Positions 1-64,000 of a stretch of DNA of 64,000 nt are shown piece after piece. The stretch covers positions 186,001-250,000 of the forward strand of contig CAILNX010000043.1 in assembly GCA_903835685.1 (NCBI GenBank). The letters are read 5' to 3'. Positions within the stretch are counted from its first letter, which is position 1; the number at the start of each line of letters is the position of its first letter. A program made the translations under genes and the position numbers. The DNA comes from an uncultured delta proteobacterium (GTDB lineage Bacteria; Desulfobacterota; Desulfovibrionia; Desulfovibrionales; Desulfovibrionaceae). Under the pieces are notes generated by a model. That model saw nothing but the letters and a program-made list of their open reading frames with translations, had not been told where the DNA came from and did not search any database.

Positions 1-581
1 CCGAGGAGCAGTCGGCCAGCGCCACGGAGATCAACCGCTCGGTGGACCAGGTCACCCAGGTGGCCATCGAGATGGCCGAAGGCATGCACCACTCGGTCCA
101 GGCCATCGAGGCCCTGGCCGGGCAGGCCCTGGACCTGGGCGGACTCATCCAGGACATGAAGAACGACACGGGCGACAAGCTCATCTCCTGGAACTCGGAC
201 CTTTCCGTGGGTATCCGGGAGATCGACACCCAGCACCAGAAGCTCATCGACCTGATCAACGACCTCTACGCGGGCATGCGCTCGGGCCAGGCCACGGCCA
301 CCATGGGCCAACTCCTGGACAAGCTGGCCGAATACACGGTCTTCCATTTCGGCCACGAGGAAAAGCTCTTCGACCAGCACAACTACCCGGAAACAGCGGC
401 CCACAAGCAACTCCACAAGAAGCTGACCCAGAGCGTCCTGGACTACATCGCGGACTTCAAGGCCGGCAAGGCCACGGTGTCCAACGATCTCATGGACTTT
501 TTGCGCGACTGGCTCATCAAGCACATCAAGGGCACGGACAAGCGCTACAGCCCCTTCTTCAACAAGCTCGGGATACGCTAG
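1..581 (+). CDS. MCP-bacteriohemerythrin fusion, 3' part only
   Basis: The reading frame is open from the window edge (frame 3), so the 5' end is missing. The first ~50 residues (EEQSASATEINRS and on) are the end of a methyl-accepting signalling hairpin. From about residue 60 a hemerythrin domain follows. All seven di-iron ligands of the family appear: the His in DTQHQK, two His in FHFGHEE plus its Glu, two His in AAHKQLH, and the His and Asp of HIKGTDK. The likely role is chemotaxis coupled to O2 or redox sensing by a cytoplasmic non-heme di-iron centre. MCP-hemerythrin fusions of the DcrH type are known in Desulfovibrio; the sensing role here is inferred. The missing upstream part should hold membrane segments and the rest of the signalling domain. 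Confidence 0.93.
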   Translation, partial: EEQSASATEINRSVDQVTQVAIEMAEGMHHSVQAIEALAGQALDLGGLIQDMKNDTGDKLISWNSDLSVGIREIDTQHQKLIDLINDLYAGMRSGQATATMGQLLDKLAEYTVFHFGHEEKLFDQHNYPETAAHKQLHKKLTQSVLDYIADFKAGKATVSNDLMDFLRDWLIKHIKGTDKRYSPFFNKLGIR

Positions 582-604
582 GGGCTCGCCCGTGTGGCAG
601 GCAG

Positions 605-648
605 CAGAAGAAGAGAAGAAAAAATAATTTCTTCTTGATGTTGCGCGC
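605..648 (+). repeat. AT-rich 3'-flanking repeat unit A
   Basis: A purine-rich strand runs into TTTCTTCTTGATGTTGCGCG, starting 23 bp after the preceding stop codon. The core is a perfect 7-bp dyad, GAAGAAA (615-621) with TTTCTTC (628-634). It shares its layout (AAGAA-rich, A/T core, TTCTT, then TGTTGCG) with the units at 2174, 2252, 16284, 44706, 44781, 53161 and 53271. Confidence 0.6.
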
Positions 649-734
649 CGCGCGCCGCCTGAAAGGATTTGAGGACCGACACCGGGGGGGATTTTCAGGA
701 CGCGGCTCCGACAGGACGAAAGACCAAAAAATCA

Positions 735-769
735 AAAGGGAAGGGGGATCAACCTCCTTCCCTTTTTTC
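735..769. terminator. bidirectional rho-independent terminator
   Basis: AAAAGGGAAGG pairs with CCTTCCCTTTT across a short loop. A T run follows on the plus strand, and the same holds on the minus strand. It lies between the convergent MCP-hemerythrin and DUF4197 genes and suits both. Confidence 0.8.
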
Positions 770-830
770 ATGCTTCCAATGAGAATCCGAGGGCCATATC
801 CGCCCCCGGTCCTGCCCGGAGCGGACAAGC

Positions 831-1613
831 CTACTTGCCGCCGAAAACCTTGCGCAGGAGGTCCGTGGACCGGGCGGCCGGGTTCACGCGGATGTCCTTC
901 TCCTCCTTGCCCACCATGACAAAGAGCCCGTCCACGGCCTTCTGGGTCACGTAGCCGTCCAGGTCCAGGCCCGCGCCCTGGGACAGGGCCGAGGCCGCCG
1001 GGCTGGCGGTCAGGTCCTTGTAGGCCTTGGTGGCCCCCACGGACTGGGTGGCCTGGGCGATGAGCGGCTTCATGCGCTCGGCGATTTTTCCCGCGCTGGT
1101 CTTCTGGAAATAGCGGGTGGCCGAGTCCTCGGGGCCGGTCAGGATGGCCCGGGCATCGGTCAGGGTCATGGCCCGCACCGCGTCGGCCAGGATGGAGGCG
1201 GCCTCGGGCACGGCCTTTTCCGCAGCCCGGTTCATGGACAGGACAAAGGCGTCCAGGAGCCCGCCCTGCCCGGCCAGGCGCAAGGGGGTCTCCAGGCTGC
1301 GCAGGGATTCGGGCAGCAGGATGCGCACGGCCTGGTCCCCGAAATACCCGTCGGCGCGGCCGAGTGCGGTCACGGCCTTCTGGGTTCCCTGGGCCAGGGC
1401 CTCCTTGAGCCCCTGCCCGATCTCGTTATCGGTGAGACCCGAGCCGGAATGTGCGCCCGATTGGCCGCCCGGCTGACCACCAGTCACGGCCGGGACCTGG
1501 GATTTGACCGTGTCCAGCACCTCCCCCCAACCGGCGGCCCGGGCCGGGGTTGCGGAAAGACAGAAGCACAGGGCCAGGGCCAGTGGGGGGACCAGGGCGC
1601 GAAGAGGATTCAT
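831..1613 (-). CDS. DUF4197 secreted protein
   Basis: About 260 residues. A Sec signal peptide starts at MNPLRALVPPLALALCFCLS and has an ATPARA-A cleavage site near residue 27. A Gly/Gln-rich linker follows, then the DUF4197 domain (about residues 60-260: GLKEALAQGTQKAV, ILLPESLR, NRAAEKAVPEAASIL, QKAVDGLF). The family has no known activity and is usually periplasmic. The open frame extends 23 codons upstream, but the ATG at 1613 is chosen because it opens directly into the signal peptide. It converges on the MCP-hemerythrin gene and shares its terminator. Confidence 0.85.
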   Translation of the reverse strand: MNPLRALVPPLALALCFCLSATPARAAGWGEVLDTVKSQVPAVTGGQPGGQSGAHSGSGLTDNEIGQGLKEALAQGTQKAVTALGRADGYFGDQAVRILLPESLRSLETPLRLAGQGGLLDAFVLSMNRAAEKAVPEAASILADAVRAMTLTDARAILTGPEDSATRYFQKTSAGKIAERMKPLIAQATQSVGATKAYKDLTASPAASALSQGAGLDLDGYVTQKAVDGLFVMVGKEEKDIRVNPAARSTDLLRKVFGGK

Positions 1614-1874
1614 GGCGGCTCCAGGGTTGACGGTCAGGTTCAGGAGGCGTCCCCGAGACAGGCCCGGCACGGATCGCGCCATGGGGATAGGCCTTATGCC
1701 TCTCTACACCGGACGCCCGCCTGATGGCAAGGAATCCCGGGGCCGTGTGCACGAAACAGGACCCGAAGGGAGGGAAGAAGCGGAAGACCCGACACGCGGC
1801 CGCCACCCCTTTTCGGTGGACGCCCCTTTCGCGCCCGGCTATCGTCGGCCCAGAAGCCGCAAGGAGGAAGGACC

Positions 1875-2165
1875 ATGGACATGAAACTGGATGACTGGAT
1901 CGTGGGCGAGGGGGCCGAGAGCGGCCGGGAATACTTGGTGCGCACCAAGAAACCCCGCTGCGTGGTGGCCATGGATGAGCCCGAGGAGACCGTGCTCGCG
2001 CCCATCGTGTTCGTGAACGACTTCGGCGAGGGATTCTACGTGGAGGCCTGGCTGGACCCCGAGCCCTCCAAGGCCGAGCACGAGGAAATCCTGCGCGAGG
2101 CCTCCCGGGCCTTGGACACCTTCACCGAAAAGGCCGCCCAGGCCAATTCCGGGGAAGGAGACTAG
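1875..2165 (+). CDS. small acidic hypothetical protein (96 aa)
   Basis: Not recognised. It is a very acidic protein (GEGAESGREYLV, DEPEETV, FGEGFYVEAWLDPEPS) with alternating beta-type segments and a C-terminal helix, and no Cys pairs or membrane segment. Translation is well supported by AAGGAGG at 1861-1867, 7 bp before the ATG. It is monocistronic and is followed 8 bp after its stop by a repeat unit (2174). It might be a small cytosolic regulatory or binding protein, but no function can be assigned. Confidence 0.72.
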   Translation: MDMKLDDWIVGEGAESGREYLVRTKKPRCVVAMDEPEETVLAPIVFVNDFGEGFYVEAWLDPEPSKAEHEEILREASRALDTFTEKAAQANSGEGD

Positions 2166-2173
2166 GGGGCGTC

Positions 2174-2226
2174 CGAGAAAGAGGCAGAAGAAAAAGGAAA
2201 AATAATATTTTCTTTGTGTTGCGCGC
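2174..2226 (+). repeat. AT-rich 3'-flanking repeat unit B-left
   Basis: Same family as the unit at 605: GAGAAAGAGGCAGAAG, then an AAAAATAAT core, TTTTCTTTG, and TGTTGCGCGCC. It begins 8 bp after the stop of the small hypothetical gene and points the same way. With the unit at 2252 it forms an inverted pair of about 125 bp. Confidence 0.6.
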
Positions 2227-2251
2227 CAGGAATAACCGTGTCTTTTGTGGG

Positions 2252-2298
2252 CACGCAAGAATAATAACTACTTATTTTTATTCTTCTTTCTTGGTTGG
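2252..2298 (-). repeat. AT-rich 3'-flanking repeat unit B-right
   Basis: Read on the minus strand it begins CCAAGAAAG, continues AAGAATAAAAATA, and ends TTCTTGCG. An 8-bp perfect stem, AAGAATAA (2257-2264) with TTATTCTT (2278-2285), is present. The 22 bp at 2273-2294 match 53291-53312 with one mismatch. It lies 51 bp beyond the thiE stop, in the direction of thiE transcription. Confidence 0.65.
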
Positions 2299-2345
2299 TC
2301 ATATTTCTGGACGCAACGAGGACGGAGGGGTTTGACTCAGCCAGG

Positions 2346-2987
2346 TCAGGCCCCCCGGCTGGCGGCGATGATCCGGGCCAATTCCCGGGCCGCTGCCTCG
2401 GGGTCTGCCGCCGAACACAGGGCCGAGACCACGGCCGCGCCATCAGCTCCGGCCCGCATCACCTGACCCGCATTGGCCGCGCTGAGTCCCCCGATGGCCA
2501 CCAGGGGCACGTCCGTGGCCTGGCGAATCTCAGCCAGGCCGTCCAGGCCCAGGGGCGAGGCGGCGTCGGCCTTGGTCGGGGTGGGAAAGATCGGGCCGAC
2601 CCCCAGATAGTCCACGGGCTTCCCCCAGGCCTGAAGGGCCTCCTCCAGACTGCTCACCGAAAGTCCCAGGATCATGTCCGGCCCCACGAGCCGCCTCGCG
2701 TCGGCCGGGGCCATATCCTTCTGGCCCACGTGCACCCCGTCCGCGCCGCAGGCCAGGGCCACGTCCACCCGGTCGTTGACGATCAGCGGCACGCCCGTGG
2801 GGGCCAGCAATTTTTTCACGGCCCGGGCCAGCTCCACGAACTGGCGGGTTCCGCAGTCCTTTTCCCTGATCTGGACCAGGGTCGCGCCCCCGCGCACAGC
2901 CGCGGCCACCACCTCCAGCAGGTCCCGGCCCAGGCAGGCCGCCCGGTCAGTGACCAGGTAGAGGCTCAAATCCGGGACCCCGGTCAC
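2346..2987 (-). CDS. thiE: thiamine-phosphate synthase
   Basis: Joins HMP-PP and thiazole phosphate to give thiamine phosphate in the cytosol. The 213-residue product is normal for ThiE. Family motifs run in order: LYLVTDR near the N-terminus, [18 protein letters not shown] with [11 protein letters not shown] (pyrophosphate site), [21 protein letters not shown], and the phosphate loop [10 protein letters not shown]. The start is a GTG whose last bases overlap the TGA of thiM (GTGA), indicating translational coupling. A longer in-frame extension upstream is the shadow of thiM. Expression should fall under the TPP riboswitch upstream of thiM. Confidence 0.96.
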
Positions 2988-3799
2988 GAACGGACCATCC
3001 GCAGCCGGGCCACGATGTCCGCCTCGCCCATCTGGTACAGGGCGTCGTAGAAACGCACCTGAAGGGAGCCCGGTCCAATGGAAATTCCGGGCGCCTCCTC
3101 GGCCGCCATCTCTCCGGCCAGACCCATGACCGCCATGGCGTGGGCCGTGGCCAGGAGCGGGTCGGGATTCACGGCCGCAAAGGCCCCGATCAGCGCCGTG
3201 GCCGTGCAGCCCAGGCCCGTGACCCGGGGCATGAGCGGATGGCCGTTGACCACATACCACACCCCCTGGCCGTCGGTGACGATGTCCCGGGGGCCGCTCG
3301 CGCAGACCACGGCCCCTTGGGCCTGGGCCAGGGCCTTGGCCGCGTCCAGGGCCTCGTCGCTTCCGTTCAGGCTGTCCACGCCCTTGGCCTGGGCCTTTTC
3401 CCCGGCCAGAAAGAGGATCTCCGAGGCGTTGCCCCGGATCACCGCCACCTTGACCTGATCCAGGATGGACCGGGCCGCCTGGCGGCGGTAGGCCGTGACC
3501 CCCACGGCCACGGGGTCCAGGACCACGGGCGCGCCTTTTTCATTGGCCGCGCGCCCGGCCGCCAGCATGCTGGCGATGCGCCCCGGGTCCGGGGTGCCGA
3601 TGTTTAAGACCACGGCCCCGGCATAGGCGGCCAGTTCGGCCGCGTCCTCGGGCGCGTGGGTCATGGCCGGGGAGGCCCCCAGGGCCAGAAGCGCGTTGGC
3701 CGTGGAATTGGTGACCACGTCGTTGGTGATGTTCAGGACCAGGGGGCGCAACTCGCGGATGCGCGCGAGATCGGCCCAGACGGCTGCGGCGTGATTCAT
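2984..3799 (-). CDS. thiM: hydroxyethylthiazole kinase
   Basis: Phosphorylates 4-methyl-5-hydroxyethylthiazole, feeding salvaged thiazole to ThiE. The 271-residue, ribokinase-like protein shows the usual features: [46 protein letters not shown] in segments, [19 protein letters not shown], and the C-terminal [13 protein letters not shown] catalytic region with its conserved Cys. It is the first gene of a two-gene salvage operon. It sits 85 bp downstream of the TPP riboswitch, so high thiamine pyrophosphate should shut it down. Confidence 0.96.
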
Positions 3800-3884
3800 G
3801 GACGAGACTCCGTGTCTTCGGGACGGGTGAAAGCCCCGGGGCAGGCAGGGGACGGGGAAGGAGGGATGCGGCCAATCCGAATTC

Positions 3885-3957
3885 CCTCCGGCAGTCCGAA
3901 CTGCGTCAGGTTCAATGGGTATGCTCTCAGTTCCGCCCTTTCTGGCCGGAACACCCC
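3885..3957 (-). promoter_or_regulatory. TPP riboswitch (THI element)
   Basis: On the minus strand the aptamer reads GGGGTG (start at 3957), CTGAGA (3925-3930), ATACCC, and TTGAACCTGA (3906-3915), then a 3' closing arm. These are the conserved THI-box blocks in the right order and spacing. It lies in the leader of thiM-thiE. I see no clear terminator between it and thiM, so control may act on translation. Confidence 0.9.
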
Positions 3958-3983
3958 AATCGGATCACTGGGATCGTTGTCCG

Positions 3984-4012
3984 ACGCTAGCCCAAACCCG
4001 CCGTCCCGGCAA
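3984..4012 (-). promoter_or_regulatory. candidate sigma70 promoter for thiM-thiE
   Basis: On the minus strand TTGCCG and TAGCGT are separated by exactly 17 bp, placing the transcription start about 20 bp before the riboswitch. The -10 box is weak, so this is a candidate only. Confidence 0.4.
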
Positions 4013-4246
4013 GAGTCCGTCCAGCGCGGGCCTGGGTGCTGGTCCTGGAGTTCCGTCAGGACGATTTTCGAATGGACCGGACACGACAAATCTGTTGATA
4101 ATATTGTTACAGTTCCGTAACGAAGCAATAAATATCGTATATCGCGTGATATCGAATCGAAAAGCCTCACCCGACAAAAATATCACGTCCTTCGTCGGCC
4201 AGGGTACGGGCAAGCCGAAAGAACAGGGAAGAGAAGGAGATCACCG

Positions 4247-6034
4247 ATGCGGTTGCAGAATCTGAAGATAGGCACGAGACTGTTTTCCCTGGTCGTCATC
4301 GCCTCCATTTTCCTGGTGGGCATCGGCCTGTTCAGCATTGCCAGCGTGGCCCGGGTCGATGAAAGATTCACCTCCCAGCTCGCCAGGGACAGCGATATCA
4401 AGCGCAGCATCGACCTGGCCAGAAGCGCCCAGGTCGCTTTCAAGATCCAAGTCCAGGAGTGGAAGAACGTCCTGATTCGCGGCAATGATTCGGAAAAATA
4501 TAAGAAATATTTTGAGTCCTTCCACAAGGAACACGCCTCGGTGCAGGACAAGCTGCGGGAACTCCAGGCCCTCATGGCCCGGCTCGGAATGAACCCGGAA
4601 AACGCTCAGTTGGCGGCCAAGGCCCATGCAGAGCTCCTGGAAAAATATCAGGGGGCCTTGAAGCAGTTTGATCCGGGCGATGAAAACACCGGGAAGAAGG
4701 TGGACAAGCTGGTGACCGGCATCGATCGGGCTCCGACCGAGGCTGTGGACCGGGTGGTGGATGGCATCCTGGCGGCCACCGAGGACATGCACCACCAGGC
4801 CGAGGCCCAGGCCAGGGCCAGCTACCAGGAAACAAAGCAGGTGTTCCTGGCCGGGATCGCCCTGGCCCTGTTCGTGATGGTCGCGGTTTCCCTGGCCATC
4901 ATCAGGAGCATCACCGCCCCCCTGCGCCGCACCGTGCATTTCTCCGAAGCCGTGGCCCAGGGCCAGCTCGAAGCCACGCTCGACGTGGACGGCGACAGCG
5001 AGACCGGGCTCCTGGCCGATGGCCTCCGGCAGATGGTGGCGAACTTGAAGGCCAAGATCGCCGAGGCCGAGGCCAAGGGCGTCCAAGCCAGCCAGGAGAC
5101 CGAACGGGCCTCGGCCGCCACGCGCGAGGCCCGGGAGGCCCTGGAGAAGGCGCGGACCGCCCGGCAGGAAGGCATGCTCCATGCCGCGGACAAACTGCAA
5201 GGGGTGGTGGGCGCGGTCACCGACGCCTCCGCCGAACTGTCCTCCCAGATCGAGCAGTCCAGCCAGGGCGCGGACCAGCAGGCCGGACGCGTGGGCGAGA
5301 CGGCCACGGCCATGGAAGAGATGACCGCCACGGTGCTGGAAGTGGCCCGGAACGCTTCCGAGGCCTCCAGCACAGCGGGCCAGGCCAGGGTAAAGGCCCA
5401 GGAAGGGGCCAGCGTGGTCAGCCAGGTGGTCCAGGGCATTTCAGAGGTGCAGCGCCAGGCCCTGTCGCTGAAGACCGACATGGTCTCCCTGGGCGAACAG
5501 GCCGAGGGCATCGGCAAGATCATGGGCGTCATCTCGGACATCGCGGACCAGACCAACCTCCTGGCCCTGAACGCGGCCATCGAGGCCGCCCGGGCCGGGG
5601 ATGCGGGCCGGGGATTCGCCGTGGTGGCCGACGAGGTGCGCAAACTGGCCGAAAAGACCATGACCGCCACCAAGGAAGTGGACCAGTCCGTGCGCGGCAT
5701 CCAGCAGAGCGCGCAGAAGAACATGGAGAACGTGGACCAGGCCGTGGCCACCATCGACCAGGCCACCACCCTGGCCGACCAGTCCGGCCAGGCCCTGCGG
5801 GAAATCGTGGCCATGGTGGAGCTGACCACGGACCAGGTCCGCTCCATCGCCACGGCGGCCGAGGAGCAGTCCTCCACCAGCGAGGAGATCAACCGCTCCA
5901 TCGAGGACGTGAGCCGGATATCCTCGGAAACCTCGTCCGCCATGCGCGAGTCGGCCCAGGTGGTTTCCCGCCTGGCCGAGCAGGCCCGGTCCCTGCGCGA
6001 CCTGATCCAGGAGATGCAGGACTCCTGCGTCTAG
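4247..6034 (+). CDS. methyl-accepting chemotaxis protein
   Basis: A 595-residue transmembrane chemoreceptor. TM1 spans about residues 12-34. A mostly helical periplasmic domain (35-198) looks like a four-helix-bundle sensor. TM2 spans 199-221 and a HAMP domain 221-275. The long signalling hairpin carries the near-invariant tip ([20 protein letters not shown], then [20 protein letters not shown]). The ligand is unknown. The C-terminus lacks a CheR-tethering pentapeptide. AAGGAG precedes the ATG. The region upstream (about 4085-4200) is AT-rich and probably holds the promoter. Confidence 0.95.
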
Positions 6035-6080
6035 GCTGGCGCTCCGGGATCGGCAGGGCCTTTCACCGGACGGCCGCCGG

Positions 6081-6674
6081 TTATTGCGCCCGGCCGAAAC
6101 GGGTGCTCCGCTGCTCTTTCAACTCCTCCTGACGGGCCTGCTCCAGGGTCAACTCCATCTCCCGGACCAGGTCCTCGGGGCTGATCTCGGTCCTGGCCCG
6201 CAGACGCCGGGCCGCGTCAGCCACGATCTGCTGCTCGCGCGGGGCCTGCCAGTGACGGTAACTCGTGAGCAGGGCGAAGCCCTGGTCCCGCTCCCCGGTC
6301 CCCACCTTGGCCAGCCCCAGGTACAGGGTGGCCGCCGGATCGCCCGGGACCTCGGCCAGAACCCCTTCCAGAACCGTGACGGCCTCGGAATAATCCCTGG
6401 CATGGACCAAGGCCTGGGCCAACTGGCGGCGGACATGGAGATCGCCCGGGGTCTGGGCCAGGGCCTGCCGGTAGCTGGACACGGCCTGGCTGAAGTCTCC
6501 CCGGGCCAAGGCCTGGCCCCCCCTGGTGGTGTCCGAGCAGCCGGTCAGGGCCAGAACAAGGAGGCCGAGGCACAACCCCCCGGCCCCTTTGGACCAGGAC
6601 AATGGATGAAAAAGCCTATTGAAATTCAGCCAGTTGACTTTATCGGCGCGAAGAATGTACCATTTGGGCCACAT
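6081..6674 (-). CDS. TPR-repeat lipoprotein
   Basis: A tetratricopeptide protein anchored as a lipoprotein. The lipobox is LALTGC. TPR units follow (GGQALARGDFSQAVSSYRQA, LHVRRQLAQALVHARDYSEA, DPAATLYLGLAKVGTGERDQ) and then a charged C-terminal helix. The start is uncertain. The ATG at 6674 gives a long 45-residue leader. A TTG at 6602 (MSWSKGAGGLCLG...) would give an ideal 21-residue lipoprotein signal. A further ATG lies at 6728. None has a strong ribosome site. It is divergent from the GAK cassette and may share its upstream region; a role in envelope assembly is only a guess. Confidence 0.8.
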   Translation of the reverse strand: MWPKWYILRADKVNWLNFNRLFHPLSWSKGAGGLCLGLLVLALTGCSDTTRGGQALARGDFSQAVSSYRQALAQTPGDLHVRRQLAQALVHARDYSEAVTVLEGVLAEVPGDPAATLYLGLAKVGTGERDQGFALLTSYRHWQAPREQQIVADAARRLRARTEISPEDLVREMELTLEQARQEELKEQRSTRFGRAQ

Positions 6675-6926
6675 GGGGAATCCCGAGATCAGGGTGGGGT
6701 CAGGCCAGTTGGCCTGGCTTTCTGACATGGTAGCCCCATCCCCGGTGTCTGTCCACGGCCGGGAAGCGCCCGGACTTGCTGGCGTCGGCCCTTCTTCACC
6801 AAACTGTAACCGGCCTGCCATCATGGCAGAGGTTCCCGTGCGTAAAAGTATGACCCGGCAAGCATGACGAATTGCTGGCCTCGGCCCGATTTCCGAGGTC
6901 TGGGCCAGCCCCAAAGGAGCGTGTTC

Positions 6927-7454
6927 ATGAGTGCACGAGAAATCAAGCTGAGCAAGACCCTGCCCAAGGACGGACTGGCGGATTTCTTCGCGGAATTGTC
7001 CACTTGGCTGTCCGGCCAGGAGGCGGCCGAAGGCCTGCCCAAGCCAGGCGAAGTGGCCTCTCTCAAACTGCGGGTGGAGGACGCCGGGTCGAACTACACG
7101 GTCAAGGTCAAGATCAAGCGCACCACCGAGACCGAGGCGGCCCAGGCCGAGAGCGCCCCACCTCCGGTTCTAGGCTACAAGACCCTGAAGAAAAAGCTCC
7201 GGGCCAACATGAAGAGCCTGGCCTGGTACGTGTCCGAGAACCGCCTGCCCCCGGGACACGAGTTGGAGGGCTTCCTGAACCACTGTCTGGCCATGACCAA
7301 GTTTCCGGGTAAGGGTGAGGAGTACTACGCCCCCTTCCTGGCCACCCTGGAGCAGCTCAAGGCTGCTGTGGCCGCCCAGGATTTCGACCTCATCACCACC
7401 GCCTTGCAGCAGATCAACCGGGTGAAAAAGGAATGCCACGCCAAATACAAATAG
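6927..7454 (+). CDS. GAK system XXXCH protein
   Basis: A 175-residue protein ending INRVKKECHAKYK, the Cys-His signature that gives the XXXCH family its name. The N-terminal ~75 residues (KLSKTLPKDGLADFF, then LKLRVEDAGSNYTVKVKIKR) have the helix-then-paired-strand layout of the amphi-Trp proteins at 8642 and 13799, so it may be an amphi-Trp-like module joined to a helical tail. The strong site AAAGGAG precedes the ATG at 6927. A perfect 6-bp dyad (CCTCGG 6879-6884 with CCGAGG 6893-6898) lies in the leader. It opens the GAK cassette. No function is known; the lone C-terminal Cys-His pair could be a metal-binding or modification site. Confidence 0.85.
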   Translation: MSAREIKLSKTLPKDGLADFFAELSTWLSGQEAAEGLPKPGEVASLKLRVEDAGSNYTVKVKIKRTTETEAAQAESAPPPVLGYKTLKKKLRANMKSLAWYVSENRLPPGHELEGFLNHCLAMTKFPGKGEEYYAPFLATLEQLKAAVAAQDFDLITTALQQINRVKKECHAKYK

Positions 7455-7498
7455 CCCACCGGGCCTCTGATCCGCAGAAGCCCCTGGCTTGCGGCCGC

Positions 7499-8620
7499 AT
7501 GGCCCTTCAGGATTTCCCCCGGGAGCTGACCGCCGAGGACCAGGACCTGTTTTTTCAGGTCACGGCCACGGCCCTTGATCCCGAGCAGGTGGAGCGCATC
7601 CTGGCCCCGGCCCAGGTCCATCCGGAGACCCGGAGCGTCCTGGCCGTGCACTGGCACCCGGAATTCGTGCCCCTGGACCTGATCGCGAGGCGCATCGAGG
7701 CCACTTTTCCGAACAAGACCGATGAACTGATCATCCCCACCCAGCACAACGAGCTCATGAGCTACGGACCCTGGACCGGGGCCGAGGTGGACTGCTACGC
7801 CTCGGGCTTTGACCAGAAGGTCCAGCTCCTCATCCATTTCGAGAATTCCCGGGTGGCCGAGGCGGGCGTGCTCAAATCCATGCTGGCCCACACCTTCACC
7901 TACCGCTCCTCCCAGCTCCACGAGTTCCTGCGGGCCATCACCACCCCGGACAGCCTGGTCTTTGAGCGGGCCGTGCGCGAATGCGGGGCCGACGAGGAAC
8001 TCATCGGCTTTGTGCACACCGTGGCCAGCCGCATCGAGAGCCTTCTGGACCGGCATCAGGACGGTCTGCCCCGGGGCGCGATCAAGAACAAGCTGGTCCG
8101 CGACTTTCTCGACGGCCTGAGGCCCCGGGTGGGCGACGTGGCCATCAACCGCGCCCAGGCCCTGCTCAAGGCGGTCAAGGAAGGGGTCAAGACCGCCTTC
8201 TCCCTCAAGCATTTTTACCGGGCCACCGAGGTCATCGAGGAAGTCCGGCACTTACGCGGCGGGGTGGTCATCCCCCACCCCGAACAGTTCTGGCCCATCC
8301 TGCTGGGCGGATACGACGTGGACGGGGTGGAGGTCTGGAATCCCGAGTCCCAGCGCTACACCGATTTCCTCATCCGCATCATCAGCGAAAAGAACCGGGA
8401 GCGCCCCAGGTCCGAGCGCAGGCTCCTGGTGTTCATGGGCGACGACTGCCACATGGGGGAGAAGACCAAGCATCCCCAGGTCCAGAATCCGGCCAAGGCC
8501 TCCCGCCAGATCGGGGTCCAGCCCGGATGGACCAACTTGGGTATCCGCAAGATGCTGCTCAAGGCGGACATGGCCAAGGAAACCGTCATCGCCGAGTACA
8601 CCAACCGGCTCAATCCATAG
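7499..8620 (+). CDS. PHP-like metal-dependent hydrolase of GAK cassette
   Basis: The 373-residue protein keeps the main metal-binding motifs of the PHP phosphoesterase fold in order: HWHPE (HxH), IPTQHNEL, LLIHFE, IPHPEQFWP, VEVWNP and, near the C-terminus, GDDCHMGEK in place of the usual GSDxH. An inserted helical region (about residues 120-255) separates the first and later motifs. PHP enzymes hydrolyse phosphoesters, for example histidinol phosphate or nucleic-acid ends; the substrate here is unknown. The start is unclear: the ATG at 7499 lacks a good ribosome site, and an ATG at 7433 overlapping the XXXCH stop is possible. It lies inside the GAK gene row, so a joint role is likely. Confidence 0.72.
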   Translation: MALQDFPRELTAEDQDLFFQVTATALDPEQVERILAPAQVHPETRSVLAVHWHPEFVPLDLIARRIEATFPNKTDELIIPTQHNELMSYGPWTGAEVDCYASGFDQKVQLLIHFENSRVAEAGVLKSMLAHTFTYRSSQLHEFLRAITTPDSLVFERAVRECGADEELIGFVHTVASRIESLLDRHQDGLPRGAIKNKLVRDFLDGLRPRVGDVAINRAQALLKAVKEGVKTAFSLKHFYRATEVIEEVRHLRGGVVIPHPEQFWPILLGGYDVDGVEVWNPESQRYTDFLIRIISEKNRERPRSERRLLVFMGDDCHMGEKTKHPQVQNPAKASRQIGVQPGWTNLGIRKMLLKADMAKETVIAEYTNRLNP

Positions 8621-8641
8621 CCCCGCAAGGAGGCCTTCCAT

Positions 8642-8914
8642 ATGTCCGGCAACAAGCGTTTTGAATTCGAATCCTTCCAGGACCCGGCGACCCTGCGCGA
8701 GCAGCTGGCCTCCATCCTGGACGGCCTGGCCAAGGGCCAGGTCCGCCTGGCCACCGAGGACCAGGAAATCGTGCTCACCCCCGGCCCCCTGCTCAAGGTC
8801 TCGGTCAAGGCCAAGCGCAAGGAGGACGAAAGCCGTCTGTCCGTGAAGATCAGTTGGAAGGACGCCAAGCGCGACGAAGAAACAACCGGCAAGAGCATCA
8901 CCATCCGGTCCTGA
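8642..8914 (+). CDS. amphi-Trp domain protein 1
   Basis: A 90-residue protein with an N-terminal helix (DPATLREQLASILDGLAKGQ) followed by amphipathic strands LLKVSVKAKRKED and RLSVKISWK. The closing strand carries the conserved Trp of the amphi-Trp family. Translation starts from AAGGAGG. It is 3 bp upstream of the PhoU-phosphotransferase gene, so the two are tightly coupled. It has no catalytic signature and is small, basic and likely cytosolic, as expected of a binding partner, carrier or substrate for the enzymes around it (inference). Confidence 0.88.
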   Translation: MSGNKRFEFESFQDPATLREQLASILDGLAKGQVRLATEDQEIVLTPGPLLKVSVKAKRKEDESRLSVKISWKDAKRDEETTGKSITIRS

Positions 8915-8916
8915 CC

Positions 8917-10554
8917 ATGATTACCCTGGACAGCATCGAAGAGAACTTCCGCTTCCTGGCCCTGGAAGTGACCCATCAGGCCAAGGCCACGTCCACCTTC
9001 CTGGACGCGCCCAGCCATTCCCTGTTCGACAAGATCGTCTCCCGGGACGACTACATCGACAACTTGAAAAACGTCATCGAGAACAGTTGCTTCTCGAAAA
9101 TCCACAGCGACGCGGCCATCACCAAGCGGGGCATCGACCATATCCGCGCCCTGCACATCATCGCCGTGAACCTGGAACGCATCGCGGACTTCTGCGTGAA
9201 CATCGCCAAACAGATGGCCTATTTCAACGACCCGCACTTCCTCAAGCGCTTCGACCACCAGGCCATGCTCAACGAGATCATCACCGGGCTGGAGACGGTC
9301 CAGAACATGAGCGAGAAGCAGGACCTCTCGGCCGCCCTGGCCGTGTGCCGCTGCGAGCACACCCTGGACAGCCAGTACAAGGAGAGCTTCGACCGGATCA
9401 TGGCCATGCTGCGCACGGGCTTGCAGGTGGAGAACCTGCTCACCACCCTGTTCATCTTCCGCTATCTGGAGCGCATCGGCGACTCCCTGCTGAACATCGG
9501 CGAGGCCATGATCTTTTCCATCATCGGGGAGAAGATCAAGATCGAGCAGTTCCAGGCCCTGCAGCAGACCTTGAACAAGAGCGGCTTTTCCGGGTCCATC
9601 TCGGAAATCGATTTCCAGTCCATCTGGGGCACGCGCTCGGGCTGCCGCATCAGCCGGGTGGGAACCCACCTGGCCAAGGACCCGGCCCAGGGCAGCATCT
9701 TCAAGGAAGGCGCCCTGGCCAAGGTGCGCAAAGAGAAGGAGAACATCGAGAGCTGGGACATCATCGCCCCGGGCATCGGGCCGAAGATATTTAGCTACCA
9801 CGAGGAGGGCGACAAGGCCTCCATGCTCGTGGAGTTTTTGTCCGGCTGCACCCTGGAGGAGATGGTCCTGACCTCGGCCCATGACGACCTCATGCGTGTG
9901 CTGTCCCTTTTCGAACAGACCCTCATGGAGGTCTGGGAAGCCACGGAAATGACCGGCCCCGCTCCCACGGACTACATGGGCCAGCTCAGCTCCCGCCTGG
10001 ACGCCGTGCGCCAGGTGCACAAGAACTTCGAACGGCCCGTGCAGTTTTTAAACGATACCCGGGTGGCCTCCACCCGCGAACTGCTCAAGACCTGCGCTGA
10101 TATCGAACAGACCCTGCCCGCCCCGCGCACCATGTTCATCCACGGCGATTTCAACGTGAACAACATCGTGTACGACCACTCCAGGGAGCGCATCCATTTC
10201 ATCGATCTGTACCGCTCCCGCCGGGCCGACGTGGTCCAGGACATCTCCGTGTTCCTGGTGTCCAACTTCCGGCTGCCGGTCATGGAGCACAATCTGCGGG
10301 AGCGCATCGCCTCGGTGAGCCAGTCCTTCTTCCAGTTCGCTTGCGAATACGCCGCGTCCAAAGAGGACGCGACCTTCCAGGCCCGGCTCTGCCTGGCCCT
10401 GGCCCGCTCCTTCTTCACCTCCACCCGTTTCGAGCTGGCCCCCAATTTCGCCAAGGAGATGTTTTTGCGCGGCCATTACCTCATGGAAAAGATGGCCACC
10501 CACACCGGCGCCTGGGCTGCCTTCAGCATCCCGGAACACATCTTCTCGGCCTAA
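8917..10554 (+). CDS. PhoU domain-aminoglycoside phosphotransferase-like fusion
   Basis: A 545-residue two-part protein. Residues 1-~225 form PhoU-like three-helix bundles (HQAKATSTFLDAPSHSLFDK, RGIDHIRALHIIAVNLERIA, LFIFRYLERIGDSLLNIGEA). Residues ~240-545 resemble the aminoglycoside/choline kinase fold. The Brenner motif HGDFNVNNIVYD carries the catalytic Asp and Asn, and the metal-binding IDLYRSRRADVVQDISVFL follows. The enzyme should phosphorylate a small molecule or protein using ATP or GTP. PhoU modules usually bind metal or report phosphate status. I know of no characterised protein with this fusion. It lies between an amphi-Trp gene and the ATP-grasp gene. Confidence 0.82.
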   Translation: MITLDSIEENFRFLALEVTHQAKATSTFLDAPSHSLFDKIVSRDDYIDNLKNVIENSCFSKIHSDAAITKRGIDHIRALHIIAVNLERIADFCVNIAKQMAYFNDPHFLKRFDHQAMLNEIITGLETVQNMSEKQDLSAALAVCRCEHTLDSQYKESFDRIMAMLRTGLQVENLLTTLFIFRYLERIGDSLLNIGEAMIFSIIGEKIKIEQFQALQQTLNKSGFSGSISEIDFQSIWGTRSGCRISRVGTHLAKDPAQGSIFKEGALAKVRKEKENIESWDIIAPGIGPKIFSYHEEGDKASMLVEFLSGCTLEEMVLTSAHDDLMRVLSLFEQTLMEVWEATEMTGPAPTDYMGQLSSRLDAVRQVHKNFERPVQFLNDTRVASTRELLKTCADIEQTLPAPRTMFIHGDFNVNNIVYDHSRERIHFIDLYRSRRADVVQDISVFLVSNFRLPVMEHNLRERIASVSQSFFQFACEYAASKEDATFQARLCLALARSFFTSTRFELAPNFAKEMFLRGHYLMEKMATHTGAWAAFSIPEHIFSA

Positions 10555-10580
10555 AAAGCAGCCAACCAAAGGACAGGCAC

Positions 10581-11468
10581 ATGCCCCGCATCGGCGTCAT
10601 CGGCATCAGCGACGGCTGGTCCTCGCAAAGTCTGGCCCAGGCCGCGAGCCAGGCCACCGGCCACCCCCCCCTGCTCATCGAGATGAACCGGGTGCGCCTG
10701 GACCTGCCCTCGGGCCGGGTCCTGTTCGGGGACCTAAACCTGGCGGACCTGGACGCGCTCATCGTGAAGAAGATCGGAGCCCAGTACTCCCCGGACCTCC
10801 TGGACCGCCTGGAAATCCTGCGCCTCCTGTCCGCCCGGGGCCTGCCCGTGTTCTCCGAGCCCAGCCGCATCATGGGCATGCTGGACCGCCTGGCCTGCAC
10901 CGTGACCTTGCAACTGGCTGGCATCCCCATGCCCAAGACCACCCTGACCGAGGACCCGGACCAGGCCGCCGCCGCCCTGGCGGAGTACGGCCGGGCCGTG
11001 TTCAAGCCACTCTACAGCACCAAGGCCCGGGGCATGATCCTGCTGGAGCACGGCCCGGACTCCCGGGAGCGCATCGCGGCCTACGCCCGGGAATTTCCCA
11101 TGATGTACATCCAGAAGGCCGTGACCATCGAGAACGACCGGGACCTGGGCCTGGTCTTTCTGGGCGGGGAGTACCTGACCACCTACGCCCGGTGCAAGAC
11201 CAACGATTCCTGGAACACCACCACGGCCTCGGGCGGACGCTACGCGCCCTTTGACCCGCCCCGGGAGATCATCGACCTGGCGGACAAGGCCCAGGCCGCC
11301 TTTGGCCTGGATTTCACCTGCGTGGACGTGGCCCTGACCAGCGAGGGGCCGCTGGTTTTCGAGGTCTCGGCCTTTGGCGGATTTCGGGGGGTGGAGAAGG
11401 CCCGGGGCTTTGATCCGGCCCCCCTGCTGGTCGAGCACGTCTTAAACCGCATCGGAGGCCGCCCATGA
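10581..11468 (+). CDS. GAK system ATP-grasp enzyme
   Basis: A 295-residue RimK/glutathione-synthetase-like ATP-grasp ligase. Visible features are the N-terminal pre-ATP-grasp strand (PRIGVIGISDGWSS), the central AVFKPLYSTKARGMILL lysine/glycine loop, YIQKAV, and the metal-binding end FTCVDVALTSEGPLVFEVSA. Such enzymes couple ATP to carboxylate-amine (or thiol) ligation through an acyl phosphate, often adding amino acids to a protein C-terminus or a peptide. The partner here is unknown. Its stop overlaps the start of the HprK-related kinase gene by 4 bp (ATGA). Confidence 0.87.
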   Translation: MPRIGVIGISDGWSSQSLAQAASQATGHPPLLIEMNRVRLDLPSGRVLFGDLNLADLDALIVKKIGAQYSPDLLDRLEILRLLSARGLPVFSEPSRIMGMLDRLACTVTLQLAGIPMPKTTLTEDPDQAAAALAEYGRAVFKPLYSTKARGMILLEHGPDSRERIAAYAREFPMMYIQKAVTIENDRDLGLVFLGGEYLTTYARCKTNDSWNTTTASGGRYAPFDPPREIIDLADKAQAAFGLDFTCVDVALTSEGPLVFEVSAFGGFRGVEKARGFDPAPLLVEHVLNRIGGRP

Positions 11469-12565
11469 CCAGCGCCCTGCACGACCTGGTCCGCCATGTG
11501 CGGACCAAGTACCCGACCAAATACATCTTTTTTCTGCACCTGGGCGACTGCGTCATCGAGGTGCGCAGCAACAGCCCGGAGCTGAACACCGAGCTGACCT
11601 CCTATTTCGGCTCCTTTGCCCAGGCTCAGGGAAAGGCGGACCTGCTGGTCACCGTGCACGAGGCCCCGGCCCCGGATCTGCCCTTTGCCTTTGAGTCCAA
11701 GACCCCGGACCCGGGCAAGAGCAAGATCAAGGAGGAATGGGCGGACATCCCGGGCGGCCGGGTGGTGCGCAAGCGACTGACCGGCATGGTCATGGTCTTT
11801 GGCCAGGGCGAGCACCTGGTGGTGGGTCCCTGTCTGGAAAATCCCAACCAGGTCGTGAACTTCATCAACAACCGTTACATCGAGCGCAAGCTGGACCAGG
11901 GCGCCATCCTGGGCCATGCGGCGGCCGTGGCCTTGGGTCCGCGCGGACTGGCCATGGCCGGGTTCTCGGGCATGGGCAAGTCCACCCTGGCCCTGCACGT
12001 CATGAGCCTGGGCGCGGACTTCGTGAGCAACGACCGGGTGCTGGTGAACGGGAGCGGCCACGGCCCGGCCATGCTCTACGGCGTGGCCAAGCACCCGCGC
12101 ATCAATCCGGGCACGGCCCTGAACAACCCGGACCTCTCCTCGGTGGTGGCCGAGACGGACAAGGCCCGCTTCCTGGCCCTGCCTCCGGCCGAACTCTGGG
12201 CCCTGGAGCACAAATACGACGCCATCATCGAAGACTGCTTCGGCCCCGGACGCTTCCGCCTGGCCGTGCCCTTCTCCGGGCTGGCCCTGCTCAACTGGAA
12301 GAGGGATGGCGGGGCCTGCCGCGTGGCCCGGGTGAATCCGGCCGAGCGGGGAGACCTGCTCCCGGCCATCATGAAATCCCCGGGCCTGTTCTATCCCGAG
12401 GCCGAGGTCCGGGAGGAGGAGGAACTTCCGAAGGAGGCCTGGCTTCAGGCCTTGCGCGACCGGGTGGTCCTGGAGTTTTCCGGGGGCGTGAATTTTGCGC
12501 TGGCCGCCCGGGTGTGCCTGGACTTTCTGCGCACCGGGGAGACGCCCCGGGACAGCGCGGGGTGA
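11465..12565 (+). CDS. HprK-related kinase B (GAK system)
   Basis: A 366-residue protein with a P-loop GFSGMGKST (about residues 166-174) and the HprK-like follow-up LGADFVSNDRVLV. HPr kinase and related enzymes phosphorylate a protein Ser, or in some lineages a small molecule. The N-terminal 150 residues (VRTKYPTKYIFFLHLGDCVI...) are specific to the subfamily. No HPr gene is in the window, so the substrate is probably another cassette product. It has a 4-bp overlap with the ATP-grasp gene upstream and a 3-bp gap to the CofD-like gene downstream. Confidence 0.87.
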   Translation: MTSALHDLVRHVRTKYPTKYIFFLHLGDCVIEVRSNSPELNTELTSYFGSFAQAQGKADLLVTVHEAPAPDLPFAFESKTPDPGKSKIKEEWADIPGGRVVRKRLTGMVMVFGQGEHLVVGPCLENPNQVVNFINNRYIERKLDQGAILGHAAAVALGPRGLAMAGFSGMGKSTLALHVMSLGADFVSNDRVLVNGSGHGPAMLYGVAKHPRINPGTALNNPDLSSVVAETDKARFLALPPAELWALEHKYDAIIEDCFGPGRFRLAVPFSGLALLNWKRDGGACRVARVNPAERGDLLPAIMKSPGLFYPEAEVREEEELPKEAWLQALRDRVVLEFSGGVNFALAARVCLDFLRTGETPRDSAG

Positions 12566-12568
12566 GCC

Positions 12569-13774
12569 GTGGTCCAGGTCCGGCTGGTCTCCCACCGGGT
12601 TCTTCCGGACCCGGTTCTGGCGGCGCGCTCGCGCAAAAGCCCGGAGCTTGGGCCGCGCATCCTGTTTTTCAGCGGAGGCACGGCCCTGCGCGGCCTGTCC
12701 CGGACCCTGACCGCGTATACCCACAACTCCATCCATCTCATCACCCCCTTTGATTCCGGGGGCAGCTCGGCCAAGCTGCGCCAGGCCTTCGGCATGCCCG
12801 CCGTGGGCGACATCCGCAACCGGCTCATGTCCCTGGCCGATCAAAGCCTGCACGGCAATCCCGAGATTTTCGACCTGTTCATCCACCGCCTGCCCAAGGA
12901 CCAGGAAATCCCCAAGCTGCGCGAGGATTTCACCCGCATGGCCCACGGCAGCCATCCCCTGGTGGCGGCCATTCCCGACCCCATGCGCAAGATTATCCGG
13001 GCGCATTTCTACGATTTCCTGCAAGCCGCGCCCGAGGACTTCGATCTGCGCGGGGCCAGCCTGGGCAACCTGGTCCTGGCCGGGGGATACCTGGCCAACC
13101 GCCGCCACCTGGACCCCACCATCTACCTCTTCTCCATGCTGGTGCGCGTGCTCGGCGTGGTCCGGCCCGTGGTCAACGAGGACCTGCACCTGGCCGTGGA
13201 GCTGCAGAACGGCCGCACCCTGGTGGGCCAGCACCTGATCACCGGCAAGGAGGTCCCGGGACTGTCCGAGCCCATCCGGCGCATCTGGCTGGCCGCAAGC
13301 CTGACCGACCCCACCCCCCGGGAGACCGCCATCCGGCCCAAGACCGCCTCCCTCATCCACCGGGCCGACCTGATCTGCTATCCCATGGGCAGCTTCTATT
13401 CCAGCCTGGCCGCCTGCCTCCTGCCCCAAGGGGTGGGCCGGGAAATCGCCCGCACCGCCTGCCCCAAGGTGTTCATCCCCAACACCGGGCAGGACCCCGA
13501 ACTCCTGGGCCACGATCTGGACTGCCAGATCGAGGTCCTTCTGGAGCTTCTGGCCCGGGACTGCGGCGCCGGGGTCGAGGCCGAGCAACTCCTGAATTTC
13601 GTGCTCGTGGACCAGGCCCAGAACCAGGACCAGGACCGTCGGCCCAGCCCCTCCTGCCGTGAACGCTGGGCCAGGCGCGGCATCCAGATCGTGGAATGCC
13701 CCCTGGCCTCGCCCCAAAGCGCCCCGCACCTGGACCCGGACCTTCTGGCCCCGGTCCTGGTGTCCTTATCCTGA
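12569..13774 (+). CDS. GAK system CofD-like protein
   Basis: A 401-residue member of the CofD/YvcK fold. It shows the nucleotide-binding start ILFFSGGTALRGLSRTL, the HLITPFDSGGSSAKLR loop, LGNLVLAGGYL, and the C-terminal Asn/Asp-rich HRADLICYPMGSFYSS. CofD transfers a lactyl- or phosphoenolpyruvyl-phosphate group to the deazaflavin Fo, and YvcK binds UDP-sugars; neither role is shown here. No F420 genes are nearby. The start is GTG, 3 bp after the HprK-like stop. Confidence 0.87.
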   Translation: MVQVRLVSHRVLPDPVLAARSRKSPELGPRILFFSGGTALRGLSRTLTAYTHNSIHLITPFDSGGSSAKLRQAFGMPAVGDIRNRLMSLADQSLHGNPEIFDLFIHRLPKDQEIPKLREDFTRMAHGSHPLVAAIPDPMRKIIRAHFYDFLQAAPEDFDLRGASLGNLVLAGGYLANRRHLDPTIYLFSMLVRVLGVVRPVVNEDLHLAVELQNGRTLVGQHLITGKEVPGLSEPIRRIWLAASLTDPTPRETAIRPKTASLIHRADLICYPMGSFYSSLAACLLPQGVGREIARTACPKVFIPNTGQDPELLGHDLDCQIEVLLELLARDCGAGVEAEQLLNFVLVDQAQNQDQDRRPSPSCRERWARRGIQIVECPLASPQSAPHLDPDLLAPVLVSLS

Positions 13775-13798
13775 ACCCCAACCCCCAAGGAGATGCGC

Positions 13799-14080
13799 AT
13801 GGACAAGGACAAGCTCGCCTATCGCCAGATCATGACCGCCGCCGAAGCCGTGACCTACCTGGAGGGCCTGATCCAGGGCTTCAAGGCCGGTTCCGTGCTG
13901 GTTTCCCAGGGTGAGGACAGCCTGGCCCTGGCCCCGGGCCAGGACATCGAGGTGGAAGTGGAGGCCAGGCGCAAAAAGGACAAGGAACGTTTCAGCCTGG
14001 AGTTCTCCTGGCGCGTGGCCCCGGAAATCGACGCCGCGGCCAAGTTGAACGTGGGCGCGCCCGAGGCCGACAAGGCTTAA
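13799..14080 (+). CDS. amphi-Trp domain protein 2
   Basis: A 93-residue paralogue of the protein at 8642. It has an N-terminal helix (MTAAEAVTYLEGLIQGFKAG), then strands DIEVEVEARRKKD and RFSLEFSWR with the family Trp, and a short acidic tail. AAGGAG at 13787-13792 is 6 bp before the ATG at 13799 and immediately adjacent to the ATG at 13793, so 13799 is chosen. The two amphi-Trp genes bracket the kinase, ATP-grasp and CofD-like genes. No terminator with a T run follows; only an imperfect G/C hairpin is visible near 14110-14135. Confidence 0.87.
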   Translation: MDKDKLAYRQIMTAAEAVTYLEGLIQGFKAGSVLVSQGEDSLALAPGQDIEVEVEARRKKDKERFSLEFSWRVAPEIDAAAKLNVGAPEADKA

Positions 14081-14293
14081 AGACCCACAGCCCCCTGACA
14101 GGAGGGGGGACCCGGTCCTCCCTCCTGCCCTTCATCCCGACAAGCAATCCTTCCGCACTCGCCTGTCACTCATTTGTCATGGGCCTGCCATGCAGCCCGG
14201 CCCGTTCCGGCCTATATTCTCTAGACATTGGCCGGACGGCTCCGGCGGATCGCCGCCCCCCCGCCCGGCAACCCTTCAGCGCGGAGGCCAGCC

Positions 14294-16147
14294 ATGGAAA
14301 GCCGTCAGCATTTCGGAGATCTTCTGCCCCAGCCCAGGCCCGTGAGCGAAGCCGGGATCATCAAGGGCCTCTACTCCTCCCTCAGGCACAAGACCCTGAA
14401 CACGGTCATGTGCATCCCGAAAATCGACGGGCTCTACGCCGACCTGCCCCAGTCCGGAGACTCCCTGGCCTTCACCGAACTGGCCTTGAGCGGGCTGAAC
14501 GTCTCCCTGCGCTTGAGCCAGGAGGATTTCCAGCGCATCCCGACCACTGGGCCGGTCATGGTGGTGGCCAACCATCCCTTCGGGGCCGTGGAAGGGCTCC
14601 TTCTGGCCAATGTCCTGCGCAAGCGCCGTCCCGACGCCAAGATCCTGGCCAATTCCCTGCTGAGTTCCGTGCCGGAACTGGCGGACATGTTCATCCTGGT
14701 GGACCCCTTCGGCGGACAGGGGGCGGCGGCGCGCAACCTGGGACCTCTGCGCGAGAGCCTGAAATGGCTGAAAAGCGGCGGCCTGCTCGGGGTCTTTCCG
14801 GCCGGGGAGGTCTCCCACTACCAGGTGGGTCGGGGCATATCCGACCCCCAGTGGAGCCCGCTGGTGGCCCGCATCGCGCGCATGACCGCCTGCCCGGTCC
14901 TGCCCATGTATTTCCACGGGGCCAACGGCCCGCTCTTCCAGCTCATGGGCCTCATCCACCCCCGGCTGCGCACCCTCATGCTCCCCCGGGAGATGCTGAA
15001 CAAGGGCGGCCAGACCATCGAGCTGCGCATCGGCGCGCCCATTCCGGCGGCCAAGATCGCCGAGTACCCGAGCGACGAAGATCTGATGACTTTCTTAAGG
15101 CTGCGCACCTACAACCTGAAGCACGCGGCCCTGCGCCGGGAGAGGACGGATCGGGCTCAGGTCCAGGCTCTGGACCAAACCCCTGGACAGGCCCAGGCCC
15201 AGAACCAGGCCCCGATCATCGCGCCCGTCGACCCCGAGGATCTGGCCCGGGAGATGGCCAGCCTGCCCGAGGACCGGCTGGTGTCCAAGTCCGGGACCCT
15301 GCACACCTACTGGGCCAGGGCCGGGGAGATTCCGGACACCCTGCGCGAGATCGGCCGGTTGCGGGAGATATCCTTCCGGGAGGTGGGCGAGGGCACGGGC
15401 GAGGCCCTGGACCTGGACCCCTTTGACGACTACTACGTTCACCTGGTGCTTTGGAACGCCGAGACCCGCGAGGTGGTCGGGGCCTACCGTCTGGGCCTGA
15501 CCGACGAAATCCGGCCCCGGTTCGGCAAAAAGGGCATGTATACCTGCACCCTGTTCAAGTACAAAAAGGCCTTTCTCTCGGCCATCGACAATTCCATCGA
15601 GCTGGGCCGCTCCTTTGTCCGGCCCGAGTACCAGCGCCACTCCCAGGCCCTGCCCCTGCTCTGGAAGGGCCTGGCCCGGTTCGTGACCCGGCACCCCAAA
15701 TACCGCTTTCTCTTCGGCCCGGTGAGCATCACCGACCGCTACGAGACCGTGTCCCGCCAGTACATGCTGGAGTTTTTGCGGCGCAACAACCTGCACGGGG
15801 AGTTGTCCCACCTGGTCCGGGCCAAGACCCCGCCCCGGTTCAAGCCCCTGAAGAAGAAGATGGACTCCGGCAGCAGCCTGGACGTGGTGAAAACCATCGA
15901 GGACGTGAACGCCCTGGTGGCGGACATTGAAATGGGCGGCCGGGGGCTCCCGGTCCTGCTCAAGCAGTATTTGAAATTCGGGGGCGAGCTCCTGGGCTTC
16001 AACATAGACCAGGGCTTCGGCAACTGCCTGGACGGGCTCATCCTGGTGGACCTGCTGCGCACGGATCGCAAGATCCTCTCCCGGTACATGGGCAAGGAAG
16101 AGATGGCCGCCTACCTGACCTACCACGGCCGGGACGCCGAGATGTAG
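14294..16147 (+). CDS. PlsC-like acyltransferase fused to OlsB/GNAT-like acyltransferase
   Basis: 617 residues. The N-terminal half (about 75-300) is a lysophospholipid acyltransferase-type domain. It has NHPFG in place of the HxxxxD box start, a GVFPAGEVS block, and PVLPMYFHG. A Gln/Ala/Pro-rich linker (about 305-325) leads to an OlsB/hemolysin-type GNAT domain (about 335-590: LREISFREVG, DDYYVHLVLWN, VVGAYRL, ELGRSFVRPEYQ, LFGPVSITDRY). The same order is found in bifunctional ornithine-lipid synthases of the OlsF type, so an aminolipid made from an amino acid and two acyl chains is plausible. GGAGG precedes the ATG. It is co-directional with the GAK cassette but separated by 213 bp, so it may be a separate unit. 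Confidence 0.83.
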   Translation: MESRQHFGDLLPQPRPVSEAGIIKGLYSSLRHKTLNTVMCIPKIDGLYADLPQSGDSLAFTELALSGLNVSLRLSQEDFQRIPTTGPVMVVANHPFGAVEGLLLANVLRKRRPDAKILANSLLSSVPELADMFILVDPFGGQGAAARNLGPLRESLKWLKSGGLLGVFPAGEVSHYQVGRGISDPQWSPLVARIARMTACPVLPMYFHGANGPLFQLMGLIHPRLRTLMLPREMLNKGGQTIELRIGAPIPAAKIAEYPSDEDLMTFLRLRTYNLKHAALRRERTDRAQVQALDQTPGQAQAQNQAPIIAPVDPEDLAREMASLPEDRLVSKSGTLHTYWARAGEIPDTLREIGRLREISFREVGEGTGEALDLDPFDDYYVHLVLWNAETREVVGAYRLGLTDEIRPRFGKKGMYTCTLFKYKKAFLSAIDNSIELGRSFVRPEYQRHSQALPLLWKGLARFVTRHPKYRFLFGPVSITDRYETVSRQYMLEFLRRNNLHGELSHLVRAKTPPRFKPLKKKMDSGSSLDVVKTIEDVNALVADIEMGGRGLPVLLKQYLKFGGELLGFNIDQGFGNCLDGLILVDLLRTDRKILSRYMGKEEMAAYLTYHGRDAEM

Positions 16148-16196
16148 AGGCCTAGCCCTGGCCACGGCCTATGCGAACGAAAGAGACGCAGACAAT

Positions 16197-16230
16197 AACA
16201 TCCCCTGGCCCAGGCCGGGGGATGTTTCTT
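16197..16230 (+). terminator. rho-independent terminator
   Basis: AACATCCCC (16197-16205) pairs with GGGGATGTT (16218-16226), followed by TTCTTATT. It lies 50 bp after the acyltransferase stop. Confidence 0.8.
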
Positions 16231-16283
16231 ATTGGGAGCGGGCAAGGACAAAATCCGTACAGAAAAGAGTGCGCGAAGAAACA

Positions 16284-16342
16284 CGCAACGAACACAAGAA
16301 CAAGAAATATTTATATCATTCTTATTCTTGTTCTTGGTTTGG
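16284..16342 (-). repeat. AT-rich 3'-flanking repeat unit C
   Basis: Contains a perfect 12-bp inverted repeat, CAAGAACAAGAA (16295-16306) with TTCTTGTTCTTG (16325-16336), around an AT-rich 18-nt loop, with CGCAAC at 16284. Read from the response-regulator stop it runs CCAAGAAC..AAGAAT..TTCTTG..GTTGCG, the family layout, 43 bp beyond that stop and in its direction. Confidence 0.65.
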
Positions 16343-16380
16343 GTTCATTTCTTGCCTGGTGTCTGAAAGGACTGCGGCTT

Positions 16381-17067
16381 TTAATGGGCCTGCAACAGAT
16401 ACCCGAAGCCGCGCTCGGTCTTCAAGTACCCCCCGCAGGGACCGAGCTTGCGGCGCAGGCGGCGGATCATGGTGTCCACGGCCCGGGTCGAGACCGCCTT
16501 GGGGTGGCCGCGCCACACCCGGGTCAGATGCCCCCGGGAGAGGACCCGGCCCTCGTGCCGGGCCAGTTCGCCCAGGAGCTGGAACTCGGCGGCCGTGAGC
16601 CGAGGATGTTCACCCATGGACTCCACCTGGAATCCGTCGAAATCAATGCTGAGTTCTCCCCCCCGCCAGACCGCCCCGGGCGCGGCCGGGACCTGGTCCA
16701 TGCGCTTGAGGATATTGCGGATGCGCAGGCAGAGCTCCCGCAGGCTGAAGGGCTTGGGCACGCAGTCGTCGGCCCCCTGCTCAAAGGCCGCCACCCGGTT
16801 GGATTCGCTGTCGTTGGCGGTCAGGATCACCACTGGTATCCGGGCCGTGCGGGGGTCCTTGCGCATGAGCGAGCAGACCTCCAGCCCCCCCAGGCCGGGC
16901 AGGAGCAGATCCAGGATCACCAGGTCCGGTCCCCAGCTCCTGGCCTGGGCCAGTCCGATCTGGCCGTCCTCGGCCCCCTGGGCCGCGAACCCCAGGGACC
17001 TTAAGGCGAACTCCAGCATGATCCGGGTGTCGGAATCATCCTCAATGACCAGAATGCGTTTGCTCAC
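16381..17067 (-). CDS. OmpR/PhoB-family response regulator
   Basis: 228 residues. The receiver domain starts KRILVIEDD and has the phospho-acceptor Asp in LVILDLLLPG, the switch Thr in VILTAND, and Lys in CVPKPF. It is joined to a winged-helix DNA-binding domain (LTAAEFQLLGELARHEGRV, VDTMIRRLRRKLG, TERGFGYLL). The GTG at 17067 is chosen because the receiver begins right there and AAGGGGG lies 8-9 bp upstream; an ATG at 17091 is the alternative. No histidine kinase is adjacent, so the partner is elsewhere. Confidence 0.93.
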   Translation of the reverse strand: MSKRILVIEDDSDTRIMLEFALRSLGFAAQGAEDGQIGLAQARSWGPDLVILDLLLPGLGGLEVCSLMRKDPRTARIPVVILTANDSESNRVAAFEQGADDCVPKPFSLRELCLRIRNILKRMDQVPAAPGAVWRGGELSIDFDGFQVESMGEHPRLTAAEFQLLGELARHEGRVLSRGHLTRVWRGHPKAVSTRAVDTMIRRLRRKLGPCGGYLKTERGFGYLLQAH

Positions 17068-17208
17068 CAGGCTGCCCCCTTGTCGCGTCATGGCGCTGTC
17101 CACTCAGCACCCTGTACCCGGGCCATCTTTCCGCCGGGAGACGAGGGGGTCACGGTTCTGCAACAAATGGCTCAGGGGAGACAGGCGGCCTCTGGACTGA
17201 CCACGGGG

Positions 17209-17586
17209 TCAGGCCGCTTTGGGTCGCAAGGCCTGGGCGATGGATTCCTGCAACCGGTCCACGGTGTAGGGCCGGGATACGCAGTGGTCCATGCCTGCGG
17301 CCAGAAAGCGCTCCACCTCCTCGCGCAAGACGCGGCCGGTGAGCGCGATGATGGGAACGCCGGAATAGCGTTTGCGCGAGCTGCGGATGATCTCGGCCGT
17401 GGCCACGCCGCCGAGGATCGGCATGTGCACATCCAGGACCAGGACGTCGAAATCCTGGTTCTCCAGGGCCTCCAGGACCTCGGCCCCGTTGGCCACCCCC
17501 CGCACCCGGTGCCCCCGGGCGCTGAGCTGGCGGGTGACCACGAAACGCCTCAGGGTATCCTCTTGGGCGACCAGAACATCGGCCAT
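17209..17586 (-). CDS. stand-alone receiver domain protein
   Basis: A 125-residue CheY-like receiver with no output domain. It begins MADVLVAQED, has the phospho-acceptor Asp in VLVLDVHMP and the switch Thr in IIALTGR. The invariant Lys of the KP motif is Arg here (VSRPY). The codon is CGG, clear in the sequence. This change could alter phosphorylation response. GGAGG precedes the ATG. It is co-directional with the OmpR-type regulator 141 bp downstream and divergent from the GGDEF/EAL gene. An N-terminal extension upstream of the ATG is not supported. Confidence 0.87.
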   Translation of the reverse strand: MADVLVAQEDTLRRFVVTRQLSARGHRVRGVANGAEVLEALENQDFDVLVLDVHMPILGGVATAEIIRSSRKRYSGVPIIALTGRVLREEVERFLAAGMDHCVSRPYTVDRLQESIAQALRPKAA

Positions 17587-17749
17587 GACGCCTCCGGCAA
17601 AACTGGCTGGAGTGGCAAGATGAAAACCCGGCCCGGCAGAGCACCGGGACGGCCAGGCGGCTCTTCCGCCTTCCTTGTTCCTTACTCCTGCCAGCAGCCA
17701 GAGCATGGCGATCCGGTGACGATCCGGCGACATTTCCAGCCGCCCTGTT

Positions 17750-17778
17750 TTCAAATTTATACAATGAATTTATATAAT
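17750..17778 (+). promoter_or_regulatory. candidate promoter for GGDEF/EAL gene
   Basis: A perfect TATAAT at 17773-17778 has TTCAAA 17 bp upstream, inside an AT-rich island. This gives a leader of about 90 nt before the ATG at 17877. Confidence 0.5.
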
Positions 17779-17783
17779 TACAA
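17756..17783 (-). promoter_or_regulatory. candidate promoter for receiver gene
   Basis: On the minus strand TTGTAA and TATAAA are separated by 16 bp. It overlaps the plus-strand candidate, so the divergent genes probably share one control region. Confidence 0.45.
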
Positions 17784-17876
17784 TATAGCCCTGAAAGGTC
17801 GGCCGGTTGGGGGCCCGCGCAAAATCGTCGGGCAAGCGCAACACAACCGCAACCTGGGCGGGGTAAGGACCTCGGC

Positions 17877-20345
17877 ATGTACAACGACGAACCTGCAACT
17901 GGACCCAAACTGCACAACCGGCGGTACCCAATGTCTCACACGGAATGTTCACTCCATCCGGAATCCTTGTCGCTCGGGGAGCTTGGCTCCCTGGCCCAGG
18001 CCGTTCCCGGCATGGTTTTGGAGCTCGGGTGGGACGGTCTGGTCCGCCGGGCCATCCCCTTGGGCGGCCAGGCCGCCCAGACCCTGTGCCCGGGTCTGGG
18101 CGGACGCCCCCTGGCCGATTTCCTGCCCGCGGACCAGGCCGGGTCGATCATGGCCGCCCTGGTCCAGGGCCAGGTGGTGGATATCCCCACTCCGGGCCGG
18201 GACTCCTGGTTCGAATCCAGCCCCATCGGCCGCACCAACGAGGGCATGCTCCTGTTCTGGAAGGACGTGTCCCGGTGCCGACGGGTGGAGGAGCACTACC
18301 GGGAGATGGTCAACCTGGCCAACTGCGTCATCTTGCGCCTGAACTTAAGCGGCGAGGTCACGTTCTTGAACGAGTTCGGGGAGAGCTTCTTCGGATACAG
18401 CCCCGAGGAGATCTTGGGCCGCTCCGTGATCGGGACCATCATCCCCGAGGAGGACACCCGGGGAAACCGGGGCCAGGACCTGCTCGGCGAACTCCTCCAC
18501 GACCCCGAGCGCTTCGCCCATCACGAGAACGAGAACGTGCTCAAGTCCGGCCGTCGGGTCTGGATGGCCTGGATCAACAAGCCCATCCTCGAGGACGGGG
18601 CCTATGCCGGGGTGGTCTGCATCGGCCGGGACATCACCGCCCAGGTCACGGCCCGGGACGAGCTGCTCTGCCGGGAGCGCTACTACACCGCGCTCATCGA
18701 ACGCTCCTCGGACCTGACCACCATCATCAGCGACACCGGGACCATTCTTTTCGAGAGTCCGGCCATTCACGGCATCCTGGGCTTCGAGCCCGGGGACGCG
18801 GCCGGGCGGAACATCCATGATTTCCTGCATCCCGAGGACCTGCCCATGTTCCAGGCCGGGGTCCGGAGCATCTCCTTAAATGACCGGGCCACGGATCGCC
18901 TGGAGTTCCGGCGGCGGCACATAAACGGCAGCCACGTGTACCTGGAGGCCCAGGCCACCAATTTCCTGGGCGACCGGGCCGTGGCCGGGATCGTGCTCAA
19001 CTGCCGGGACGTGAGCGAGCGCCGCCTCTTTGAGGAGGAGATGCGCCGCCAGGTATTCGTGGACCGCTTGACCGGCCTGCCCAACCGGGCGCTGATCCTG
19101 GACCGCATCGAACACGCCCTGGAGCGCTCCCGTCGCCGGGCGGGCTACCAGTTCGCCGTGCTCCTGGTGGACCTGGACCGCTTCAAGGTGGTCAACGAGA
19201 GCCTGGGGCACGCCGTGGGCGACGTGCTCCTGCGCAAGGTGGGCGAGCGCCTGCTGGAATGCGTGCGCAAGGTGGACACCGTGGCCCGCCTGGGCGGGGA
19301 CGAATTTCTGCTCCTTTTGGAAGACATCGACGACGACCGCGAGGCCATCCGGGTGGCCGAGCGCATCCTGACCTCTTTGAGCCGGGCCTTCACCATCAGC
19401 GAACAGGAGGTATTCACCTCGGCCAGCATCGGCATCGTGTACAGCGCCCCGGAATACGACCAGGCCGACCAGGTGGTGCGCGACGCGGACACGGCCATGT
19501 ACAAGGCCAAGGCCGGAGGCAAGGGCCGCTACCGGGTCTTCCACTCCAAGATGCACAAGCAGGCCCTGGCCCTGCTGGAGATGGAGACGGACATGCGCAA
19601 GGCCCTGCAGAACGAGGAGTTCGTGGTCCACTACCAGCCCATCCACGATCTCGCCCAGGGTCACATCGTAGGCATGGAGGCCCTGCTCCGCTGGCAGCAC
19701 CCGACCAAGGGACTCATCTCGCCCATGAACTTCATCCCCCTGGCCGAGGAGACCGGCCTGATCCTCCCCTTGGGCGAATGGGTCCTGCGCCGAGCCTGCA
19801 CCGAGATGCAGGAGCAGGGCCTGCTGGGACCCGACGGCAGCCCTTTAAGCCTGTCCGTGAACCTCTCGCCCAAGCAGATGGTCCAGGCCAATCTGGCCGG
19901 GCGCATCCAGGACATCCTGGCCGAGACCGGGTTCGATCCCTGCCGGATCAAGCTGGAGATCACCGAGAGCGCCCTCATGGAGAACCCCCAGGAGGCCCTG
20001 GACCTGCTCCTGGAACTGAAAAAAGGGGGTCTCGAACTGGCCCTGGACGATTTCGGGACCGGCTATTCCTCGCTCAGCACCCTGCACAGCTACCCCTTCG
20101 ACACCTTGAAGATCGACCGCTCCTTCATCAGCCGCCTCGGCCCCAACGGGGACCGCAACAGCCGCACGGTCCAGACCATCATCGCCTTTGCCGCCAACCT
20201 GGGCATGAACGTGGTGGCCGAGGGAATCGAGGCCGGGCTGCAACTGGCCCGTTTGCGGGAATTCAACTGCCGGTTCGGCCAGGGCTACCTGCTGGGCAGA
20301 CCGGCCCCTATCGAGCACATCGCCTTGACCCTTCAGGCTGCCTGA
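17877..20345 (+). CDS. PAS-GGDEF-EAL c-di-GMP signalling protein
   Basis: 822 residues. Up to three N-terminal PAS-type modules (about 25-115, 140-260, 265-385) carry no membrane segment. A GGDEF domain has an intact GGDEF (473-477) preceded by RKVD, an intact RxxD product-inhibition site. An EAL domain has GMEALLRW (~601), ITESALM, DDFGTGYSS and VVAEGIE. Both the cyclase and phosphodiesterase motifs are complete, so either or both may work, presumably set by the PAS input. The ATG at 17877 has AAGGA 8-12 bp upstream; an ATG at 17931 is also possible. It is followed 14 bp later by another c-di-GMP gene. Confidence 0.93.
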   Translation: MYNDEPATGPKLHNRRYPMSHTECSLHPESLSLGELGSLAQAVPGMVLELGWDGLVRRAIPLGGQAAQTLCPGLGGRPLADFLPADQAGSIMAALVQGQVVDIPTPGRDSWFESSPIGRTNEGMLLFWKDVSRCRRVEEHYREMVNLANCVILRLNLSGEVTFLNEFGESFFGYSPEEILGRSVIGTIIPEEDTRGNRGQDLLGELLHDPERFAHHENENVLKSGRRVWMAWINKPILEDGAYAGVVCIGRDITAQVTARDELLCRERYYTALIERSSDLTTIISDTGTILFESPAIHGILGFEPGDAAGRNIHDFLHPEDLPMFQAGVRSISLNDRATDRLEFRRRHINGSHVYLEAQATNFLGDRAVAGIVLNCRDVSERRLFEEEMRRQVFVDRLTGLPNRALILDRIEHALERSRRRAGYQFAVLLVDLDRFKVVNESLGHAVGDVLLRKVGERLLECVRKVDTVARLGGDEFLLLLEDIDDDREAIRVAERILTSLSRAFTISEQEVFTSASIGIVYSAPEYDQADQVVRDADTAMYKAKAGGKGRYRVFHSKMHKQALALLEMETDMRKALQNEEFVVHYQPIHDLAQGHIVGMEALLRWQHPTKGLISPMNFIPLAEETGLILPLGEWVLRRACTEMQEQGLLGPDGSPLSLSVNLSPKQMVQANLAGRIQDILAETGFDPCRIKLEITESALMENPQEALDLLLELKKGGLELALDDFGTGYSSLSTLHSYPFDTLKIDRSFISRLGPNGDRNSRTVQTIIAFAANLGMNVVAEGIEAGLQLARLREFNCRFGQGYLLGRPAPIEHIALTLQAA

Positions 20346-20359
20346 AAAAGGGGGAAAGC

Positions 20360-22771
20360 ATGAACTCCGTGACCAAGCTCCCGAACGTGCGTTTCAACGG
20401 CGCCCTGGAGGCCAACAAGAACAAGGACGGCCAGACGGACTTCGGCCGCAGGCTGTCCTTTTTGTCCTCCCAGGTCTGCACCGGGCTGGCCTGCGCCAGT
20501 CCCGAGGAGGTTCTGGGCATGCTCACCCTGCGCCTGGGGGACTCCTACTCCCTCATCGGGGTTCTGGGCGAGGAGCTGTCCTTCCGCATTCTGGAAGCCG
20601 TGCTGGAGCTGACCCGGGAGGCCTTCTCCATCTTTTTCAGCCAGGCCGTGCTCCTGCACGAGGAGCGCCTGGGATTCGGGGAATACGCCCTGTTCTTCCG
20701 GGCCCCCCGCGAGGCCAAGGACGGACTGTTCCAGAGCTACGCGGCCCTGCGCTTCTCCCTGCTGACCCAGGCCGAAAGCCGGATCTTCGCCCAGACCGAG
20801 TATCCCGTGAACCTGCACGTGGGCTACGCCCTGCTGGCCGAAGAACCCTCGGTGGACCCGGAACTCCTGGTCTTCCGGGCCTTTTGCCAGGGCCAGCGCC
20901 TGGCCCGGGCCAAGCTGGACCCCCGCTGGCTGAACATGCGCGAGGAGCTGGCCTCCATCGTGTCCGAAGACCGCATCGACATGGTCTATCAGCCCATCGT
21001 GGATTTCCGGCTGGGCACCATCCTGGGTTGGGAGGCCCTGGCCCGGGGACCGGCCGGGAGCCTTTTGCACTCCCCCACCCACCTTTTCGCCTTTGCCGAG
21101 GAAGTGGGCCTGGCCCAGGCCGCCGACCGCCTCTGCCGGGAGCGGGCCATCCGCCGGGCCGGGGACCTGTCCCCGGAGCACAAGCTTTTCGTGAACATCC
21201 AGCCCAGTTCCTTGCGCGGCCCCTCCCTGACCCCGGAGTCCATGGCCGAGCTTCTGGCCGAGGCGAACCTGGCCCCCTCCAACCTGGTCCTGGAGTTCCC
21301 GGAAAAGGGCATCCTCTCAGACATCAACCTCTTTCTCAAGAAGATCGAGCCGTTTCGGGCCATGGGCCTGCTCCTGGCCATTGACGACGTGGGCTCGGCC
21401 AACTCCACCCTGCGCGCCCTGTCCCTGGTGCGGCCGGACTTCATCAAGGTGGACGTGTCCCTGGTCAGCACCGTGGAGTCCAACCCCTTCAAGCGCATGA
21501 TGATGGAATCCCTGCTGCTTTTAAGCGAAAAGCTGGGCTGCCGACTCATTGCCGAGGGTGTGGAGACGGACACGGAGTTCAGCTCCCTGGTGTCCATGGG
21601 CGTGCACGCGGGCCAGGGCTTTTTCTTCGGCCAGCCCGCGACCCAGCGGGCCATCCCCGAGGTCCGGCTCCCGGCCAAGGTGGGCGTGGGCGACGTGCAG
21701 GACAATGTCTGGAACTGCTCCATCCCCATGCGCAAGCTCATCCAGGCCGCCTTTGCCGTGGATACCTCCCTGACCATCCAGGGGGTCAAGGACCTGCTGA
21801 AAGACAAGCCCCCTTTAAGCAGCGTGGTGGTGGTCCACGCGGGCAAGCCCCTGGGCCTGATCATGAACTACAACCTGGACCGGCACTTGAGCACCATGTT
21901 CGGGATATCCCTGTACTACAACCGGGACGTGACCCGGCTCATGGACCCCAAGCCGCTCATCGTGGATGCGGACCAGTCCGTGGAGGACGTGGCCAAGAAG
22001 GCCATGAACCGCGACAGCGAAAAGATTTACGACGACATCATCGTGGCTGAGAACGACCAACTGCTCGGCATCGTGTCCGTGCAGAAGATGCTGGACACCC
22101 TGGCCAAGGTGCACATGGAGCTGGCCAAGGGCTCCAACCCCCTGACCGGCCTGCCGGGCAACGTGTCCATCGAGATGGAGATATCCCTGCGGGCCAAGAA
22201 CAAGACCTCCTCCTGCATCATCTACGTGGATCTGGACAACTTCAAGGTCTACAACGACGTGTACGGATTCACCAACGGCGACCGGGTCATCCTGGCCACG
22301 GCCAAGATATTGCGCGAGGCCATGGCCGCCCGCGACCCCTCGGGCGGATTCGTGGGCCATGTGGGCGGGGACGATTTCGTGGTCATCGCCACGCCCGACG
22401 CGGCCGAGGACATCTGCCGCCTGGTGATCCAGGGCTTCGAACGCGAGATTCCGGCCCTGTACAACGAACAGGACCGCTTAAACGGCTATATCACCGGCAC
22501 GGGCCGGGACGGGATATTGACCCGCTTCCCCCTGGTGTCCGCGTCCCTGGGCGTGGTGGATTGCGCCTTCCAGTTCCCCTTCACCCCGGCCGAGATGAGC
22601 CGCCGCACTGCGGAGATGAAGAAGCTGGCCAAGTCCAAGCCGGGCAATTCCTGGGTCCGGGACCGCCGCACGCCCCTGGGGTCGGCCCCGGCCGTTGCCG
22701 CCGTTGGGACCGAGGGAGAGAAGGCCGAATGCGCCCACCTGACCGTGGTGCACACGGCCGCCACCGCCTAG
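20360..22771 (+). CDS. EAL-CBS-GGDEF protein
   Basis: 803 residues with the reverse domain order to its neighbour. An N-terminal region of unknown fold spans 1-~205. The EAL domain (~210-445) has GWEALARG, NIQPSS, EFPEKGI, AIDDVGSANS and IAEGVETD, keeping the metal-binding acids. Two CBS modules (~455-590) follow, then a C-terminal GGDEF-type domain with GGDDF at ~669-673, where Glu is replaced by Asp and no RxxD lies before it. CBS pairs often bind adenine nucleotides, so this protein may link energy state to c-di-GMP turnover (inference). The ATG follows AAGGGGGAAAG. It probably forms an operon with the upstream GGDEF/EAL gene. Confidence 0.92.
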   Translation: MNSVTKLPNVRFNGALEANKNKDGQTDFGRRLSFLSSQVCTGLACASPEEVLGMLTLRLGDSYSLIGVLGEELSFRILEAVLELTREAFSIFFSQAVLLHEERLGFGEYALFFRAPREAKDGLFQSYAALRFSLLTQAESRIFAQTEYPVNLHVGYALLAEEPSVDPELLVFRAFCQGQRLARAKLDPRWLNMREELASIVSEDRIDMVYQPIVDFRLGTILGWEALARGPAGSLLHSPTHLFAFAEEVGLAQAADRLCRERAIRRAGDLSPEHKLFVNIQPSSLRGPSLTPESMAELLAEANLAPSNLVLEFPEKGILSDINLFLKKIEPFRAMGLLLAIDDVGSANSTLRALSLVRPDFIKVDVSLVSTVESNPFKRMMMESLLLLSEKLGCRLIAEGVETDTEFSSLVSMGVHAGQGFFFGQPATQRAIPEVRLPAKVGVGDVQDNVWNCSIPMRKLIQAAFAVDTSLTIQGVKDLLKDKPPLSSVVVVHAGKPLGLIMNYNLDRHLSTMFGISLYYNRDVTRLMDPKPLIVDADQSVEDVAKKAMNRDSEKIYDDIIVAENDQLLGIVSVQKMLDTLAKVHMELAKGSNPLTGLPGNVSIEMEISLRAKNKTSSCIIYVDLDNFKVYNDVYGFTNGDRVILATAKILREAMAARDPSGGFVGHVGGDDFVVIATPDAAEDICRLVIQGFEREIPALYNEQDRLNGYITGTGRDGILTRFPLVSASLGVVDCAFQFPFTPAEMSRRTAEMKKLAKSKPGNSWVRDRRTPLGSAPAVAAVGTEGEKAECAHLTVVHTAATA

Positions 22772-22804
22772 CCTGACCTCGCTCCGTATCTCCGAATCAA
22801 TCCC

Positions 22805-22844
22805 TGGGGGGAAGGCGGCCGTCACCGCCCTCCCCCTGTTTTTT
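22805..22844 (+). terminator. rho-independent terminator
   Basis: GGGGG..GGCGG pairs with CCGCC..CCCCC around a short loop, followed by TGTTTTTT. It lies about 35 bp after the EAL-CBS-GGDEF stop. Confidence 0.85.
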
Positions 22845-23014
22845 CCCTGCCCGCAGACGGGGTTTCTTGACCCAATTGTTCCTCAGTTTCGCCCAACAGT
22901 CACCGGAACGCCACCCACTTTTTTTGAGAAAGGCTAGACACGACCTGCGCCCGGCCACAAGCCCCAGAACGCCCACCCCTGTCGCCAGGGGCAGCCCGAA
23001 CAGGAGAGAGCCGC

Positions 23015-25420
23015 ATGAAAATCGACCTGCACGTGCACTCCAAGTGCTCCACCCGGCCGTCCCAGTGGATTCTCCAGAAGCTCGGATGCCCGGAAAGCTT
23101 CACCCCGCCGGCCTTGATCCACAAGCTGGCCCGGGAGCGGGGCATGGACCTGGTGACCATCGCGGACCACAACACCCTTGACGGGGTCCTGGAGATCGCC
23201 CACCTGGACGATGTCTTCATCAGCCTGGAGATCACCTCCTATTTTCCCGAGGACCGCTGCAAGGTCCATGTGCTGGCCTTAAACATCACCGAGGCCCAGT
23301 TCCAGGACATCCAGAAGATCCGGGAGAACGTCTACGAACTGGTCCCGTTCCTGCGCGAGCAGGCCATCCCCCACATCTGCGCCCACCCCCTGTACGGGGT
23401 GAACGGCAAGCTCACCGTGGACCATGTGGAGAAGCTCCTGCTCCTGTTCAAGAACCTGGAGATGAACGGCTCGCGCTGCACCGAGGCCAACCAGCTCCTG
23501 CGCCGCCTGGTCGAGTCCCTGACCCCGGAGGGCATGGCCCGCCTGGCGGACAAGCACGGCATTCAGCCGGGCTTTCCCGAACCCTGGCGCAAGACGCTGA
23601 CCGGCGGGTCCGACGACCACGGGGGCCTGAATATCGCCCGCAAGCACACCGTGGTCCCGGAGGCCCGCACCCTGGACGAATTCCTGCTCGGCCTGGCGCA
23701 AGGGCGGGCCTATCCGGCCGGTGAGGACGCCCGGCCCGAGACCATGGCCCACAACTTGAGCTCCATCGCCTACCAGTTCTACAAGGGCAAGTTCAACCTT
23801 GAGAAGGTGGTGGGCAAGGACGTGTGCATCAATTTCGTGGACCGCTTCCTGTCCCCGGACCCGGTCCCAGAGAGCGGGATGATGGACCGGATCAAGACCT
23901 TCATCGGCGCGCGGCGCTACCGCAACACCAAGTCCTCCTCCCTCACGGGACTGCGGGACATCATCCAGCACGAGGCGGCCCGGATGATCATGGACGACCC
24001 CACCCTGCTCGGGGTGTCCCAGGGCGTGGGCCTGCCCCGGCACAGCAAGGGCCTGGAATGGTACCGATTCGTCAACGGGGTGTCCAACCAGGTGCTCAAA
24101 ATCTTCGCCGACCGCCTCTTTACGGTCCTGTCCGGGGGCAATCTCCTGGACATCTTCCACGTGCTGGGCTCGGCCGGGGCCTTGTACACCATGCTGGCCC
24201 CCCATTTCGTGTCCTACACCATCTTCGGCGAGGACCGGCAGTTCGCCCAGACCGCGGCCGACCGCTTCCTGCCCGGCCAGCCCGGGGTCCAGCCCAAAGA
24301 CGGACGCATCGCCCACTGCACGGACACCTATTTCGAGCTGAACGGGGTGGCCAAATCCTTGCGCGACAGCGTGGCCCGGGCCGAGCGCCTGGGCCTGGAC
24401 ATGCGCGTCTTGACCTGCGGCCCGGACCCCCGGGACTGCGGCCCGGCCGTGGTGAATTTCACCCCCATCGGAGTGTACAGCCTGCCCGAATACCCCCAGC
24501 AGTCCATCTCCTACCCGCCCATCCTGGACGTGATCCGGGCCGTGCACGAGCAGGGCTTCACCCACCTGCACGCCGAGACCCCCGGTCCCATGGGCCTGGC
24601 GGCCATCCTGGCGGCCAAGGTCCTGCACCTGCCCGTGCACGCCTCCTACCACACCCAGATCCCCCAGTACGTGCACCAGCTCACCGGGGACGACAGCATG
24701 GAGGAGATGTCCTGGCGGTACATGCGCTGGTTCTACAACCAGATGGACAAGATTTTCGCCCCCTCCCGGTCCACGGCCCAGGAGCTCATCGACCACGGCA
24801 TCGCGGCCCACAAGGTCTCGGTCTATCCCCGGGGCGTGGACACCGAGGTCTTCCATCCCCGAAAACGCAACGGATTCCTGCACCGCTACGGGTTCGAGAC
24901 CGGGCTGACCCTGCTCTACGTGGGGCGGCTGTCCAAGGAGAAGAACCTGGACCTTCTGGCCGACTCCTTCCTGAGCCTGGCCGGGGAGCGCGACGACCTG
25001 AACCTGCTCATCGTGGGCGACGGCCCCCAGGCCGAGCCCCTGCGCCAGAAGCTCAAACACCCCCGCTGCCGCTTCGCCGGGGTGCTCGGGGGCGAGGACC
25101 TGGCCGCCTGCTACGCCTCCAGCGACCTCTTCGTGTTCCCCAGCCTGACCGACACCTTTGGCAACGTGGTCCTGGAGGCCCAGGCTTCGGGCCTGCCCAT
25201 CATCGTCAGCGACCAGGGCGGCCCGCCCGAGAACGTGCTGCACGACGAGACCGGCCTGGTGCTGAGCGCCATGACCGTGGAGGGCCTGGCCCAGGGCATC
25301 CGCGTCCTGGCCGACGACCCGGCCCGCCGGGAGCGGATGGGGGTCAAGGCCAGGTCCGAGATGGAGTCCCGGGGCTTCGACCAGGCCCTGCGCCGGACCT
25401 GGGAACTGTATCTGGCCTGA
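23015..25420 (+). CDS. PHP domain-GT4 glycosyltransferase fusion
   Basis: 801 residues. Residues 1-~250 are a PHP metal-dependent phosphoesterase domain with DLHVHSKCS, IADHNT, ICAHPLYG and GGSDDHGG, so the metal ligands are present. A middle helical part (~250-430) is not recognised. Residues ~430-800 form a GT-B glycosyltransferase of family 4: ELNGVAKSLRD donor start, HLHAETPGPMG, SRSTAQELIDHG, LLYVGRLSKEKNLD, and the nucleotide-sugar site VFPSLTDTFGNVVLEAQASG. It probably builds an envelope glycolipid or polysaccharide while also cleaving a phosphoester. Nucleotide-sugar and acceptor are unknown. AGGAGAGAG precedes the ATG. Confidence 0.9.
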   Translation: MKIDLHVHSKCSTRPSQWILQKLGCPESFTPPALIHKLARERGMDLVTIADHNTLDGVLEIAHLDDVFISLEITSYFPEDRCKVHVLALNITEAQFQDIQKIRENVYELVPFLREQAIPHICAHPLYGVNGKLTVDHVEKLLLLFKNLEMNGSRCTEANQLLRRLVESLTPEGMARLADKHGIQPGFPEPWRKTLTGGSDDHGGLNIARKHTVVPEARTLDEFLLGLAQGRAYPAGEDARPETMAHNLSSIAYQFYKGKFNLEKVVGKDVCINFVDRFLSPDPVPESGMMDRIKTFIGARRYRNTKSSSLTGLRDIIQHEAARMIMDDPTLLGVSQGVGLPRHSKGLEWYRFVNGVSNQVLKIFADRLFTVLSGGNLLDIFHVLGSAGALYTMLAPHFVSYTIFGEDRQFAQTAADRFLPGQPGVQPKDGRIAHCTDTYFELNGVAKSLRDSVARAERLGLDMRVLTCGPDPRDCGPAVVNFTPIGVYSLPEYPQQSISYPPILDVIRAVHEQGFTHLHAETPGPMGLAAILAAKVLHLPVHASYHTQIPQYVHQLTGDDSMEEMSWRYMRWFYNQMDKIFAPSRSTAQELIDHGIAAHKVSVYPRGVDTEVFHPRKRNGFLHRYGFETGLTLLYVGRLSKEKNLDLLADSFLSLAGERDDLNLLIVGDGPQAEPLRQKLKHPRCRFAGVLGGEDLAACYASSDLFVFPSLTDTFGNVVLEAQASGLPIIVSDQGGPPENVLHDETGLVLSAMTVEGLAQGIRVLADDPARRERMGVKARSEMESRGFDQALRRTWELYLA

Positions 25421-25566
25421 AGGACTCGCGCCAGAACAACCCGGAACCAAAACTCGGCCTTCTTCACTCAACCGACATCGCTCCGAAATACATTCTCCAC
25501 GGATTCGCGGATAGGATGTTCCCGGCGATAGAGTTCTTCCCCTGGTTTCCTGCAAGGAGGAATGAC

Positions 25567-25920
25567 ATGACCGAAGTCGAACGCGGCGAAATCCGGCGGC
25601 ACATGCAAGAGCGGCTGGCCTGTCTGCGCGGCCGTCTGGAAAACGCGGACCTCTTTCCCCTGTCCTGCGCGGACGAGAACGAACTGGCCTCCCGGGTCTC
25701 CGAACTGGCCATGACCCTGGCCCTGCGCAAGCGGGACAGCGGGCTCTTCTCCGAGATCACCCAGGCCCTGCGCCGGGTGGAGGACCCGGAGTTCGGCCTG
25801 TGCACCCGGTGCGGCGAGGACATCCCCAAGGCCCGGCTCAAGGCCCACCCCACCACCCGCCTGTGCCTGGACTGCATGCGGGAGATGGAAGAGACCCAGC
25901 GCTCGGCCCGGGCCTGCTGA
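25567..25920 (+). CDS. TraR/DksA-family zinc-finger protein
   Basis: A 117-residue protein with an N-terminal coiled-coil-like helical region and a C-terminal four-Cys zinc finger (CTRCGEDIP ... CLDC), as in DksA/TraR proteins that bind the RNA polymerase secondary channel. The typical coiled-coil tip DxxDxA motif is not seen, so it need not act like DksA. AAGGAGG lies 7 bp before the ATG. It is 15 bp upstream of the HAD gene, and both may be co-transcribed. Confidence 0.88.
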   Translation: MTEVERGEIRRHMQERLACLRGRLENADLFPLSCADENELASRVSELAMTLALRKRDSGLFSEITQALRRVEDPEFGLCTRCGEDIPKARLKAHPTTRLCLDCMREMEETQRSARAC

Positions 25921-25935
25921 AGGGACGACCCGGCC

Positions 25936-26679
25936 ATGCGCATCGGCGGGGTCATTTTCGATGTCAACGGCACCCTCATCGACATCCACACCGATGAGGG
26001 CTGCCGCCGGGTGTACCGGGCCATCAGCCATTTCCTGACCTATCAGGGCATCAGCGTCCACCGCTCGGCCATCCAGGAGGAATACTGCCAGATCCTCCGA
26101 GAGCAGCGCCGGGCCAGCGGCCAGGCCCACCCGGAGTATGACGCCCAGGCCGTGTGGCGGGAGTTCCTGCACCGCCGCTGCCAGGGCGCACCCGGCCTGA
26201 CCCAGGCCAAGGCCGAGATCCTGCCCCTGTTCCTGGCCGAGCTGTTCCGGGGGGTGTCCCGCCGCCGCCTGGAGCTGTATCCGGGTGTGCGCGAGACCCT
26301 GGACCACCTGCGCCACCACCACCGACTGGCCGTGATCTCGGACGGCCAATCGGCCTGGGCCAGGCCGGAGATGCGGGCCGTGGGCATCGAGCACTACTTC
26401 GACCCTATCGTGGTCTCGGGCGACCACGGGTTCCGCAAGCCCGACCGGCGGCTGTTCGAGAACGCCCTTCACCGCCTGGGCATCCCCGCCTGGGAGGCGG
26501 TCTACGTGGGCAACGACATGTACCGGGACGTGTTCGGCCCCAAGCAACTGGGGATGAAGACCGTGTTCTTCGACTCCAACCAGGGCCGCAAGCACTGGGA
26601 AGGGGTGGCCCCGGACTACATCATCCGCCATTTCGGCGAACTACCCCGGGCCATCGAGTTTCTCCAGCACAACCATTAG
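25936..26679 (+). CDS. HAD-superfamily hydrolase
   Basis: A 247-residue protein. Motif I is FDVNGTLID, motif II VISDG, motif III the Lys of FRKPD, and motif IV VGNDMYRDV. A helical cap (about residues 20-110) marks subfamily I. The second Asp of the canonical DxD motif I is Asn here (codon AAC). That residue is the general acid/base in phosphatases, so phosphatase activity may be weak or the chemistry different. Substrate unknown. Confidence 0.88.
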   Translation: MRIGGVIFDVNGTLIDIHTDEGCRRVYRAISHFLTYQGISVHRSAIQEEYCQILREQRRASGQAHPEYDAQAVWREFLHRRCQGAPGLTQAKAEILPLFLAELFRGVSRRRLELYPGVRETLDHLRHHHRLAVISDGQSAWARPEMRAVGIEHYFDPIVVSGDHGFRKPDRRLFENALHRLGIPAWEAVYVGNDMYRDVFGPKQLGMKTVFFDSNQGRKHWEGVAPDYIIRHFGELPRAIEFLQHNH

Positions 26680-26715
26680 GCCTTCCCGCCAATACCCCGG
26701 CCCTCCCCTCCCGAC

Positions 26716-26744
26716 TTGCATGTTCCCGGCAGCGGCACTATACT
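26716..26744 (+). promoter_or_regulatory. sigma70-type promoter for CHASE2 gene
   Basis: TTGCAT (26716-26721) and TATACT (26739-26744) are separated by 17 bp. The expected start is near 26751, 55 bp before the ATG. Confidence 0.65.
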
Positions 26745-26805
26745 TCCATAGCCCGACAGCCGCCTCTTCCCAGGCTGCGGCCAGGAAGGAAAGAGCCCTG
26801 ACTCC

Positions 26806-28251
26806 ATGAAGAAAAAACTCGACCTCATCCGCTTCGTCCAGTTCCACTACTGCACGGGCGTGAACCTGGACACCTTCAAGACCATCTTCTCCCGCAAGCG
26901 CTGGTCGGAAAAGAACAAAAAGGTCTTCCTGTACAACGTGGTCATCGGCATTGTGACCCTGGCCGTGCTCTCTCTCATCAACAACTCCACCTTTGGCCAG
27001 AAGCTTTTGAACGACCTCTACGACTCCATCGTGGTGGCCGACTTTCTGGACGGGGCCGCCCGGCCCGAGCGCATCGTGGACAACCTGAAGCTGGTGGAGT
27101 TCGACCCCTTCACCTACGAGCACGCCGAGAACCGGGGATTCTGGACCCCCCGGCACACCCTGGGGGCTTGCATCGAGCGGGCCGTGGACTTGGGCGCCAA
27201 GGTGGTGCTGGTGGACTTCACGGTTTCCCGCAAGGTCCCGGTGTACTTGAGGGACGGGCAGGCCCTGGACGAAAACGAGCTGTTCCTGGCCACCCTGACC
27301 CGGGCCGTGGCCAAGGCCGAGGCCTCCGAGGCCGTGATCGTCCTGCCCCTGGTGGAGACCGCGCCCCCTGACGACGAGTACGCCCACAAGCTGGCCGCCT
27401 TGATCCAGGCCCACCCGGCCGTGGTCAAGACCGGCCTGACCTCGGTCATGACCGACCGCTACGACGAAACCGTGCGCAACATGCTCTTCTACAAGGTGGC
27501 CGGATCGACCCCGGGTCCGGACAGCGTGGTCCTGTCCATGCCGGTCCTGGCCTATCTCTACGCCAGCCTGCCCCGTCCGGCCGCCGACCAGGAAGTGGCC
27601 AGACTCAAGGGCCGCATCGCTACGGACCCGGATTTCACCGGCGCGCCCCTGCCGGGCAATGGAGGCAAGGTGGTGCTCTACCGCTACGACCCGGACCGGG
27701 AATGCCTCCCGGCCAAGCTGCGCTACCGCATCGCCGACCGGGACACCTACGCCCGGTTCGGGGTGGACGAGGACCCCTTTTTCGAGCGCCGCTTCCGGCC
27801 CGCGGCCTGGCTTTCACAATCCCAGGACCAGTCACAGGACGGGGACAAGGACGCCATCGTGGTCATCGGGTCCACCAACCCGGAGATGGGCGACGCGCAC
27901 AAGACCCCGCTGGGGGTCATGCAGGGGGTCTATGTCCTGGCCAACGAGGTGAACATGCTCATGAAGGCCGAGCAGATCAACCAGAACCTGTACCTGAAAT
28001 ACTTAACGGATATCTGCTCCATCCTCATCCTGTCCGCCCTGTTCACCCACATCCCCCTGACCCTGTCCCTCATGGTCCTGGGCTTTCTCATCTCCTCCAT
28101 CCGCACCAGCGTGGCCAGCTATCTGTTCATCCGCTTCGGCATTTTCCTGGACGCCTGGGTGCCCATGATGGGCATCTGCTTCTACGCCAACATCCACAAT
28201 TTCGTGACGTCCTACATTGATTTCAAAACAGAGAGGACAAAATGCGCCTGA
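26806..28251 (+). CDS. CHASE2-domain membrane protein without output domain
   Basis: 481 residues. An N-terminal cytosolic stretch leads to TM1 (about 41-60), then a large extracytoplasmic CHASE2-like domain (about 65-380: LYDSIVVADFLDGAARPERI, LGACIERAVDLGAKVVLVDF, TPLGVMQGVYVLANEVNMLM), then two or three membrane segments at the C-terminus (about 400-475). No kinase, cyclase or GGDEF domain follows, unlike most CHASE2 receptors. It overlaps the next gene by 10 bp, so the two probably work as a pair. A strong promoter sits upstream. Confidence 0.83.
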   Translation: MKKKLDLIRFVQFHYCTGVNLDTFKTIFSRKRWSEKNKKVFLYNVVIGIVTLAVLSLINNSTFGQKLLNDLYDSIVVADFLDGAARPERIVDNLKLVEFDPFTYEHAENRGFWTPRHTLGACIERAVDLGAKVVLVDFTVSRKVPVYLRDGQALDENELFLATLTRAVAKAEASEAVIVLPLVETAPPDDEYAHKLAALIQAHPAVVKTGLTSVMTDRYDETVRNMLFYKVAGSTPGPDSVVLSMPVLAYLYASLPRPAADQEVARLKGRIATDPDFTGAPLPGNGGKVVLYRYDPDRECLPAKLRYRIADRDTYARFGVDEDPFFERRFRPAAWLSQSQDQSQDGDKDAIVVIGSTNPEMGDAHKTPLGVMQGVYVLANEVNMLMKAEQINQNLYLKYLTDICSILILSALFTHIPLTLSLMVLGFLISSIRTSVASYLFIRFGIFLDAWVPMMGICFYANIHNFVTSYIDFKTERTKCA

Positions 28252-29243
28252 AAACCTCGTCTTTTCTCCGGTTGATCCTGACGCTCGGCCTGGCCCTGGG
28301 CCTTCTGTCCCCGTCCGCATCCCTGGCCGCCGAGAAAGAGACGGCCACGGCCCGCTCCACCTCGGGCGCGGCCGGAGACCCGGGCTTCTTCGTCCTGCGC
28401 GGGGAGACCCGCATCAACCCGGAGAAGTCGGAAATGAAGTTGTTTACAGGTGATGTGGTCACGCCCCTGCCCGGACGAACCGTGGAGATCGTGCACAAGA
28501 GCATGGCCTGCGGCACGCTCACCGTGGACCGGCCCTTTACGGTCAACTGCACGGCCACGGCCCAGTCCGGATCCTTCATGAAGAACGTGTTCAACGACTA
28601 CATCGAGGACATGAAGACCTACATCTACCGCACCCCCCAGAAGGAGGCCCACTCGGAGACCACCCGGGCGGTCGCTCTGAGAGGGCCTGGCGACATTTTC
28701 AAGAACGTGTCCCTGCCCTACTGGCCCATGGACCAGGCCTCGGTCCTGGCGGGTGAGCCCATGCAGTTCCAGTGGGGACCAAGGACTCCTGACGCTGTCC
28801 ACCGCGACCAGCCCTGGACCCTGATCGTGTCTCCCGTCCTGGCCCCGGACGATACCGTGGCCACCCGGCCATTCAAGCCGGGCCAACTCAACACCCTGCC
28901 GCCCACCCTGCCTCCCGGGGTCTACCTCTGGCATGTGGAGCACAGCGGGATCAATGTCTCCGGCTTCCACTCCTTCCGTATCCTGGACACGGATGTCTCC
29001 GCGTCCGTGAAGGCCGACCTGGCCGCCTTTGAAAAGCAGATCAAGGACGAGTGCATCCTCATGGGCAAGTCCATCTACCTCCAGATGCAGAGCCGCCCGG
29101 ACGAGGGCGTCGATCTCTTCCCGGACAGCCTGCGCATAGCGACCACGGGCAACTGCTTCCTGAATTCCGCGTACAACATGATCTTCATCCACAACTTGAA
29201 CGAGTACCTCGCGGACAAGGCCCAGCCCGCCCCGGCCCCCTGA
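28242..29243 (+). CDS. secreted FecR-like hypothetical protein
   Basis: 333 residues with a clear Sec signal (LRLILTLGLALGLLSPSASL, cleavage near ASLAA). A short region (about 55-105: LFTGDVVTPLPGRTVEIVHK, GTLTVDRPF) resembles FecR-type beta domains. The rest (about 140-260) contains a beta-rich section (PMQFQWGPRT, PPGVYLWHVEHSG). The protein ends Pro/Ala-rich. It overlaps the CHASE2 gene by 10 bp and may be its periplasmic partner. FecR/CHASE2 gene pairs occur in other bacteria, but the role here is not known. Confidence 0.7.
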   Translation: MRLKTSSFLRLILTLGLALGLLSPSASLAAEKETATARSTSGAAGDPGFFVLRGETRINPEKSEMKLFTGDVVTPLPGRTVEIVHKSMACGTLTVDRPFTVNCTATAQSGSFMKNVFNDYIEDMKTYIYRTPQKEAHSETTRAVALRGPGDIFKNVSLPYWPMDQASVLAGEPMQFQWGPRTPDAVHRDQPWTLIVSPVLAPDDTVATRPFKPGQLNTLPPTLPPGVYLWHVEHSGINVSGFHSFRILDTDVSASVKADLAAFEKQIKDECILMGKSIYLQMQSRPDEGVDLFPDSLRIATTGNCFLNSAYNMIFIHNLNEYLADKAQPAPAP

Positions 29244-29267
29244 TCCGGCCCCTCCCGAATGAGGCAT

Positions 29268-29313
29268 GAAGCGGCCCGGACCCTGGCTTGAAGGCCAAGG
29301 TCCGGGCCGCTTC
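29268..29313 (+). terminator. long perfect hairpin, probable terminator
   Basis: GAAGCGGCCCGGACC (29268-29282) pairs perfectly with GGTCCGGGCCGCTTC (29299-29313), and TGGC..GCCA extends the inner stem. The tract after it is weak in T (CTTGCCC). It lies 24 bp after the secreted-protein stop. Confidence 0.7.
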
Positions 29314-29479
29314 CTTGCCCAGGCCCCGGAGCCCGGCAGTATTTGCAATATAAATGTCACGGAATTTCAACAGAATAGACACAACGCAAGCTGACCTGCC
29401 GATATCTCTAGACTTTTTCTAGTTGACTCCGCCCCGGGGCCGGGTACAGTCCCCCGAACCCCAAGCAAAGGAGTTCCCC

Positions 29480-29683
29480 ATGGCCACTCCCAGAACCTGT
29501 CGGGACTGCCGCCACTGGCAGATCAGCCGAAGCGCCGAGTATTTCAGCGGACACGAGATGCGCCGGTGCGCGGAACTGCGGAAATGGCGGCTGCACAAGG
29601 ACCCGGCGCCCAACGCCTGCTTCACGCCCGTGCGCGAAGTCCAGACCGAGCCCGAGTACGCCCTGGCCGCCGTGGGCTACTAG
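29480..29683 (+). CDS. small Cys-rich hypothetical protein (67 aa)
   Basis: Starts MATPRTCRDCRHWQ and has a CxxC followed by two further single Cys residues (RRCAEL, NACFTP), so a four-Cys metal site, probably zinc, is plausible. It is Arg-rich at the N-terminus and may bind nucleic acid (guess). AAAGGAG precedes the ATG at 29480. It appears monocistronic. Confidence 0.72.
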   Translation: MATPRTCRDCRHWQISRSAEYFSGHEMRRCAELRKWRLHKDPAPNACFTPVREVQTEPEYALAAVGY

Positions 29684-29987
29684 GAAACATCGCCTCTTTG
29701 GGCCCTGTTCCGGCCCGAGTTCCAACCTGACGCCAAGCGCGGAAGGCCGCAGGGACACGGGCCTGAACCAGGCCGCTGACCCTTCCCGCGCGTGTCGGCC
29801 CTGCCTCCCGCCCCTGTCTTTCAGCCTCTCATCCCCGCCCCCTGCGCCAGTCAGTCTGCCCGCCCCTGAAGCCGCCAGCAATGCCTTGCCGTTTCAAACA
29901 GAAAAGGTGATTGACTCGCCCCCCGATCCGTGCTCAAAAAAATAGAAGCTAGAATTTCGACAGACTCCTCGTTCCCGGGGGTTGGTC
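29684..29987. other. gene-free stretch before cooC
   Basis: 304 bp without a convincing gene. A weak G/C hairpin (GGGCC 29700-29704 with GGCCC 29712-29716) follows the small Cys-rich gene. The last ~100 bp become AT-rich (around 29930-29965) and should hold the cooC promoter, but no clean -35/-10 pair or regulator dyad is visible. Confidence 0.5.
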
Positions 29988-30791
29988 ATGAAGATCGCGG
30001 TTTCTGGAAAGGGCGGGGTGGGCAAGACTTCTCTCACGGCCTGGATGGGGGATTACCTCACCCGCCAGGGCCGGGAGGTCTGGCTGGTGGACGCGGACAC
30101 CGCCCTGTCCCTGGGGGCCGCTCTCGGCCTCTCCCCGGACACCATCCCCACCGCCCTGTGCCAGGAGCATGAGCTCATCACCCAGCGCACCGGCGGCGGC
30201 GGGGTCATCGACTTAAACCCCCAGGTGAACGATCTGCCCCAGCGCCTGGCCCTGTCCGTGCAGGGCATGCGGCTCATGGTCATGGGCACCGTGGCCGGGG
30301 CGGGCGGCGGGTGCGCCTGCGCGGCCAACTCCCTGCTCAAGGCCCTTCTGGCCCATCTTTTTCTGGAAAACAGCCAGTGGGTTCTGGTGGACCTGGAGGC
30401 CGGGGTGGAGCACCTGGGCCGGGGCACCGTGGCCTCGGCCGACGCCCTGGTGGTGGTCAGCGACCCGAGCCTGCGCGGGCTCCAGGCTGCGGCCCGCATC
30501 GGGCTCATGGCCCGGGACCTGGGCCTGACCCGCCAGGTCCTGGTGCTCAATCGGAACGAGGGACTGGTCGGGGGACTGGCCGGGGACTGGACCCAAGGCT
30601 GGCCCGATTTGCCGGACCTTCAGGGCCTGCCGCCCCTGGCCGCCGTGCTGCCCGCCCTGCCCTCCCTGCGTGAGCGGCAACTGACCGTGTCCTCGGTCCT
30701 GGGCCTGCCCGAGCGGCCGGACATCGACCTGGCCTGCGGCCGCATCCTGGAACGTTTGAACGGGTCCGGCACAACATCAAGAATGCCTTAG
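29988..30791 (+). CDS. cooC: CO dehydrogenase nickel-insertion ATPase CooC
   Basis: A 267-residue MinD/SIMIBI-type ATPase. It has the deviant Walker A GKGGVGKTSL near the N-terminus, the DADTALSLG switch, and a Cys-x-Cys pair (residues 109 and 111, GGCACAAN) that in CooC binds Ni or Zn at the dimer interface. It matures the C-cluster of CooS, encoded three genes downstream. ATG 29988 is chosen over an in-frame TTG two codons earlier, with GGGGG just upstream. It is the first gene of the CO dehydrogenase cluster. Confidence 0.92.
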   Translation: MKIAVSGKGGVGKTSLTAWMGDYLTRQGREVWLVDADTALSLGAALGLSPDTIPTALCQEHELITQRTGGGGVIDLNPQVNDLPQRLALSVQGMRLMVMGTVAGAGGGCACAANSLLKALLAHLFLENSQWVLVDLEAGVEHLGRGTVASADALVVVSDPSLRGLQAAARIGLMARDLGLTRQVLVLNRNEGLVGGLAGDWTQGWPDLPDLQGLPPLAAVLPALPSLRERQLTVSSVLGLPERPDIDLACGRILERLNGSGTTSRMP

Positions 30792-30814
30792 GCCATCAAC
30801 CAGTGAGGTGCCCC

Positions 30815-32086
30815 ATGCGCTACGTGGTTGTCGGACTGCACGCCGCCGGTCGCAGCGCCTGCGCCTGGCTCAGGCGGCTGGACAAAAGCGCCGAGATCGT
30901 GGGCGTGGACCCCAAACCCGCCCCGGCCTACGCCCGCCCCCTCATCAGCCACGTCCTGGCCGGGGAGATCGAACCCGAACTCCTTGAGCTCAAGGAGCCC
31001 GACCCCTTTGCCGGGCTGGGCGTGGCCGTGGAGGCCGAGCGGGCCGCAGCCCTGGCCCCGGATCGCCAGGTCCTGACCCTGGAATCAGGGAAGGAGATCG
31101 CCTATGACCGCCTGCTCATCGCCACCGGGGCCAGCCCTCGGAGGGTGGAGGTGGCCGGGGACAAGGCCGGGGAGATCCGCTATTTCCGGGGCCGCGAGGA
31201 CCTGGCGGCCGTTCTTGACGGGATCAAACCCGGGGGCCTGGCCGTGGTCCTGGGCGGAGGCCTGGTGGGGTTCAAGCTGACCCACGGCCTGCTGGCCCGG
31301 CGCATGCGCGTGCGCCTCATCGTGGCCTCGCCCCGGCCCCTGGCCCTGAACGTGGACGAGTATCTGGGCGGGATCATCGGCCGCAACCTGGCCTCCCTGC
31401 CTGGCGTGGAACTGTCCATCAACACCTCGGTCACGGCCATGGAAACGGGCCAGGAGCGCCGCTACAAGCTAACTTTGAGCACCGGCGCGACCCTGGAGGC
31501 CGACCTGGTGGCCGCGGGCAAGGGCGTGATCCCGGCCGTGGGTTGGCTTACGGGCAGCGGGCTCTTCGATGGAGAGGGCCAGGACGGGCTGCCCGTGGAC
31601 GAACATCTGAAGACCCGGGCGGCGCATGTGTACGCGGCCGGGGACCTGGCCCAGGCCCACGACCTAGCCCTGGACGCGTCCCAGGTCAACGCCATCTGGC
31701 CCCTGGCCGTGGAGCAGGGACGCTACGCGGCCTGGAACATGGCCGGGCAGCCTGCGGCCTATCCCGGCGGCCTGGCCATGAACTCCATCCCCATGTTCGG
31801 CTCCCACCTGGTCTCCGTGGGCGCGGTGAATCCGCGCTATACGGCGGGCTGCGAGAGCCTGGCCATCGAGCCGCGCAAGGGCTCGTACCTGAAACTGGTG
31901 TTCCGGCAGGACGTGCTCATCGGCGCCGTGGGTTTTGACGCCGCGCCCCGCCTGGGAGAACTGGCCTGGGCCATCCGGCAGGGCTTACGGCGCGGGCGCA
32001 TCCCCCGGACCTGGCTGGAGAATACGGTGAATGCCGCCCCCCTGGCCGACGCGACCTGGGGGCTGAGTCGCAACGTGCAACCATAG
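30815..32086 (+). CDS. FAD/NAD(P)-binding oxidoreductase of CODH cluster
   Basis: A 423-residue protein of the NADH-rubredoxin/CoA-disulfide reductase fold. It has an FAD-binding start YVVVGLHAAGRSAC, LLIATGASPR, an NAD-binding loop VVLGGGLVGFKL, and the second FAD motif VYAAGDLAQAHD. No redox Cys near the flavin is seen, so it is not a disulfide reductase. Beside cooF and cooS it probably passes electrons from CO oxidation via the ferredoxin to NAD(P)+. Such CODH-ferredoxin-flavoprotein neighbourhoods are known in several anaerobes. The ATG at 30815 is preferred over a GTG at 30803. Confidence 0.87.
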   Translation: MRYVVVGLHAAGRSACAWLRRLDKSAEIVGVDPKPAPAYARPLISHVLAGEIEPELLELKEPDPFAGLGVAVEAERAAALAPDRQVLTLESGKEIAYDRLLIATGASPRRVEVAGDKAGEIRYFRGREDLAAVLDGIKPGGLAVVLGGGLVGFKLTHGLLARRMRVRLIVASPRPLALNVDEYLGGIIGRNLASLPGVELSINTSVTAMETGQERRYKLTLSTGATLEADLVAAGKGVIPAVGWLTGSGLFDGEGQDGLPVDEHLKTRAAHVYAAGDLAQAHDLALDASQVNAIWPLAVEQGRYAAWNMAGQPAAYPGGLAMNSIPMFGSHLVSVGAVNPRYTAGCESLAIEPRKGSYLKLVFRQDVLIGAVGFDAAPRLGELAWAIRQGLRRGRIPRTWLENTVNAAPLADATWGLSRNVQP

Positions 32087-32116
32087 CATCGGCGGGGGAC
32101 GCGCCAAGGAGGCGTT

Positions 32117-32653
32117 ATGATCGTGAAAACCGTCATCGTCAGGCCAGAACTCTGCGTGGGCTGCATGCAGTGCATGATCCGCTGCGCCGAGGCCCACTCC
32201 CAAAGCAAGGATCTCTTCTCGGCCATCAGCGAGGAGGTCCTGGCCAAACCGCGCATCCACATCGGCGTGGGACCGGAGCAGCGGCCCTTTCCCAACAAAT
32301 GCCGCCACTGCGAACCGGCCCCCTGCCTGGAGGCGTGCATGCCCGGGGCCATCCACCCGGACATGGCCGGGGCCTTGAAGATCGTGGACGAGACCCGGTG
32401 CATCGATTGCGGCATGTGCTCCATGACCTGCCCCTATTACGTCATCCGCTACTACCCGGACCACAAGGCCCCGGGCGGGCGCACCGTGGCCGTCAAATGC
32501 GACGGCTGCCAGGAGCGGGTGGCGGCCGGGCTCATCCCGGCCTGCGTCGCGGCCTGCAAGACCGAGGCCCTGACCTATGGGGACGTAAACGTAGCCATGA
32601 ACCAGGGAACCGACCGCCTGGCCCACGTGGCCTCGGGCGTGGCCGGGTCCTGA
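32117..32653 (+). CDS. cooF: CooF-like 4Fe-4S ferredoxin
   Basis: A 178-residue polyferredoxin of the HycB/CooF type. Four Cys groups support four [4Fe-4S] clusters: CVGCMQCMIRC, CRHCEPAPCLEAC, CIDCGMCSMTC, and CDGCQ with CVAAC. It has no signal peptide, so it is cytosolic. It should carry electrons from CooS to the flavoprotein upstream or to another partner. No CO-linked hydrogenase subunits are in the window. GGAGG precedes the ATG. Confidence 0.9.
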   Translation: MIVKTVIVRPELCVGCMQCMIRCAEAHSQSKDLFSAISEEVLAKPRIHIGVGPEQRPFPNKCRHCEPAPCLEACMPGAIHPDMAGALKIVDETRCIDCGMCSMTCPYYVIRYYPDHKAPGGRTVAVKCDGCQERVAAGLIPACVAACKTEALTYGDVNVAMNQGTDRLAHVASGVAGS

Positions 32654-32672
32654 ACCCGAGGAGGGAGCGCAT

Positions 32673-34553
32673 ATGGCCAGACCAAATTACAAAGAGTTGA
32701 CCATCCGCCCGGAAGTGGAGCGGTTGCTGGAAAAGGCCCATGACGAAGGGGTGGAGACCGTCTGGGACCGCAAAAAGGCCCAGGAGCCCCACTGCGGATT
32801 CTGCGAACTGGGACTGTCCTGCCGCAACTGCGTCATGGGTCCCTGCCGCATCGACCCCTTTGGCCACGGCCCCCAGCGCGGGGTCTGCGGGGCGGACGCG
32901 GACGTCATCGTGGCCCGCAATTTCGGGCGCATGATCGCGGCCGGGGCGGCCTCGCACTCGGACCACGGCCGGGACCTGGCCGAGACGCTTCTGGCCATCG
33001 GCGAGGGCGAGACCGCTGACTACGGGGTCCGCGACGAGGCCAAGCTCAAGCGCCTGACCGAAGAAGTGGGCATCGACACCACGAGCCTCACCCCCAAACA
33101 GATGGCCAAGGCCCTGGCCGAACTGCTCCTGGACGACTTCGGCTGCCGCAAGGGCCAGGTGACCTACGTGGCCCGCGCGCCGAGCAAGCGCAAGGAGCTG
33201 TGGGCCAAGCTGGGGGTCACCCCGCGCGGCGTGGACCGGGAAGTGGTGGAGATGATGCACCGCACCCACATGGGCGTGGACAACGAGGCCGTGAGCCTGC
33301 TCCTGCACGCGGCCCGGGTCAGCCTGTCCGACGGCTGGGGCGGGTCCATGATCGCCACCGAGCTGTCCGACGTGATCTTCGGCACCCCCACCCCGCGCAC
33401 CTCCTCGGCCAATCTGGCCGTGCTGAAAAAAGACCAGGTGAACATCCTGGTGCACGGCCACAACCCCATTGTCTCGGAAATGATCGCCGACGCCGTGCGC
33501 GACCCGGGGCTCATCGCCAAGGCCAAGGCCGCCGGGGCCTCGGGGCTCAACCTGGCCGGGCTGTGCTGTACGGGCAACGAGATCCTCATGCGCCAGGGCG
33601 TGCCCATGGCCGGAAACCACTTGATGACCGAGATGGCCATTGTCACCGGGGCCGTTGAGCTGATCATGGTGGACTACCAGTGCATCATGCCCAGCCTGGT
33701 CCAGGTGGCGGCCTGCTACCACACCAAGATCGTGTCCACCTCGCCCAAGGCCCATTTCGCCGGGGCCACCCACATCGAGTTCAATCTCCAGAACGCCAAG
33801 GCCAAGGCCCGGGAGGTGGTGGAGCTGGCCATCGAGACCTTCAAGTCCCGCAACCCCGACCGGGTGGACATCCCGGGCACGCCCGTGGAGCTCATGACCG
33901 GATTCTCCAACGAGGCCGTGCTCGGCGCACTCGGCGGCACCCTGGCCCCGCTGCTGGAGGCCATCAAGTCCGGGTCCATTCGCGGGGCCGTGGGCGTGGT
34001 GGGCTGCGGCAACCCCCGGGTCAAGCACGACCACGGGCACGTGGAACTCACCAAGGCGCTCATCAAGAAGGACATCCTGGTCCTGGACACGGGCTGCGCG
34101 GCCGTGGCCCACGGCATGTCCGGGCTCAAGGTCCCGGCCGCCGCCGAGCTGGCCGGGCCGGGCTTAAAAGCCGTGTGCCAGGCCCTGGGCATCCCCCCGG
34201 TCCTGCACGTGGGCAGTTGCGTGGACAACTCCCGGATCATGCATCTGTGCGCGCTTCTGGCCGACGCCTTAAGCGTGGACATCTCGGCCCTGCCCGTGGC
34301 CGCCGCAGCCATGGAATGGTACTCGGAAAAGGCCGCCACCATCGGGCTCTACGCCGTGGCCAGCGGCATCTACACCGTGCTCGGGGTGGTCCCGCCCATC
34401 CTGGGCTCCAAGACCGTGACCAACCTGGCCGTGTCCGGGCTGGAGGACGTGTTCGGGGCCACCTTTGCCGTGGAGCCCGACCCGATCAAGGCCGCCGAAC
34501 TCATCGACAACCGCATCCGGTCCAAGCGCCTGGCCCTGGGACTGACCCCGTAA
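32673..34553 (+). CDS. cooS: anaerobic Ni-Fe carbon monoxide dehydrogenase catalytic subunit
   Basis: 626 residues, typical of CooS. It catalyses CO + H2O to CO2, 2 electrons and 2 H+. B/D-cluster Cys residues are in CGFCELGLSCRNCVMGPC near the N-terminus. The C-cluster and acid-base residues are in HGHNP, LCCTGNE, VGCGNPRVKHDHGH, TGCAAVAHG, VGSCVDNSR and the Lys of YSEKAATIG. All are present, so the enzyme looks functional. GAGGGAG precedes the ATG, 19 bp after cooF. No acetyl-CoA synthase gene is adjacent, so a role in CO oxidation or detoxification is more likely than the Wood-Ljungdahl pathway here. Confidence 0.97.
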   Translation: MARPNYKELTIRPEVERLLEKAHDEGVETVWDRKKAQEPHCGFCELGLSCRNCVMGPCRIDPFGHGPQRGVCGADADVIVARNFGRMIAAGAASHSDHGRDLAETLLAIGEGETADYGVRDEAKLKRLTEEVGIDTTSLTPKQMAKALAELLLDDFGCRKGQVTYVARAPSKRKELWAKLGVTPRGVDREVVEMMHRTHMGVDNEAVSLLLHAARVSLSDGWGGSMIATELSDVIFGTPTPRTSSANLAVLKKDQVNILVHGHNPIVSEMIADAVRDPGLIAKAKAAGASGLNLAGLCCTGNEILMRQGVPMAGNHLMTEMAIVTGAVELIMVDYQCIMPSLVQVAACYHTKIVSTSPKAHFAGATHIEFNLQNAKAKAREVVELAIETFKSRNPDRVDIPGTPVELMTGFSNEAVLGALGGTLAPLLEAIKSGSIRGAVGVVGCGNPRVKHDHGHVELTKALIKKDILVLDTGCAAVAHGMSGLKVPAAAELAGPGLKAVCQALGIPPVLHVGSCVDNSRIMHLCALLADALSVDISALPVAAAAMEWYSEKAATIGLYAVASGIYTVLGVVPPILGSKTVTNLAVSGLEDVFGATFAVEPDPIKAAELIDNRIRSKRLALGLTP

Positions 34554-34585
34554 ACCCGCCAGAAGGGACCAACCACAGACGCGAA

Positions 34586-34618
34586 AAAGGGGTTGCAGCG
34601 AAAGCTGCAACCCCTTGT
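34586..34618. terminator. terminator shared by cooS and tRNA-Arg
   Basis: AAGGGGTTGCAGC (34587-34599) pairs perfectly with GCTGCAACCCCTT (34604-34616) over a GAAA-type loop. On the minus strand a run of five T follows, suiting the tRNA; on the plus strand TTGTCTTGTC follows. Confidence 0.85.
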
Positions 34619-34625
34619 CTTGTCA

Positions 34626-34702
<77 letters not shown>

Positions 34703-34712
34703 GAGGAGCGGG

Positions 34713-34741
34713 ACAATGCCCCAGGGTCAGGGTCTTGTCAA
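34713..34741 (-). promoter_or_regulatory. promoter of tRNA-Arg
   Basis: On the minus strand a perfect TTGACA and CATTGT are separated by 17 bp. The -10 box ends 11 bp before the mature 5' end. Confidence 0.6.
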
Positions 34742-34792
34742 GCCGGAGCCCGCGCCCTCGGGCACATCCGGCCAGGGGCCGGTCCCCTGCCG

Positions 34793-36547
34793 TTACGCGG
34801 CCCGGCCCGTTCCGGTCTGACGTATTCCGACCTGGCTCAGGCTGGCGTCGGCCGCCAGGACGCCCAGGATCTTCCCCTGGCCGTCCCGCACGGGCGTGGA
34901 CACCGTGATGCAGTTCGCGCCCGTGGCGCTGGACACGTACACGTCGGACACGGTCAGGCCGCCGGTCTGCATGGGGGCCGTGAACCAGGGCCGGGTGGAC
35001 CAGTCCTTGTTGAAAGAGGCCTTGTCCTCGGGCTTGTCCTGCCCGGGCCTGGGGATGTTGGACACCACCTGCACCCCCCGGGCGTCGGTGATGTACAGAA
35101 GCTCCAGAAAACTCGATCCCCGCACGGCCTCGCGCAGGGCCTTTTCCTGTTCCTCGCGCTTGAAACTGACGATGGCCGAAGACCTGGCCATGGTGTTGAT
35201 CAGGTCCTGGACCTCGCCCTGGCCCAGGGTCTGGAACACGGAATTCAAGGTCAGGAGTTCCTCCACCTGGCCCCATAACCCGGTCACGGCCTCCTCGGCC
35301 TGGGCCGTGCCCTGGCCCGTGCGCTCGGAAATGTCGCTGACCCGGTGGATGGAGCGGTTGATCTCCTCCCCGGCCCGGGACTGCTGCTCGGCAGCCACGG
35401 CAATGGCCTGGACCTGCTCGGCGCTGGCGCTGGCCAGGCCCACGATCTCCTCCAAGGACCGGCCGGAATCCTGGGCTCTGGCTACGGCCTTGACCACCAG
35501 GCCCACGGCCTGGCCCATGCCCTCCCGGGTCCGGCCCACCCCCTGCTGGATGGCCCCGATCTGGGCGGCCACGTCCTTGGTGGCGTTCATGGTCTTTTCC
35601 GCGAGCTTTCGCACCTCGTCGGCCACCACCGCGAATCCCCGCCCGGCCTCTCCGGCCCGGGCGGCCTCGATGGCCGCGTTCAAGGCCAAAAGATTGGTCT
35701 GGTCCGCGATGTCCGAGATCACCTCCATGATCCGTTCCACGGCCTCGGCCTGGGTTCCCAGGCTGGACACCACCGCCTCCAACTCCCCGGTCTTGGCGGA
35801 CACGGCCTGGATGGAGGCCACGGTCTCGGCCACCAGGCTGGAGCCCTCGCTGGCCTTGCGCATGGCCTTTTCCGCTTCGGCCGCGGCCCGGGCCGCGCTC
35901 CCCGCCACCTGCACCACCGAGGCGGACATCTCCTCCATGGCCGAGGCGGCCTCGGTCGTAAGCCCGCGCTGCTCGGCCGCGCCCTTGCCGGTCTGGCCGG
36001 ACACCTGGCGCAGGTCCTCGGAACTCTTGCGGATGCCGCTGGCCACCTGGCTGATGGTCCTTGATGCGGACAGCAAGCCCTGGCGCTGGGACAGCTCGGC
36101 CTTTTCCCGGGCCTCCTGGACCTGGGCCTGGGCCTGGGCGCAGCGTTCGCGTTCCCGGTCCAGCCCGGCCTGAAGCTCCTGAGTCTGGCCGTTCAGATTG
36201 CCCATTTTGTCAAGCAGGCCATCCACGGCCTGGCCCAGCCGGGCCGTTGCGCTGGTCCCATCCAGGCCGCACCGGGCCTTGGGGTCGGCGCTGGCGGCAG
36301 CCAGGACCTCCAGGACGGCCTGGGTCCTCCGGACCTGGCCCACGGCCCAGACCAGGACGGCCAGGCCCAGGGCCAGGGCCGTAAAGGCCACGATCCAGGC
36401 CAGATTCCAGTCTTCCCCGGTCGGCTGTCCCGAGGCCTGGGCTGCGGCCAGGGTCGCCCCTGGGAACAGGCCCCACCCTCCCCAGAACATGCCCCCCAGA
36501 ATAATATGGGGGCAGGCCCGGGAAATCCTTCGTAACAATTCAGTCAT
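34793..36547 (-). CDS. methyl-accepting chemotaxis protein with C-terminal Cache-like domain
   Basis: 584 residues. Two N-terminal hydrophobic segments (about 10-35 and 48-70) enclose almost no periplasmic part. The coiled-coil signalling domain carries the conserved tip ([20 protein letters not shown]). After it (about 470-575) comes a PAS/Cache-type sensor: [18 protein letters not shown], a [15 protein letters not shown] block, [31 protein letters not shown]. The sensor is thus cytosolic and C-terminal, opposite to classic receptors. AAGGAG precedes the ATG at 36547. The gene is controlled by the promoter with an operator-like dyad at 36657. Confidence 0.92.
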
Positions 36548-36656
36548 ACTGTACTCCTTGGCCTTGGCCTTGCCCTGCTGGTCTAGCAAAATCAGGACCG
36601 ATCCCGGGGGGCTGGGGGCTTGGACGCAAGCCAGGGCCAAGGGGGAAGGAATACGG

Positions 36657-36684
36657 GCTATAAATTACATTTATGTAATATCAA
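36657..36684 (-). promoter_or_regulatory. promoter with palindromic operator in the spacer
   Basis: On the minus strand TTGATA and TATAGC are 16 bp apart. The spacer is almost exactly the perfect dyad ATTACAT-AA-ATGTAAT (36664-36679). A palindrome between -35 and -10 is a typical repressor site. It is about 110 bp upstream of the MCP start. Confidence 0.6.
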
Positions 36685-36776
36685 GGCATAGTCTTATTTG
36701 CATAACGGCAGGAAATGACAGAAATGCAGAACGCATTCCTGGGACCGGAGAGGCCATCCCACAGGGCCAGGAGGGA

Positions 36777-37979
36777 TCAGGCCGGGGAGGCGCCCCGGAA
36801 GGGAAATATCCGGCGGTGGCGGAGCCATTCCACCAGGCCGAAGGTCTTTTCCCGGGCGGCCAGGCGGATTCCGGCCAGGGCCAGAAACAGGAACAGGAGG
36901 TTGGGCATCCACAGTCCGATTTCCGGGGACAGGGTCCCGGACTCGCCCAGGGAGACGCCCACGGAAAAGAGGGTGTAGTAGAGCAGGAACAGGCCCATGG
37001 ACAGGACCAGGCCGTAGGACTGCTTGAGCCCGCTGAAGGCCGTGGCGATGGGCAGGGCGAACAGCCCCAGGATCAGGCAGGCAAAGGGCAAGGCCAGGCG
37101 CTTTTGCTTTTCCGTGACCACCTTGCGATAGAAAAGGCCCCGATCCGAATTGCGCAAGGCCGGGTCATCCTCGGCCTGGCTCAAACCCGACCAGGACATG
37201 TCCCGGGCCTTGACCTCGGCCGGATCGTAGCCCTTGATCAAAAGTCCCAAGGGGATGCGCACGGAATAGGACCCGAATTTGAGCACCCCGAACCGGTCGC
37301 CCTGGCTCTGATAGATGCGGCCGTCCTCAAGCTGGAGCAGGATTTCCCCCCGCACCGAGTCGGTCTCGAAATGCCCCTGGCGGCCCACGATGGTGGCGTC
37401 CATGTCCTTGCGGGTGCGGTCCCGCACGAACACGGACTCCAGGTCCCCGGCCTGGTTGTCCACCCGGTGGGCGTAGAAGGTCAGCCCGGGCAGGTCGGTG
37501 TTGAACACCCCGGGCTGGAGCACGAGCTGGGTGCGGGTCTTGACCATGGACAGGATCTCACCCCGGAACTGGTCCGCCCCCCAGGAAATGCCCCACAACC
37601 CGTTGGCCAGGTTGAAAGCCGTCAGCGCCAGGCAGAAGAAGACCGGGGCAGGCAGCAACTCGTACAGGCTGACCCCCGAGGCCCGCAAGGCCACCAGCTC
37701 CCGATCCGTGCTCATGCGCAGAAAGGTCAGAAAGACCCCGAGCATTCCGGCAATGGGCAGGAGCAGGAGCAGGAAAAAGGGGGTCATGTAGAAAAACAGC
37801 CGTCCCAGGTCGGCCAGCCCCAGGTTCAGGGCCAGGAACAGGTCCCGGAGCTGGAGCATGCGCCCGACCAGGAGCAGGACCAGGAGCACGCCCAGACACA
37901 GGCCCGAGACCGAGAAAAGGTCCTTGAGAATCCGGCGTTGCAGGATGCCGGCGCGACAGTGGCGGATGTGGACGGCCAT
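36777..37979 (-). CDS. lptF: LptF/LptG-family permease
   Basis: 400 residues, LptF/YjgP-type. Membrane segments lie at about 28-45, 60-85 and 100-125. A periplasmic beta-jellyroll region (about 130-285: FRGEILSMVKTRTQLVL, DLESVFVRDRTRKDMDATIV, GRIYQSQGDRFGVLKFGSYS) follows, then three closing membrane helices (about 300-375). It belongs to the LptBFG exporter that drives lipopolysaccharide from inner to outer membrane. No second permease follows; the next gene downstream is an MCP, so lptG must be elsewhere. It is 11 bp after the acyl-CoA synthetase gene and is the last gene of that row. Confidence 0.87.
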   Translation of the reverse strand: MAVHIRHCRAGILQRRILKDLFSVSGLCLGVLLVLLLVGRMLQLRDLFLALNLGLADLGRLFFYMTPFFLLLLLPIAGMLGVFLTFLRMSTDRELVALRASGVSLYELLPAPVFFCLALTAFNLANGLWGISWGADQFRGEILSMVKTRTQLVLQPGVFNTDLPGLTFYAHRVDNQAGDLESVFVRDRTRKDMDATIVGRQGHFETDSVRGEILLQLEDGRIYQSQGDRFGVLKFGSYSVRIPLGLLIKGYDPAEVKARDMSWSGLSQAEDDPALRNSDRGLFYRKVVTEKQKRLALPFACLILGLFALPIATAFSGLKQSYGLVLSMGLFLLYYTLFSVGVSLGESGTLSPEIGLWMPNLLFLFLALAGIRLAAREKTFGLVEWLRHRRIFPFRGASPA

Positions 37980-37990
37980 GGGGGAAGGCC

Positions 37991-40687
37991 TTACGGATTC
38001 AGTTCCAGAATCATGTCAATGGTTTCTTCTTCCCGGTTGCGGCTCACGGCAAATCCCAAATGCCGGGCCAGTCCGGCCATGGCCGCGTTCTCCGGCATGG
38101 TCTGACCCTTGATGCGCGTGGTGCCCCGCTCCCGGGTGTAGCGGATCATCTTCTCGAACAGGACCTTGCCCAGGCTCATCCCTTTCAAGTCCGAGCGGAC
38201 CACAATGGCGAACTCGGCCTCGGAATTGTCCGGGTTGGTGGAGGTGCGGATGACCCCCAGGGTCTCGGTCCCGCCGCCCTCGGTCTCGCCCGTGGCGATG
38301 AAGGCCATCTCCCGGTCGTAGTCGATCTGGGTGAAACGGGCCATGTCCTTGTGGTCGAACTCCCGGCGCACCACCCCGAAAAAGCGCAGGCGCAGGTCGT
38401 CGTCCGTGAGCCGGGCGATGAAGACCCGGTGGGCTGGTTCGTCCTCGGGCCGGATGGGCCGAAGCGTGACCTTGCGGCCGTTTTTCAGCACCACGCACTC
38501 TTCCAGTTCCCGGGGGTAGGGCCGGATGGCCAGGCGATCCGGCCCGGTGCCCGTGGCCGGGGCCACCAGGATCTTGGCGTTTAAGGCCAGGACCCCGTGG
38601 TCGTCGGCGAAAAGCGGGTTGATGTCCAGGCCCACGATCTCCGGGACATCGATGATCAGCTGGGAAATCTGGATCAGCGTCAGGCACACGTCGTCCATGT
38701 CCACCTGGGGCTGCGAAGGGGTCCCGCGCAAGAGCTTGGAGATGCGCGTGCGGGAGATGAGCTCCCGGGCCAGGCTCATGTTCAAGGGGGGCAGGGTCAG
38801 GCTCTGGTCCTTGATCATTTCCCGGGCCATGCCCCCGTGGCCAAAGGCGATGGCCGGGCCAAAGACCGGGTCCACGAAGGCGCTGATGAACAGCTCGTGC
38901 GCCCCGGGCCTGCGTCCCATCTTCTGCACGGTGAACCCGTCGATGTAGGCGTCGGGCCGCTGGCGGGACACCCGGGCCAGGATTCCGGCTGCCGCGTCCC
39001 AGACCTTTTCCCCGCTCTCCAGGTCCAGGGCTATCCCGCCCACCTCGTAGGGCTGGCGGATCTGCGGGGAGCGGAGCTTCAAGGCCACCGGATAGCCCAT
39101 GGCCTCGGCCGCGATGACCGCCTCCTTGGAGGAGCGGGTCACCCGGGTCTCCACCATGGGCACCCCGTAGGCGGCCAGGACCTTGCGGGCCTCGGGCTCC
39201 AGCAACTCCGAGCGGCCCTCGGCCAGGGCCTGGGCCACCAGCTCCCGGGCCTGGGTGGTGTCCGGGAAAAAATCCGTGGGCAGGGAGTCCGGGGTCTGCA
39301 TGAGCAGTTCCTGGCCCTTCTGGTAGTCCACCATGTAGAAAAAGGCCATGATGGCCGCTTCGGGCGTGTCGTAGGCCGGGAGCCCCGCATCCTGGAAGAC
39401 CTGCCGGGGCCGCTCCCCGGAACCGGCCCCGAGCCAGGCGGTCAGGGCCATGATCTTGGCCTTTTTCATGGCCTGGGCAATGGCCTGGGCCGTATCCACC
39501 TCGGGCAGGCCGGCAAAGGGCACGTGCAGGACCAGGAGCGCGTCCACATCCGGGTCCTTGGTCAGGAGCCGGATGGCCTCGGCATAGAGTCCACCCGGCG
39601 CGTTGTAGGGCAGGTCCACCGGCCCGGTCCCGTTCCAGGTCTCGCCCAAAAGGGTGAGCAACGCGCCCCGGGTGGGGTCGCTGGGGCAGGCCAGCTTGCC
39701 GCCCCCGGCCAGGAGCGCGTCAGCGGCCAGCACGCCCGCGCTGCCGCCGTTGGTCAGGATGGCCAGACGGTTGCCGAACACCGGTTGCAGGCGGTTCAGG
39801 GTCTGGGCCGCGTCGAACAGGCTGTCGATGCGGTGCACCCGGAGCATGCCCGCCCGGCTGAAGGCCACGTCATAGATGTCCGCGCCAGCCAGGTAGGGGG
39901 CCTTGGACGGCGCGCCCTCGGGCTGGGCCACGCAGGACAGGGAGTCCAGGGCCTGGCCCGGCCGGATGACCAGGATGGGCTTGTTGCGGGCCGCGGCCCG
40001 GGCGGCGGACAGGAAGTACCGGGCGTTCATAATGTTTTCGATATACAGCAGGATGGACCGGGCATTGGGGTCCGAGCCCAGGTAGTCCAGCACGTCGCTG
40101 AAGGACACGTCCAGGCGCGCGCCCAGGGAGATCAGATGGGAAAAGCCGATGCCCTTGGACCCGGCCCAGTCCAGAACCGCGGTGAACAGGCTGTCGGACT
40201 GGGTGATGAAGGCGATCTTGCCGGGCTGGACGCTGGCGTGGGCCAGGCTGGCGTTGAGGCCTATGCCCGGGACCACGATGCCCAGGCATTTGGGTCCCAC
40301 CAAGCGGATGCCCGCCTTGCGGGCCGCAGCCAGCAGCCGGGCGGAAAACTCCACCTGGGCCTCGCTGGACATGGTCCCGAAACCCGGACTCACGCACACG
40401 GCCGCTCGCCCGCCCTTGGCCCCAAGCCGGGCCAGGATGTCCGGGGCGTCTTTCAGCGGGCCGCAGAGCACGGCCAGGTCCGGGGCCATGGGCAGGCTCT
40501 CCACGTCCGGGTAGGTGAGCACCCCGGCAATGGCCTTGGCCCCCGACACGGGCATGACCGGCCCCATGAACCCGCCGCCCATGATGTTCTTCATCACCCG
40601 CAGGCCCGGGTTCTCCGGGTCGTTGGCCGCGCCGATGACGGCCACGGACTGGGGCCGGAACAGGGATTCGAGGGAATTCGAGGCCAT
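37991..40687 (-). CDS. bifunctional NDP-forming acyl-CoA synthetase / GNAT acetyltransferase
   Basis: 898 residues. In order: CoA-binding domain (about 5-130: FRPQSVAVIGAAN), succinyl-CoA-ligase-like domains (150-460) with the phospho-His region, an ATP-grasp domain (about 490-710: VLAAYGVPMVETRV, YPVALKLRSP), and a C-terminal GNAT domain (about 735-895: VTLRPIRPEDEP, LRLRFFGVVR, LGVIRTS, GMSLGKVLFEKM). The Pat/AcsA-type proteins with these parts either acetylate other proteins or make acyl-CoA with ADP formation. The placement behind korAB suggests acyl-CoA made by 2-oxoacid oxidation is turned into acid plus ATP (inference). The ATG at 40687 has AAGGAT upstream. Confidence 0.9.
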   Translation of the reverse strand: MASNSLESLFRPQSVAVIGAANDPENPGLRVMKNIMGGGFMGPVMPVSGAKAIAGVLTYPDVESLPMAPDLAVLCGPLKDAPDILARLGAKGGRAAVCVSPGFGTMSSEAQVEFSARLLAAARKAGIRLVGPKCLGIVVPGIGLNASLAHASVQPGKIAFITQSDSLFTAVLDWAGSKGIGFSHLISLGARLDVSFSDVLDYLGSDPNARSILLYIENIMNARYFLSAARAAARNKPILVIRPGQALDSLSCVAQPEGAPSKAPYLAGADIYDVAFSRAGMLRVHRIDSLFDAAQTLNRLQPVFGNRLAILTNGGSAGVLAADALLAGGGKLACPSDPTRGALLTLLGETWNGTGPVDLPYNAPGGLYAEAIRLLTKDPDVDALLVLHVPFAGLPEVDTAQAIAQAMKKAKIMALTAWLGAGSGERPRQVFQDAGLPAYDTPEAAIMAFFYMVDYQKGQELLMQTPDSLPTDFFPDTTQARELVAQALAEGRSELLEPEARKVLAAYGVPMVETRVTRSSKEAVIAAEAMGYPVALKLRSPQIRQPYEVGGIALDLESGEKVWDAAAGILARVSRQRPDAYIDGFTVQKMGRRPGAHELFISAFVDPVFGPAIAFGHGGMAREMIKDQSLTLPPLNMSLARELISRTRISKLLRGTPSQPQVDMDDVCLTLIQISQLIIDVPEIVGLDINPLFADDHGVLALNAKILVAPATGTGPDRLAIRPYPRELEECVVLKNGRKVTLRPIRPEDEPAHRVFIARLTDDDLRLRFFGVVRREFDHKDMARFTQIDYDREMAFIATGETEGGGTETLGVIRTSTNPDNSEAEFAIVVRSDLKGMSLGKVLFEKMIRYTRERGTTRIKGQTMPENAAMAGLARHLGFAVSRNREEETIDMILELNP

Positions 40688-40732
40688 GGGGGTATCCTTG
40701 GATGGTTCCGAGGGCGGTGGTCGCGGGCCAAA

Positions 40733-40771
40733 GGCCCCCTTACCCTTTTTTCCGGCCAGGGAAAAGGGGCC
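40733..40771. other. strong stem-loop between korB and acyl-CoA synthetase
   Basis: GGCCCCCTTACCCT pairs with AGGGAAAAGGGGCC with minor bulges. No T run follows on the minus strand. It may attenuate or stabilise the operon transcript. Confidence 0.45.
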
Positions 40772-40778
40772 GCTGGGG

Positions 40779-41633
40779 TCAGGCCCGGAACGAGTCCATG
40801 ATCTCGCCCAGCACGGTCTTGTCCACCTTGCGCAGGGCCAGGGGTCCGGCTGAGAGCGAGGGCAGGCGGCTCTCAAAGGTGGGCCGCTCGTTCCTGTAGA
40901 TCACGCCCAGGGGAATCTTGTCCCCGAATTCCGTGGCCCTGGCCATGGCCGCCACCGGGTCCGTGGGGTCGTGCTCGGGACCGAGCTTGTAGCAACGCTC
41001 CTTGTACCAGGCGTAGGTGTTCACCTTGTTGAAGGACACGCAGGGCTGGAGGATGTCCACCAGGGAGAAGCCCTTGTGCCGGTAAGCCTCCTGGATGAGC
41101 CCCGTCAGGTGCTCCACGTCCCCGGAAAATCCCCGGGCCACGAAAGAGGCCCGCATGGCCACGGCCACGGCCATGGGATTGAAGGACTCCGAAAGATAGC
41201 CGTTGGGCTGGGCCTTGGTCTTGTGCCCCTGGCCCGTGGTCGGGCTGGCCTGGCCCTTGGTCAGGCCGTAGATCTGGTTGTCGTGCACCAGATAGGTCAG
41301 GTCCAGATTGCGGCGCAGGGCGGCCAGGAAATGGTTCCCGCCCTCGCCGTAGGAGCAGCCGTCCCCGCTTTCCGCGAACACGGCCAGGCCCGGATTGGCC
41401 AGCTTGGCCCCCTGGGCCGGAGGCAGGCTGCGGCCGTGCAGGCCGGTGAACATGTTGCAGTTCATGTATTGTGGGGACTTGGCCGCCTGGCCGATGCCGG
41501 TCACCACCAGCACCTGGGGGGGGGAGAGTCCCAGCCCGGCCAGGGCCGCTTTCAGGGCCCGGATGATGGAGTGGTCCCCGCACCCGGGGCACCAGGCCGT
41601 GTCGAACGCGCCGTATTCCTCGATGGTCGCCAT
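40779..41633 (-). CDS. korB: 2-oxoacid:ferredoxin oxidoreductase, beta subunit
   Basis: 284 residues. TPP-binding subunit: CPGCGDHSII near the N-terminus (Fe-S/TPP region), GIGQAAKSPQY, the Mg-TPP motif GDGCSYGEGGNHF, and DNQIYGLTKGQ. It lacks its own ferredoxin domain. With KorA it oxidises a 2-oxoacid, most likely 2-oxoglutarate, to acyl-CoA and reduced ferredoxin. The substrate cannot be fixed from sequence alone. It is 21 bp after korA. Confidence 0.92.
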   Translation of the reverse strand: MATIEEYGAFDTAWCPGCGDHSIIRALKAALAGLGLSPPQVLVVTGIGQAAKSPQYMNCNMFTGLHGRSLPPAQGAKLANPGLAVFAESGDGCSYGEGGNHFLAALRRNLDLTYLVHDNQIYGLTKGQASPTTGQGHKTKAQPNGYLSESFNPMAVAVAMRASFVARGFSGDVEHLTGLIQEAYRHKGFSLVDILQPCVSFNKVNTYAWYKERCYKLGPEHDPTDPVAAMARATEFGDKIPLGVIYRNERPTFESRLPSLSAGPLALRKVDKTVLGEIMDSFRA

Positions 41634-41654
41634 GCGAAACTCCTTGGGGCTGGG

Positions 41655-43343
41655 TTAGAGCAGGCCGTCCAGGCCCTTCAGGATGTAGTCGACGGTGAAC
41701 GGCCAGCCGTCGAAGCGCAGGATCAGGTCCTGGATGTCGAACCCGGTCTCCTGGCGGATGAGCCGGGCCATCTGCCCGGACTCGTTGCCCTCCACGGCCA
41801 CCACCCGTCCGGCCGCCTCCAGGATGGGCAGGAACTGGTCCTCCAGCAGGGGCCAGACCTGGCAGAAATGGAGCACGGCCGCTGATTTTCCCGAATGACG
41901 CAGGATATGGGCCGCTTCCAGGGCCGCGCCCAGGGTGGAGCCCCAGCAGACCAGGAGCAGGTCCGTGTCCCGCTCGCCGTAGAGTTCCGGGGGAATGGTC
42001 TCCTGCAACAGGGCCAGGCCCTTGGACTGGCGCTTGGCGCACATGGCCATGCGCACGGCCGGGCTTTCGGTGATGTGCCCGGCCTCGTCGTGCTCGTCGC
42101 TGTCCACCTTGACCAGGGCCTGGGAAAATCCCGGGATCACCCGAGGGGAGACGCCGTCCGGGGTCAGGGCGTAGCGTTTGTAGTCCGGCCCGGCCTGGGT
42201 GGGGGCCTTGGCGATCTCGGGCAGCTCGTCCAGGTCAAAGGGGGCCACGGAGCGGTAGGAGTCGGACTGGTACTGGTCCGTGAGCACGAAGCAGGGGGTC
42301 TGGTATTTCTCGGCCATGTCAAAGGCCCGGTAGGTCAGGCTGAAGCACTCCTCCACCGTGCCCGGGGCGAAGATGGCCCGGGGGAACTCCCCGTGCCCGG
42401 CGTACAGGGCCAGGTTCAGGTCCCCCTGCATGGTCCGGGTGGGCAGGCCCGTGGCCGGGCCGGGTCGCTGGGCCAGGACAAAAACCACCGGGGTCTCGAG
42501 CATCCCGGCCAGGGAAACCGCCTCGACCATGAGGGCAAAGCCGCCCCCGGCCGTGGGCACGATGGCCCGAGCCCCGGCGTAGGCCGCGCCAATGGCCATG
42601 TTGGCCGCCGCGATCTCGTCCTCGGCCTGCTCCACGACCACGCCCGCGCGCTGGCCCTGGTCGGCCAGGGTCAGGGCCACGGTGGTGCCCGGGGTCATGG
42701 GATAGAAGGAGCAGAAGTCCACCCCGGCGGCCAGGGCGCCCAGGGCGATGGCCTCGTTGCCGTGCAGCATGAGCCGCCCGGTGGCCTCGGGGTTGGGCGG
42801 GGCCAGGCACTCGAAGAGGAAGGGCTGGTCCTTGACCCAGGCATAGGCCGCGCGCAGGACCCCCAGGTTGGTGGCCAGCACCTCGGCCCCTTTTTTCTCA
42901 AAGGCCTCGGTCAAAAGAGACTCCAGCACCCCGATGTCGTGGCAGATGGCTGACCCGAGCACGCCGAGAGCGGCCGTGTTCCAGTACATGGACTTGGCCG
43001 AGAAGGATTTGAAGGGCACCTTCAAGGCCTTGAGCCCGGTGGTGTCGATGGCCTCGTCAGCCACCACCACCCCGCGCTCCGTGAGCTCGTCGCGGTGGAG
43101 CTGCACGGACAGGGCGTCCAGGGCCACCAGGATGTCCACGCCCTCGCGCGGGCCGTGGATGGGCTCGGGTCCGGTGCGGATGATGAAGAGGTTGTGCCCG
43201 CCCCGGATGCGGGACATGTAGTCCTGGGTGACCACCACCTCGTAGCCCGAACGGATGAGGGCCCGGGTCATGAGCTGGCCGATGGTCACCAGTCCCTGCC
43301 CGGCCTCGCCCGCGACCACGATGTTGATGCTTGCGTCGGCCAT
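41655..43343 (-). CDS. korA: 2-oxoacid:ferredoxin oxidoreductase, fused gamma-alpha subunit
   Basis: 562 residues. The gamma domain (about 1-185) starts INIVVAGEAGQGLVTIGQLM with YMSRIRGGHN. The alpha pyrimidine-binding domain (about 195-500) has FYPMTPGTT, AEDEIAAANMAIGAAYAGAR and LAQRPGPATGLPTRTMQGDL. A C-terminal domain follows (LLVCWGSTLGAALEA, VAVEGNESGQMARLI). Gamma-alpha fusion is usual for KorA-type enzymes. The ATG at 43343 has AAGGGAG upstream and lies 5 bp after the ferritin stop. Confidence 0.92.
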   Translation of the reverse strand: MADASINIVVAGEAGQGLVTIGQLMTRALIRSGYEVVVTQDYMSRIRGGHNLFIIRTGPEPIHGPREGVDILVALDALSVQLHRDELTERGVVVADEAIDTTGLKALKVPFKSFSAKSMYWNTAALGVLGSAICHDIGVLESLLTEAFEKKGAEVLATNLGVLRAAYAWVKDQPFLFECLAPPNPEATGRLMLHGNEAIALGALAAGVDFCSFYPMTPGTTVALTLADQGQRAGVVVEQAEDEIAAANMAIGAAYAGARAIVPTAGGGFALMVEAVSLAGMLETPVVFVLAQRPGPATGLPTRTMQGDLNLALYAGHGEFPRAIFAPGTVEECFSLTYRAFDMAEKYQTPCFVLTDQYQSDSYRSVAPFDLDELPEIAKAPTQAGPDYKRYALTPDGVSPRVIPGFSQALVKVDSDEHDEAGHITESPAVRMAMCAKRQSKGLALLQETIPPELYGERDTDLLLVCWGSTLGAALEAAHILRHSGKSAAVLHFCQVWPLLEDQFLPILEAAGRVVAVEGNESGQMARLIRQETGFDIQDLILRFDGWPFTVDYILKGLDGLL

Positions 43344-43348
43344 TGCTG

Positions 43349-43858
43349 CTACGCTCCCTTGGCCGGGGGGGTGAACACCCAGGCGGCCAGCTCCTGGTCC
43401 AGGAGGTACAGGGACGGCCCTTCTCCCACCAGTTTGATCTTGTCCAGGACCGCGGCCACGCTGGCCTCCTCCTCCACCTGCTCGGAAACGTACCATTGCA
43501 GGAAGATCACGGCCGCATGGTCCTTCTCCTTCATGGCCAGGTCCATCAAGTCATTGATCCGCTTGGTCACGCTCTGCTCGTGCTTCTTGGTCTGCTCGAA
43601 CACGGCCGTGAGCGACTTCCAGTCAATCTCCGGGGCGTCGATGGCCTGCAGGGCCACGGCCCCGCCGCGCTCGATGACATAGCCGTAGAATTTCATGGCG
43701 TGAAAGATCTCTTCCTCGCGCTGGACCTTCATCCAGTTGGCGCAGCCAAGCAGGCCTTTGCGCTCGCACCAGGCGGCCATGGACAGGTACAGATAGGCTG
43801 AATAGAATTCCCATTTGATCTGGTCGTTGATGGCTTTTTCCATTTTCTTGCTGATCAT
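43349..43858 (-). CDS. ftn: non-heme ferritin
   Basis: 169 residues. The ferroxidase centre is intact: E17, E50, H53, E94 and Q127, with E130/E131 near the third iron site. No heme-binding Met as in bacterioferritin is placed correctly. It stores iron in a 24-mer cytosolic cage and protects from Fe/O2 chemistry. It begins a co-directional row with korA, korB, the acyl-CoA synthetase and lptF, an unexpected grouping. A dyad (43896-43918) lies 38 bp upstream. AAGGAG precedes the ATG. Confidence 0.94.
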   Translation of the reverse strand: MISKKMEKAINDQIKWEFYSAYLYLSMAAWCERKGLLGCANWMKVQREEEIFHAMKFYGYVIERGGAVALQAIDAPEIDWKSLTAVFEQTKKHEQSVTKRINDLMDLAMKEKDHAAVIFLQWYVSEQVEEEASVAAVLDKIKLVGEGPSLYLLDQELAAWVFTPPAKGA

Positions 43859-43895
43859 CCTTCAGGCTCCTTGGCGTGCGTGGTTTGTTCCGCTG

Positions 43896-43918
43896 AAATG
43901 GCGGATGATACGTCATTT
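43896..43918. promoter_or_regulatory. operator-like dyad upstream of ferritin
   Basis: AAATGGCG-N7-CGTCATTT is an inverted repeat, AAATGnCG on each arm with one changed base in the n position. It sits in the ferritin leader or promoter. It does not match a classic Fur box. Confidence 0.55.
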
Positions 43919-43975
43919 AGACCATTTTTCCGGCCGCATGGCAAGGGGAGCCCCAAGGCCTTAAGCCGGGCGGGC

Positions 43976-44626
43976 TCAGTGTTCCCAGAACAGGTAGTTC
44001 TTCACTTCCAGCACGCCCGCGACGCCCCGGGCCACGCCCTCCACCCGCCGGGCCTCCTCGGACGAGGCCACCACGCCCAGGAGCACGGCGTTGCACTGGA
44101 CCACTTCCACGTCGATGTTGGTGGAGCGGACCTCGGATGCGCCGATGAGGGCGGCGCGGATTTTTCCGGCCAGGTACAGGTTGTCAGGACGGCCGCAGAA
44201 GGACGCGCCCTTGGGAAACAGGTAGCCGGTCACGGACACCACCCCGGGCGTGCCCTTGGCGATAGACACCAGACGGCGGACCTGGGCCCTGTTCTGGTAC
44301 TCGCCGAGCAGAAAGACCCGGCCGGAATAGCTGTAGGTGTGCATGTTCAGGTAGCTCAAGGAGTCGTCGGCCATGATCTCGGCCACGATATTGGCCCGGA
44401 TGCCCGTGTCGGCAAGCATCTCGCCGCTGCCGCGCTCCTCCTGGGAGAACTTGTAGGCCGTGGCGCTGGCCGGGGCCACGGCCACCACAAAGGACACCAC
44501 CGGCCCCGAGGCCGGAACCATGGCCGCCAGGCATCCGGTGAACAGACTGGCGTTACAGGCCAAAAGAAGGGCCGCGCCCAGGCCAAGGCAAACCCTCTGG
44601 CCCCTCTGGCCTCCGGGAATCAGCAT
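43976..44626 (-). CDS. BON-domain lipoprotein
   Basis: 216 residues. A signal peptide ends in the lipobox SLFTGC. Two BON domains follow (about 75-140: GIRANIVAEIMADDSL, SGRVFLLGEYQNRAQV; and about 150-215: LAGKIRAALIGASEVRSTNI, AVLLGVVASSEEARRV). This is the layout of OsmY/DolP-like envelope proteins that bind phospholipid surfaces and help keep the outer membrane sound. GAGGGGGA precedes the ATG. An AT-rich dyad lies 28 bp upstream. Confidence 0.88.
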   Translation of the reverse strand: MLIPGGQRGQRVCLGLGAALLLACNASLFTGCLAAMVPASGPVVSFVVAVAPASATAYKFSQEERGSGEMLADTGIRANIVAEIMADDSLSYLNMHTYSYSGRVFLLGEYQNRAQVRRLVSIAKGTPGVVSVTGYLFPKGASFCGRPDNLYLAGKIRAALIGASEVRSTNIDVEVVQCNAVLLGVVASSEEARRVEGVARGVAGVLEVKNYLFWEH

Positions 44627-44653
44627 TCCCCCTCACAAGAATGCAAGAATATG

Positions 44654-44672
44654 AAATAATGAATTATTATTT
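44654..44672. promoter_or_regulatory. AT-rich dyad upstream of BON gene
   Basis: AAATAAT-GAATT-ATTATTT, a perfect 7-bp inverted repeat about 30-45 bp before the BON start. It could be an operator or part of the promoter; no clear -35/-10 pair was found. Confidence 0.45.
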
Positions 44673-44705
44673 GTTTCAGTCTTCGAAATCGGCAGCGTCC
44701 CGAAT

Positions 44706-44754
44706 CCAAGGACAAGAAAAAAAAATATGAATTTTTCATATTCATTTGTCGCGC
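44706..44754 (+). repeat. AT-rich repeat unit D-left
   Basis: CCAAGGACAAGAA, then A9, a perfect 8-bp dyad AATATGAA (44724-44731) with TTCATATT (44735-44742), and TTTGTCGCGCC. Same layout as the unit at 605. It lacks an upstream plus-strand gene but is paired with the unit at 44781. Confidence 0.5.
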
Positions 44755-44780
44755 CTTTGAATTCCGTTCCCTTGAATGTG

Positions 44781-44828
44781 CTTGCGACATAACAGACTTA
44801 TTTTATTATTTTTCTTCTTTTCTTCTGG
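44781..44828 (-). repeat. AT-rich 3'-flanking repeat unit D-right
   Basis: On the minus strand CCAGAAGAAAAGAAG, an AAAATAATAAAATAA core, then TGTTATGTCGCAAG. It lies 20 bp beyond the stop of the CgeB-like gene and points in its direction. This is the most diverged copy. Confidence 0.5.
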
Positions 44829-44848
44829 CCCATTCCGCAGACGACTCC

Positions 44849-46471
44849 CTAGGCCCTCCGCTCCAGGCCCACGGCCGCAAGCAGGGCCGTGACCCTCTGT
44901 CCATAGGTGTGCTCCCGGGCCACCAGGGCGGCGAACTCCCGGCGCACCTCTTCCCGAAGCGGGCGGCCCGGCCCCAGGCGCTCGGCCAGGGCCGGGATGT
45001 CCCCGGCCTGGGCAAAGCTCACCTCCCGGACCAGGTCGGCCGGAAAGAGGTCCAGGCCTGGCGTGGCGTCGGTGATGAGCACCCCGCCCGCGGCCCAGAC
45101 GTCGAAATGGCGCTGGGTCAGGCCCCGGGGCAGGAGCAGGCTGGTCAGATTCAGGTTCAGCCCGGCCTGGCGGTAGATGCTCGGCAGGGGACCGTAATAG
45201 TCCACCTCGGGCCTCAAGGCCGAAAGCCCGGGGACCAGCTCCCGCCAGCGGGCGTCGCCGAACACCGTGAGCCCGGCCGCGCAGGCGGACTCAAGGCACA
45301 GGGCGCGCCAGGCCTCGGCGCAGGTCTCGGCCGCCAGTCCCACCCTCCGGGCCTCCTGGCCCGGCCACAGGATGCGGGCGGAATATTGGGCGCGCCACCA
45401 GGCGTAGTCCGGCCGCAAACCCCGCTCAAGCATGGCCCGGGCAGCCACCTCCCGGCCAGGGTCCAGGGACTGGCCCGCGAAAAAATCCTCCTTGCCCGGA
45501 AAGCGCGAACGGCCCACGAAGACCACCTGCTCTCCCAGGCCCTGGGCCGCCTCGATCAGCCCGGCCGAACTGGCCGAACTGGCCTGGAACATATGCTGGG
45601 CAGCGGCCAGGGGCAGGTGGAAGACCCTGGCCGCCCCGTGCTGGCGCAAGGGGTCCAGGAACCAGGAGTCCGTGACCAGCAGGCTGCACTGGGTCCAGAA
45701 CCCGGAGCGCAGCCGGGACACCAGATGGAAGGGATTGTCCACGCACCACACGGCCACCGGAACCCCGGCCTCGGCCAGGAGGTGGTAACTCTCGCCCAAG
45801 GGGTCCAGGCCCTGGAAATTCACGCTCAGGAAAAGCTTGGGCTTCCCCTCCTTGAGCAGGCCCAAAAGGTCCCCGGGCGAAATCTGGGGGTCCAGCAGGC
45901 GCACCCCGTATCCGGCCTCGTGCAGGGCCTGGATCAGTTCCCGGCGCACCAGGGAGGTCTCGGAGCCCGGCAGCCAGACCTCGGTTCGGCAGGGACCGGG
46001 CGGGTCGTGCAGATGGAGGCGCACCCGGGCCCAGAGCGGCCCCCAGAACGAGGGGAAGAGCTTCAAGTTGGGGCGGTACCAGAACAGGGTGGAGGTGCGC
46101 ACGAAATCCCGGGTCAGGGCCTCGGGCTTGATGCGCTTGAATCCCAGGGGATTGCGGCCGCCGGGATGGCCCGGAAGCTGGGCCTCAAGCTCCGGGCATT
46201 CCAGGAAGAAGGTCTCCCGTCCCCGGCGCACCTGGCCCGGGAACACCCCAGGGTTCGGCCCCAGGCCCAGGAACACGAAGCGGGACCCCCGGCCGAGCTG
46301 GATGAACTCGCCCGGCCCCTCGGGCAGGCTTTGGCTCTGGCCCACCTCGTTGACCACCTGGATACGTTCGGGCCTCTGGGTCACGGGCGTCTCCGGGGCT
46401 CGGTCATTACGCTCACCATCGGGGTTCTCTCCCGGCGACAAACTTGTACTTGAATTCCAGGCAATTGTCAC
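44849..46471 (-). CDS. CgeB-like glycosyltransferase
   Basis: About 540 residues. A first part (about 55-130) contains FVFLGLGPNPGVFPGQV. The second (about 165-540) resembles the CgeB/DUF3880-type GT-B family: ALHEAGYGVRLLDPQ, LFLSVNFQGLDPLGE, VAVWCVDNPFHLVSR, VFVGRSRFPGKEDFF, GLTQRHFDVWAAGGVLITDA, EHTYGQRVTALLAA. The related gene at 51018 shares the second part. Such enzymes often glycosylate flagellin or surface glycans. The start is uncertain: GTG 46471 has AAGG adjacent, and an internal GTG near residue 40 is possible. It is divergent from rlmE with only 37 bp between. Confidence 0.78.
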   Translation of the reverse strand: MTIAWNSSTSLSPGENPDGERNDRAPETPVTQRPERIQVVNEVGQSQSLPEGPGEFIQLGRGSRFVFLGLGPNPGVFPGQVRRGRETFFLECPELEAQLPGHPGGRNPLGFKRIKPEALTRDFVRTSTLFWYRPNLKLFPSFWGPLWARVRLHLHDPPGPCRTEVWLPGSETSLVRRELIQALHEAGYGVRLLDPQISPGDLLGLLKEGKPKLFLSVNFQGLDPLGESYHLLAEAGVPVAVWCVDNPFHLVSRLRSGFWTQCSLLVTDSWFLDPLRQHGAARVFHLPLAAAQHMFQASSASSAGLIEAAQGLGEQVVFVGRSRFPGKEDFFAGQSLDPGREVAARAMLERGLRPDYAWWRAQYSARILWPGQEARRVGLAAETCAEAWRALCLESACAAGLTVFGDARWRELVPGLSALRPEVDYYGPLPSIYRQAGLNLNLTSLLLPRGLTQRHFDVWAAGGVLITDATPGLDLFPADLVREVSFAQAGDIPALAERLGPGRPLREEVRREFAALVAREHTYGQRVTALLAAVGLERRA

Positions 46472-46508
46472 CCTTGGCGGCCGGGCCGACCTGAGGTATG
46501 GTGGCTGG

Positions 46509-47108
46509 ATGAAACAGTATCAGGATCACTACTTCAAAAAAGCCAAGCAGGAGAACTATCCGGCCCGCGCGGTGTACAAGCTCCAGGAGATGAACAACAA
46601 ATTCAAGCTGTTGAAACCAGGCATGGCGGTCCTGGACTTAGGGGCCGCGCCAGGCTCCTGGTCCCTATACGCCTCCCAGAAGCTCGGTGACAAGGGCCGT
46701 CTCCTGGCCGTGGACCTCCAGGAAATCCAGCAGGGCTTCGGCCCCCTGGCCACGGTGCTGGCCTGCGACGTGTTTTCCGACGCGCCGGAACTGACTGCCG
46801 CCCTGGCCGAGATCGGCCCCTTTGACCTGGTCATGAGCGACATGGCCCCGGCCACCATCGGGATCAAATTCGCGGACCAGGCCCGCTCGGCCGCCCTGTG
46901 CGAACGAGCCAGGGACCTGGCCCTGGCGAACTTGAAATTCCACGGCAATTTCGTGGCCAAGATCTTCGAAGGCCCGGACTCCAAGCCCTTCAAGGAATCG
47001 CTGCGGCCCCATTTCGACACCGTGCGCGGATTCAAGCCCAAAAGCTCCCGCTCGGAAAGCAAGGAGACCTTCATCCTGGGGCTTGGCTTTCGGCCCGCCC
47101 GAGGGTAG
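46509..47108 (+). CDS. rlmE: 23S rRNA (uridine-2'-O) methyltransferase RlmE/FtsJ
   Basis: A 199-residue SAM-dependent enzyme. It starts with a basic helix (YFKKAKQENYPARAVYKLQE) holding the first catalytic Lys. The SAM loop is VLDLGAAPGSWS, the catalytic Asp is in FDLVMSDMAP, the second Lys in NFVAKIFEG, and Glu in SRSESKETFI. It methylates U2552 in the A loop of 23S rRNA. The length is normal. It is the first gene of a plus-strand row leading to ruvCAB. Confidence 0.95.
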   Translation: MKQYQDHYFKKAKQENYPARAVYKLQEMNNKFKLLKPGMAVLDLGAAPGSWSLYASQKLGDKGRLLAVDLQEIQQGFGPLATVLACDVFSDAPELTAALAEIGPFDLVMSDMAPATIGIKFADQARSAALCERARDLALANLKFHGNFVAKIFEGPDSKPFKESLRPHFDTVRGFKPKSSRSESKETFILGLGFRPARG

Positions 47109-47210
47109 CATGTTCGATCTTTTGGCCAAGGGCTCCCGCAAATCCACGGACATCCGGGACCCGGGCCTGCGCATCACCGCGATATCACATTCTATTGGAG
47201 GCATATACGC

Positions 47211-47948
47211 ATGGCTGGACACAGCAAATGGAAAAACATCCAGGTCCGTAAAGGGGCCCAGGACATCAAAAAGGGCAAGGACTTCACCAAGGCGGCCAAG
47301 GACCTGATCCTGGCGGCCAAGGCCGGAGGCGGGGACCCGGTGCACAACGCCACCCTGCGCACGGCCATCGCCAAGGCCAAGGCCGTGAACCTGCCCAAGG
47401 ACAAGATCGACCAGGCCATCAAGAAGGGCACGGGCGAACTGGCCGGCGGGGACCTCTACGAGGTCATGTACGAGGGCTACGCGCCAGGCGGGGTGGCCAT
47501 CATGGTCGAGGCGGCCACGGAGAACAAGAACCGCTCCGCGGCCGACATCCGGCACTTGATCAGCAAGGGCGGCGGGAACATGGGCGAGCCCAATTGCGTG
47601 GGCTGGATGTTCGACCGCAAGGGGGTCATCTCCTTTGACGCCGCGAAATACACCGAGGACCAGATCATGGAGGCCGGGCTCGAGGCCGGGGCTGACGACG
47701 TGGTCAGCGAAGGGGATTCCATCGAGGTGTACACGGCCGTGGAGCACTTCGCCGCCGTGCAAAAGGCCTTCGAGGACGCCGAAATGGCCTTTGAGAACGC
47801 CGAACTGACCCTGATCCCCCAGAATCTGGTGGCCGTGGACGCCACGGCCGGGCAGAAAATCCTGAATTTGATCGAGAAGCTCGAAGAATACGAGGACGTG
47901 CAGAACGTGTACGTCAACGCCGACTTCCCTGACGAACTGATGGGTTAG
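47211..47948 (+). CDS. yebC: YebC/PmpR-family protein
   Basis: 245 residues, normal for the family. It starts MAGHSKWKNIQVRKGAQDIK, with DPVHNATLRTAIAKAKAVN, an EVMYEGYAPGGVAIMVEA block, and the acidic C-terminal domain. YebC proteins act as DNA-binding regulators in some species and as ribosome-associated factors at proline stretches in others. TTGGAGG precedes the ATG. It is commonly found next to ruvC, as here (12-bp gap). Confidence 0.95.
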   Translation: MAGHSKWKNIQVRKGAQDIKKGKDFTKAAKDLILAAKAGGGDPVHNATLRTAIAKAKAVNLPKDKIDQAIKKGTGELAGGDLYEVMYEGYAPGGVAIMVEAATENKNRSAADIRHLISKGGGNMGEPNCVGWMFDRKGVISFDAAKYTEDQIMEAGLEAGADDVVSEGDSIEVYTAVEHFAAVQKAFEDAEMAFENAELTLIPQNLVAVDATAGQKILNLIEKLEEYEDVQNVYVNADFPDELMG

Positions 47949-47960
47949 CGTCACACACGC

Positions 47961-48467
47961 ATGGCAGGAAACGGCGTTCTCATCCTGGGGCTGGACCCCG
48001 GCTCCCGGGTGACCGGGTTCGGCCTGGTGCGCGAAATTTCCGGCGCGGCCAGCCTGGTGGAGGCCGGGACCATCCGCTGTTCCCAGGAGCAGGAGGCCGA
48101 CCGCCTGGGGCACATCTTCAGCGAACTGGCCAAGATCATCGCCCGACACCAGCCGGACGAGGCCGCCGTGGAGGACGTGTTCACAGCCAAGAACGCCCGC
48201 TCGGCCTTGAAGCTCGGGCAGGCCCGGGGCTCGGCCCTGGCCGCCTGCGCCCTGGCCGGACTGGCTGTCTCCGGATACGCGCCCACCCATGTGAAGAAGA
48301 ACATCGTGGGCCAGGGCCGGGCCGAGAAGGAGCAGGTGGCCTTCATGGTGGCCCAGATCCTGGGCGTGCGCAAGCCGGACTGGGCCAAGGACGCCTCGGA
48401 CGCCCTGGCCGTGGCCGTGTGCCACTTGAACGAGCGGCGCTTCAAGCGCCTGACAGGGAGCCCATGA
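47961..48467 (+). CDS. ruvC: Holliday junction resolvase RuvC
   Basis: A 168-residue RNase-H-fold endonuclease. Catalytic acids are D12 (ILGLDPGSR), the Glu of AAVEDVF, and the Asp pair in WAKDASDALAVA; HVKKNIVGQGRAEKEQV is also present. It cuts Holliday junctions as a dimer. Its stop overlaps the ruvA start (ATGA), so the resolvasome genes are co-translated. Confidence 0.96.
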   Translation: MAGNGVLILGLDPGSRVTGFGLVREISGAASLVEAGTIRCSQEQEADRLGHIFSELAKIIARHQPDEAAVEDVFTAKNARSALKLGQARGSALAACALAGLAVSGYAPTHVKKNIVGQGRAEKEQVAFMVAQILGVRKPDWAKDASDALAVAVCHLNERRFKRLTGSP

Positions 48468-49075
48468 TCGCCCATGTCGCCGGAACGCTCATCGCGGCCA
48501 CGGACAAGTCCCTGGTGGTGCTCACCCCGGGCGGGGTGGGCTACGAACTCTTTGTCACGGCCCAGGCCCTGCTCGAACACCGGGTCATGAACGTGCAGGC
48601 GGCCTTCTTCACCCAGACCGTGGTCCGGGAGGACGCCCTGGAGCTCTACGGCTTCGACACCTCCGAGGAACGCCGCTATTTCCAGATACTCACCTCCATC
48701 CCCAACCTCGGGCCGAAAAAGGCCCTGGCCATCCTCTCGGCCTTCCCGCCCCCGCGCCTGCGCGAGATCGCGGCCCGGGAGGACGTGAAGGCCATGACCT
48801 CGGTGTCCGGCATCGGGCAGAAGTCCGCCCAGCAGATCGTCTGGGACTTGAAACACCGGCTGAAATCCGAGACCGGCCTGCCCGGGGCCGTGGGCATGAG
48901 CCGGGACGAGAAGGTGAGCGAATTCGCCGACGCCCTGCTGGGCTTAAGGGGCCTGGGCTATGCCGAGGACGAGGTGCGGCCCCTGCTGGCCCAGGCCTTC
49001 GAGGCCGAGCCTGATCTTGAGGCGGCCACGGCCATCCGGGCCGCCCTGAAAAAACTGGGCGGGAAACGCACATGA
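48464..49075 (+). CDS. ruvA: Holliday junction DNA helicase subunit RuvA
   Basis: 203 residues. The N-terminal OB-fold starts [11 protein letters not shown]. Helix-hairpin-helix motifs follow ([36 protein letters not shown]), with the C-terminal RuvB-binding domain at about 150-203. It binds the four-way junction as a tetramer. It overlaps ruvC upstream and ruvB downstream by 4 bp each. Confidence 0.96.
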
Positions 49076-50079
49076 CCAAGCCCGCCGCCGCTGTCGTTGA
49101 CGAGCACATCCGGCCCCGCCAACTGGCCGACTTCATCGGCCAGGACGACCTGCGGGCCAACCTAGCCGTGTTCATCCGGGCCGCCCGGGAGCGCGGCAAG
49201 CAGATGGACCATACGCTCTTCTACGGCAGCCCGGGCCTGGGCAAGACCACTCTGGCCCAGATCGTGGCCGGGGAGCTGGGCGTGAACCTGGTGTCCACCT
49301 CCGGCCCGGTGCTGGAGCGCTCCGGCGACCTGGCCGCCATCCTGACCAACCTGGGCCGTCACGACATCCTCTTCGTGGACGAGATCCACCGCATGCCTCC
49401 CACGGTGGAGGAAATCCTCTACCCGGCCATGGAGGACTTCAAGCTCGACCTGATCATCGGCCAGGGACCGGGCGCTCGCTCGGTGAAGATCGACCTGGAG
49501 CCCTTCACCCTGGTGGGGGCCACCACCCGCATCGGGCTTCTGACCTCGCCTTTGCGCGACCGCTTCGGGGTCATCCTGCGCCTGGACTATTATTCGCCCG
49601 AGGAGCTGTCCCGCATTGTCACCCGGGCGGCCCGGATCATCAAGGCCGAGATCACCCCGGACGGGGCCTTGACCATCGGCAGCCGCTCCCGGGGCACCCC
49701 GCGCATCGCCAACCGCCTCCTGCGCCGGGTGCGCGATTTCGCCGAGGTGCAGGGCGCGCGGACCATTGACGCGGAACTGGCCTCGGCGGCCTTGAAGCGC
49801 ATGGACGTGGACGCCCTGGGCCTGGACCAGATGGACCGCAAGATTCTCTCGCTGATCATCAATCATTTCCAGGGTGGCCCGGTGGGGGTGAAGACCATTG
49901 CCGTGGCCTGCTCCGAAGAAGTCCGCACGGTGGAGGACATCTACGAGCCCTTCCTCATCCAGTGCGGATTCTTGAAACGCACCCCGCGCGGCCGGGTGGC
50001 CACGGCCCGGGCCTATCAGCATCTGAAGCGCCTGGGCGAGGACGTGGACGAAGGCGGATTCTTGACCCTGCCCGAGTGA
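49072..50079 (+). CDS. ruvB: Holliday junction branch-migration ATPase RuvB
   Basis: A 335-residue AAA+ motor. Walker A is [13 protein letters not shown], Walker [10 protein letters not shown], sensor I VGATTR, and the arginine finger is in PLRDRFG. The winged-helix end has [32 protein letters not shown] and [13 protein letters not shown]. It drives branch migration with RuvA. The final gene of ruvCAB is followed 7 bp later by glycosyltransferase genes, probably in the same transcript. Confidence 0.97.
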
Positions 50080-50086
50080 GGTTTTC

Positions 50087-51025
50087 ATGCCCAGCCCCCG
50101 CATCCTCTATCTCTGCCCGGACATCCCCCAGCCCTCGGGCGGGGTGGCGGCCATCTACGAGCATGTGCGCACCTTAAACCGCCACGGCCACTTAGCCTTT
50201 GTCCTGCATTTCATCGACCGGGAGCCCAACCGCTTCGCCGGGCCGCCCCCGCCCGTGCTCTCCTTCTGGGACGGCCTGACGCTCAGCAAATCCGACATCC
50301 TGGTGGTCCCCGAGGGCTGCCTGTTCAACGAGTTGAAGGACCTTTCGGGCCTGCGCAAAATCGCCTTTGTCCAGAGCTGCCTGTTCGCCTTTGACGGCCC
50401 GGGCGGCCCCGGCCTGTGGGAGGACCTGGATTTTTCCGGGGCCATCTGCTGCTCGGAACTGACCGCCTCCTTCGCCCGCTCCACCTTGGGCATCGCCGAC
50501 GCCCGCGTGGTCTTAAACGCCGTGGACCCGGCCCTGTTCAGGCCCGGGGAAAAGACCCTGGCCATCGCCACCATGCCCCGCAAACAGCCGGTGGAGCTGC
50601 GCTTCCTGCGCCAGGCCTTCCAGTTGCGCAACCCGGGATGGCGGAACATCCCCTGGCTGGCCCTGGAGAACCTGACCCGGGCCGAGGTGGGCCAGGCCCT
50701 GGCCACCAGCGCGGTGTTCCTGTCCACCTGCCTGTTCGAGGGCTTCGGGCTTCCGGCCCTGGAGGCCATGGCCTGCGGGTGTCTGGTCACCGGTTTCCAC
50801 GGGTACGGGGGCCTGGAGTACGCCAATTCCTCCAACGGCCTGTGGTGCGACCAGGGCGATCTCCTGGGCGCGCTCACGGCCCTGGAGCGGGCCGTGGCCC
50901 TGCACATGGAGAACGGCCCGGCGGCCCAGGCCCTGCGCCGGGAGGCCATGGCAACGGCCGCCACCTACTCCCCCCGGGAGCAGGAAAACGCCCTGCTCGC
51001 GGTCTGGGCCGACTGGCGTGCCTGA
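50087..51025 (+). CDS. GT4-like glycosyltransferase
   Basis: 312 residues, shorter than most GT4 enzymes. The N-terminal part ILYLCPDIPQPSGGVAAIYE carries the family Gly loop. The C-terminal donor site reads LSTCLFEGFGLPALEAMACG, with the usual E..G..xxEAMACG spacing. The middle of the donor domain is reduced. Sugar and acceptor are unknown. It sits between ruvB and a CgeB-like gene that it overlaps by 8 bp, so the two may build one glycan. Confidence 0.85.
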   Translation: MPSPRILYLCPDIPQPSGGVAAIYEHVRTLNRHGHLAFVLHFIDREPNRFAGPPPPVLSFWDGLTLSKSDILVVPEGCLFNELKDLSGLRKIAFVQSCLFAFDGPGGPGLWEDLDFSGAICCSELTASFARSTLGIADARVVLNAVDPALFRPGEKTLAIATMPRKQPVELRFLRQAFQLRNPGWRNIPWLALENLTRAEVGQALATSAVFLSTCLFEGFGLPALEAMACGCLVTGFHGYGGLEYANSSNGLWCDQGDLLGALTALERAVALHMENGPAAQALRREAMATAATYSPREQENALLAVWADWRA

Positions 51026-52331
51026 TACCGGACTGACCGAGGGGTCGGCCCGGAGCCAGGCCCGCGCGTCAGCCCGTTTCGGCCGCCGTCCCCGGATTCT
51101 GGTCCTGCGCTTCGAGTATTTCCTGGAGCGGGAGATCCTGGCCGCCCTGGCTTGCCTGGACGCCGAGGTGCGGGTGTTTTCGCCTGCTTCCGAGGAGGAG
51201 AAGACCTCGGCCGGATACGCCCAGGCCTTACTAGCGGCCACGGCCTCGTTCAAGCCCCATTTCCTCCTGTCCGTGAATCTCCTGGGGGCCGACCCCGAGG
51301 GCCGCATGTTCGAGGTCATGGCCCGACTGGGCGTGGCCTGGGCAATCTGGCTGGTGGACAGCCCGGAGCTGTTCCTGCACGGCGCGGCCTCGCCCCTGCC
51401 CGGCCGGGCCTCCTTTTTCTGCTGCGACCCGGACCACGCGGCCAAGTTCGCGGCCATGGGCCTGGCCAATTCCCACGCCCTGCCCCTGGCCTGCGACCAC
51501 ACCCGCTTCGACCTCACCGCGCCCGTGGACCTGGGGCCGCACCCGGAACGGGACCGCTTCCAGGTCTCCTTCCTGGGCGCGACCTGGGTGGAGAAACTGG
51601 CCGCCTGCCACCGGGATTTCCGCTTTCCGGCCGGGGTGCTCAGGGGATTTACGGCCGTGGCCCGGGATCTGGCCGAGCAGGCCATGGACCAGATGAAGGG
51701 ACTGGCGACAGTGGGGGCAGGCCAGGCGACGCCCCAGGCAGCCTCGCCGGTCCTGGCCGAGTTCTGTGCCGACCGCCACCCCGGATTCTGGCAACAATGC
51801 CTGGAGCTGGACGCGCCCATGCGCCGTGGGGTGCTGCACCTGCTCTGCTGGGAGGCCAACCGGGTCTACCGCCTGGCCTGCGTGCGCACCATCCTGCCCT
51901 TTGCCCCGCTCATCGCGGGCGACCGGCACTGGGTGCGGGCGCTCGGCGATCCGGCCGGGCGCTACCTGCACCACCCGCCCATCGCCTATTACGGGACGGA
52001 CCTGGCCCGGTTCTACCGCCTGGCCCGGGTCAATTTCTGCTGCTCCGGGGTGCAGATGCCCCGGGCCTTGACCCAGCGGGCCTTCGACATCCCGGCCTCG
52101 GGCGCCCTGGCCCTCCTGGACTACCGCGACCAGTTGGCCGAATGCTTCGAGATTGGCCAGGAGGTCGCATGTTACCGAACCCTGGAGGAAGTGCCGGAGT
52201 TGGTGGAGCGTTACAGCAGGGACCGGGACGCGGCCAAGAAGATCATCGAGGCCGGGCGCAAACGCATCGCGGCCGAGCACACCTACCGGCATCGGTTGGA
52301 GCGGATGATCGGGGTGATGCGGGAGGGATAA
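51018..52331 (+). CDS. CgeB-like glycosyltransferase
   Basis: 437 residues. GT-B type related to the gene at 44849: EYFLEREILAALACLDAEVR, HFLLSVNLLGADPEGRM, VAWAIWLVDSPELF, VSFLGATWVEKLAACH, PRALTQRAFDIPASGALALL, and the C-terminal EHTYRHRLERMIGVM. The predicted GTG start overlaps the previous gene by 8 bp; no good ribosome site is seen, so the start may lie a few codons later. It converges on the NTF2-like gene with only 4 bp between stops. Confidence 0.83.
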   Translation: MPDTGLTEGSARSQARASARFGRRPRILVLRFEYFLEREILAALACLDAEVRVFSPASEEEKTSAGYAQALLAATASFKPHFLLSVNLLGADPEGRMFEVMARLGVAWAIWLVDSPELFLHGAASPLPGRASFFCCDPDHAAKFAAMGLANSHALPLACDHTRFDLTAPVDLGPHPERDRFQVSFLGATWVEKLAACHRDFRFPAGVLRGFTAVARDLAEQAMDQMKGLATVGAGQATPQAASPVLAEFCADRHPGFWQQCLELDAPMRRGVLHLLCWEANRVYRLACVRTILPFAPLIAGDRHWVRALGDPAGRYLHHPPIAYYGTDLARFYRLARVNFCCSGVQMPRALTQRAFDIPASGALALLDYRDQLAECFEIGQEVACYRTLEEVPELVERYSRDRDAAKKIIEAGRKRIAAEHTYRHRLERMIGVMREG

Positions 52332-52335
52332 CGCC

Positions 52336-53151
52336 CTACTTCACCTCCACCCGCTCCAGAATCTTCCACTGCCCGTCTTCCTGGATCAGGGTGAAGTCGT
52401 CGCCCTCTTCCTCTTCCTCGGTGATTCCGCCCACCAGCACCAGCAGGGTGCCCGTGACCCGGACCTTGGCCCGGGTTTCGTCCTTTTCCAGGACCCGCAG
52501 GGTCAGGCCCTTGGTGTCCACATAGGCCTTGCGGAAGCGCTCGAAGACGCCCCGGCCCTTTTGCATGGCCTGAAGCTTGCCGAAGGACTGCGCCTCGTGC
52601 TCCCGGGGGCCTCGGGCGAAGAGTTGGGGGAAGGTGTCGTCCAGGGTCCAGACCCGGATGAAATAGTCCAGCACAGGCTGGGCCGCCGCATCGACAGGGG
52701 GCTCGGGCAGGACTTCCGGCTTGGGCTTGGCCGGTTCGGGCTTTTCCTTGCGGCCCTTGTCCTTGTCCTTGTTCTTGGCCTTGTCCTTGTTCTTGCCCTT
52801 GCCATTAACCTTGCCATTGTCCATCTCGGGCTTGCCGGGCGCGGGCTGGTCGGGAGTTCCGGGCGCGGGCTGGACTTCGGCCTGGGCTTCGGGCTGGGCG
52901 GCTAGTTTATCATTCGGGGCCGGGGCTTTCAACAGGGGCTGGGCGTCGGTGGACGGATCGTCCAGACTGACCGGCGCGGTGAGCTTGCGGGCCGGGGGCT
53001 TGGACCAGCGCTCCTCGGGACCCAGGGGCGCTGGATCGGGTGAGCCTTGCGCACCGGCCGGGATGACCGGAAGCAGGACCAGAAGGCCCAGCAGGATCAA
53101 AAGGCGCAGGGGCCGCAGGGCCGACCAAGGGGAGGGGAAAGGAGTTTTCAC
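52336..53151 (-). CDS. secreted protein with Lys/Asp-rich linker and NTF2-like end
   Basis: 271 residues. A Sec signal (ALRPLRLLILLGLLVLLPVI, cleavage near PAGAQ) is followed by a Pro/Ala-rich part, a low-complexity Lys/Asp/Asn stretch (GKGKNKDKAKNKDKDKG) and Pro-Glu-Lys repeats (about 60-165). The C-terminal ~100 residues (VLDYFIRVWTLDDTF, FRKAYVDTKGLTLRV, FTLIQEDGQWKILERV) look like an NTF2/SnoaL-type fold. The GTG at 53151 is chosen: GAGG lies 8 bp upstream and the signal peptide starts at once. The longer frame upstream is repeat unit E-left. Confidence 0.72.
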   Translation of the reverse strand: MKTPFPSPWSALRPLRLLILLGLLVLLPVIPAGAQGSPDPAPLGPEERWSKPPARKLTAPVSLDDPSTDAQPLLKAPAPNDKLAAQPEAQAEVQPAPGTPDQPAPGKPEMDNGKVNGKGKNKDKAKNKDKDKGRKEKPEPAKPKPEVLPEPPVDAAAQPVLDYFIRVWTLDDTFPQLFARGPREHEAQSFGKLQAMQKGRGVFERFRKAYVDTKGLTLRVLEKDETRAKVRVTGTLLVLVGGITEEEEEGDDFTLIQEDGQWKILERVEVK

Positions 53152-53160
53152 CGATACATC

Positions 53161-53200
53161 CTCATAATAAAAAAAGAATAAAAATTTCCTTATGTTGCGA
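53161..53200 (+). repeat. AT-rich repeat unit E-left
   Basis: ATAATAAAAAAAGAATAAAAA, then TTTCCTTATGTTGCG. Same layout as the unit at 605. It lies just upstream of the NTF2-like gene start, and no plus-strand gene precedes it. It forms an inverted pair of about 150 bp with the unit at 53271. Confidence 0.5.
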
Positions 53201-53270
53201 ATCATCGCCTCGACGAAATTCAAGCACGCGGCCCTTGTGTCCCGTTCCAGAATCGGCCGTCTCTTTCAGA

Positions 53271-53313
53271 CGCACAAGAAGAGAACTCACTATTTTTATT
53301 CTTCATTCTTGGG
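53271..53313 (-). repeat. AT-rich 3'-flanking repeat unit E-right
   Basis: On the minus strand CCAAGAATGAAGAAT, AAAAATA, then TTCTTGTGCG. CAAGAA (53275-53280) pairs with TTCTTG (53306-53311). The 22 bp 53291-53312 match 2273-2294 with one mismatch. It lies 25 bp beyond the copper-ATPase stop, in its direction. Confidence 0.65.
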
Positions 53314-53337
53314 AGATCACCGTTCGGGAATGCGGCA

Positions 53338-55590
53338 CTAGGGCTTGAAAAAACGCAGCCGCAGGGCGTTTGTAACCACCATGACCGAACTGGCGGCCAT
53401 GGCCCCGCCCGCCAGCATGGGCGAGAGCGTGGGGCCGCCGAAGAGATGCAGGACCCCGGCCGCCACCGGGATGCCCAGGACGTTGAAGGCAAAGGCCCAG
53501 AACAGGTTCTGGCGCATGTTGCGCACCACGGCCCGGCTTAAGGCCAGGGCCGTGAGCAGGCCGCGCAAGTCCGGGCGCATGAGCACCATGTCCCCGGATT
53601 CGATGGCGATGTCGATGCCCGACCCCATGGCCACGCCCAGGTCGGCCAGGGCCAGGGCCGGGGCGTCGTTGATCCCGTCCCCGACCATGGCCGTGGGCAG
53701 GCCCTGGGCCTTGATTTCGGCGATGACCTCGGCCTTGCGGTCGGGCAGGACCCCTGCCCGCACCTCGTCCACCCCGGCCTGGCGGGCGATGATCCGGGCC
53801 GCAGCCTCCACGTCGCCGGTGAGCATGACCACCCGGATGCCCTGGGCCTTGAGCCCGGCCACCACCTCGGCGCTTTCCTCCCGCAGCCTGTCGGCCACGG
53901 ACAAGAGCCCGGCAAAAGCGTTGTCCACAGCCGCCCAGAGCACGGTCTGGCCCGCCTCGAACAGGGCGGCCGGGGCCAGGGCGGGCAGGCCCGTGACCTG
54001 CTCCTGTTCCAGAAGCGCCCGGTTCCCGGCCAGGACCGCCCGGCCCCCCACCCGGGCGCGCACGCCCAGGCCCGGCAGGGCCAGGAACTCCTCGGCCTGG
54101 GGCAGGGCCAGGCCCTCCTCCTCGGCCGCCCGGACCACGGCCCGGGCCAGGGGATGCTCCGAGGGCCGCTCGGCCCCGGCGATGAGGCCCAGGAATTCCT
54201 CCCGGCCCAGGCCGGGCTCGGGCAGGACGCTCGCCACCTCGGGCCGCCCCACAGTCAGGGTCCCGGTCTTGTCCAGGACCACGGCCCGGATGCGCGAGGC
54301 GGTCTCCAGGGCCAGGCCGCTTTTGATGAGCACGCCCAGGCGCGCGCCCCGGCCCGTGCCCACCATGATGGCCGTGGGCACGGCCAGGCCCATGGCGCAG
54401 GGGCAGGCGATGACCAGGACGCTGACGAAAATCTTCAGGCCAAAGGCTGCGGGCTCGCTGCTGAAAAGCGCCCAGGCCGCGCCGGAAAGCACGGCCACGG
54501 CCATGACCGCGGGCACGAAATACAGGCTGACCCGGTCGGCCAGGTTGGCCATGGGGGCCTTGGAGCCCTGGGCCTCGCGCACCAGTTGCACGATGCGCGA
54601 GAGCAGGGTGTCCCGGCCTACCTTGAGGGCCGTGATGGTCAGGCTGCCCTCCTGGTTCAGGGTCCCGGCCCGCACGGCCTGGCCTGGCCCCCGGGTCACG
54701 GGCAGGGGCTCGCCGGTGAGCATGGACTCGTCCAGGCTGGACTGCCCGGCGACCACCTCGCCGTCCACGCACAGCCGCTCGCCCGGCCGCACCAAAAGGA
54801 GGTCCCCGGCCCGGACCTCGGCCACGGGCACCAGCACCTCCCGGTCGCCCTCCAGGCGGGTGGCCATCTTGGGGGTCAGGTCCAGCAGGCCCTTGACCGC
54901 GTCCGAGGTGCGCGAGCGCGCCCGGGTCTCCTGAAACTTGCCCAGGGTGATCAGGGTCAAAAGCACGACGGCGGATTCGAAATAGAGGTCGTGCGCGCCC
55001 GAGGCCGGGTCCGGCCCCAAAAGCATTCCGGCCAGGGTCCACAGGCTCATGGCCACGGCCGCGCCTGTGCCCAGGGCCACCAGGGAGTCCATATTCGGAG
55101 TCCGCCGCCAGAGGTTGGGGAATCCGGCCAGGTAGAAATGGCGGCAGAACCAGAGCACGGGCAGAGTCAGGGTCAGTTGGGCCAGGGCAAAGGCCCGGGG
55201 CGCGTGCATGGGGGACAGCCAGTGCGGCAGGGGCAGGCCGACCATGTGGCCCATGGACAAGACCAGCAGGGGCGCGGAAAACAGGGCGGACATGGTCAGG
55301 CGTTTCTTCAGTTCGGCCAGGCGGGACCTGGTCTCGGCCTGCTGGATCTCGAAATCCGAGGGGCCTTCGGGGGTCAGGCGCTCCGGGGTGAACCCGGCAT
55401 CGCGCACGGTCTGCTCCAGGTCCTTGATCCCCAGGCGCTCGGGGTCAAAGGACACCTCGGCGGTCTCCGTGGCCAGGTTCACGCTGGTCGCCGAAACCCC
55501 GTCCAGCCCTGAGAGCATGCGCTCCAGGCGGGAGGAGCAGGCCGCGCAGGCCATGCCCCTGACCGCCAGTCGTTCCTTGGTCGTGCTCAT
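53338..55590 (-). CDS. copA: copper-translocating P-type ATPase
   Basis: 750 residues, P1B-type. An N-terminal metal-binding domain has GMACAAC (12-18). Eight membrane helices are expected. The actuator motif is LTGEP, the membrane site CPC is at 396-398, the phosphorylation site is DKTGT, the nucleotide site is SEHPLA, and the hinge is GDGINDAP. The last helices hold FN (Phe-Asn) where the usual copper site has YN, and MAASS. It exports Cu(I) from the cytosol. AAGGAT precedes the ATG. No cueR or csoR regulator is adjacent. Confidence 0.94.
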
Positions 55591-55792
55591 GATCCATCCT
55601 TGCCGATTCCGGGCCGATTCAGAGCCCGTTCAAAATCAGTGCCCATCCCCTTTCTGATATGACCCCGGGGCGGCCGAGTCAACGCGGGCCGCGGGAACCC
55701 CCTTCAAGGCCCCGGGGGCCGTCTTGCCTTGGCCCCCTGGAAAGTGTTACCCCGCTTTGGTGCCGCCGGTTTTCCGGCCACGGGGGTTGTGC

Positions 55793-56338
55793 ATGAAAAA
55801 ATCCAAGACCATCCTGAGCAAGGCCGAGATGTCCAAGACGCTCACGCGCCTGGCCTTTGAGATCATCGAGCGCCGGGGCGCGGACGCGAACCTGGCCCTG
55901 GTGGGCGTGCAGCGCCGGGGCGCGGACCTGGCCGAACGGCTCAAGGCCATCCTGGAAAAAGAACTGGACCGCCGCGTGCCCCTGGGCCGGCTGGACATCA
56001 GCCTGTACCGCGACGACTGGATCAGCCCCAACCACAAGCCCAACATCGCCTGCACGGCCATCCCCTTCAATCCCGAGGGTCAGAGCATCGTGCTGGTGGA
56101 CGACGTGCTCTATTCCGGCCGCACCGTGCGCGCCGCCCTGGAGGCCATCCTGGACTACGGGCGGCCCAAGCGGGTGGAGCTTCTGGTGCTCATCGACCGG
56201 GGCCACCGGGAGCTGCCCATCCAGGCCGACTACGTGGGCAAGAAGGTGGAGACCGACGAAACCCAGCACGTGGACGTGTTCACCGTGGAGCGCGACGGCG
56301 AGGACAAGGTCTGTCTGGTCAAAGAAATCCCGGCATGA
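55793..56338 (+). CDS. pyrR: bifunctional pyr operon regulator / uracil phosphoribosyltransferase
   Basis: 181 residues. PRPP-binding motif VLVDDVLYSGRTVRAALEA; family blocks LVGVQRRGADLAERL, LDISLYRDDW, LVLIDRGHRELPIQADYVGK. PyrR binds pyr mRNA when UMP is high in Firmicutes, and in many Gram-negative species it keeps mainly UPRT activity. No pyrimidine biosynthesis genes are adjacent, so an enzyme or distant-target role is likelier. It overlaps the next gene by 4 bp (ATGA). Confidence 0.93.
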   Translation: MKKSKTILSKAEMSKTLTRLAFEIIERRGADANLALVGVQRRGADLAERLKAILEKELDRRVPLGRLDISLYRDDWISPNHKPNIACTAIPFNPEGQSIVLVDDVLYSGRTVRAALEAILDYGRPKRVELLVLIDRGHRELPIQADYVGKKVETDETQHVDVFTVERDGEDKVCLVKEIPA

Positions 56339-56874
56339 CCCAAGCCTTAAGGGCCGAGAATTTCGGACCCACGAGTTGCCTGAGCCTGGTGGGCATGGCC
56401 GGGGCCGGGAAATCCACCCTGGGCCTGCTCCTGGCCGAGGCCTTGGGGTTCGCCCACCTGGACACGGACAAGGTCATCGAGGCCCACTACGGCTGCGCCC
56501 TGCAGGACATCCTGGACCGCTTCGGCCCGGCGGGCTTCCTGGACGCCGAGGAGATGGTGGTCCGCCAGCTTTTCTTGCGCCGCACCGTGGTTTCCACCGG
56601 GGGCAGCGTGGTCTACCGCCCCCCGGCCGTGGCCAAGCTCAAATCCCTGGGTCCGGTGGTGCACCTGGACATCTGCCAGGACACCTTCCTGCAACGGGTG
56701 GGCTCGGCCGAGAACCGGGGCTTTGTCCGGCTGGAGGGCCGGGACATGACCGGGGTGTATGAGGAGCGCACGCCCTTGTACCGGGCCGCCGCTGATTTCA
56801 CGGTGTGCACGGACACCATGCCCCCGGAAGAGTGCGTGGACAACATCCTGGGCTGGCTGGGGGCCGGGAAATGA
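56335..56874 (+). CDS. shikimate kinase-like protein
   Basis: A 179-residue P-loop kinase: SLVGMAGAGKSTLG, DTD (LDTDKVIEAHYG), a VVSTGGSVVY block that fits the shikimate-binding GGG region in changed form, and the lid RTPLYRAAADF. It would phosphorylate shikimate in the aromatic pathway. The second Gly-Gly-Gly is GGS here, and no other aro gene is adjacent, so a different small substrate is possible. It overlaps both neighbours by 4 bp. Confidence 0.82.
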   Translation: MTQALRAENFGPTSCLSLVGMAGAGKSTLGLLLAEALGFAHLDTDKVIEAHYGCALQDILDRFGPAGFLDAEEMVVRQLFLRRTVVSTGGSVVYRPPAVAKLKSLGPVVHLDICQDTFLQRVGSAENRGFVRLEGRDMTGVYEERTPLYRAAADFTVCTDTMPPEECVDNILGWLGAGK

Positions 56875-57512
56875 GCGCCAAAAAGCCCAGTCGGCCCAAA
56901 CGCCTGGCCAAGCCCCCTCTTTTGGCCCCGGCCCTGGCCGCCCGCCTAGCCGATCTCTACAGCCGCATGCAGGAGGCCTACGCCACGGCCGCCCAGGCCA
57001 TCGGCCTGTCTTGCCAGGCTTGCGCGGACAACTGCTGCGTGAGTTTTTTCCAGCACCATACCCATGTGGAATGGGCCTATCTCTGGCAGGGCTTAAGCGC
57101 CCTACCCGAGGACCGGCGCGCGGCCTATCTCCAGCGGGCCGAGGACTATCTGCGTCAGGCCCGCTTCCTCCTGGCCCAAGGTTTGCGGCCCCGGCTCATG
57201 TGCCCGGTCAACGACAACGGGCTGTGCGGGATCTATGCCCACCGTCTGATGATCTGCCGTTTGCACGGGGTGCCCAATGTCCTGCGGCGGCCCGACGGCC
57301 GGGAAATCGCCTTTCCGGGCTGCGAGCCCTGCCAGGGATTGACTCAGGGCCTGGCCAAAGGCCAGGAGGCCGCCCCGGTCCTGGACCGCACCCCCTTCTA
57401 CACCGAACTGGCCGCGCTGGAGATGGAGCTTCTGGGGGCCAGGCCCCGGGCCTTGTCCCGGGTGGACCTGACCCTGGCCGAGATGCTCGTGCTCGGCCCG
57501 CCGAAATTGTAA
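56871..57512 (+). CDS. YkgJ-family Cys-cluster protein
   Basis: 213 residues with the CxxCxxxCC-type cluster (CQACADNCC) and later Cys residues (MCPVNDNGLCGIYAHR, MICRLHG, PGCEPC). The YkgJ/CxxCxxCC family is thought to bind zinc or an iron-sulfur centre, but its function is not established. It has an N-terminal basic stretch and no signal peptide. It starts inside the stop of the kinase gene (ATGA) and is the last member of the pyrR trio. Confidence 0.87.
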   Translation: MSAKKPSRPKRLAKPPLLAPALAARLADLYSRMQEAYATAAQAIGLSCQACADNCCVSFFQHHTHVEWAYLWQGLSALPEDRRAAYLQRAEDYLRQARFLLAQGLRPRLMCPVNDNGLCGIYAHRLMICRLHGVPNVLRRPDGREIAFPGCEPCQGLTQGLAKGQEAAPVLDRTPFYTELAALEMELLGARPRALSRVDLTLAEMLVLGPPKL

Positions 57513-57590
57513 GCAAACACTTGCGCTTCCCCCGGGACTAGGCGAGAATTTACCGACCCGCGCGACATTGCCGCCACAGGGAGGTTGGCC

Positions 57591-59270
57591 TTGGAGAGCC
57601 CCTGGACCGCTGCTTCGGCCCCCAATGAACAGGCCGCCCTCGACTTCGAGGCGGCCCCCCTGTTCGACCTCCTGGACCAGTCCGCCCGGCGCTGCCCCAC
57701 GCGCACGGCCCTGGTCTTCCGCAACTATCGTCTCACCTACGCCCGCTTAAAAGACCTGGCCGAGGCCATGGCCTTCAACCTGCGGCGCGAGGGCCTGGTC
57801 CCAGGCGAGCGCGTGGCCCTCATGCTCCCCAACTGCCCGCAGATGGTCCTGTCCTACTGGGCCGTGCTCAAGGCCGGGGGCGTGGTGGTCATGACCAACC
57901 CCCTGTACATGGAGACCGAACTCACCCATCAGTTGAACGACAGCGGGGCGCGCTTCCTCATCACCCTGGACCTGACCTGGCCCAAGATCGAGAAGCTTCT
58001 CGGCCGCATCGGGGTGGACAAGGTCTTTGTCTCGCGCATGTCCGACGGCCTGCGCTTCCCCTTGAACCTGCTCTACGACTACAAGGCCCGCCGCGAGGGC
58101 CAGGCCAGGGTCGTGCCCTTTGACCAGCGCACGGTCCTGCCCTTCGCCCCGCTCTTGCGCGGACGAAACCGCTATTCCCACCAGGAGATCAACCCGCGCA
58201 AGGACCCGGCCCTGCTCCAGTACACTGGCGGCACCACCGGGCTGCCCAAGGGCTGCGTGCTGACCCATTTCAACCTCTCGGCCAATGCCCAGCAGTGCCG
58301 CAAGGTCCTGGACACCCTGGCCAAGGACCGGGAAATATTTTTAGGCGTCCTGCCCTATTTCCACATCTACGGGCTCACGGTCTGCCTGAACCTGCCCACC
58401 CTGCTCGGGGCCACCCTGGCCCCCATTCCCCGGTTCGTGCCCCGGGACCTCCTGGAGGTGGCCGCCCGAGCCAAGCCCACGGTCTTTCCCGGCGCGCCCT
58501 CGGTGTACCTGGCCATGCTCCAGCAAAAGGACATCGGCCGCTTCGACCTGTCCTCCATCCGTTTCTGCGTCTCGGGCTCGGCCCCCATGCCCGTGGAGCA
58601 GCTCCGCCGCTTCGAGCAGGCCACGGGCGGGCTGATCCTGGAGGGCTACGGCCTGTCCGAGGCCTCGCCCGTGACCCACATCAACCCGCCCCGAGGCCCG
58701 CGCAAGGTGGGCTCCATCGGCCCGGTCCTGCCCGGCACCGAGGCCCGCATCGTGGACCCGGACCATGGCCTGACCGATATGCCCCAGGGCCAGGTGGGTG
58801 AACTCATCCTGCGCGGCCCCCAGGTCATGCGCGGCTACTACCACCGGCCCGAAGACACGGCCGAGGTTTTGCGCGACGGCTGGCTGTTCACCGGGGATTT
58901 GGCCCGGCAGGACGAGGACGAGTATTTCTTCATCGTGGACCGCAAGAAGGACTTGGTCATCTCCGGGGGCTACAACATCTATCCCCGGGAGATCGACGAG
59001 GTGTTGCACGCCCACCCCAAGATCAGGGAGGCGGTCACCGTGGGCCTTCCCCACCCGGCCCGGGGCGAGGCGATCAAGGCCTATGTGGTGCTGAACGAGG
59101 GGGAGTCCATGACCAAGAGCGAGGTCATGGGCTGGTGCCGGGAGCGCCTGGCCAGCTACAAGATTCCCCGGGAAGTGGAGTTTCGGGCCGAACTGCCCAA
59201 GACCGCCGTGGGCAAGGTCCTGCGCCGGGTCTTGAGGGACGAGGAACTGGCCCGGAGCCGGAAAGACTAA
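57591..59270 (+). CDS. long-chain acyl-CoA ligase-like AMP-forming synthetase
   Basis: 559 residues, ANL superfamily. The AMP-binding core is LLQYTGGTTGLPKGCVLTH, then LPYFHIYGLT, the A5 motif EGYGLSEASPV, the A7/A8 motif TGDLARQDEDEYFFIVDRKKD, and the catalytic Lys of PKTAVGKVLRR. The closest known role is activation of fatty or aryl acids to acyl-CoA. The start is a TTG at 57591: AGGGAGG (57578-57584) gives proper spacing, whereas the TTG at 57585 is too close. It ends with a 4-bp overlap against the convergent gene at 59267. Confidence 0.92.
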   Translation: MESPWTAASAPNEQAALDFEAAPLFDLLDQSARRCPTRTALVFRNYRLTYARLKDLAEAMAFNLRREGLVPGERVALMLPNCPQMVLSYWAVLKAGGVVVMTNPLYMETELTHQLNDSGARFLITLDLTWPKIEKLLGRIGVDKVFVSRMSDGLRFPLNLLYDYKARREGQARVVPFDQRTVLPFAPLLRGRNRYSHQEINPRKDPALLQYTGGTTGLPKGCVLTHFNLSANAQQCRKVLDTLAKDREIFLGVLPYFHIYGLTVCLNLPTLLGATLAPIPRFVPRDLLEVAARAKPTVFPGAPSVYLAMLQQKDIGRFDLSSIRFCVSGSAPMPVEQLRRFEQATGGLILEGYGLSEASPVTHINPPRGPRKVGSIGPVLPGTEARIVDPDHGLTDMPQGQVGELILRGPQVMRGYYHRPEDTAEVLRDGWLFTGDLARQDEDEYFFIVDRKKDLVISGGYNIYPREIDEVLHAHPKIREAVTVGLPHPARGEAIKAYVVLNEGESMTKSEVMGWCRERLASYKIPREVEFRAELPKTAVGKVLRRVLRDEELARSRKD

Positions 59271-59815
59271 AGGGACCCGTGCTTGGCTTCCAAGGCGCGC
59301 AGCTTGGCGGTCAGGCCCGCCAGCTCCCCTTCCAGGGCCTTGGTGGCCTCGAAGCGCACGGCCAGTTCGTCACCGGCCTTGCGCAGCCGGGCCGAAAGGT
59401 GTTCGGCCGCCACCCGGAAGAACACGGCCTCGAAAATCATGCGCTGCTCCGGGGCGAAGCGGTCCATGACCGAGCCGTCCAGGGACAGGCAGAGCGAGGG
59501 TTTGACCGCCAGGATGGTGGCGCTGCGCGGAGCAGCCTCGACCACCCCCATCTCCCCGAACACGTCCCCGGGCCGCAGCAGGCGGTTGATCTCCACCCCG
59601 TCCCGGACCACGGCCACCCCGCCGGACAGAAGCAGGTACACCCACTGGTCCAGCACCCCCTGTTTGATGATCGTCTCGTTCGCATCGTAGCGTTTGATCT
59701 TGCACAGGGTGACGATGTCCAGCAGGCCCTTTTCGTCCAGGGTGTCGAAGATGGGCAGCTTGGCCAGCCTGGCCAGCACGTCGGCCTCGGCCTTCAAGTA
59801 GTCGCTCTCGCGCAT
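59267..59815 (-). CDS. cyclic-nucleotide-binding domain protein, no HTH
   Basis: 182 residues. A CRP-like beta-barrel (about 25-130: IFDTLDEKGLLDIVTLCK, GVLDQWVYLLLSGGVAVV, LLRPGDVFGEMGVVEAAPRS) is followed by a helical, coiled-coil-like tail (about 150-182), not a helix-turn-helix. The phosphate-binding Arg and Glu are present in part (GEMG..PRS). It lies 20 bp downstream of a close relative and probably acts as a ligand-responsive subunit rather than as a DNA-binding regulator. Confidence 0.87.
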   Translation of the reverse strand: MRESDYLKAEADVLARLAKLPIFDTLDEKGLLDIVTLCKIKRYDANETIIKQGVLDQWVYLLLSGGVAVVRDGVEINRLLRPGDVFGEMGVVEAAPRSATILAVKPSLCLSLDGSVMDRFAPEQRMIFEAVFFRVAAEHLSARLRKAGDELAVRFEATKALEGELAGLTAKLRALEAKHGSL

Positions 59816-59835
59816 GGCCGCCTCCGCTGGAATGT

Positions 59836-60345
59836 CTAGGCCAGGGGGCCGTACTTGGCCTGATAGCGGCGCAGAAGTTTGGTCTTGCGGGCCAGGTCGT
59901 AATCGACTTCCCGGAGCCGGTCGGCCATTTTCTCGGACAGGACCCGGTGGAACACGGCGTGGAACACGATGAGCTCGTCCGGGGACATGAGCTCCACCAC
60001 GCTCATGTCCAGGGCCAGGCAGATGGTCTTTTTCAAGGCCCGCACCGTGGCCCCGCTGGGGGTCTGGTCCATGGCCCCGAGTTCGCCGAACACGTCCCCG
60101 AAGCGCTGGAGGCTGGCAATGGGAACGCCCTGCTTGCGCACCTCCACCCTCCCCGAGAGCATGACGAACATCCACTCTTCCTTGCGGCCCTCGACCAGGA
60201 TGTCCTCGCCCGGGTCATAGGTCCTGGTCTTGCACCGGCACAGGACCGACTCCACGTTGCCCCGGGGCATGTTGCAGAACACCGGCACGTTCAAGGCCTC
60301 GCGTACGGAATCATCATCAGGAGTGATGAAATCGGATTCGATCAT
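59836..60345 (-). CDS. cyclic-nucleotide-binding domain protein, no HTH
   Basis: 169 residues with a single cNMP-binding barrel (about 20-125: VPVFCNMPRGNVESVLCRCK, GRKEEWMFVMLSGRVEVR, RFGDVFGELGAMDQTPSGAT) and a helical C-terminus without a DNA-binding motif. The Arg of the phosphate loop is Ser here (TPSGA), so it may not bind cAMP. It forms a tandem pair with the gene at 59267. GGAGAGG lies before the ATG. It follows dxs by 19 bp on the minus strand and may be co-transcribed. Confidence 0.87.
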   Translation of the reverse strand: MIESDFITPDDDSVREALNVPVFCNMPRGNVESVLCRCKTRTYDPGEDILVEGRKEEWMFVMLSGRVEVRKQGVPIASLQRFGDVFGELGAMDQTPSGATVRALKKTICLALDMSVVELMSPDELIVFHAVFHRVLSEKMADRLREVDYDLARKTKLLRRYQAKYGPLA

Positions 60346-60364
60346 GAACGCCTCTCCTCCCGGA

Positions 60365-62281
60365 TCAGGACTTGGCCAAGCTCAAGGCCGCCTGCTTCAT
60401 GGCCTGCTTGTCGATGCCCGCCTTGTTCCGCAACACCCTGGGCGCGCCGTGCTCCACGAACTGGTCCTGGATGCCCACCCGCTTGATCTTGAGCCCGGAC
60501 AGGAGGTCCTGATCGGCCAAAAACTCCAGCACGGCCGAGGAGAAGCCCCCGGCCAGGGCGTTTTCCTCGGCCAGAAGGATCTTCGTGTAGCGTCCGGCCA
60601 GATCAATGAGGGCGGCCTCGGGCAGGGGCTTGACGAAGCGGGCGTTGAACACCGCGAAATCGATCCCCGCCTCGATTTTGAGCTCCTCGGCAGCCTCCAT
60701 GGCCGGACAGACCCGGCTGCCGATGGCCACGATGACCCCGTCCGCGCCCTCGCGCAGCATTTCGCCCTCGCCGATGGGCAGGGGCTCGGGATCGTCGGAC
60801 AGGGCCGCGCCCACGCCCACGCCCCGGGGGTAGCGCACGGCCACCGGCCCGGGATGGGCAAAGGCCGTGACCATCATGCGCTGCAACTCGGCCTCGTCCT
60901 TGGGGGCCATGATGACCAGTCCCGGGATGTGCCGCAGATAGCTCAAGTCAAAGGCCCCGTGATGGGTGCCCCCGTCCTCGCCCACCAGGCCGGCCCGGTC
61001 CAGGAAGAACTTGACCCCCAGGTTCTGAAGACAGACGTCGTGCACGATCTGATCGTAGGAGCGCTGCAAAAAGGTGGAATAGATGGCCACGGCAGGCTTG
61101 AACCCCTGGGTGGCCAGACCGGCGGCAAAGGTCACGGCGTGCTGTTCGCAGATGCCCGCGTCCACGAAGCGATCCGGATAGGTCGTCCGGAAGCAGTCCG
61201 TGCCCGTGCCTTCGGGCATGGCCGCGGTGATGGCCACGATGCGCTTGTCCTTCTTGGCCAGTTGGCAGAGGGTCTTGCCGAACACCTCGGTGTAGGAGGG
61301 CATCTTCTGGCCCACGTACTGCTGGGCCTTGCCGGTCTCGGGCGTGAACTTGCCCACCCCGTGAAAATAGGTGGGGTTCTTCATGGCCGGGTCGTAGCCC
61401 TTGCCCTTGATGGTCTGCACATGCACCAGGATGGGGCCGCCCAGGAGTTTCACCTGGTCGAAGACCTCGATGAGCCCCTCCACGTTGTGCCCGTCATAGG
61501 GTCCCACGTAATTGAAGTGGAAGGCTTCGAACAGCATGCCCGGGGTGAAGAAGGCCTTGAAGGACTCGTCGCTGCGCTTGGCGTAGATGGCCAGTTCGTC
61601 GCCGATGAGCGGGATCTGGCGCAGAAAATGCCCCACGTCCTTCTTCAGCTTGGCCACCTTGGGGTGGGAGATGTTGCGGGAGAGGAATGAGGACAGGGCG
61701 CCCACGTTCTTGGAGATGGACATGCCGTTGTCGTTTAAGATCACCACCAGGTCCCGGTCCATGTCCCCGGCCTGGTTCAGGGCCTCATAGGCCATGCCCG
61801 CGGTCATGGACCCGTCGCCGATGACCGCCACCACATTGTGGTCCTTCTTGCGCAGGTCCCGGGCCATGGCCAGGCCCAGGGCGGCCGAGATGGAGGTGGA
61901 GGAATGGCCCACGCCGAAATGGTCGTAGGGGCTCTCGGCCATGCGCGGAAACCCGCTGATCCCGCCGTACTGCCGCAGGGTGTGGAAATCCTTGAGCCTG
62001 CCGGTCAAAAGCTTGTGGGCGTAGGCCTGGTGCCCCACGTCCCAGACGATCTTGTCCTTCTCGAAATCAAAGGAGTGGAACAGGGCCAGGGTCAGTTCGA
62101 TGACCCCCAGGGAAGGGGCCAGATGCCCGCCCACCCGGGAGACCGTGTCGATGATGGTGGCCCGAAGCTCCCCGGCCAGTTGGATCAGCTCCCGGGGGGT
62201 GAGCTTGGCCACCTGCCCGGGGCGTTTGATGCTCGAAAGGATGGGGGTTTCCCCGTTCTGGGCCGGGATGTTCGTGCTCAT
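60365..62281 (-). CDS. dxs: 1-deoxy-D-xylulose-5-phosphate synthase
   Basis: 638 residues. Condenses pyruvate and glyceraldehyde 3-phosphate using TPP, the first step of the MEP isoprenoid pathway. HLAPSLGVIELTLAL opens the TPP domain. The metal motif is GDGSMTAGMAYEALN with VVILNDNGMSIS. The middle domain has the catalytic Glu in DAGICEQHAVTFAAGLA, and the C-terminal part is VGIQDQFVEHG. The ATG at 62281 has TTGGAG upstream. It lies 27 bp downstream of ispA in an isoprenoid row. Confidence 0.97.
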   Translation of the reverse strand: MSTNIPAQNGETPILSSIKRPGQVAKLTPRELIQLAGELRATIIDTVSRVGGHLAPSLGVIELTLALFHSFDFEKDKIVWDVGHQAYAHKLLTGRLKDFHTLRQYGGISGFPRMAESPYDHFGVGHSSTSISAALGLAMARDLRKKDHNVVAVIGDGSMTAGMAYEALNQAGDMDRDLVVILNDNGMSISKNVGALSSFLSRNISHPKVAKLKKDVGHFLRQIPLIGDELAIYAKRSDESFKAFFTPGMLFEAFHFNYVGPYDGHNVEGLIEVFDQVKLLGGPILVHVQTIKGKGYDPAMKNPTYFHGVGKFTPETGKAQQYVGQKMPSYTEVFGKTLCQLAKKDKRIVAITAAMPEGTGTDCFRTTYPDRFVDAGICEQHAVTFAAGLATQGFKPAVAIYSTFLQRSYDQIVHDVCLQNLGVKFFLDRAGLVGEDGGTHHGAFDLSYLRHIPGLVIMAPKDEAELQRMMVTAFAHPGPVAVRYPRGVGVGAALSDDPEPLPIGEGEMLREGADGVIVAIGSRVCPAMEAAEELKIEAGIDFAVFNARFVKPLPEAALIDLAGRYTKILLAEENALAGGFSSAVLEFLADQDLLSGLKIKRVGIQDQFVEHGAPRVLRNKAGIDKQAMKQAALSLAKS

Positions 62282-62308
62282 GGACTCCAACCGTTGAAAT
62301 AAGGTGAG

Positions 62309-63190
62309 TTACTGGACCCGGTCCACGATGTAACGGGCCAGGGCGCGCAGGAAATCGGCCTGGACACCCTGGTAGGGGGCCAGGCATTCCAGAGCCTTGT
62401 CCCGGTATTTCTCGGCCTGCCGCTTGCTTTCCTCCAGGCCCAGGAGCTTGGGGTAGGTGGTCTTGTCGTTGCCCTGGTCGCTGCCCACGGGCTTGCCCAG
62501 GGTCTTCTCGTCGCCCACCACGTCCAGGATGTCGTCCACGATCTGGAAGGACACCCCGATGGCCCGGCCATAGCGGTCGGCCCGGCCCAGATCCTCGGCC
62601 GAGGCCCCGGCCAGGATGGCTCCGGCCAGGCAGGACACGGTGATGAGCGCCCCGGTCTTCATGGAATGCATGGTTTTCAGCTCTTCCAGGCTCACGGCGT
62701 CCTTGCCGGTGTACTGCATGTCCAGAACCTGGCCGCCGACCATGCCCCTGGCCCCGGCCGCCTCGGCCACGGCCTGGGCCGCGCTGACCACCCGCTCCGG
62801 GGGAAGCGCGGCCGAGAGCATGAGCCCGAAGGCCTCGGTGAGCAGGCCGTCGCCAGCCAGGATGGCCGTGGCCTCGTCGAACTGCTTGTGGTTGGTGGGC
62901 TTGCCCCGGCGCAGATCGTCGTTATCCATGGCCGGAAGGTCGTCGTGGATCAGGGAATAGGTGTGGATCAGCTCCAGGCTGGCCGCAAAGGGCATGGCCG
63001 CCTCGGGGTCCAGCCCGAGCAACTCGGCCCAGACCAGGACCAGGACCGGCCGCAGGCGCTTGCCCCCGGCCATGAGGCTGTAGTCCATGGCCGCCCGCAG
63101 GCGCTCGGGGATGTTGCGGTGGTTCAGACAATCAGCCAGAAAGGCCTCCACGTCCCGGGCCTTGGCTCTCAGTTCGTCCTTCACGTTCAT
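62309..63190 (-). CDS. ispA: polyprenyl synthetase (farnesyl/geranylgeranyl diphosphate synthase)
   Basis: 293 residues. First Asp-rich motif DDLPAMDNDD (DDxxxxD), second FQIVDDILD, with AGGKRLRPVLVL and the KTGALI block. Makes C15 (or C20) prenyl diphosphate from IPP and DMAPP. The residues before the first motif (LIHTYSLIH) fit short-chain products. The start overlaps the xseB stop by 3 bp. Order xseB-ispA-dxs is a known arrangement. Confidence 0.94.
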   Translation of the reverse strand: MNVKDELRAKARDVEAFLADCLNHRNIPERLRAAMDYSLMAGGKRLRPVLVLVWAELLGLDPEAAMPFAASLELIHTYSLIHDDLPAMDNDDLRRGKPTNHKQFDEATAILAGDGLLTEAFGLMLSAALPPERVVSAAQAVAEAAGARGMVGGQVLDMQYTGKDAVSLEELKTMHSMKTGALITVSCLAGAILAGASAEDLGRADRYGRAIGVSFQIVDDILDVVGDEKTLGKPVGSDQGNDKTTYPKLLGLEESKRQAEKYRDKALECLAPYQGVQADFLRALARYIVDRVQ

Positions 63191-63453
63191 GCCCCGTCCT
63201 CTCCCTCGCCGGGCGCGCGGCCCCCGGCCTCTTCGGCCCGGAAGGCCTCGAATTCCTGGATCAGCCCGTCGGCCGCCACCTTGACCTCGTTCCTGGCCTT
63301 TTTCAACTGTCCCGAGCAGGACTTGGCCAGTCCCAGGCCTTCCTTGAACAGGGCCACGCCGGACTCCAGGGGCAGGTCCCCCTGCTCCAACTGGGCCACG
63401 ATCTTTTTCAGGCGCTCCAGGTTCCGCTCGAATTCGTCCACGCGCTTGGCCAT
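63187..63453 (-). CDS. xseB: exodeoxyribonuclease VII small subunit
   Basis: 88 residues, normal size. It has the XseB helix motif FERNLERLKKIVAQLEQGD, then LPLESGVALFKEGLGLAKSC, and an acidic C-terminus. It partners XseA in degrading single-stranded DNA; xseA is not in the window. The ATG at 63453 has AGGAAG upstream and is preferred over an in-frame TTG at 63474. Confidence 0.93.
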   Translation of the reverse strand: MAKRVDEFERNLERLKKIVAQLEQGDLPLESGVALFKEGLGLAKSCSGQLKKARNEVKVAADGLIQEFEAFRAEEAGGRAPGEGEDGA

Positions 63454-63491
63454 GTTCTTCCTGCTGGATAACAAAAATTCACCGCCGGGCC

Positions 63492-64000
63492 TCAGCCCAG
63501 CAGCGGGGCCGGGTCCACCAGTCCGCCGGGCACGCGCAGGCCCAGGTGCAGATGCGGCCCCGTGGCCCTTCCGCTGGCCCCCACGGCCCCGAGCACGGTT
63601 CCGCGCCCCACTGTTTCCCCCTCTTTAACCGATATTTCCGAGAGGTGGAAGTACATGGAGAAGACCCCGCCGCCATGATCCAGGTATACGGATCGGCCCG
63701 AATAGTAGTGCTCGGCGGCCAGAACCACCTGTCCCTGGGCACAGGCCTGGACCGGCGTGCCCACTGCCCCGCGAAAATCCAGGCCCCGGTGTGGGGCCTT
63801 GGGCTTGTTGTTGAGCACCCGGCGCAGGCCGTAGGGGCTTAAAATCACGCCGTCCACGGGCCGCAAAAGGGGCAGGGTCCACAGCCTGCGCGCGCTGGCC
63901 TGGGCCAGGATGCGGGCCACGGCCTCGCGTTCGACGCGGGTGCGCTCCTCCACGGCCGGGCTCGGGGGCGTGACCATGGCCTCGGGCAGATTCAGTCTCT
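63492..64000 (-). CDS. M23 (LytM) peptidase, partial at window edge
   Basis: The frame stays open to the end of the window, so the N-terminus is missing. The C-terminal domain (LSPYGLRRVLNNKPKAPHRG, then LDFRGAVGTPVQA, HLSEISVKEGE, GPHLHLGLRV) carries the metal ligands His and Asp of HRGLDF and the HxH of PHLHLG, so it looks active. It cleaves peptidoglycan cross-links in the periplasm. A helical stretch upstream (EERTRVEREAVARILAQA) may be a coiled coil. It precedes xseB-ispA-dxs with 38 bp between. Confidence 0.9.
   Translation of the reverse strand, partial: RLNLPEAMVTPPSPAVEERTRVEREAVARILAQASARRLWTLPLLRPVDGVILSPYGLRRVLNNKPKAPHRGLDFRGAVGTPVQACAQGQVVLAAEHYYSGRSVYLDHGGGVFSMYFHLSEISVKEGETVGRGTVLGAVGASGRATGPHLHLGLRVPGGLVDPAPLLG

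Follow-up and report, generated by a model that had tools for sequence, protein, structure and literature searches.

The window, a stretch of 64,000 nucleotides from an uncultured delta proteobacterium, carries at positions 6927-14080 of its plus strand eight co-directional genes, all present over that span, which code for an XXXCH protein, a PHP-superfamily phosphoesterase-like protein, a first amphi-Trp protein, a PhoU domain fused to an APH-type kinase, an ATP-grasp enzyme, an HprK-related kinase B (HprK-B), a CofD/YvcK-like protein, and a second amphi-Trp protein (Table 1; abbreviated below, in this order, as X-P-a-U-G-K-D-a). An AAAGGAG lies a few bases 5' of the ATG of the XXXCH gene, the PhoU-APH gene has an overlapping alternative start at 8911, and the ATP-grasp and HprK-B genes are joined by an ATGA overlap. 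Six of the genes far exceed the curated cut-offs of the five NCBIfam models of the GAK system (TIGR04354-TIGR04358), with no low score to any of the five. The first-pass annotation had called a complete GAK cassette of eight genes on one strand; both the profile matches and the coordinates bear this out, and its individual gene assignments were right, that of the PHP-like protein being backed by a fold match.

Table 1. Cassette genes and neighboring features in the window
Feature	Position	Strand	Basis
Candidate Pho-box-like element upstream of cassette	6794..6821	+	CTTCAC-N5-TGTAAC plus CTGCCAT, 11-bp spacing
XXXCH protein	6927..7454	+	TIGR04358, 78 bits (cut-off 40)
PHP-superfamily metallo-phosphoesterase-like protein, 373 aa	7499..8620	+	Predicted structure
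Amphi-Trp protein 1	8642..8914	+	TIGR04354, 67 bits (cut-off 31)
PhoU domain fused to APH-type kinase	8917..10554	+	PF01895 and PF01636 over Pfam gathering
GAK ATP-grasp enzyme, RimK/MptN-like	10581..11468	+	TIGR04356, 422 bits (cut-off 300)
HprK-related kinase B	11465..12565	+	TIGR04355, 501 bits (cut-off 200)
GAK CofD/YvcK-like protein	12569..13774	+	TIGR04357, 528 bits (cut-off 340)
Amphi-Trp protein 2	13793..14080	+	TIGR04354, 66 bits (cut-off 31)
Pho-box-like direct repeat before OlsF	14164..14190	+	TGTCAC-N5-TGTCAT-N5-TGCCA
OlsF-like bifunctional ornithine lipid synthase (contextual neighbor, not GAK core)	14342..16147	+	NF052615
PhoB-like OmpR-family response regulator (neighbor)	16381..17103	-	TIGR02154 PhoB, 171 bits (under cut-off 296)
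PHP domain plus GT4 glycosyltransferase protein	23015..25420	+	Neighbor census

The order X-P-a-U-G-K-D-a, or subsets of it, recurs in most of 80 GTDB loci and is thus conserved far beyond chance, and the homologues do co-occur in other genomes. No GAK model exists for the PhoU-APH and PHP-like genes, yet they are conserved equally with the other parts. On the evidence of profiles and gene order, the eight-gene cassette is a complete GAK system, and what is new relative to NCBIfam is the recognition of these two genes as conserved parts and the placement of GAK in a phosphorus context. The system is present in about 45% of the sampled genomes of the window's order (68/150) and has a scattered occurrence in other Desulfobacterota, Planctomycetes, and Proteobacteria. 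In variant cassettes, the ATP-grasp enzyme is accompanied by a histidine phosphatase and a metallophosphoesterase, once also by a NUDIX hydrolase; in alpha- and gammaproteobacteria, the histidine phosphatase and metallophosphoesterase take the place of the PHP phosphoesterase. Some cassettes occur in pieces, as separate blocks X-P-a-U, G-K, and K-D. Other neighbors of GAK include chemotaxis receptors, c-di-GMP proteins, and an aroC synteny. The view that the system lacks an assigned function holds: NCBIfam assigns none, and neither the names "GAK system," "amphi-Trp," and "HprK-related kinase" nor the TIGR numbers looked for occur in a library of 5.39 million papers. A search with guessed D. 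vulgaris locus tags likewise returned nothing, ATP-grasp, phosphotransferase, and HPr are absent from the text of the G20 phosphate paper, and expression or fitness data on GAK genes were not found in the literature.

All three small proteins carry the amphi-Trp domain, TIGR04354 reaching the N termini of XXXCH proteins with up to 38 bits (cut-off, 31). Their earlier description as small beta-rich proteins leaves out the C-terminal half of XXXCH, which is predicted to be a cytochrome c'-like four-helix bundle ending in K-x-x-C-H (AF2 pLDDT, 91.7; Foldseek match to cytochrome c' at probability 1.00). Hence, XXXCH has the predicted fold of a class II cytochrome c and lacks its CXXCH heme motif; of the KxxCH found there, only Cys170-His171 is invariant, and K88, K89, and M123 are the other invariant residues in an alignment from which one bad row was removed. 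In amphi-Trp 1, position 17 is Ser or Thr in 99% of GAK orthologues (W72 is present in 100%) and Asp or Glu in most standalone amphi-Trp relatives from genomes without HprK-B; in the window it is Thr17 (codon 8690-8692), a candidate phosphoacceptor. This Ser/Thr-to-Asp/Glu pattern is the best hint of a modification of the small proteins, and position 17 might cap the N terminus of a helix, where S, T, D, and E are structurally favored. Comparison of amphi-Trp C termini revealed no conservation suggestive of a RimK-type acceptor tail, and the neighborhoods of standalone amphi-Trp genes showed no consistent partner gene. Since amphi-Trp genes are common outside GAK, the domain is not a marker of the system.

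Sequence searches of Pfam, NCBIfam, and PDB retrieved no match for the PHP-like protein. Its predicted structure (AF2 pLDDT, 92.5) recovered RNase AM (9etk; E = 1.8e-5) and BAD_1165 (3e0f/3o0f) in Foldseek, and H51-W-H53, H83, H113, H260, and D315/H318 are invariant; judged by this predicted fold and the His/Asp metal motifs, it is predicted to be an RNase AM-like PHP phosphoesterase. The PhoU-APH fusion has an invariant HGDxNxxN and invariant downstream Asp residues. The best non-GAK model for the ATP-grasp enzyme is MptN (140 bits); as to a RimK-type glutamate ligase, it scores 100 bits against rimK_fam (cut-off, 143), and the usual ExN metal motif is replaced by E259-V260-S261, invariant in all aligned members. 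HprK-B has the P-loop and catalytic His (H151) of the HPr kinase/phosphorylases, in which both the forward reaction and its reversal depend on ATP and inorganic phosphate, and scores 21 bits against the NCBIfam hpr-ser model (cut-off, 240). Instead of the Asp pair (DD), it has an invariant N189-D190, and because the first Asp is missing, Ser/Thr kinase activity is not assured. The CofD-like protein matches PF01933 (121 bits) and YvcK-type structures (E = 1e-34); the nucleotidyl-type transfer step proposed in the first-pass annotation had this family resemblance as its sole basis and is not upheld.

The main clue to function, overlooked in the first-pass annotation, is a context of phosphorus limitation, which in the window includes the OlsF-like gene just past the downstream edge of the cassette. 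We surveyed the neighbors of 124 GAK loci, deduplicated at 85%, counting Pst/PhoU under stricter thresholds with control seeds and excluding the molybdate and glycine-betaine permeases that gave false Pst matches. Pst/PhoU genes adjoin 17 of the 124 loci, any phosphorus-acquisition gene 23 (most loci having none within reach), and the ornithine-lipid synthase OlsF 10, against control transporter counts of 2 each for ModB, OpuAB, OppC, and KtrB and 1 each for LivH, ZnuB, and UgpA. Phosphonate, PiT, and alkaline phosphatase genes are also recurrent. Verified arrangements include pstSCA or pstSCAB-phoU ahead of GAK (five loci), pstB-phoU ahead of it in a member of the window's own family, phnM-C-D-E ahead of it at one locus, PiT transporters beside it at two, and an alkaline phosphatase near OlsF and GAK at one. 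In seven genomes of one genus, pstB-phoU-hprK_B-cofD forms a block whose genes are a few bases apart. The linkage occurs in differing gene orders and orientations in several families; as the GAK loci are phylogenetically related, the independent pst linkages number about 8. In the window's genome, the pst operon lies on a contig other than that of the cassette, and most loci, the Rhodobacteraceae plasmid copies of GAK among them, have neither a phosphorus neighbor nor a strong repeat.

This gene linkage is matched by upstream repeats. A direct TGTnAC repeat with a period of 11 bp precedes 19 of 101 GAK starts (p = 5.6e-9) and 17 of 52 phosphorus genes (p = 3e-12), compared with 18 of 689 other genes, the pattern having been noticed before the formal test, a bias that is reduced, though not eliminated, by the period control and by a position weight matrix (PWM) from other genes. 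No other period tested gave a comparable excess, and with a PWM trained on phosphorus genes alone, GAK starts were shifted (p = 4e-12). The strong repeat is found at 19% of GAK starts, most loci being without it. Thus, across the family, predicted sites of the PhoB-box-like, 11-bp-period kind expected of a Pho regulon lie upstream of GAK, and we infer that the TGTnAC repeat is a true PhoB site in these organisms. The E. coli Pho-box consensus was also tried and rejected, occurring upstream of GAK at chance level (4/74); the TGTnAC 11-bp form is the enriched one.

Within the window, the candidate site upstream of the cassette is a moderate match (PWM empirical p = 0.025 against other upstream regions), the repeat before the OlsF-like gene is a strong one (11/12 triple-repeat positions; p < 0.002), and a Pho-box-like site (p = 0.016) lies upstream of the response regulator, whose best match is the PhoB model. 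The OlsF-like gene directly follows the cassette, with its start at either 14276 or 14342. Both OlsF domains are present and the best NCBIfam match, NF052615, scores 412 bits, under its equivalog cut-off of 620, and we therefore label it OlsF-like. In 7 of the roughly 50 GAK genomes that carry OlsF (four families), OlsF and a GAK gene are no more than about 11 kb apart. In Desulfovibrio alaskensis, an OlsF homologue synthesizes ornithine lipids and is important for growth when phosphate is low, and one sulfate reducer swaps >90% of its phospholipids when phosphate limited (PMC5193443). The PHP-GT4 protein is the commonest noncore neighbor of GAK (21/124 deduplicated loci); its nearest NCBIfam lipid glycosyltransferase is GlcN-PG synthase (135 bits, under the cut-off).

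An incidental linkage, in which GAK has an unrelated redox or cofactor role and drifted into Pho-regulated islands through shared horizontal transfer, would fit the patchy distribution and plasmid copies, the chemotaxis, c-di-GMP, and aroC neighbors, and the heme-protein-like fold predicted for XXXCH. We consider it improbable, given the variety of gene orders and orientations in which several families show the linkage, the tight pstB-phoU-hprK_B-cofD block, and the agreement of gene linkage with upstream repeats. The earlier view of a generic modification of the amphi-Trp/XXXCH proteins by phosphorylation, ligation, and nucleotidyl-type transfer, with no specific tie to phosphorus, can draw on the presence in one operon of three amphi-Trp-domain proteins and four ATP/phosphate-handling enzymes, on the RimK relatives that attach glutamate to a protein, and on the Ser/Thr17 pattern. 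Its chances appear slim, as phosphorus genes and 11-bp repeats are specifically enriched over control transporters and genes and the amphi-Trp C termini, unlike a RimK-type acceptor tail, are unconserved. The repeated position of GAK beside genes for phosphate uptake, phosphonate use, and phosphate saving, together with the PhoB-box-like repeats, makes a role in phosphorus scarcity most likely, with sulfate reducers and some other bacteria as the hosts that would use the cassette in this way. GAK thus probably acts in the phosphorus-limitation response and in many hosts would be controlled by PhoB/PhoR.

As to how it acts, we tentatively propose a phosphorus-sensing modification relay. Under low phosphate, HprK-B would phosphorylate amphi-Trp 1 on Ser/Thr17, a doubtful step that is nonetheless the sharpest testable prediction on the chemistry. 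The PhoU half of the PhoU-APH kinase would be coupled to the state of Pst, and this kinase and the ATP-grasp ligase would generate a small molecule or tag, phosphorylated or aminoacylated, that the amphi-Trp/XXXCH proteins hold. The CofD/YvcK-like protein might be a ligand-binding or transfer subunit, and the PHP phosphoesterase, or the histidine phosphatase and metallophosphoesterase of alpha- and gammaproteobacteria, would undo the phosphorylation. The split cassettes suggest separable "carrier plus kinase/phosphatase" and "ligase/sensor" halves. It is also possible, at clearly less than an even chance, that GAK is phosphorus linked without any protein modification and produces a phosphorylated small-molecule signal or cofactor with amphi-Trp proteins as receptors or carriers, paralleling inositol pyrophosphate signaling or the glutamylated tails of F420/H4MPT. 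MptN, the closest non-GAK model to the ATP-grasp enzyme, is a cofactor glutamate ligase; a sister of this enzyme (153 bits) lies in an operon that by eye resembles fwd/mch/ftr tetrahydromethanopterin C1 genes; APH kinases have small molecules as substrates; and the histidine phosphatase, metallophosphoesterase, and NUDIX hydrolase of the variants belong to the classes of inositol pyrophosphate turnover. Against this, the ATP-grasp enzyme is RimK/LysX-like, with inositol-phosphate kinases absent from its structure matches, and the cassette has no obvious carbon-skeleton or nucleotide-activating (CofC-like) enzyme.

Returning to phosphorus sensing, it is conceivable, though rather unlikely, that GAK constitutes a new sensing and signaling system in which a PhoU-coupled small-molecule kinase, an HPr-kinase-like phosphate sensor, an ATP-grasp enzyme, and dedicated phosphatases build, on amphi-Trp carriers, a phosphorylated mark or messenger that is reversible. 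Such a system would form a second tier below PhoBR and, in bacteria, a functional counterpart of the control that inositol pyrophosphates exert over phosphate homeostasis in eukaryotes. The phosphorus link itself turns a functionally blank named system into a directly testable one; if true, eight genes for an enzymatic system, one of them a PhoU-kinase fusion, join the Pho regulon of sulfate reducers, and a first role emerges for four protein families (amphi-Trp, XXXCH, HprK-B, and CofD-GAK).

With that regulon (PstSCAB-PhoU, PhoBR, phn, and OlsF), GAK shares neighborhoods and 11-bp repeat elements, although no text found reports it as a member. The cassette agrees with the GAK system of NCBIfam in matching all five models and in its conserved gene order; that definition has no model matching the PHP-like member, no GAK model for PhoU-APH, and no assigned function. 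XXXCH shares with cytochrome c' the C-terminal four-helix bundle and terminal CH but lacks the first Cys of CXXCH and, by eye, an obvious signal peptide, and is fused to an amphi-Trp domain. The PHP-like protein resembles RNase AM (YciV) and BAD_1165 in predicted fold and in the positions of PHP-type His/Asp motifs, with a TM-score of about 0.4 and no similarity detectable in the above sequence searches. Similarity of the ATP-grasp enzyme to the RimK/LysX/MptN ligases is full length (E = 1e-22 to RimK structures), but E-V-S replaces their metal motif in the GAK members aligned. HprK-B aligns with HprK/P in the P-loop, the preceding His, and the second Asp of the DD pair; it differs in Asn189 and in its N-terminal region, and the cassette encodes no HPr. 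Finally, the CofD-like protein shares the PF01933 domain and structure matches of CofD/YvcK (GlmR), but it is about 70 to 80 residues longer than YvcK-type structures and belongs to a GAK subfamily of its own.

The cassette comprises eight genes, all on the plus strand and either overlapping or separated by short gaps. The first-pass annotation of a complete GAK-type system is borne out: six of the encoded proteins score above cut-off with the five NCBIfam models for GAK (TIGR04354 to TIGR04358), and the order X-P-a-U-G-K-D-a (XXXCH, PHP-like, amphi-Trp, PhoU-APH, ATP-grasp, HprK-B, CofD-like, and amphi-Trp), whole or partial, turns up at the majority of the 80 loci taken from GTDB genomes. 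The system has a name but no assigned function, and this cassette is a standard example of it. HprK-B exceeds its cut-off in 68 of 150 genomes of the window's order. Alpha- and gammaproteobacterial cassettes carry a histidine phosphatase and a metallophosphoesterase in place of PHP and XXXCH, with a NUDIX protein found once. The cassette is assembled from separable blocks, since two genomes of the window's own family (G213 and G277) each split it between a G-K...D site and a separate X-P-a-U-K site, genome G219 carries P-a-U but no detected GAK ATP-grasp or HprK-B, and one genus has a pstB-phoU-K-D arrangement. Between G-K and D in G213 and G277 (loci L127 and L128) lie genes resembling those for peroxiredoxin, phosphotransacetylase, and acetate kinase, and an acetate-kinase-like gene lies near P-a-U in L148 (all assigned by eye from sequence). 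In some Desulfovibrionaceae (L082-L111) a second copy of GAK, lacking CofD, sits between a shikimate-kinase-like gene and aroC; this position is conserved, unlike that of the phosphorus-linked copies.

The first census places PstSCA(B)(-PhoU) upstream of GAK in L069, L074, L080, L081, and L093, a PiT transporter before it in L071, and OlsF (ornithine lipid synthase) beside it in the window and eight further Desulfovibrionaceae loci. Additional loci, collected afterwards to test the phosphorus link, have pst/phoU (L129 and L132) or pst (L182 and L179) near GAK, pstB-phoU (L190, from the window's family) or phnM-phnC-phnD-phnE (L189) immediately 5' of it, PiT plus PhoU_div (L193), or alkaline phosphatase, a PhnW-like aminotransferase, and OlsF (L122); the order pstB-phoU-hprK-cofD occurs in seven genomes. 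Across 124 deduplicated loci, Pst/PhoU is a neighbor in 17, any acquisition gene in 23, and OlsF in 10, compared with 1 to 2 loci per transporter for a control set of seven. GAK genomes carry PstC and ModB at similar copy number. Because some linked loci are relatives, we count, by judgment, about eight independent pst linkages.

The Escherichia coli Pho box is not enriched upstream of GAK. A TGTnAC direct repeat with an 11-bp period, a known hallmark of PhoB boxes, occurs at 19/101 GAK operon starts and upstream of 17/52 phosphorus genes, versus 18/689 other genes (Fisher p=5.6e-9 and 3e-12, respectively), and at 0/115 internal GAK starts. The pattern was first spotted in the output of an earlier Pho-box scan and so was not fully prespecified; as safeguards, other periods gave no comparable excess, and a PWM trained on phosphorus genes alone still set GAK starts apart from other genes (p=4e-12).

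Features of the window and of compared GAK loci
Feature	Coordinates	Remark
Pho-box-like repeat TGTTAC-N5-CGTAAC	4105-4121	Upstream of the chemotaxis protein; strong, p=0.001
Methyl-accepting chemotaxis protein	4247-6034	Immediately 5' of the GAK region
Candidate GAK upstream element	6794-6821	Moderate match, p=0.025
GAK cassette	6927-14080	
amphi-Trp1	8642-8914	
amphi-Trp2	13793-14080	
Candidate OlsF upstream element	14164-14190	Strong match
OlsF-like gene	14342-16147	Protein scores 412 bits vs cut-off 620; gene may instead start at 14276
PHP + GT4 glycosyltransferase fusion	23015-25420	
phnC/phnD/phnE-like transporter and D-2-hydroxyacid dehydrogenase	L048:16853-20364	
amphi-Trp2 protein with tail	L076:13192-14118	Long, His/Cys rich; suggests metal binding
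Ppx/GppA exopolyphosphatase gene (PF02541)	L105:1-411	Next to a GAK cassette of a gammaproteobacterium, at a distance of about 1 kb

The distance between OlsF and a GAK gene is about 11 kb or less in seven genomes (G000, G254, G071, G297, G370, G339, and G410), which span four families and show differing orientations; OlsF is usually single copy in the GAK genomes that have it. A Desulfovibrio homologue is needed for ornithine lipids and aids low-phosphate growth, and Pst and PhoR matter too (PMC5193443). The GAK system probably belongs to phosphorus limitation. The evidence for this placement is what is new here, and because of it GAK function becomes directly testable.

Among other neighbors, chemotaxis receptors recur near GAK (cluster c8, 19 loci), and phosphate taxis is possible. 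The PHP-GT4 fusion, the commonest noncore neighbor (21/124 deduplicated loci), could be a glycolipid synthase used in phosphate limitation. An ArsC/LMW-phosphatase-like gene (about 125 bits to TIGR02691, below the cut-off of 174) adjoins GAK in L045, L047, L048, L049, L059, L079, and L093; the two are often divergent and share an 11-bp repeat. Arsenate is an analogue of phosphate. L048 and L049 have, near GAK and OlsF, a phnC/phnD/phnE-like transporter and a dehydrogenase resembling, by eye only, phosphite dehydrogenase, and phosphite use is possible there.

The PHP-like protein has no match in Pfam, NCBIfam, or a profile search of PDB; RNase AM (E=1.8e-5) and the PHP phosphoesterase BAD_1165 are structural matches to its AlphaFold2 model (pLDDT 92.5), and the positions of its invariant residues (HxH, H, H, and DxxH) agree with the PHP fold. 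PhoU-APH contains both Pfam domains and keeps the HGDxNxxN motif. The N-terminal half of XXXCH is an amphi-Trp domain, with TIGR04354 matching XXXCH proteins at scores that reach 38 bits (cut-off 31). Outside L076, amphi-Trp2 tails are rich in Lys/Ala/Pro. The strongest residue-level clue to mechanism is position 17 of amphi-Trp1, which is Ser/Thr in 99% of GAK copies and Asp or Glu in most standalone amphi-Trp proteins, the latter drawn from searched genomes without HprK-B over its cut-off. Such an exchange is typical of phosphosites; the position is also near a helix start, where these four residues can act as caps. Under low phosphate, HprK-B would phosphorylate this position, PHP or the alternative phosphatases would undo the modification, and PhoU-APH and ATP-grasp would provide another small group, either phosphorylated or aminoacylated. 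This favored scheme has a less than even chance of holding; its main rival, in which GAK makes a small-molecule product, shares the phosphorus role and is a serious possibility, though short of probable.

Compared with known systems, the C-terminal bundle of XXXCH (model pLDDT 91.7) is cytochrome c'-like (Foldseek probability 1.00, rmsd about 3 A), with an invariant Cys-His but without the first Cys. HprK-B retains the P-loop and His of HPr kinase, whereas an invariant Asn replaces the first Asp of its DD pair. The GAK ATP-grasp resembles RimK/MptN, with E-V-S where ExN is expected, and CofD-GAK resembles YvcK.

Follow-up and report, generated by a model that had tools for sequence, protein, structure and literature searches.

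The window analysed here is a stretch of 64,000 nucleotides, positions 186001-250000 of contig C43 in a 65-contig draft genome of 3.94 Mb that is 97.56% complete. Its GC content is 66%, and the relatives of its proteins belong to Desulfovibrio and allied genera, which makes Desulfovibrionaceae the probable family. Genes were called by a simple codon-usage script, in which stops are more reliable than starts, and the gene starts are therefore approximate. The AT-rich islands that the initial annotation reported in this GC-rich sequence are indeed present, and searches of the genome place them in a dispersed repeat family. They are referred to below as A to E. Two of them are single copies lying between convergent genes: C, on the minus strand at 16264..16361 (cmsearch 29.4 bits, E 9.4e-4; nhmmer E 8.9e-7), and A, a partial copy on the plus strand at 613..649 (nhmmer E 0.0027), which is absent from the covariance-model matches at E<=1 and is equalled in score by 28 of 1000 block-shuffles of 582-690.

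Island B carries an intact copy on the minus strand (2213..2322; cmsearch 89.5 bits, E 5.2e-19 over 2213-2317), positioned 3' of a thiamine-phosphate synthase gene (2346-3050, minus strand), and a degenerate copy on the plus strand (2166..2262; cmsearch 32 bits, E 1.9e-4), which none of 1000 block-shuffles of 2160-2265 equals in score. The two copies share 50 bp, and the “tail” GTGTTGCGCGCC after the left AT-rich arm can be read as the outer end of the intact copy. Near the thiamine-phosphate synthase gene there is also a TPP riboswitch (3865-3968, minus strand) that scores above the Rfam gathering threshold. Island E consists of an intact minus-strand copy (53234..53341; cmsearch 75.3 bits, model positions 1-105 over 53234-53336), the left end of which, CTAG at 53338-53341, contains the TAG stop codon of a P-type ATPase gene (53338-55590, minus strand). 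Tail to tail with it lies a weak, degenerate plus-strand unit (53141..53237) that reaches 16.8 bits and E 7e-4 in a local search of 401 bases; nhmmer returns E 2.8 over 464 kb for 53171-53238, and 38 of 1000 block-shuffles score as high.

Island D is the most complicated. Its middle unit (44670..44768) is degenerate, and covers what had been noted as a left arm and centre. Two methods disagree on the orientation of this unit: the covariance model prefers the minus strand (26.9 bits, versus 13.0 for plus), whereas plain alignment favours plus, with 0 of 1000 block-shuffles scoring as high, versus 29 of 1000 for minus. Beside it is a 5'-truncated minus-strand unit (44606..44664) that overlaps the first codons of a BON-domain ORF (43976-44626); nhmmer gives it E 1.1e-8 in the 464 kb, and none of 1000 block-shuffles of 44600-44680 scores as high. 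The right arm (44740..44852) is at best a decayed minus-strand unit, with 2.1 bits over 44772-44845 and 11 of 1000 block-shuffles scoring as high; it would start at CTAG 44849-44852, the stop codon of the minus-strand gene at 44849-46471. Within D there is also a 17-bp palindrome, ATATGAA-TTT-TTCATAT (44725-44741), which lies upstream of the minus-strand BON-domain gene and could be an operator.

When single units were used as queries against the genome, dozens of additional matches appeared. When 27 copies from a 464-kb sample of the genome (a further sample plus the window, and the basis of all density, CTAG and region counts given here) were laid out side by side, conservation extended well past the AT-rich part on both sides. 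A covariance model of 105 positions, built on 13 copies, was scored on the best 150 of 1069 candidates in the genome, of which 121 match at E<=0.1; at E<=1e-4 there are 99 copies, from 85 sources, and 96 of these span the whole model. A profile of the 96 copies matches 37 times in the 464 kb at E<0.01, which by simple extrapolation corresponds to ~310 copies per genome; it matches neither the reversed sample nor any of 58 loci from relatives. Base counts outside the model in the 96 copies show that conservation ends at one tetranucleotide on each side, and column counts over the same copies support terminal inverted repeats. The unit is thus ~110 bp long, with inverted ends (CTMG-n-GTCGCGTTCC...GGAACGCGAC-n-CKAG) that flank an AT-rich palindrome; in fuller form the consensus is CTMG-n-GTCGCGTTCC.GAAA..., the palindrome GAAGAATAAGAATAATTATTTCTTATTCTTG, and ...GCCAATTCCGGAACGCGAC-n-CKAG. 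Being short, present in many copies, bounded by terminal inverted repeats and too small to hold a transposase gene, it is aptly described by the earlier term MITE-like. No Rfam family matches the repeats in the window above the gathering score, the only matches there being to a tRNA and the TPP riboswitch.

A scan with the ends alone, the core being masked, found 21 matches at 18 places, versus 2 in the reversed control (score 18). Three of the 18 places match on both strands, and the AT-rich core is present at 17, although the scan is not fully independent, since the copies used to train the end profile had themselves been detected through the core. The exception, in the window at 6031-6134 (minus strand), has paired element-like ends around a middle of only 24% AT, and may be a chance match or a decayed copy. 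There are also internally deleted copies. One (C43:282727-282798; L021 12727-12798) retains CTAG at both ends, and in another (L195 1417-1473) the core is joined straight to the right end. At the start of contig C57 (L188 1-208), the left half of a copy near the contig end has been replaced by an apparent insertion-sequence end, presumably IS1595-like.

The distribution of the elements relative to genes is far from even. In the 464-kb sample they occur in 12 of 31 convergent regions, 21 of 159 co-directional regions and 1 of 49 divergent regions, with one match falling in none of these (Fisher p 2e-4 for convergent and 5e-3 for divergent regions). Of the 99 copies from across the genome, 98 are flanked by genes on both sides, only 3 of them between divergent genes, and 1 overlaps a called gene. 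About half of the copies (46 of 98) have a stop codon that coincides, to the base, with one fixed position of an element end. These exact stops are found at the left end in 26 cases and at the right end in 21, one copy having both. Among the 46 exact ends that were tabulated (one, on a short copy, was dropped), 40 end in TAG and 30 are CTAG, while TAG accounts for 157 of 410 stops overall in the 464-kb sample. CTAG is itself strongly depleted in this sequence, with 147 sites versus 337 expected from trinucleotides; 63 of the sites, almost half, are at stop codons, 65 are between genes (element ends included) and 19 are inside genes.

In the cases open to a test, judged from the positions at which the adjoining proteins end, the element lies at the native end of the gene and does not truncate it. 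Of the 47 proteins with an exact stop, a scan covered 30, and all 12 that have an NCBIfam model above cut-off reach to within 4 positions of the C-terminal end of the model; the remaining 18 have no such model and are uninformative either way. The ATPase at E was compared with 19 proteins of relatives, paralogues among them: its C-terminus lies no more than 2 residues from that of 9 and no more than 15 from that of 16, and the other 3 extend ~100 residues further.

Taken together, we consider it probable (roughly 0.7) that the islands belong to a MITE-like family of non-autonomous elements, ~110 bp long and bounded by terminal inverted repeats, that inserts at CTAG. The copies would have arisen by transposition, moved by a transposase acting in trans; no empty site was seen, the 38 relatives searched all belonging to other genera. 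In this GC-rich genome, insertion at CTAG would take place mainly at TAG stop codons and intergenic sites, and it is because CTAG is found mainly at TAG stops and between genes that the gene would retain its stop and acquire the element as 3' flank. With its end often on the stop codon, the family has apparently been able to spread without breaking genes. The AT-rich palindrome may be passive, or of use only in a secondary way. A mobile repeat that takes the stop codon as its insertion site could settle at hundreds of gene borders with no damage to the proteins, and this family would account for the AT-rich 3' islands of a GC-rich genome.

Relatives of the element in other genera are recognisable by their ends. 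A search of 38 relatives' genomes, all from outside the genus of the source, with the core unit gave one weak match in each of two (E 0.006 and 0.007), and the whole model has no matches in 287 other genomes of the family (E<=1e-4, stricter filters). The end pattern CTAGNGTCGCGNTCCNGAA, with up to 1 mismatch, has 68 matches in 23 of the same 287 genomes, from 8 other genera, and thus “lineage-specific” applies to the core and not to the ends, given that the end pattern alone revealed relatives. The reversed pattern has 21 matches in 19 of 288 genomes. The number of genomes with any match is close to this, and therefore single matches may be due to chance; two or more matches occur in 16 of the 287 genomes (5 genera), versus 2 genomes for the reversed pattern, with a maximum of 8 per genome.

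Fifty of the 68 matches were read in their loci. A stop codon falls exactly at the left CTAG in 35 of the 50, under a rule that requires TAG, while the other two frames pass the frame and GC3 rule in 2 of 100 cases; the left-end CTAG figure is enriched, because it was the left end that served to select the loci. A right end is found within 175 bp in 44 of the 50 loci, giving a length of 100-125 bp in 27 of them, and some of these 44 right ends are due to chance, since, with up to 3 mismatches allowed, 15 of the 50 loci also contain the reversed motif. The exact stop is at the right end in 9 of the relatives' loci and at both ends in 5. Of the 25 loci with a stop at the left end only, 8 have CGAG and 4 have CTAG at the right end. 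The cores vary from genus to genus, several of them being rich in AT. By eye, four loci of one genus (L271, L277, L284 and L309, from genomes G276, G286 and G284) seem to have two neat subterminal hairpins around TAATTATTTTTT, an architecture unlike that of the core described here.

How the element joins its target can be addressed from the sequences at the two ends. In our genome, ends into which no gene reads favour CTCG, as read from outside (14 of 66), compared with CTAG at 30 of the 46 stop ends, and among 44 copies the far end, in the direction of the exact-stop gene, reads CGAG 8 times and CTAG 4 times. Target-site duplication is weakly supported. In direct sense, the terminal tetramers of 96 copies have 160 identities versus 155.8 when shuffled (p 0.30), and CTAG is present on both sides in 5 of the 96. 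In 75 tests of window and offset, neither the register expected for a 4-bp repeat nor that for a direct NCTAGN repeat on both sides is outstanding, and six off-register combinations reach p<0.02. For asymmetric end tetramers, in a test devised post hoc, direct agreement is 4 versus 0.80 expected (p 0.004) and inverted agreement 1 versus 1.26. A plain duplication of CTAG, considered as a candidate, is unsupported overall, as the far end is often CGAG and tetramer identity is no higher than in shuffles; the CGAG at the far end is not explained by a simple 4-bp duplication.

Both a DDE-type duplication of CTAG and a conservative insertion, with host CTAG on the near side and CGAG of the element on the far side, are possible. 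The second of these is a variant of the mobile-element reading and not an alternative to mobility. According to it, a recombinase or single-strand transposase would insert the element without duplicating the target, so that the CTAG next to the gene would come from the host and the CGAG on the far side from the element. We regard this tentatively, as a version that may well not hold. It would account for the near-side CTAG and far-side CGAG seen both in our genome and in the relatives, and also for the base that follows CTAG, which varies where the end is a stop (T in 9 of 46) and tends to T where no gene reads in (29 of 66). Enzymes of the IS200/IS605 type have a fixed polarity, whereas exact stops here are found at either end of an asymmetric element. 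CTAG also occurs on the far side as well as the near side in the few copies noted above, and at the right end in 15 of 44 relatives' loci. Finally, no Y1_Tnp gene was found in the genome (0 matches in the 65-contig draft, with 5 of 14 control genomes positive). A broader proposal, about equally tentative, is that miniature elements with conserved ends and lineage-specific cores are found across the family and use TAG stops as a safe harbour, again without target duplication: the host CTAG would be kept as the stop codon, the element would supply the CGAG at the far end, and the enzyme would be one not yet recognised.

The closest published precedent that we found for the use of CTAG and of stop codons is an IS481-type enzyme. 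As described in the available part of the report, TnRErm46 (ISRe46), of the IS481 family, has NCTAGN flanks and an inverted repeat given as TGTTGCGGGT... and also as TGTTGCGGGTC..., and its CTAG supplies stop codons to adjoining genes (PMC6794481). The present element is alike in having a CTAG at the junction that can be used as the stop codon of the neighbour. The inverted repeat of TnRErm46 begins TGTTGCG, sharing 6 of 7 bases with our element and 10 of 20 overall, a level reached by 1.3% of shuffles, and we take this resemblance between sequences as a lead and not as proof. Unlike the element described here, TnRErm46 has a transposase and a clear NCTAGN direct repeat according to the same part of the report; the present element has neither a gene nor a hexamer repeat of this kind, and its far end frequently reads CGAG. 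No full-length IS481 transposase was found in the genome, only three matches below cut-off, and an IS481 fragment at the end of contig C60 has no matching element end. No match to PF01609 was found in the genome, and a simple motif scan of 30 fetched IS481-type loci, all from relatives, found no such ends. Thus, no autonomous relative with the same ends was seen in the IS481 and PF01609 searches or in the 30 IS481-type loci. The end signature is easily scored, and can be used in looking for the enzyme that moves the element.

It could be asked whether the repeats are instead functional 3' elements, that is, transcribed hairpins that terminate or stabilise transcripts and have been selected at gene ends. 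Placement 3' of genes and near-absence between divergent genes would both be expected, and the positions of the AT core are mostly ~85-95% conserved (88 copies), compared with ~50-75% at many end positions. Compensatory changes are also in excess in the 99 model-aligned copies (150 versus 90.6), but that alignment had been fitted to the structure, and its covariation is not relied on. When 24 copies are anchored on their end tetramers, the arms pair no better within copies than between them (0.708 versus 0.712). For the inner palindrome, 88 copies yield 4 double changes versus 3.5 expected, with pairing slightly higher than in shuffles (0.874 versus 0.866, 16 of 1000 scoring as high). Covariation on the 13 sequences is not significant, and RNAalifold finds no structure on the unanchored alignment. 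Several copies fold well and others no better than shuffles, which proves little for a palindrome. Canonical terminator-like sites are found at 2 of 34 gene ends with the element and 18 of 136 without it, a small difference in a scan that finds few such sites anywhere and is hence uninformative. Lineage-specific cores on conserved ends fit mobility better, and selection as a 3' element is on balance unlikely. We read the signal of structure as the decay of inherited inverted repeats, with possible constraint on the better-conserved AT core.

In the literature searched, which takes in few subscription journals, there is no description of such a repeat in Desulfovibrio, or of a similar MITE associated with stop codons or CTAG. 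Among known families, ERIC, IRU and RU-1 duplicate a TA target, while the target here would be CTAG. In the parts of the sources at hand, they are described as short imperfect palindromes with terminal inverted repeats that are mostly intergenic and present in tens to hundreds of copies (PMC10969869, PMC2759123), all of which they have in common with the present family. They differ from it in size and hosts, and Rfam gave no match to the repeats in the window. In a case in which RU-1 is located at the 3' end of a gene, the old stop codon was removed and a point mutation inside the element created a new one, according to the available part of the report (PMC2759123). CIR of Caulobacter and QMITE2 of Coxiella are, like the elements here, MITE families that are strictly intergenic or biased to 3' UTRs, and exact anchoring on stop codons is not mentioned for them in the available sections of the source (PMC10969869).

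The initial annotation had taken islands B (2174-2298), D (44706-44828) and E (53161-53313) to be inverted pairs, and had argued from D and E for insertion of a whole paired element. The pairing holds for B, with its intact minus copy and degenerate plus copy; E has one intact copy and a weak remnant to its left, and D contains no clear inverted pair. Insertion of a whole inverted pair as one element would be consistent with B, which is inverted, and with E, which may be. However, each unit is one element of ~110 bp that contains just one AT-rich palindrome, and most of the 37 matches in the 464-kb sample are solitary, the arms being largely conserved independently of one another. Neighbours within 300 bp form only 2 pairs among the 37, that of B being inverted and that of D on the same strand, and overlap and spacing differ between B and E. 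Since B, D and E differ in make-up and pairs are rare, the whole-pair model is unsupported, and we consider it very improbable; the “pairs” are best read as neighbouring or abutting insertions of single units, and paired forms are exceptional.

Mobilisation by a RAYT transposase, as REP or BIME repeats, is likewise very improbable, for although the elements are palindromic, lie 3' of genes and are occasionally paired, the genome has no Y1_Tnp, and their unit of ~110 bp with two inverted ends is not the 20-40-bp hairpin tagged at one end that is described in the available part of the source (PMC3733652). The GTAG/CGTC REPs and BIMEs covered there share the palindromic form and a placement that is mostly convergent or co-directional, with most copies between convergent genes, in the two species for which this is shown, no more than 20 bp from either 3' end, and differ in their size of 20-40 bp, the tag at one end and the association of the GTAG class with RAYT (PMC3733652). 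The window also contains a much larger inverted repeat of 194 nt (5488-5681 and 35569-35762), the two arms of which are 85% complementary and 30 kb apart, and these are probably paralogous chemoreceptor coding segments.
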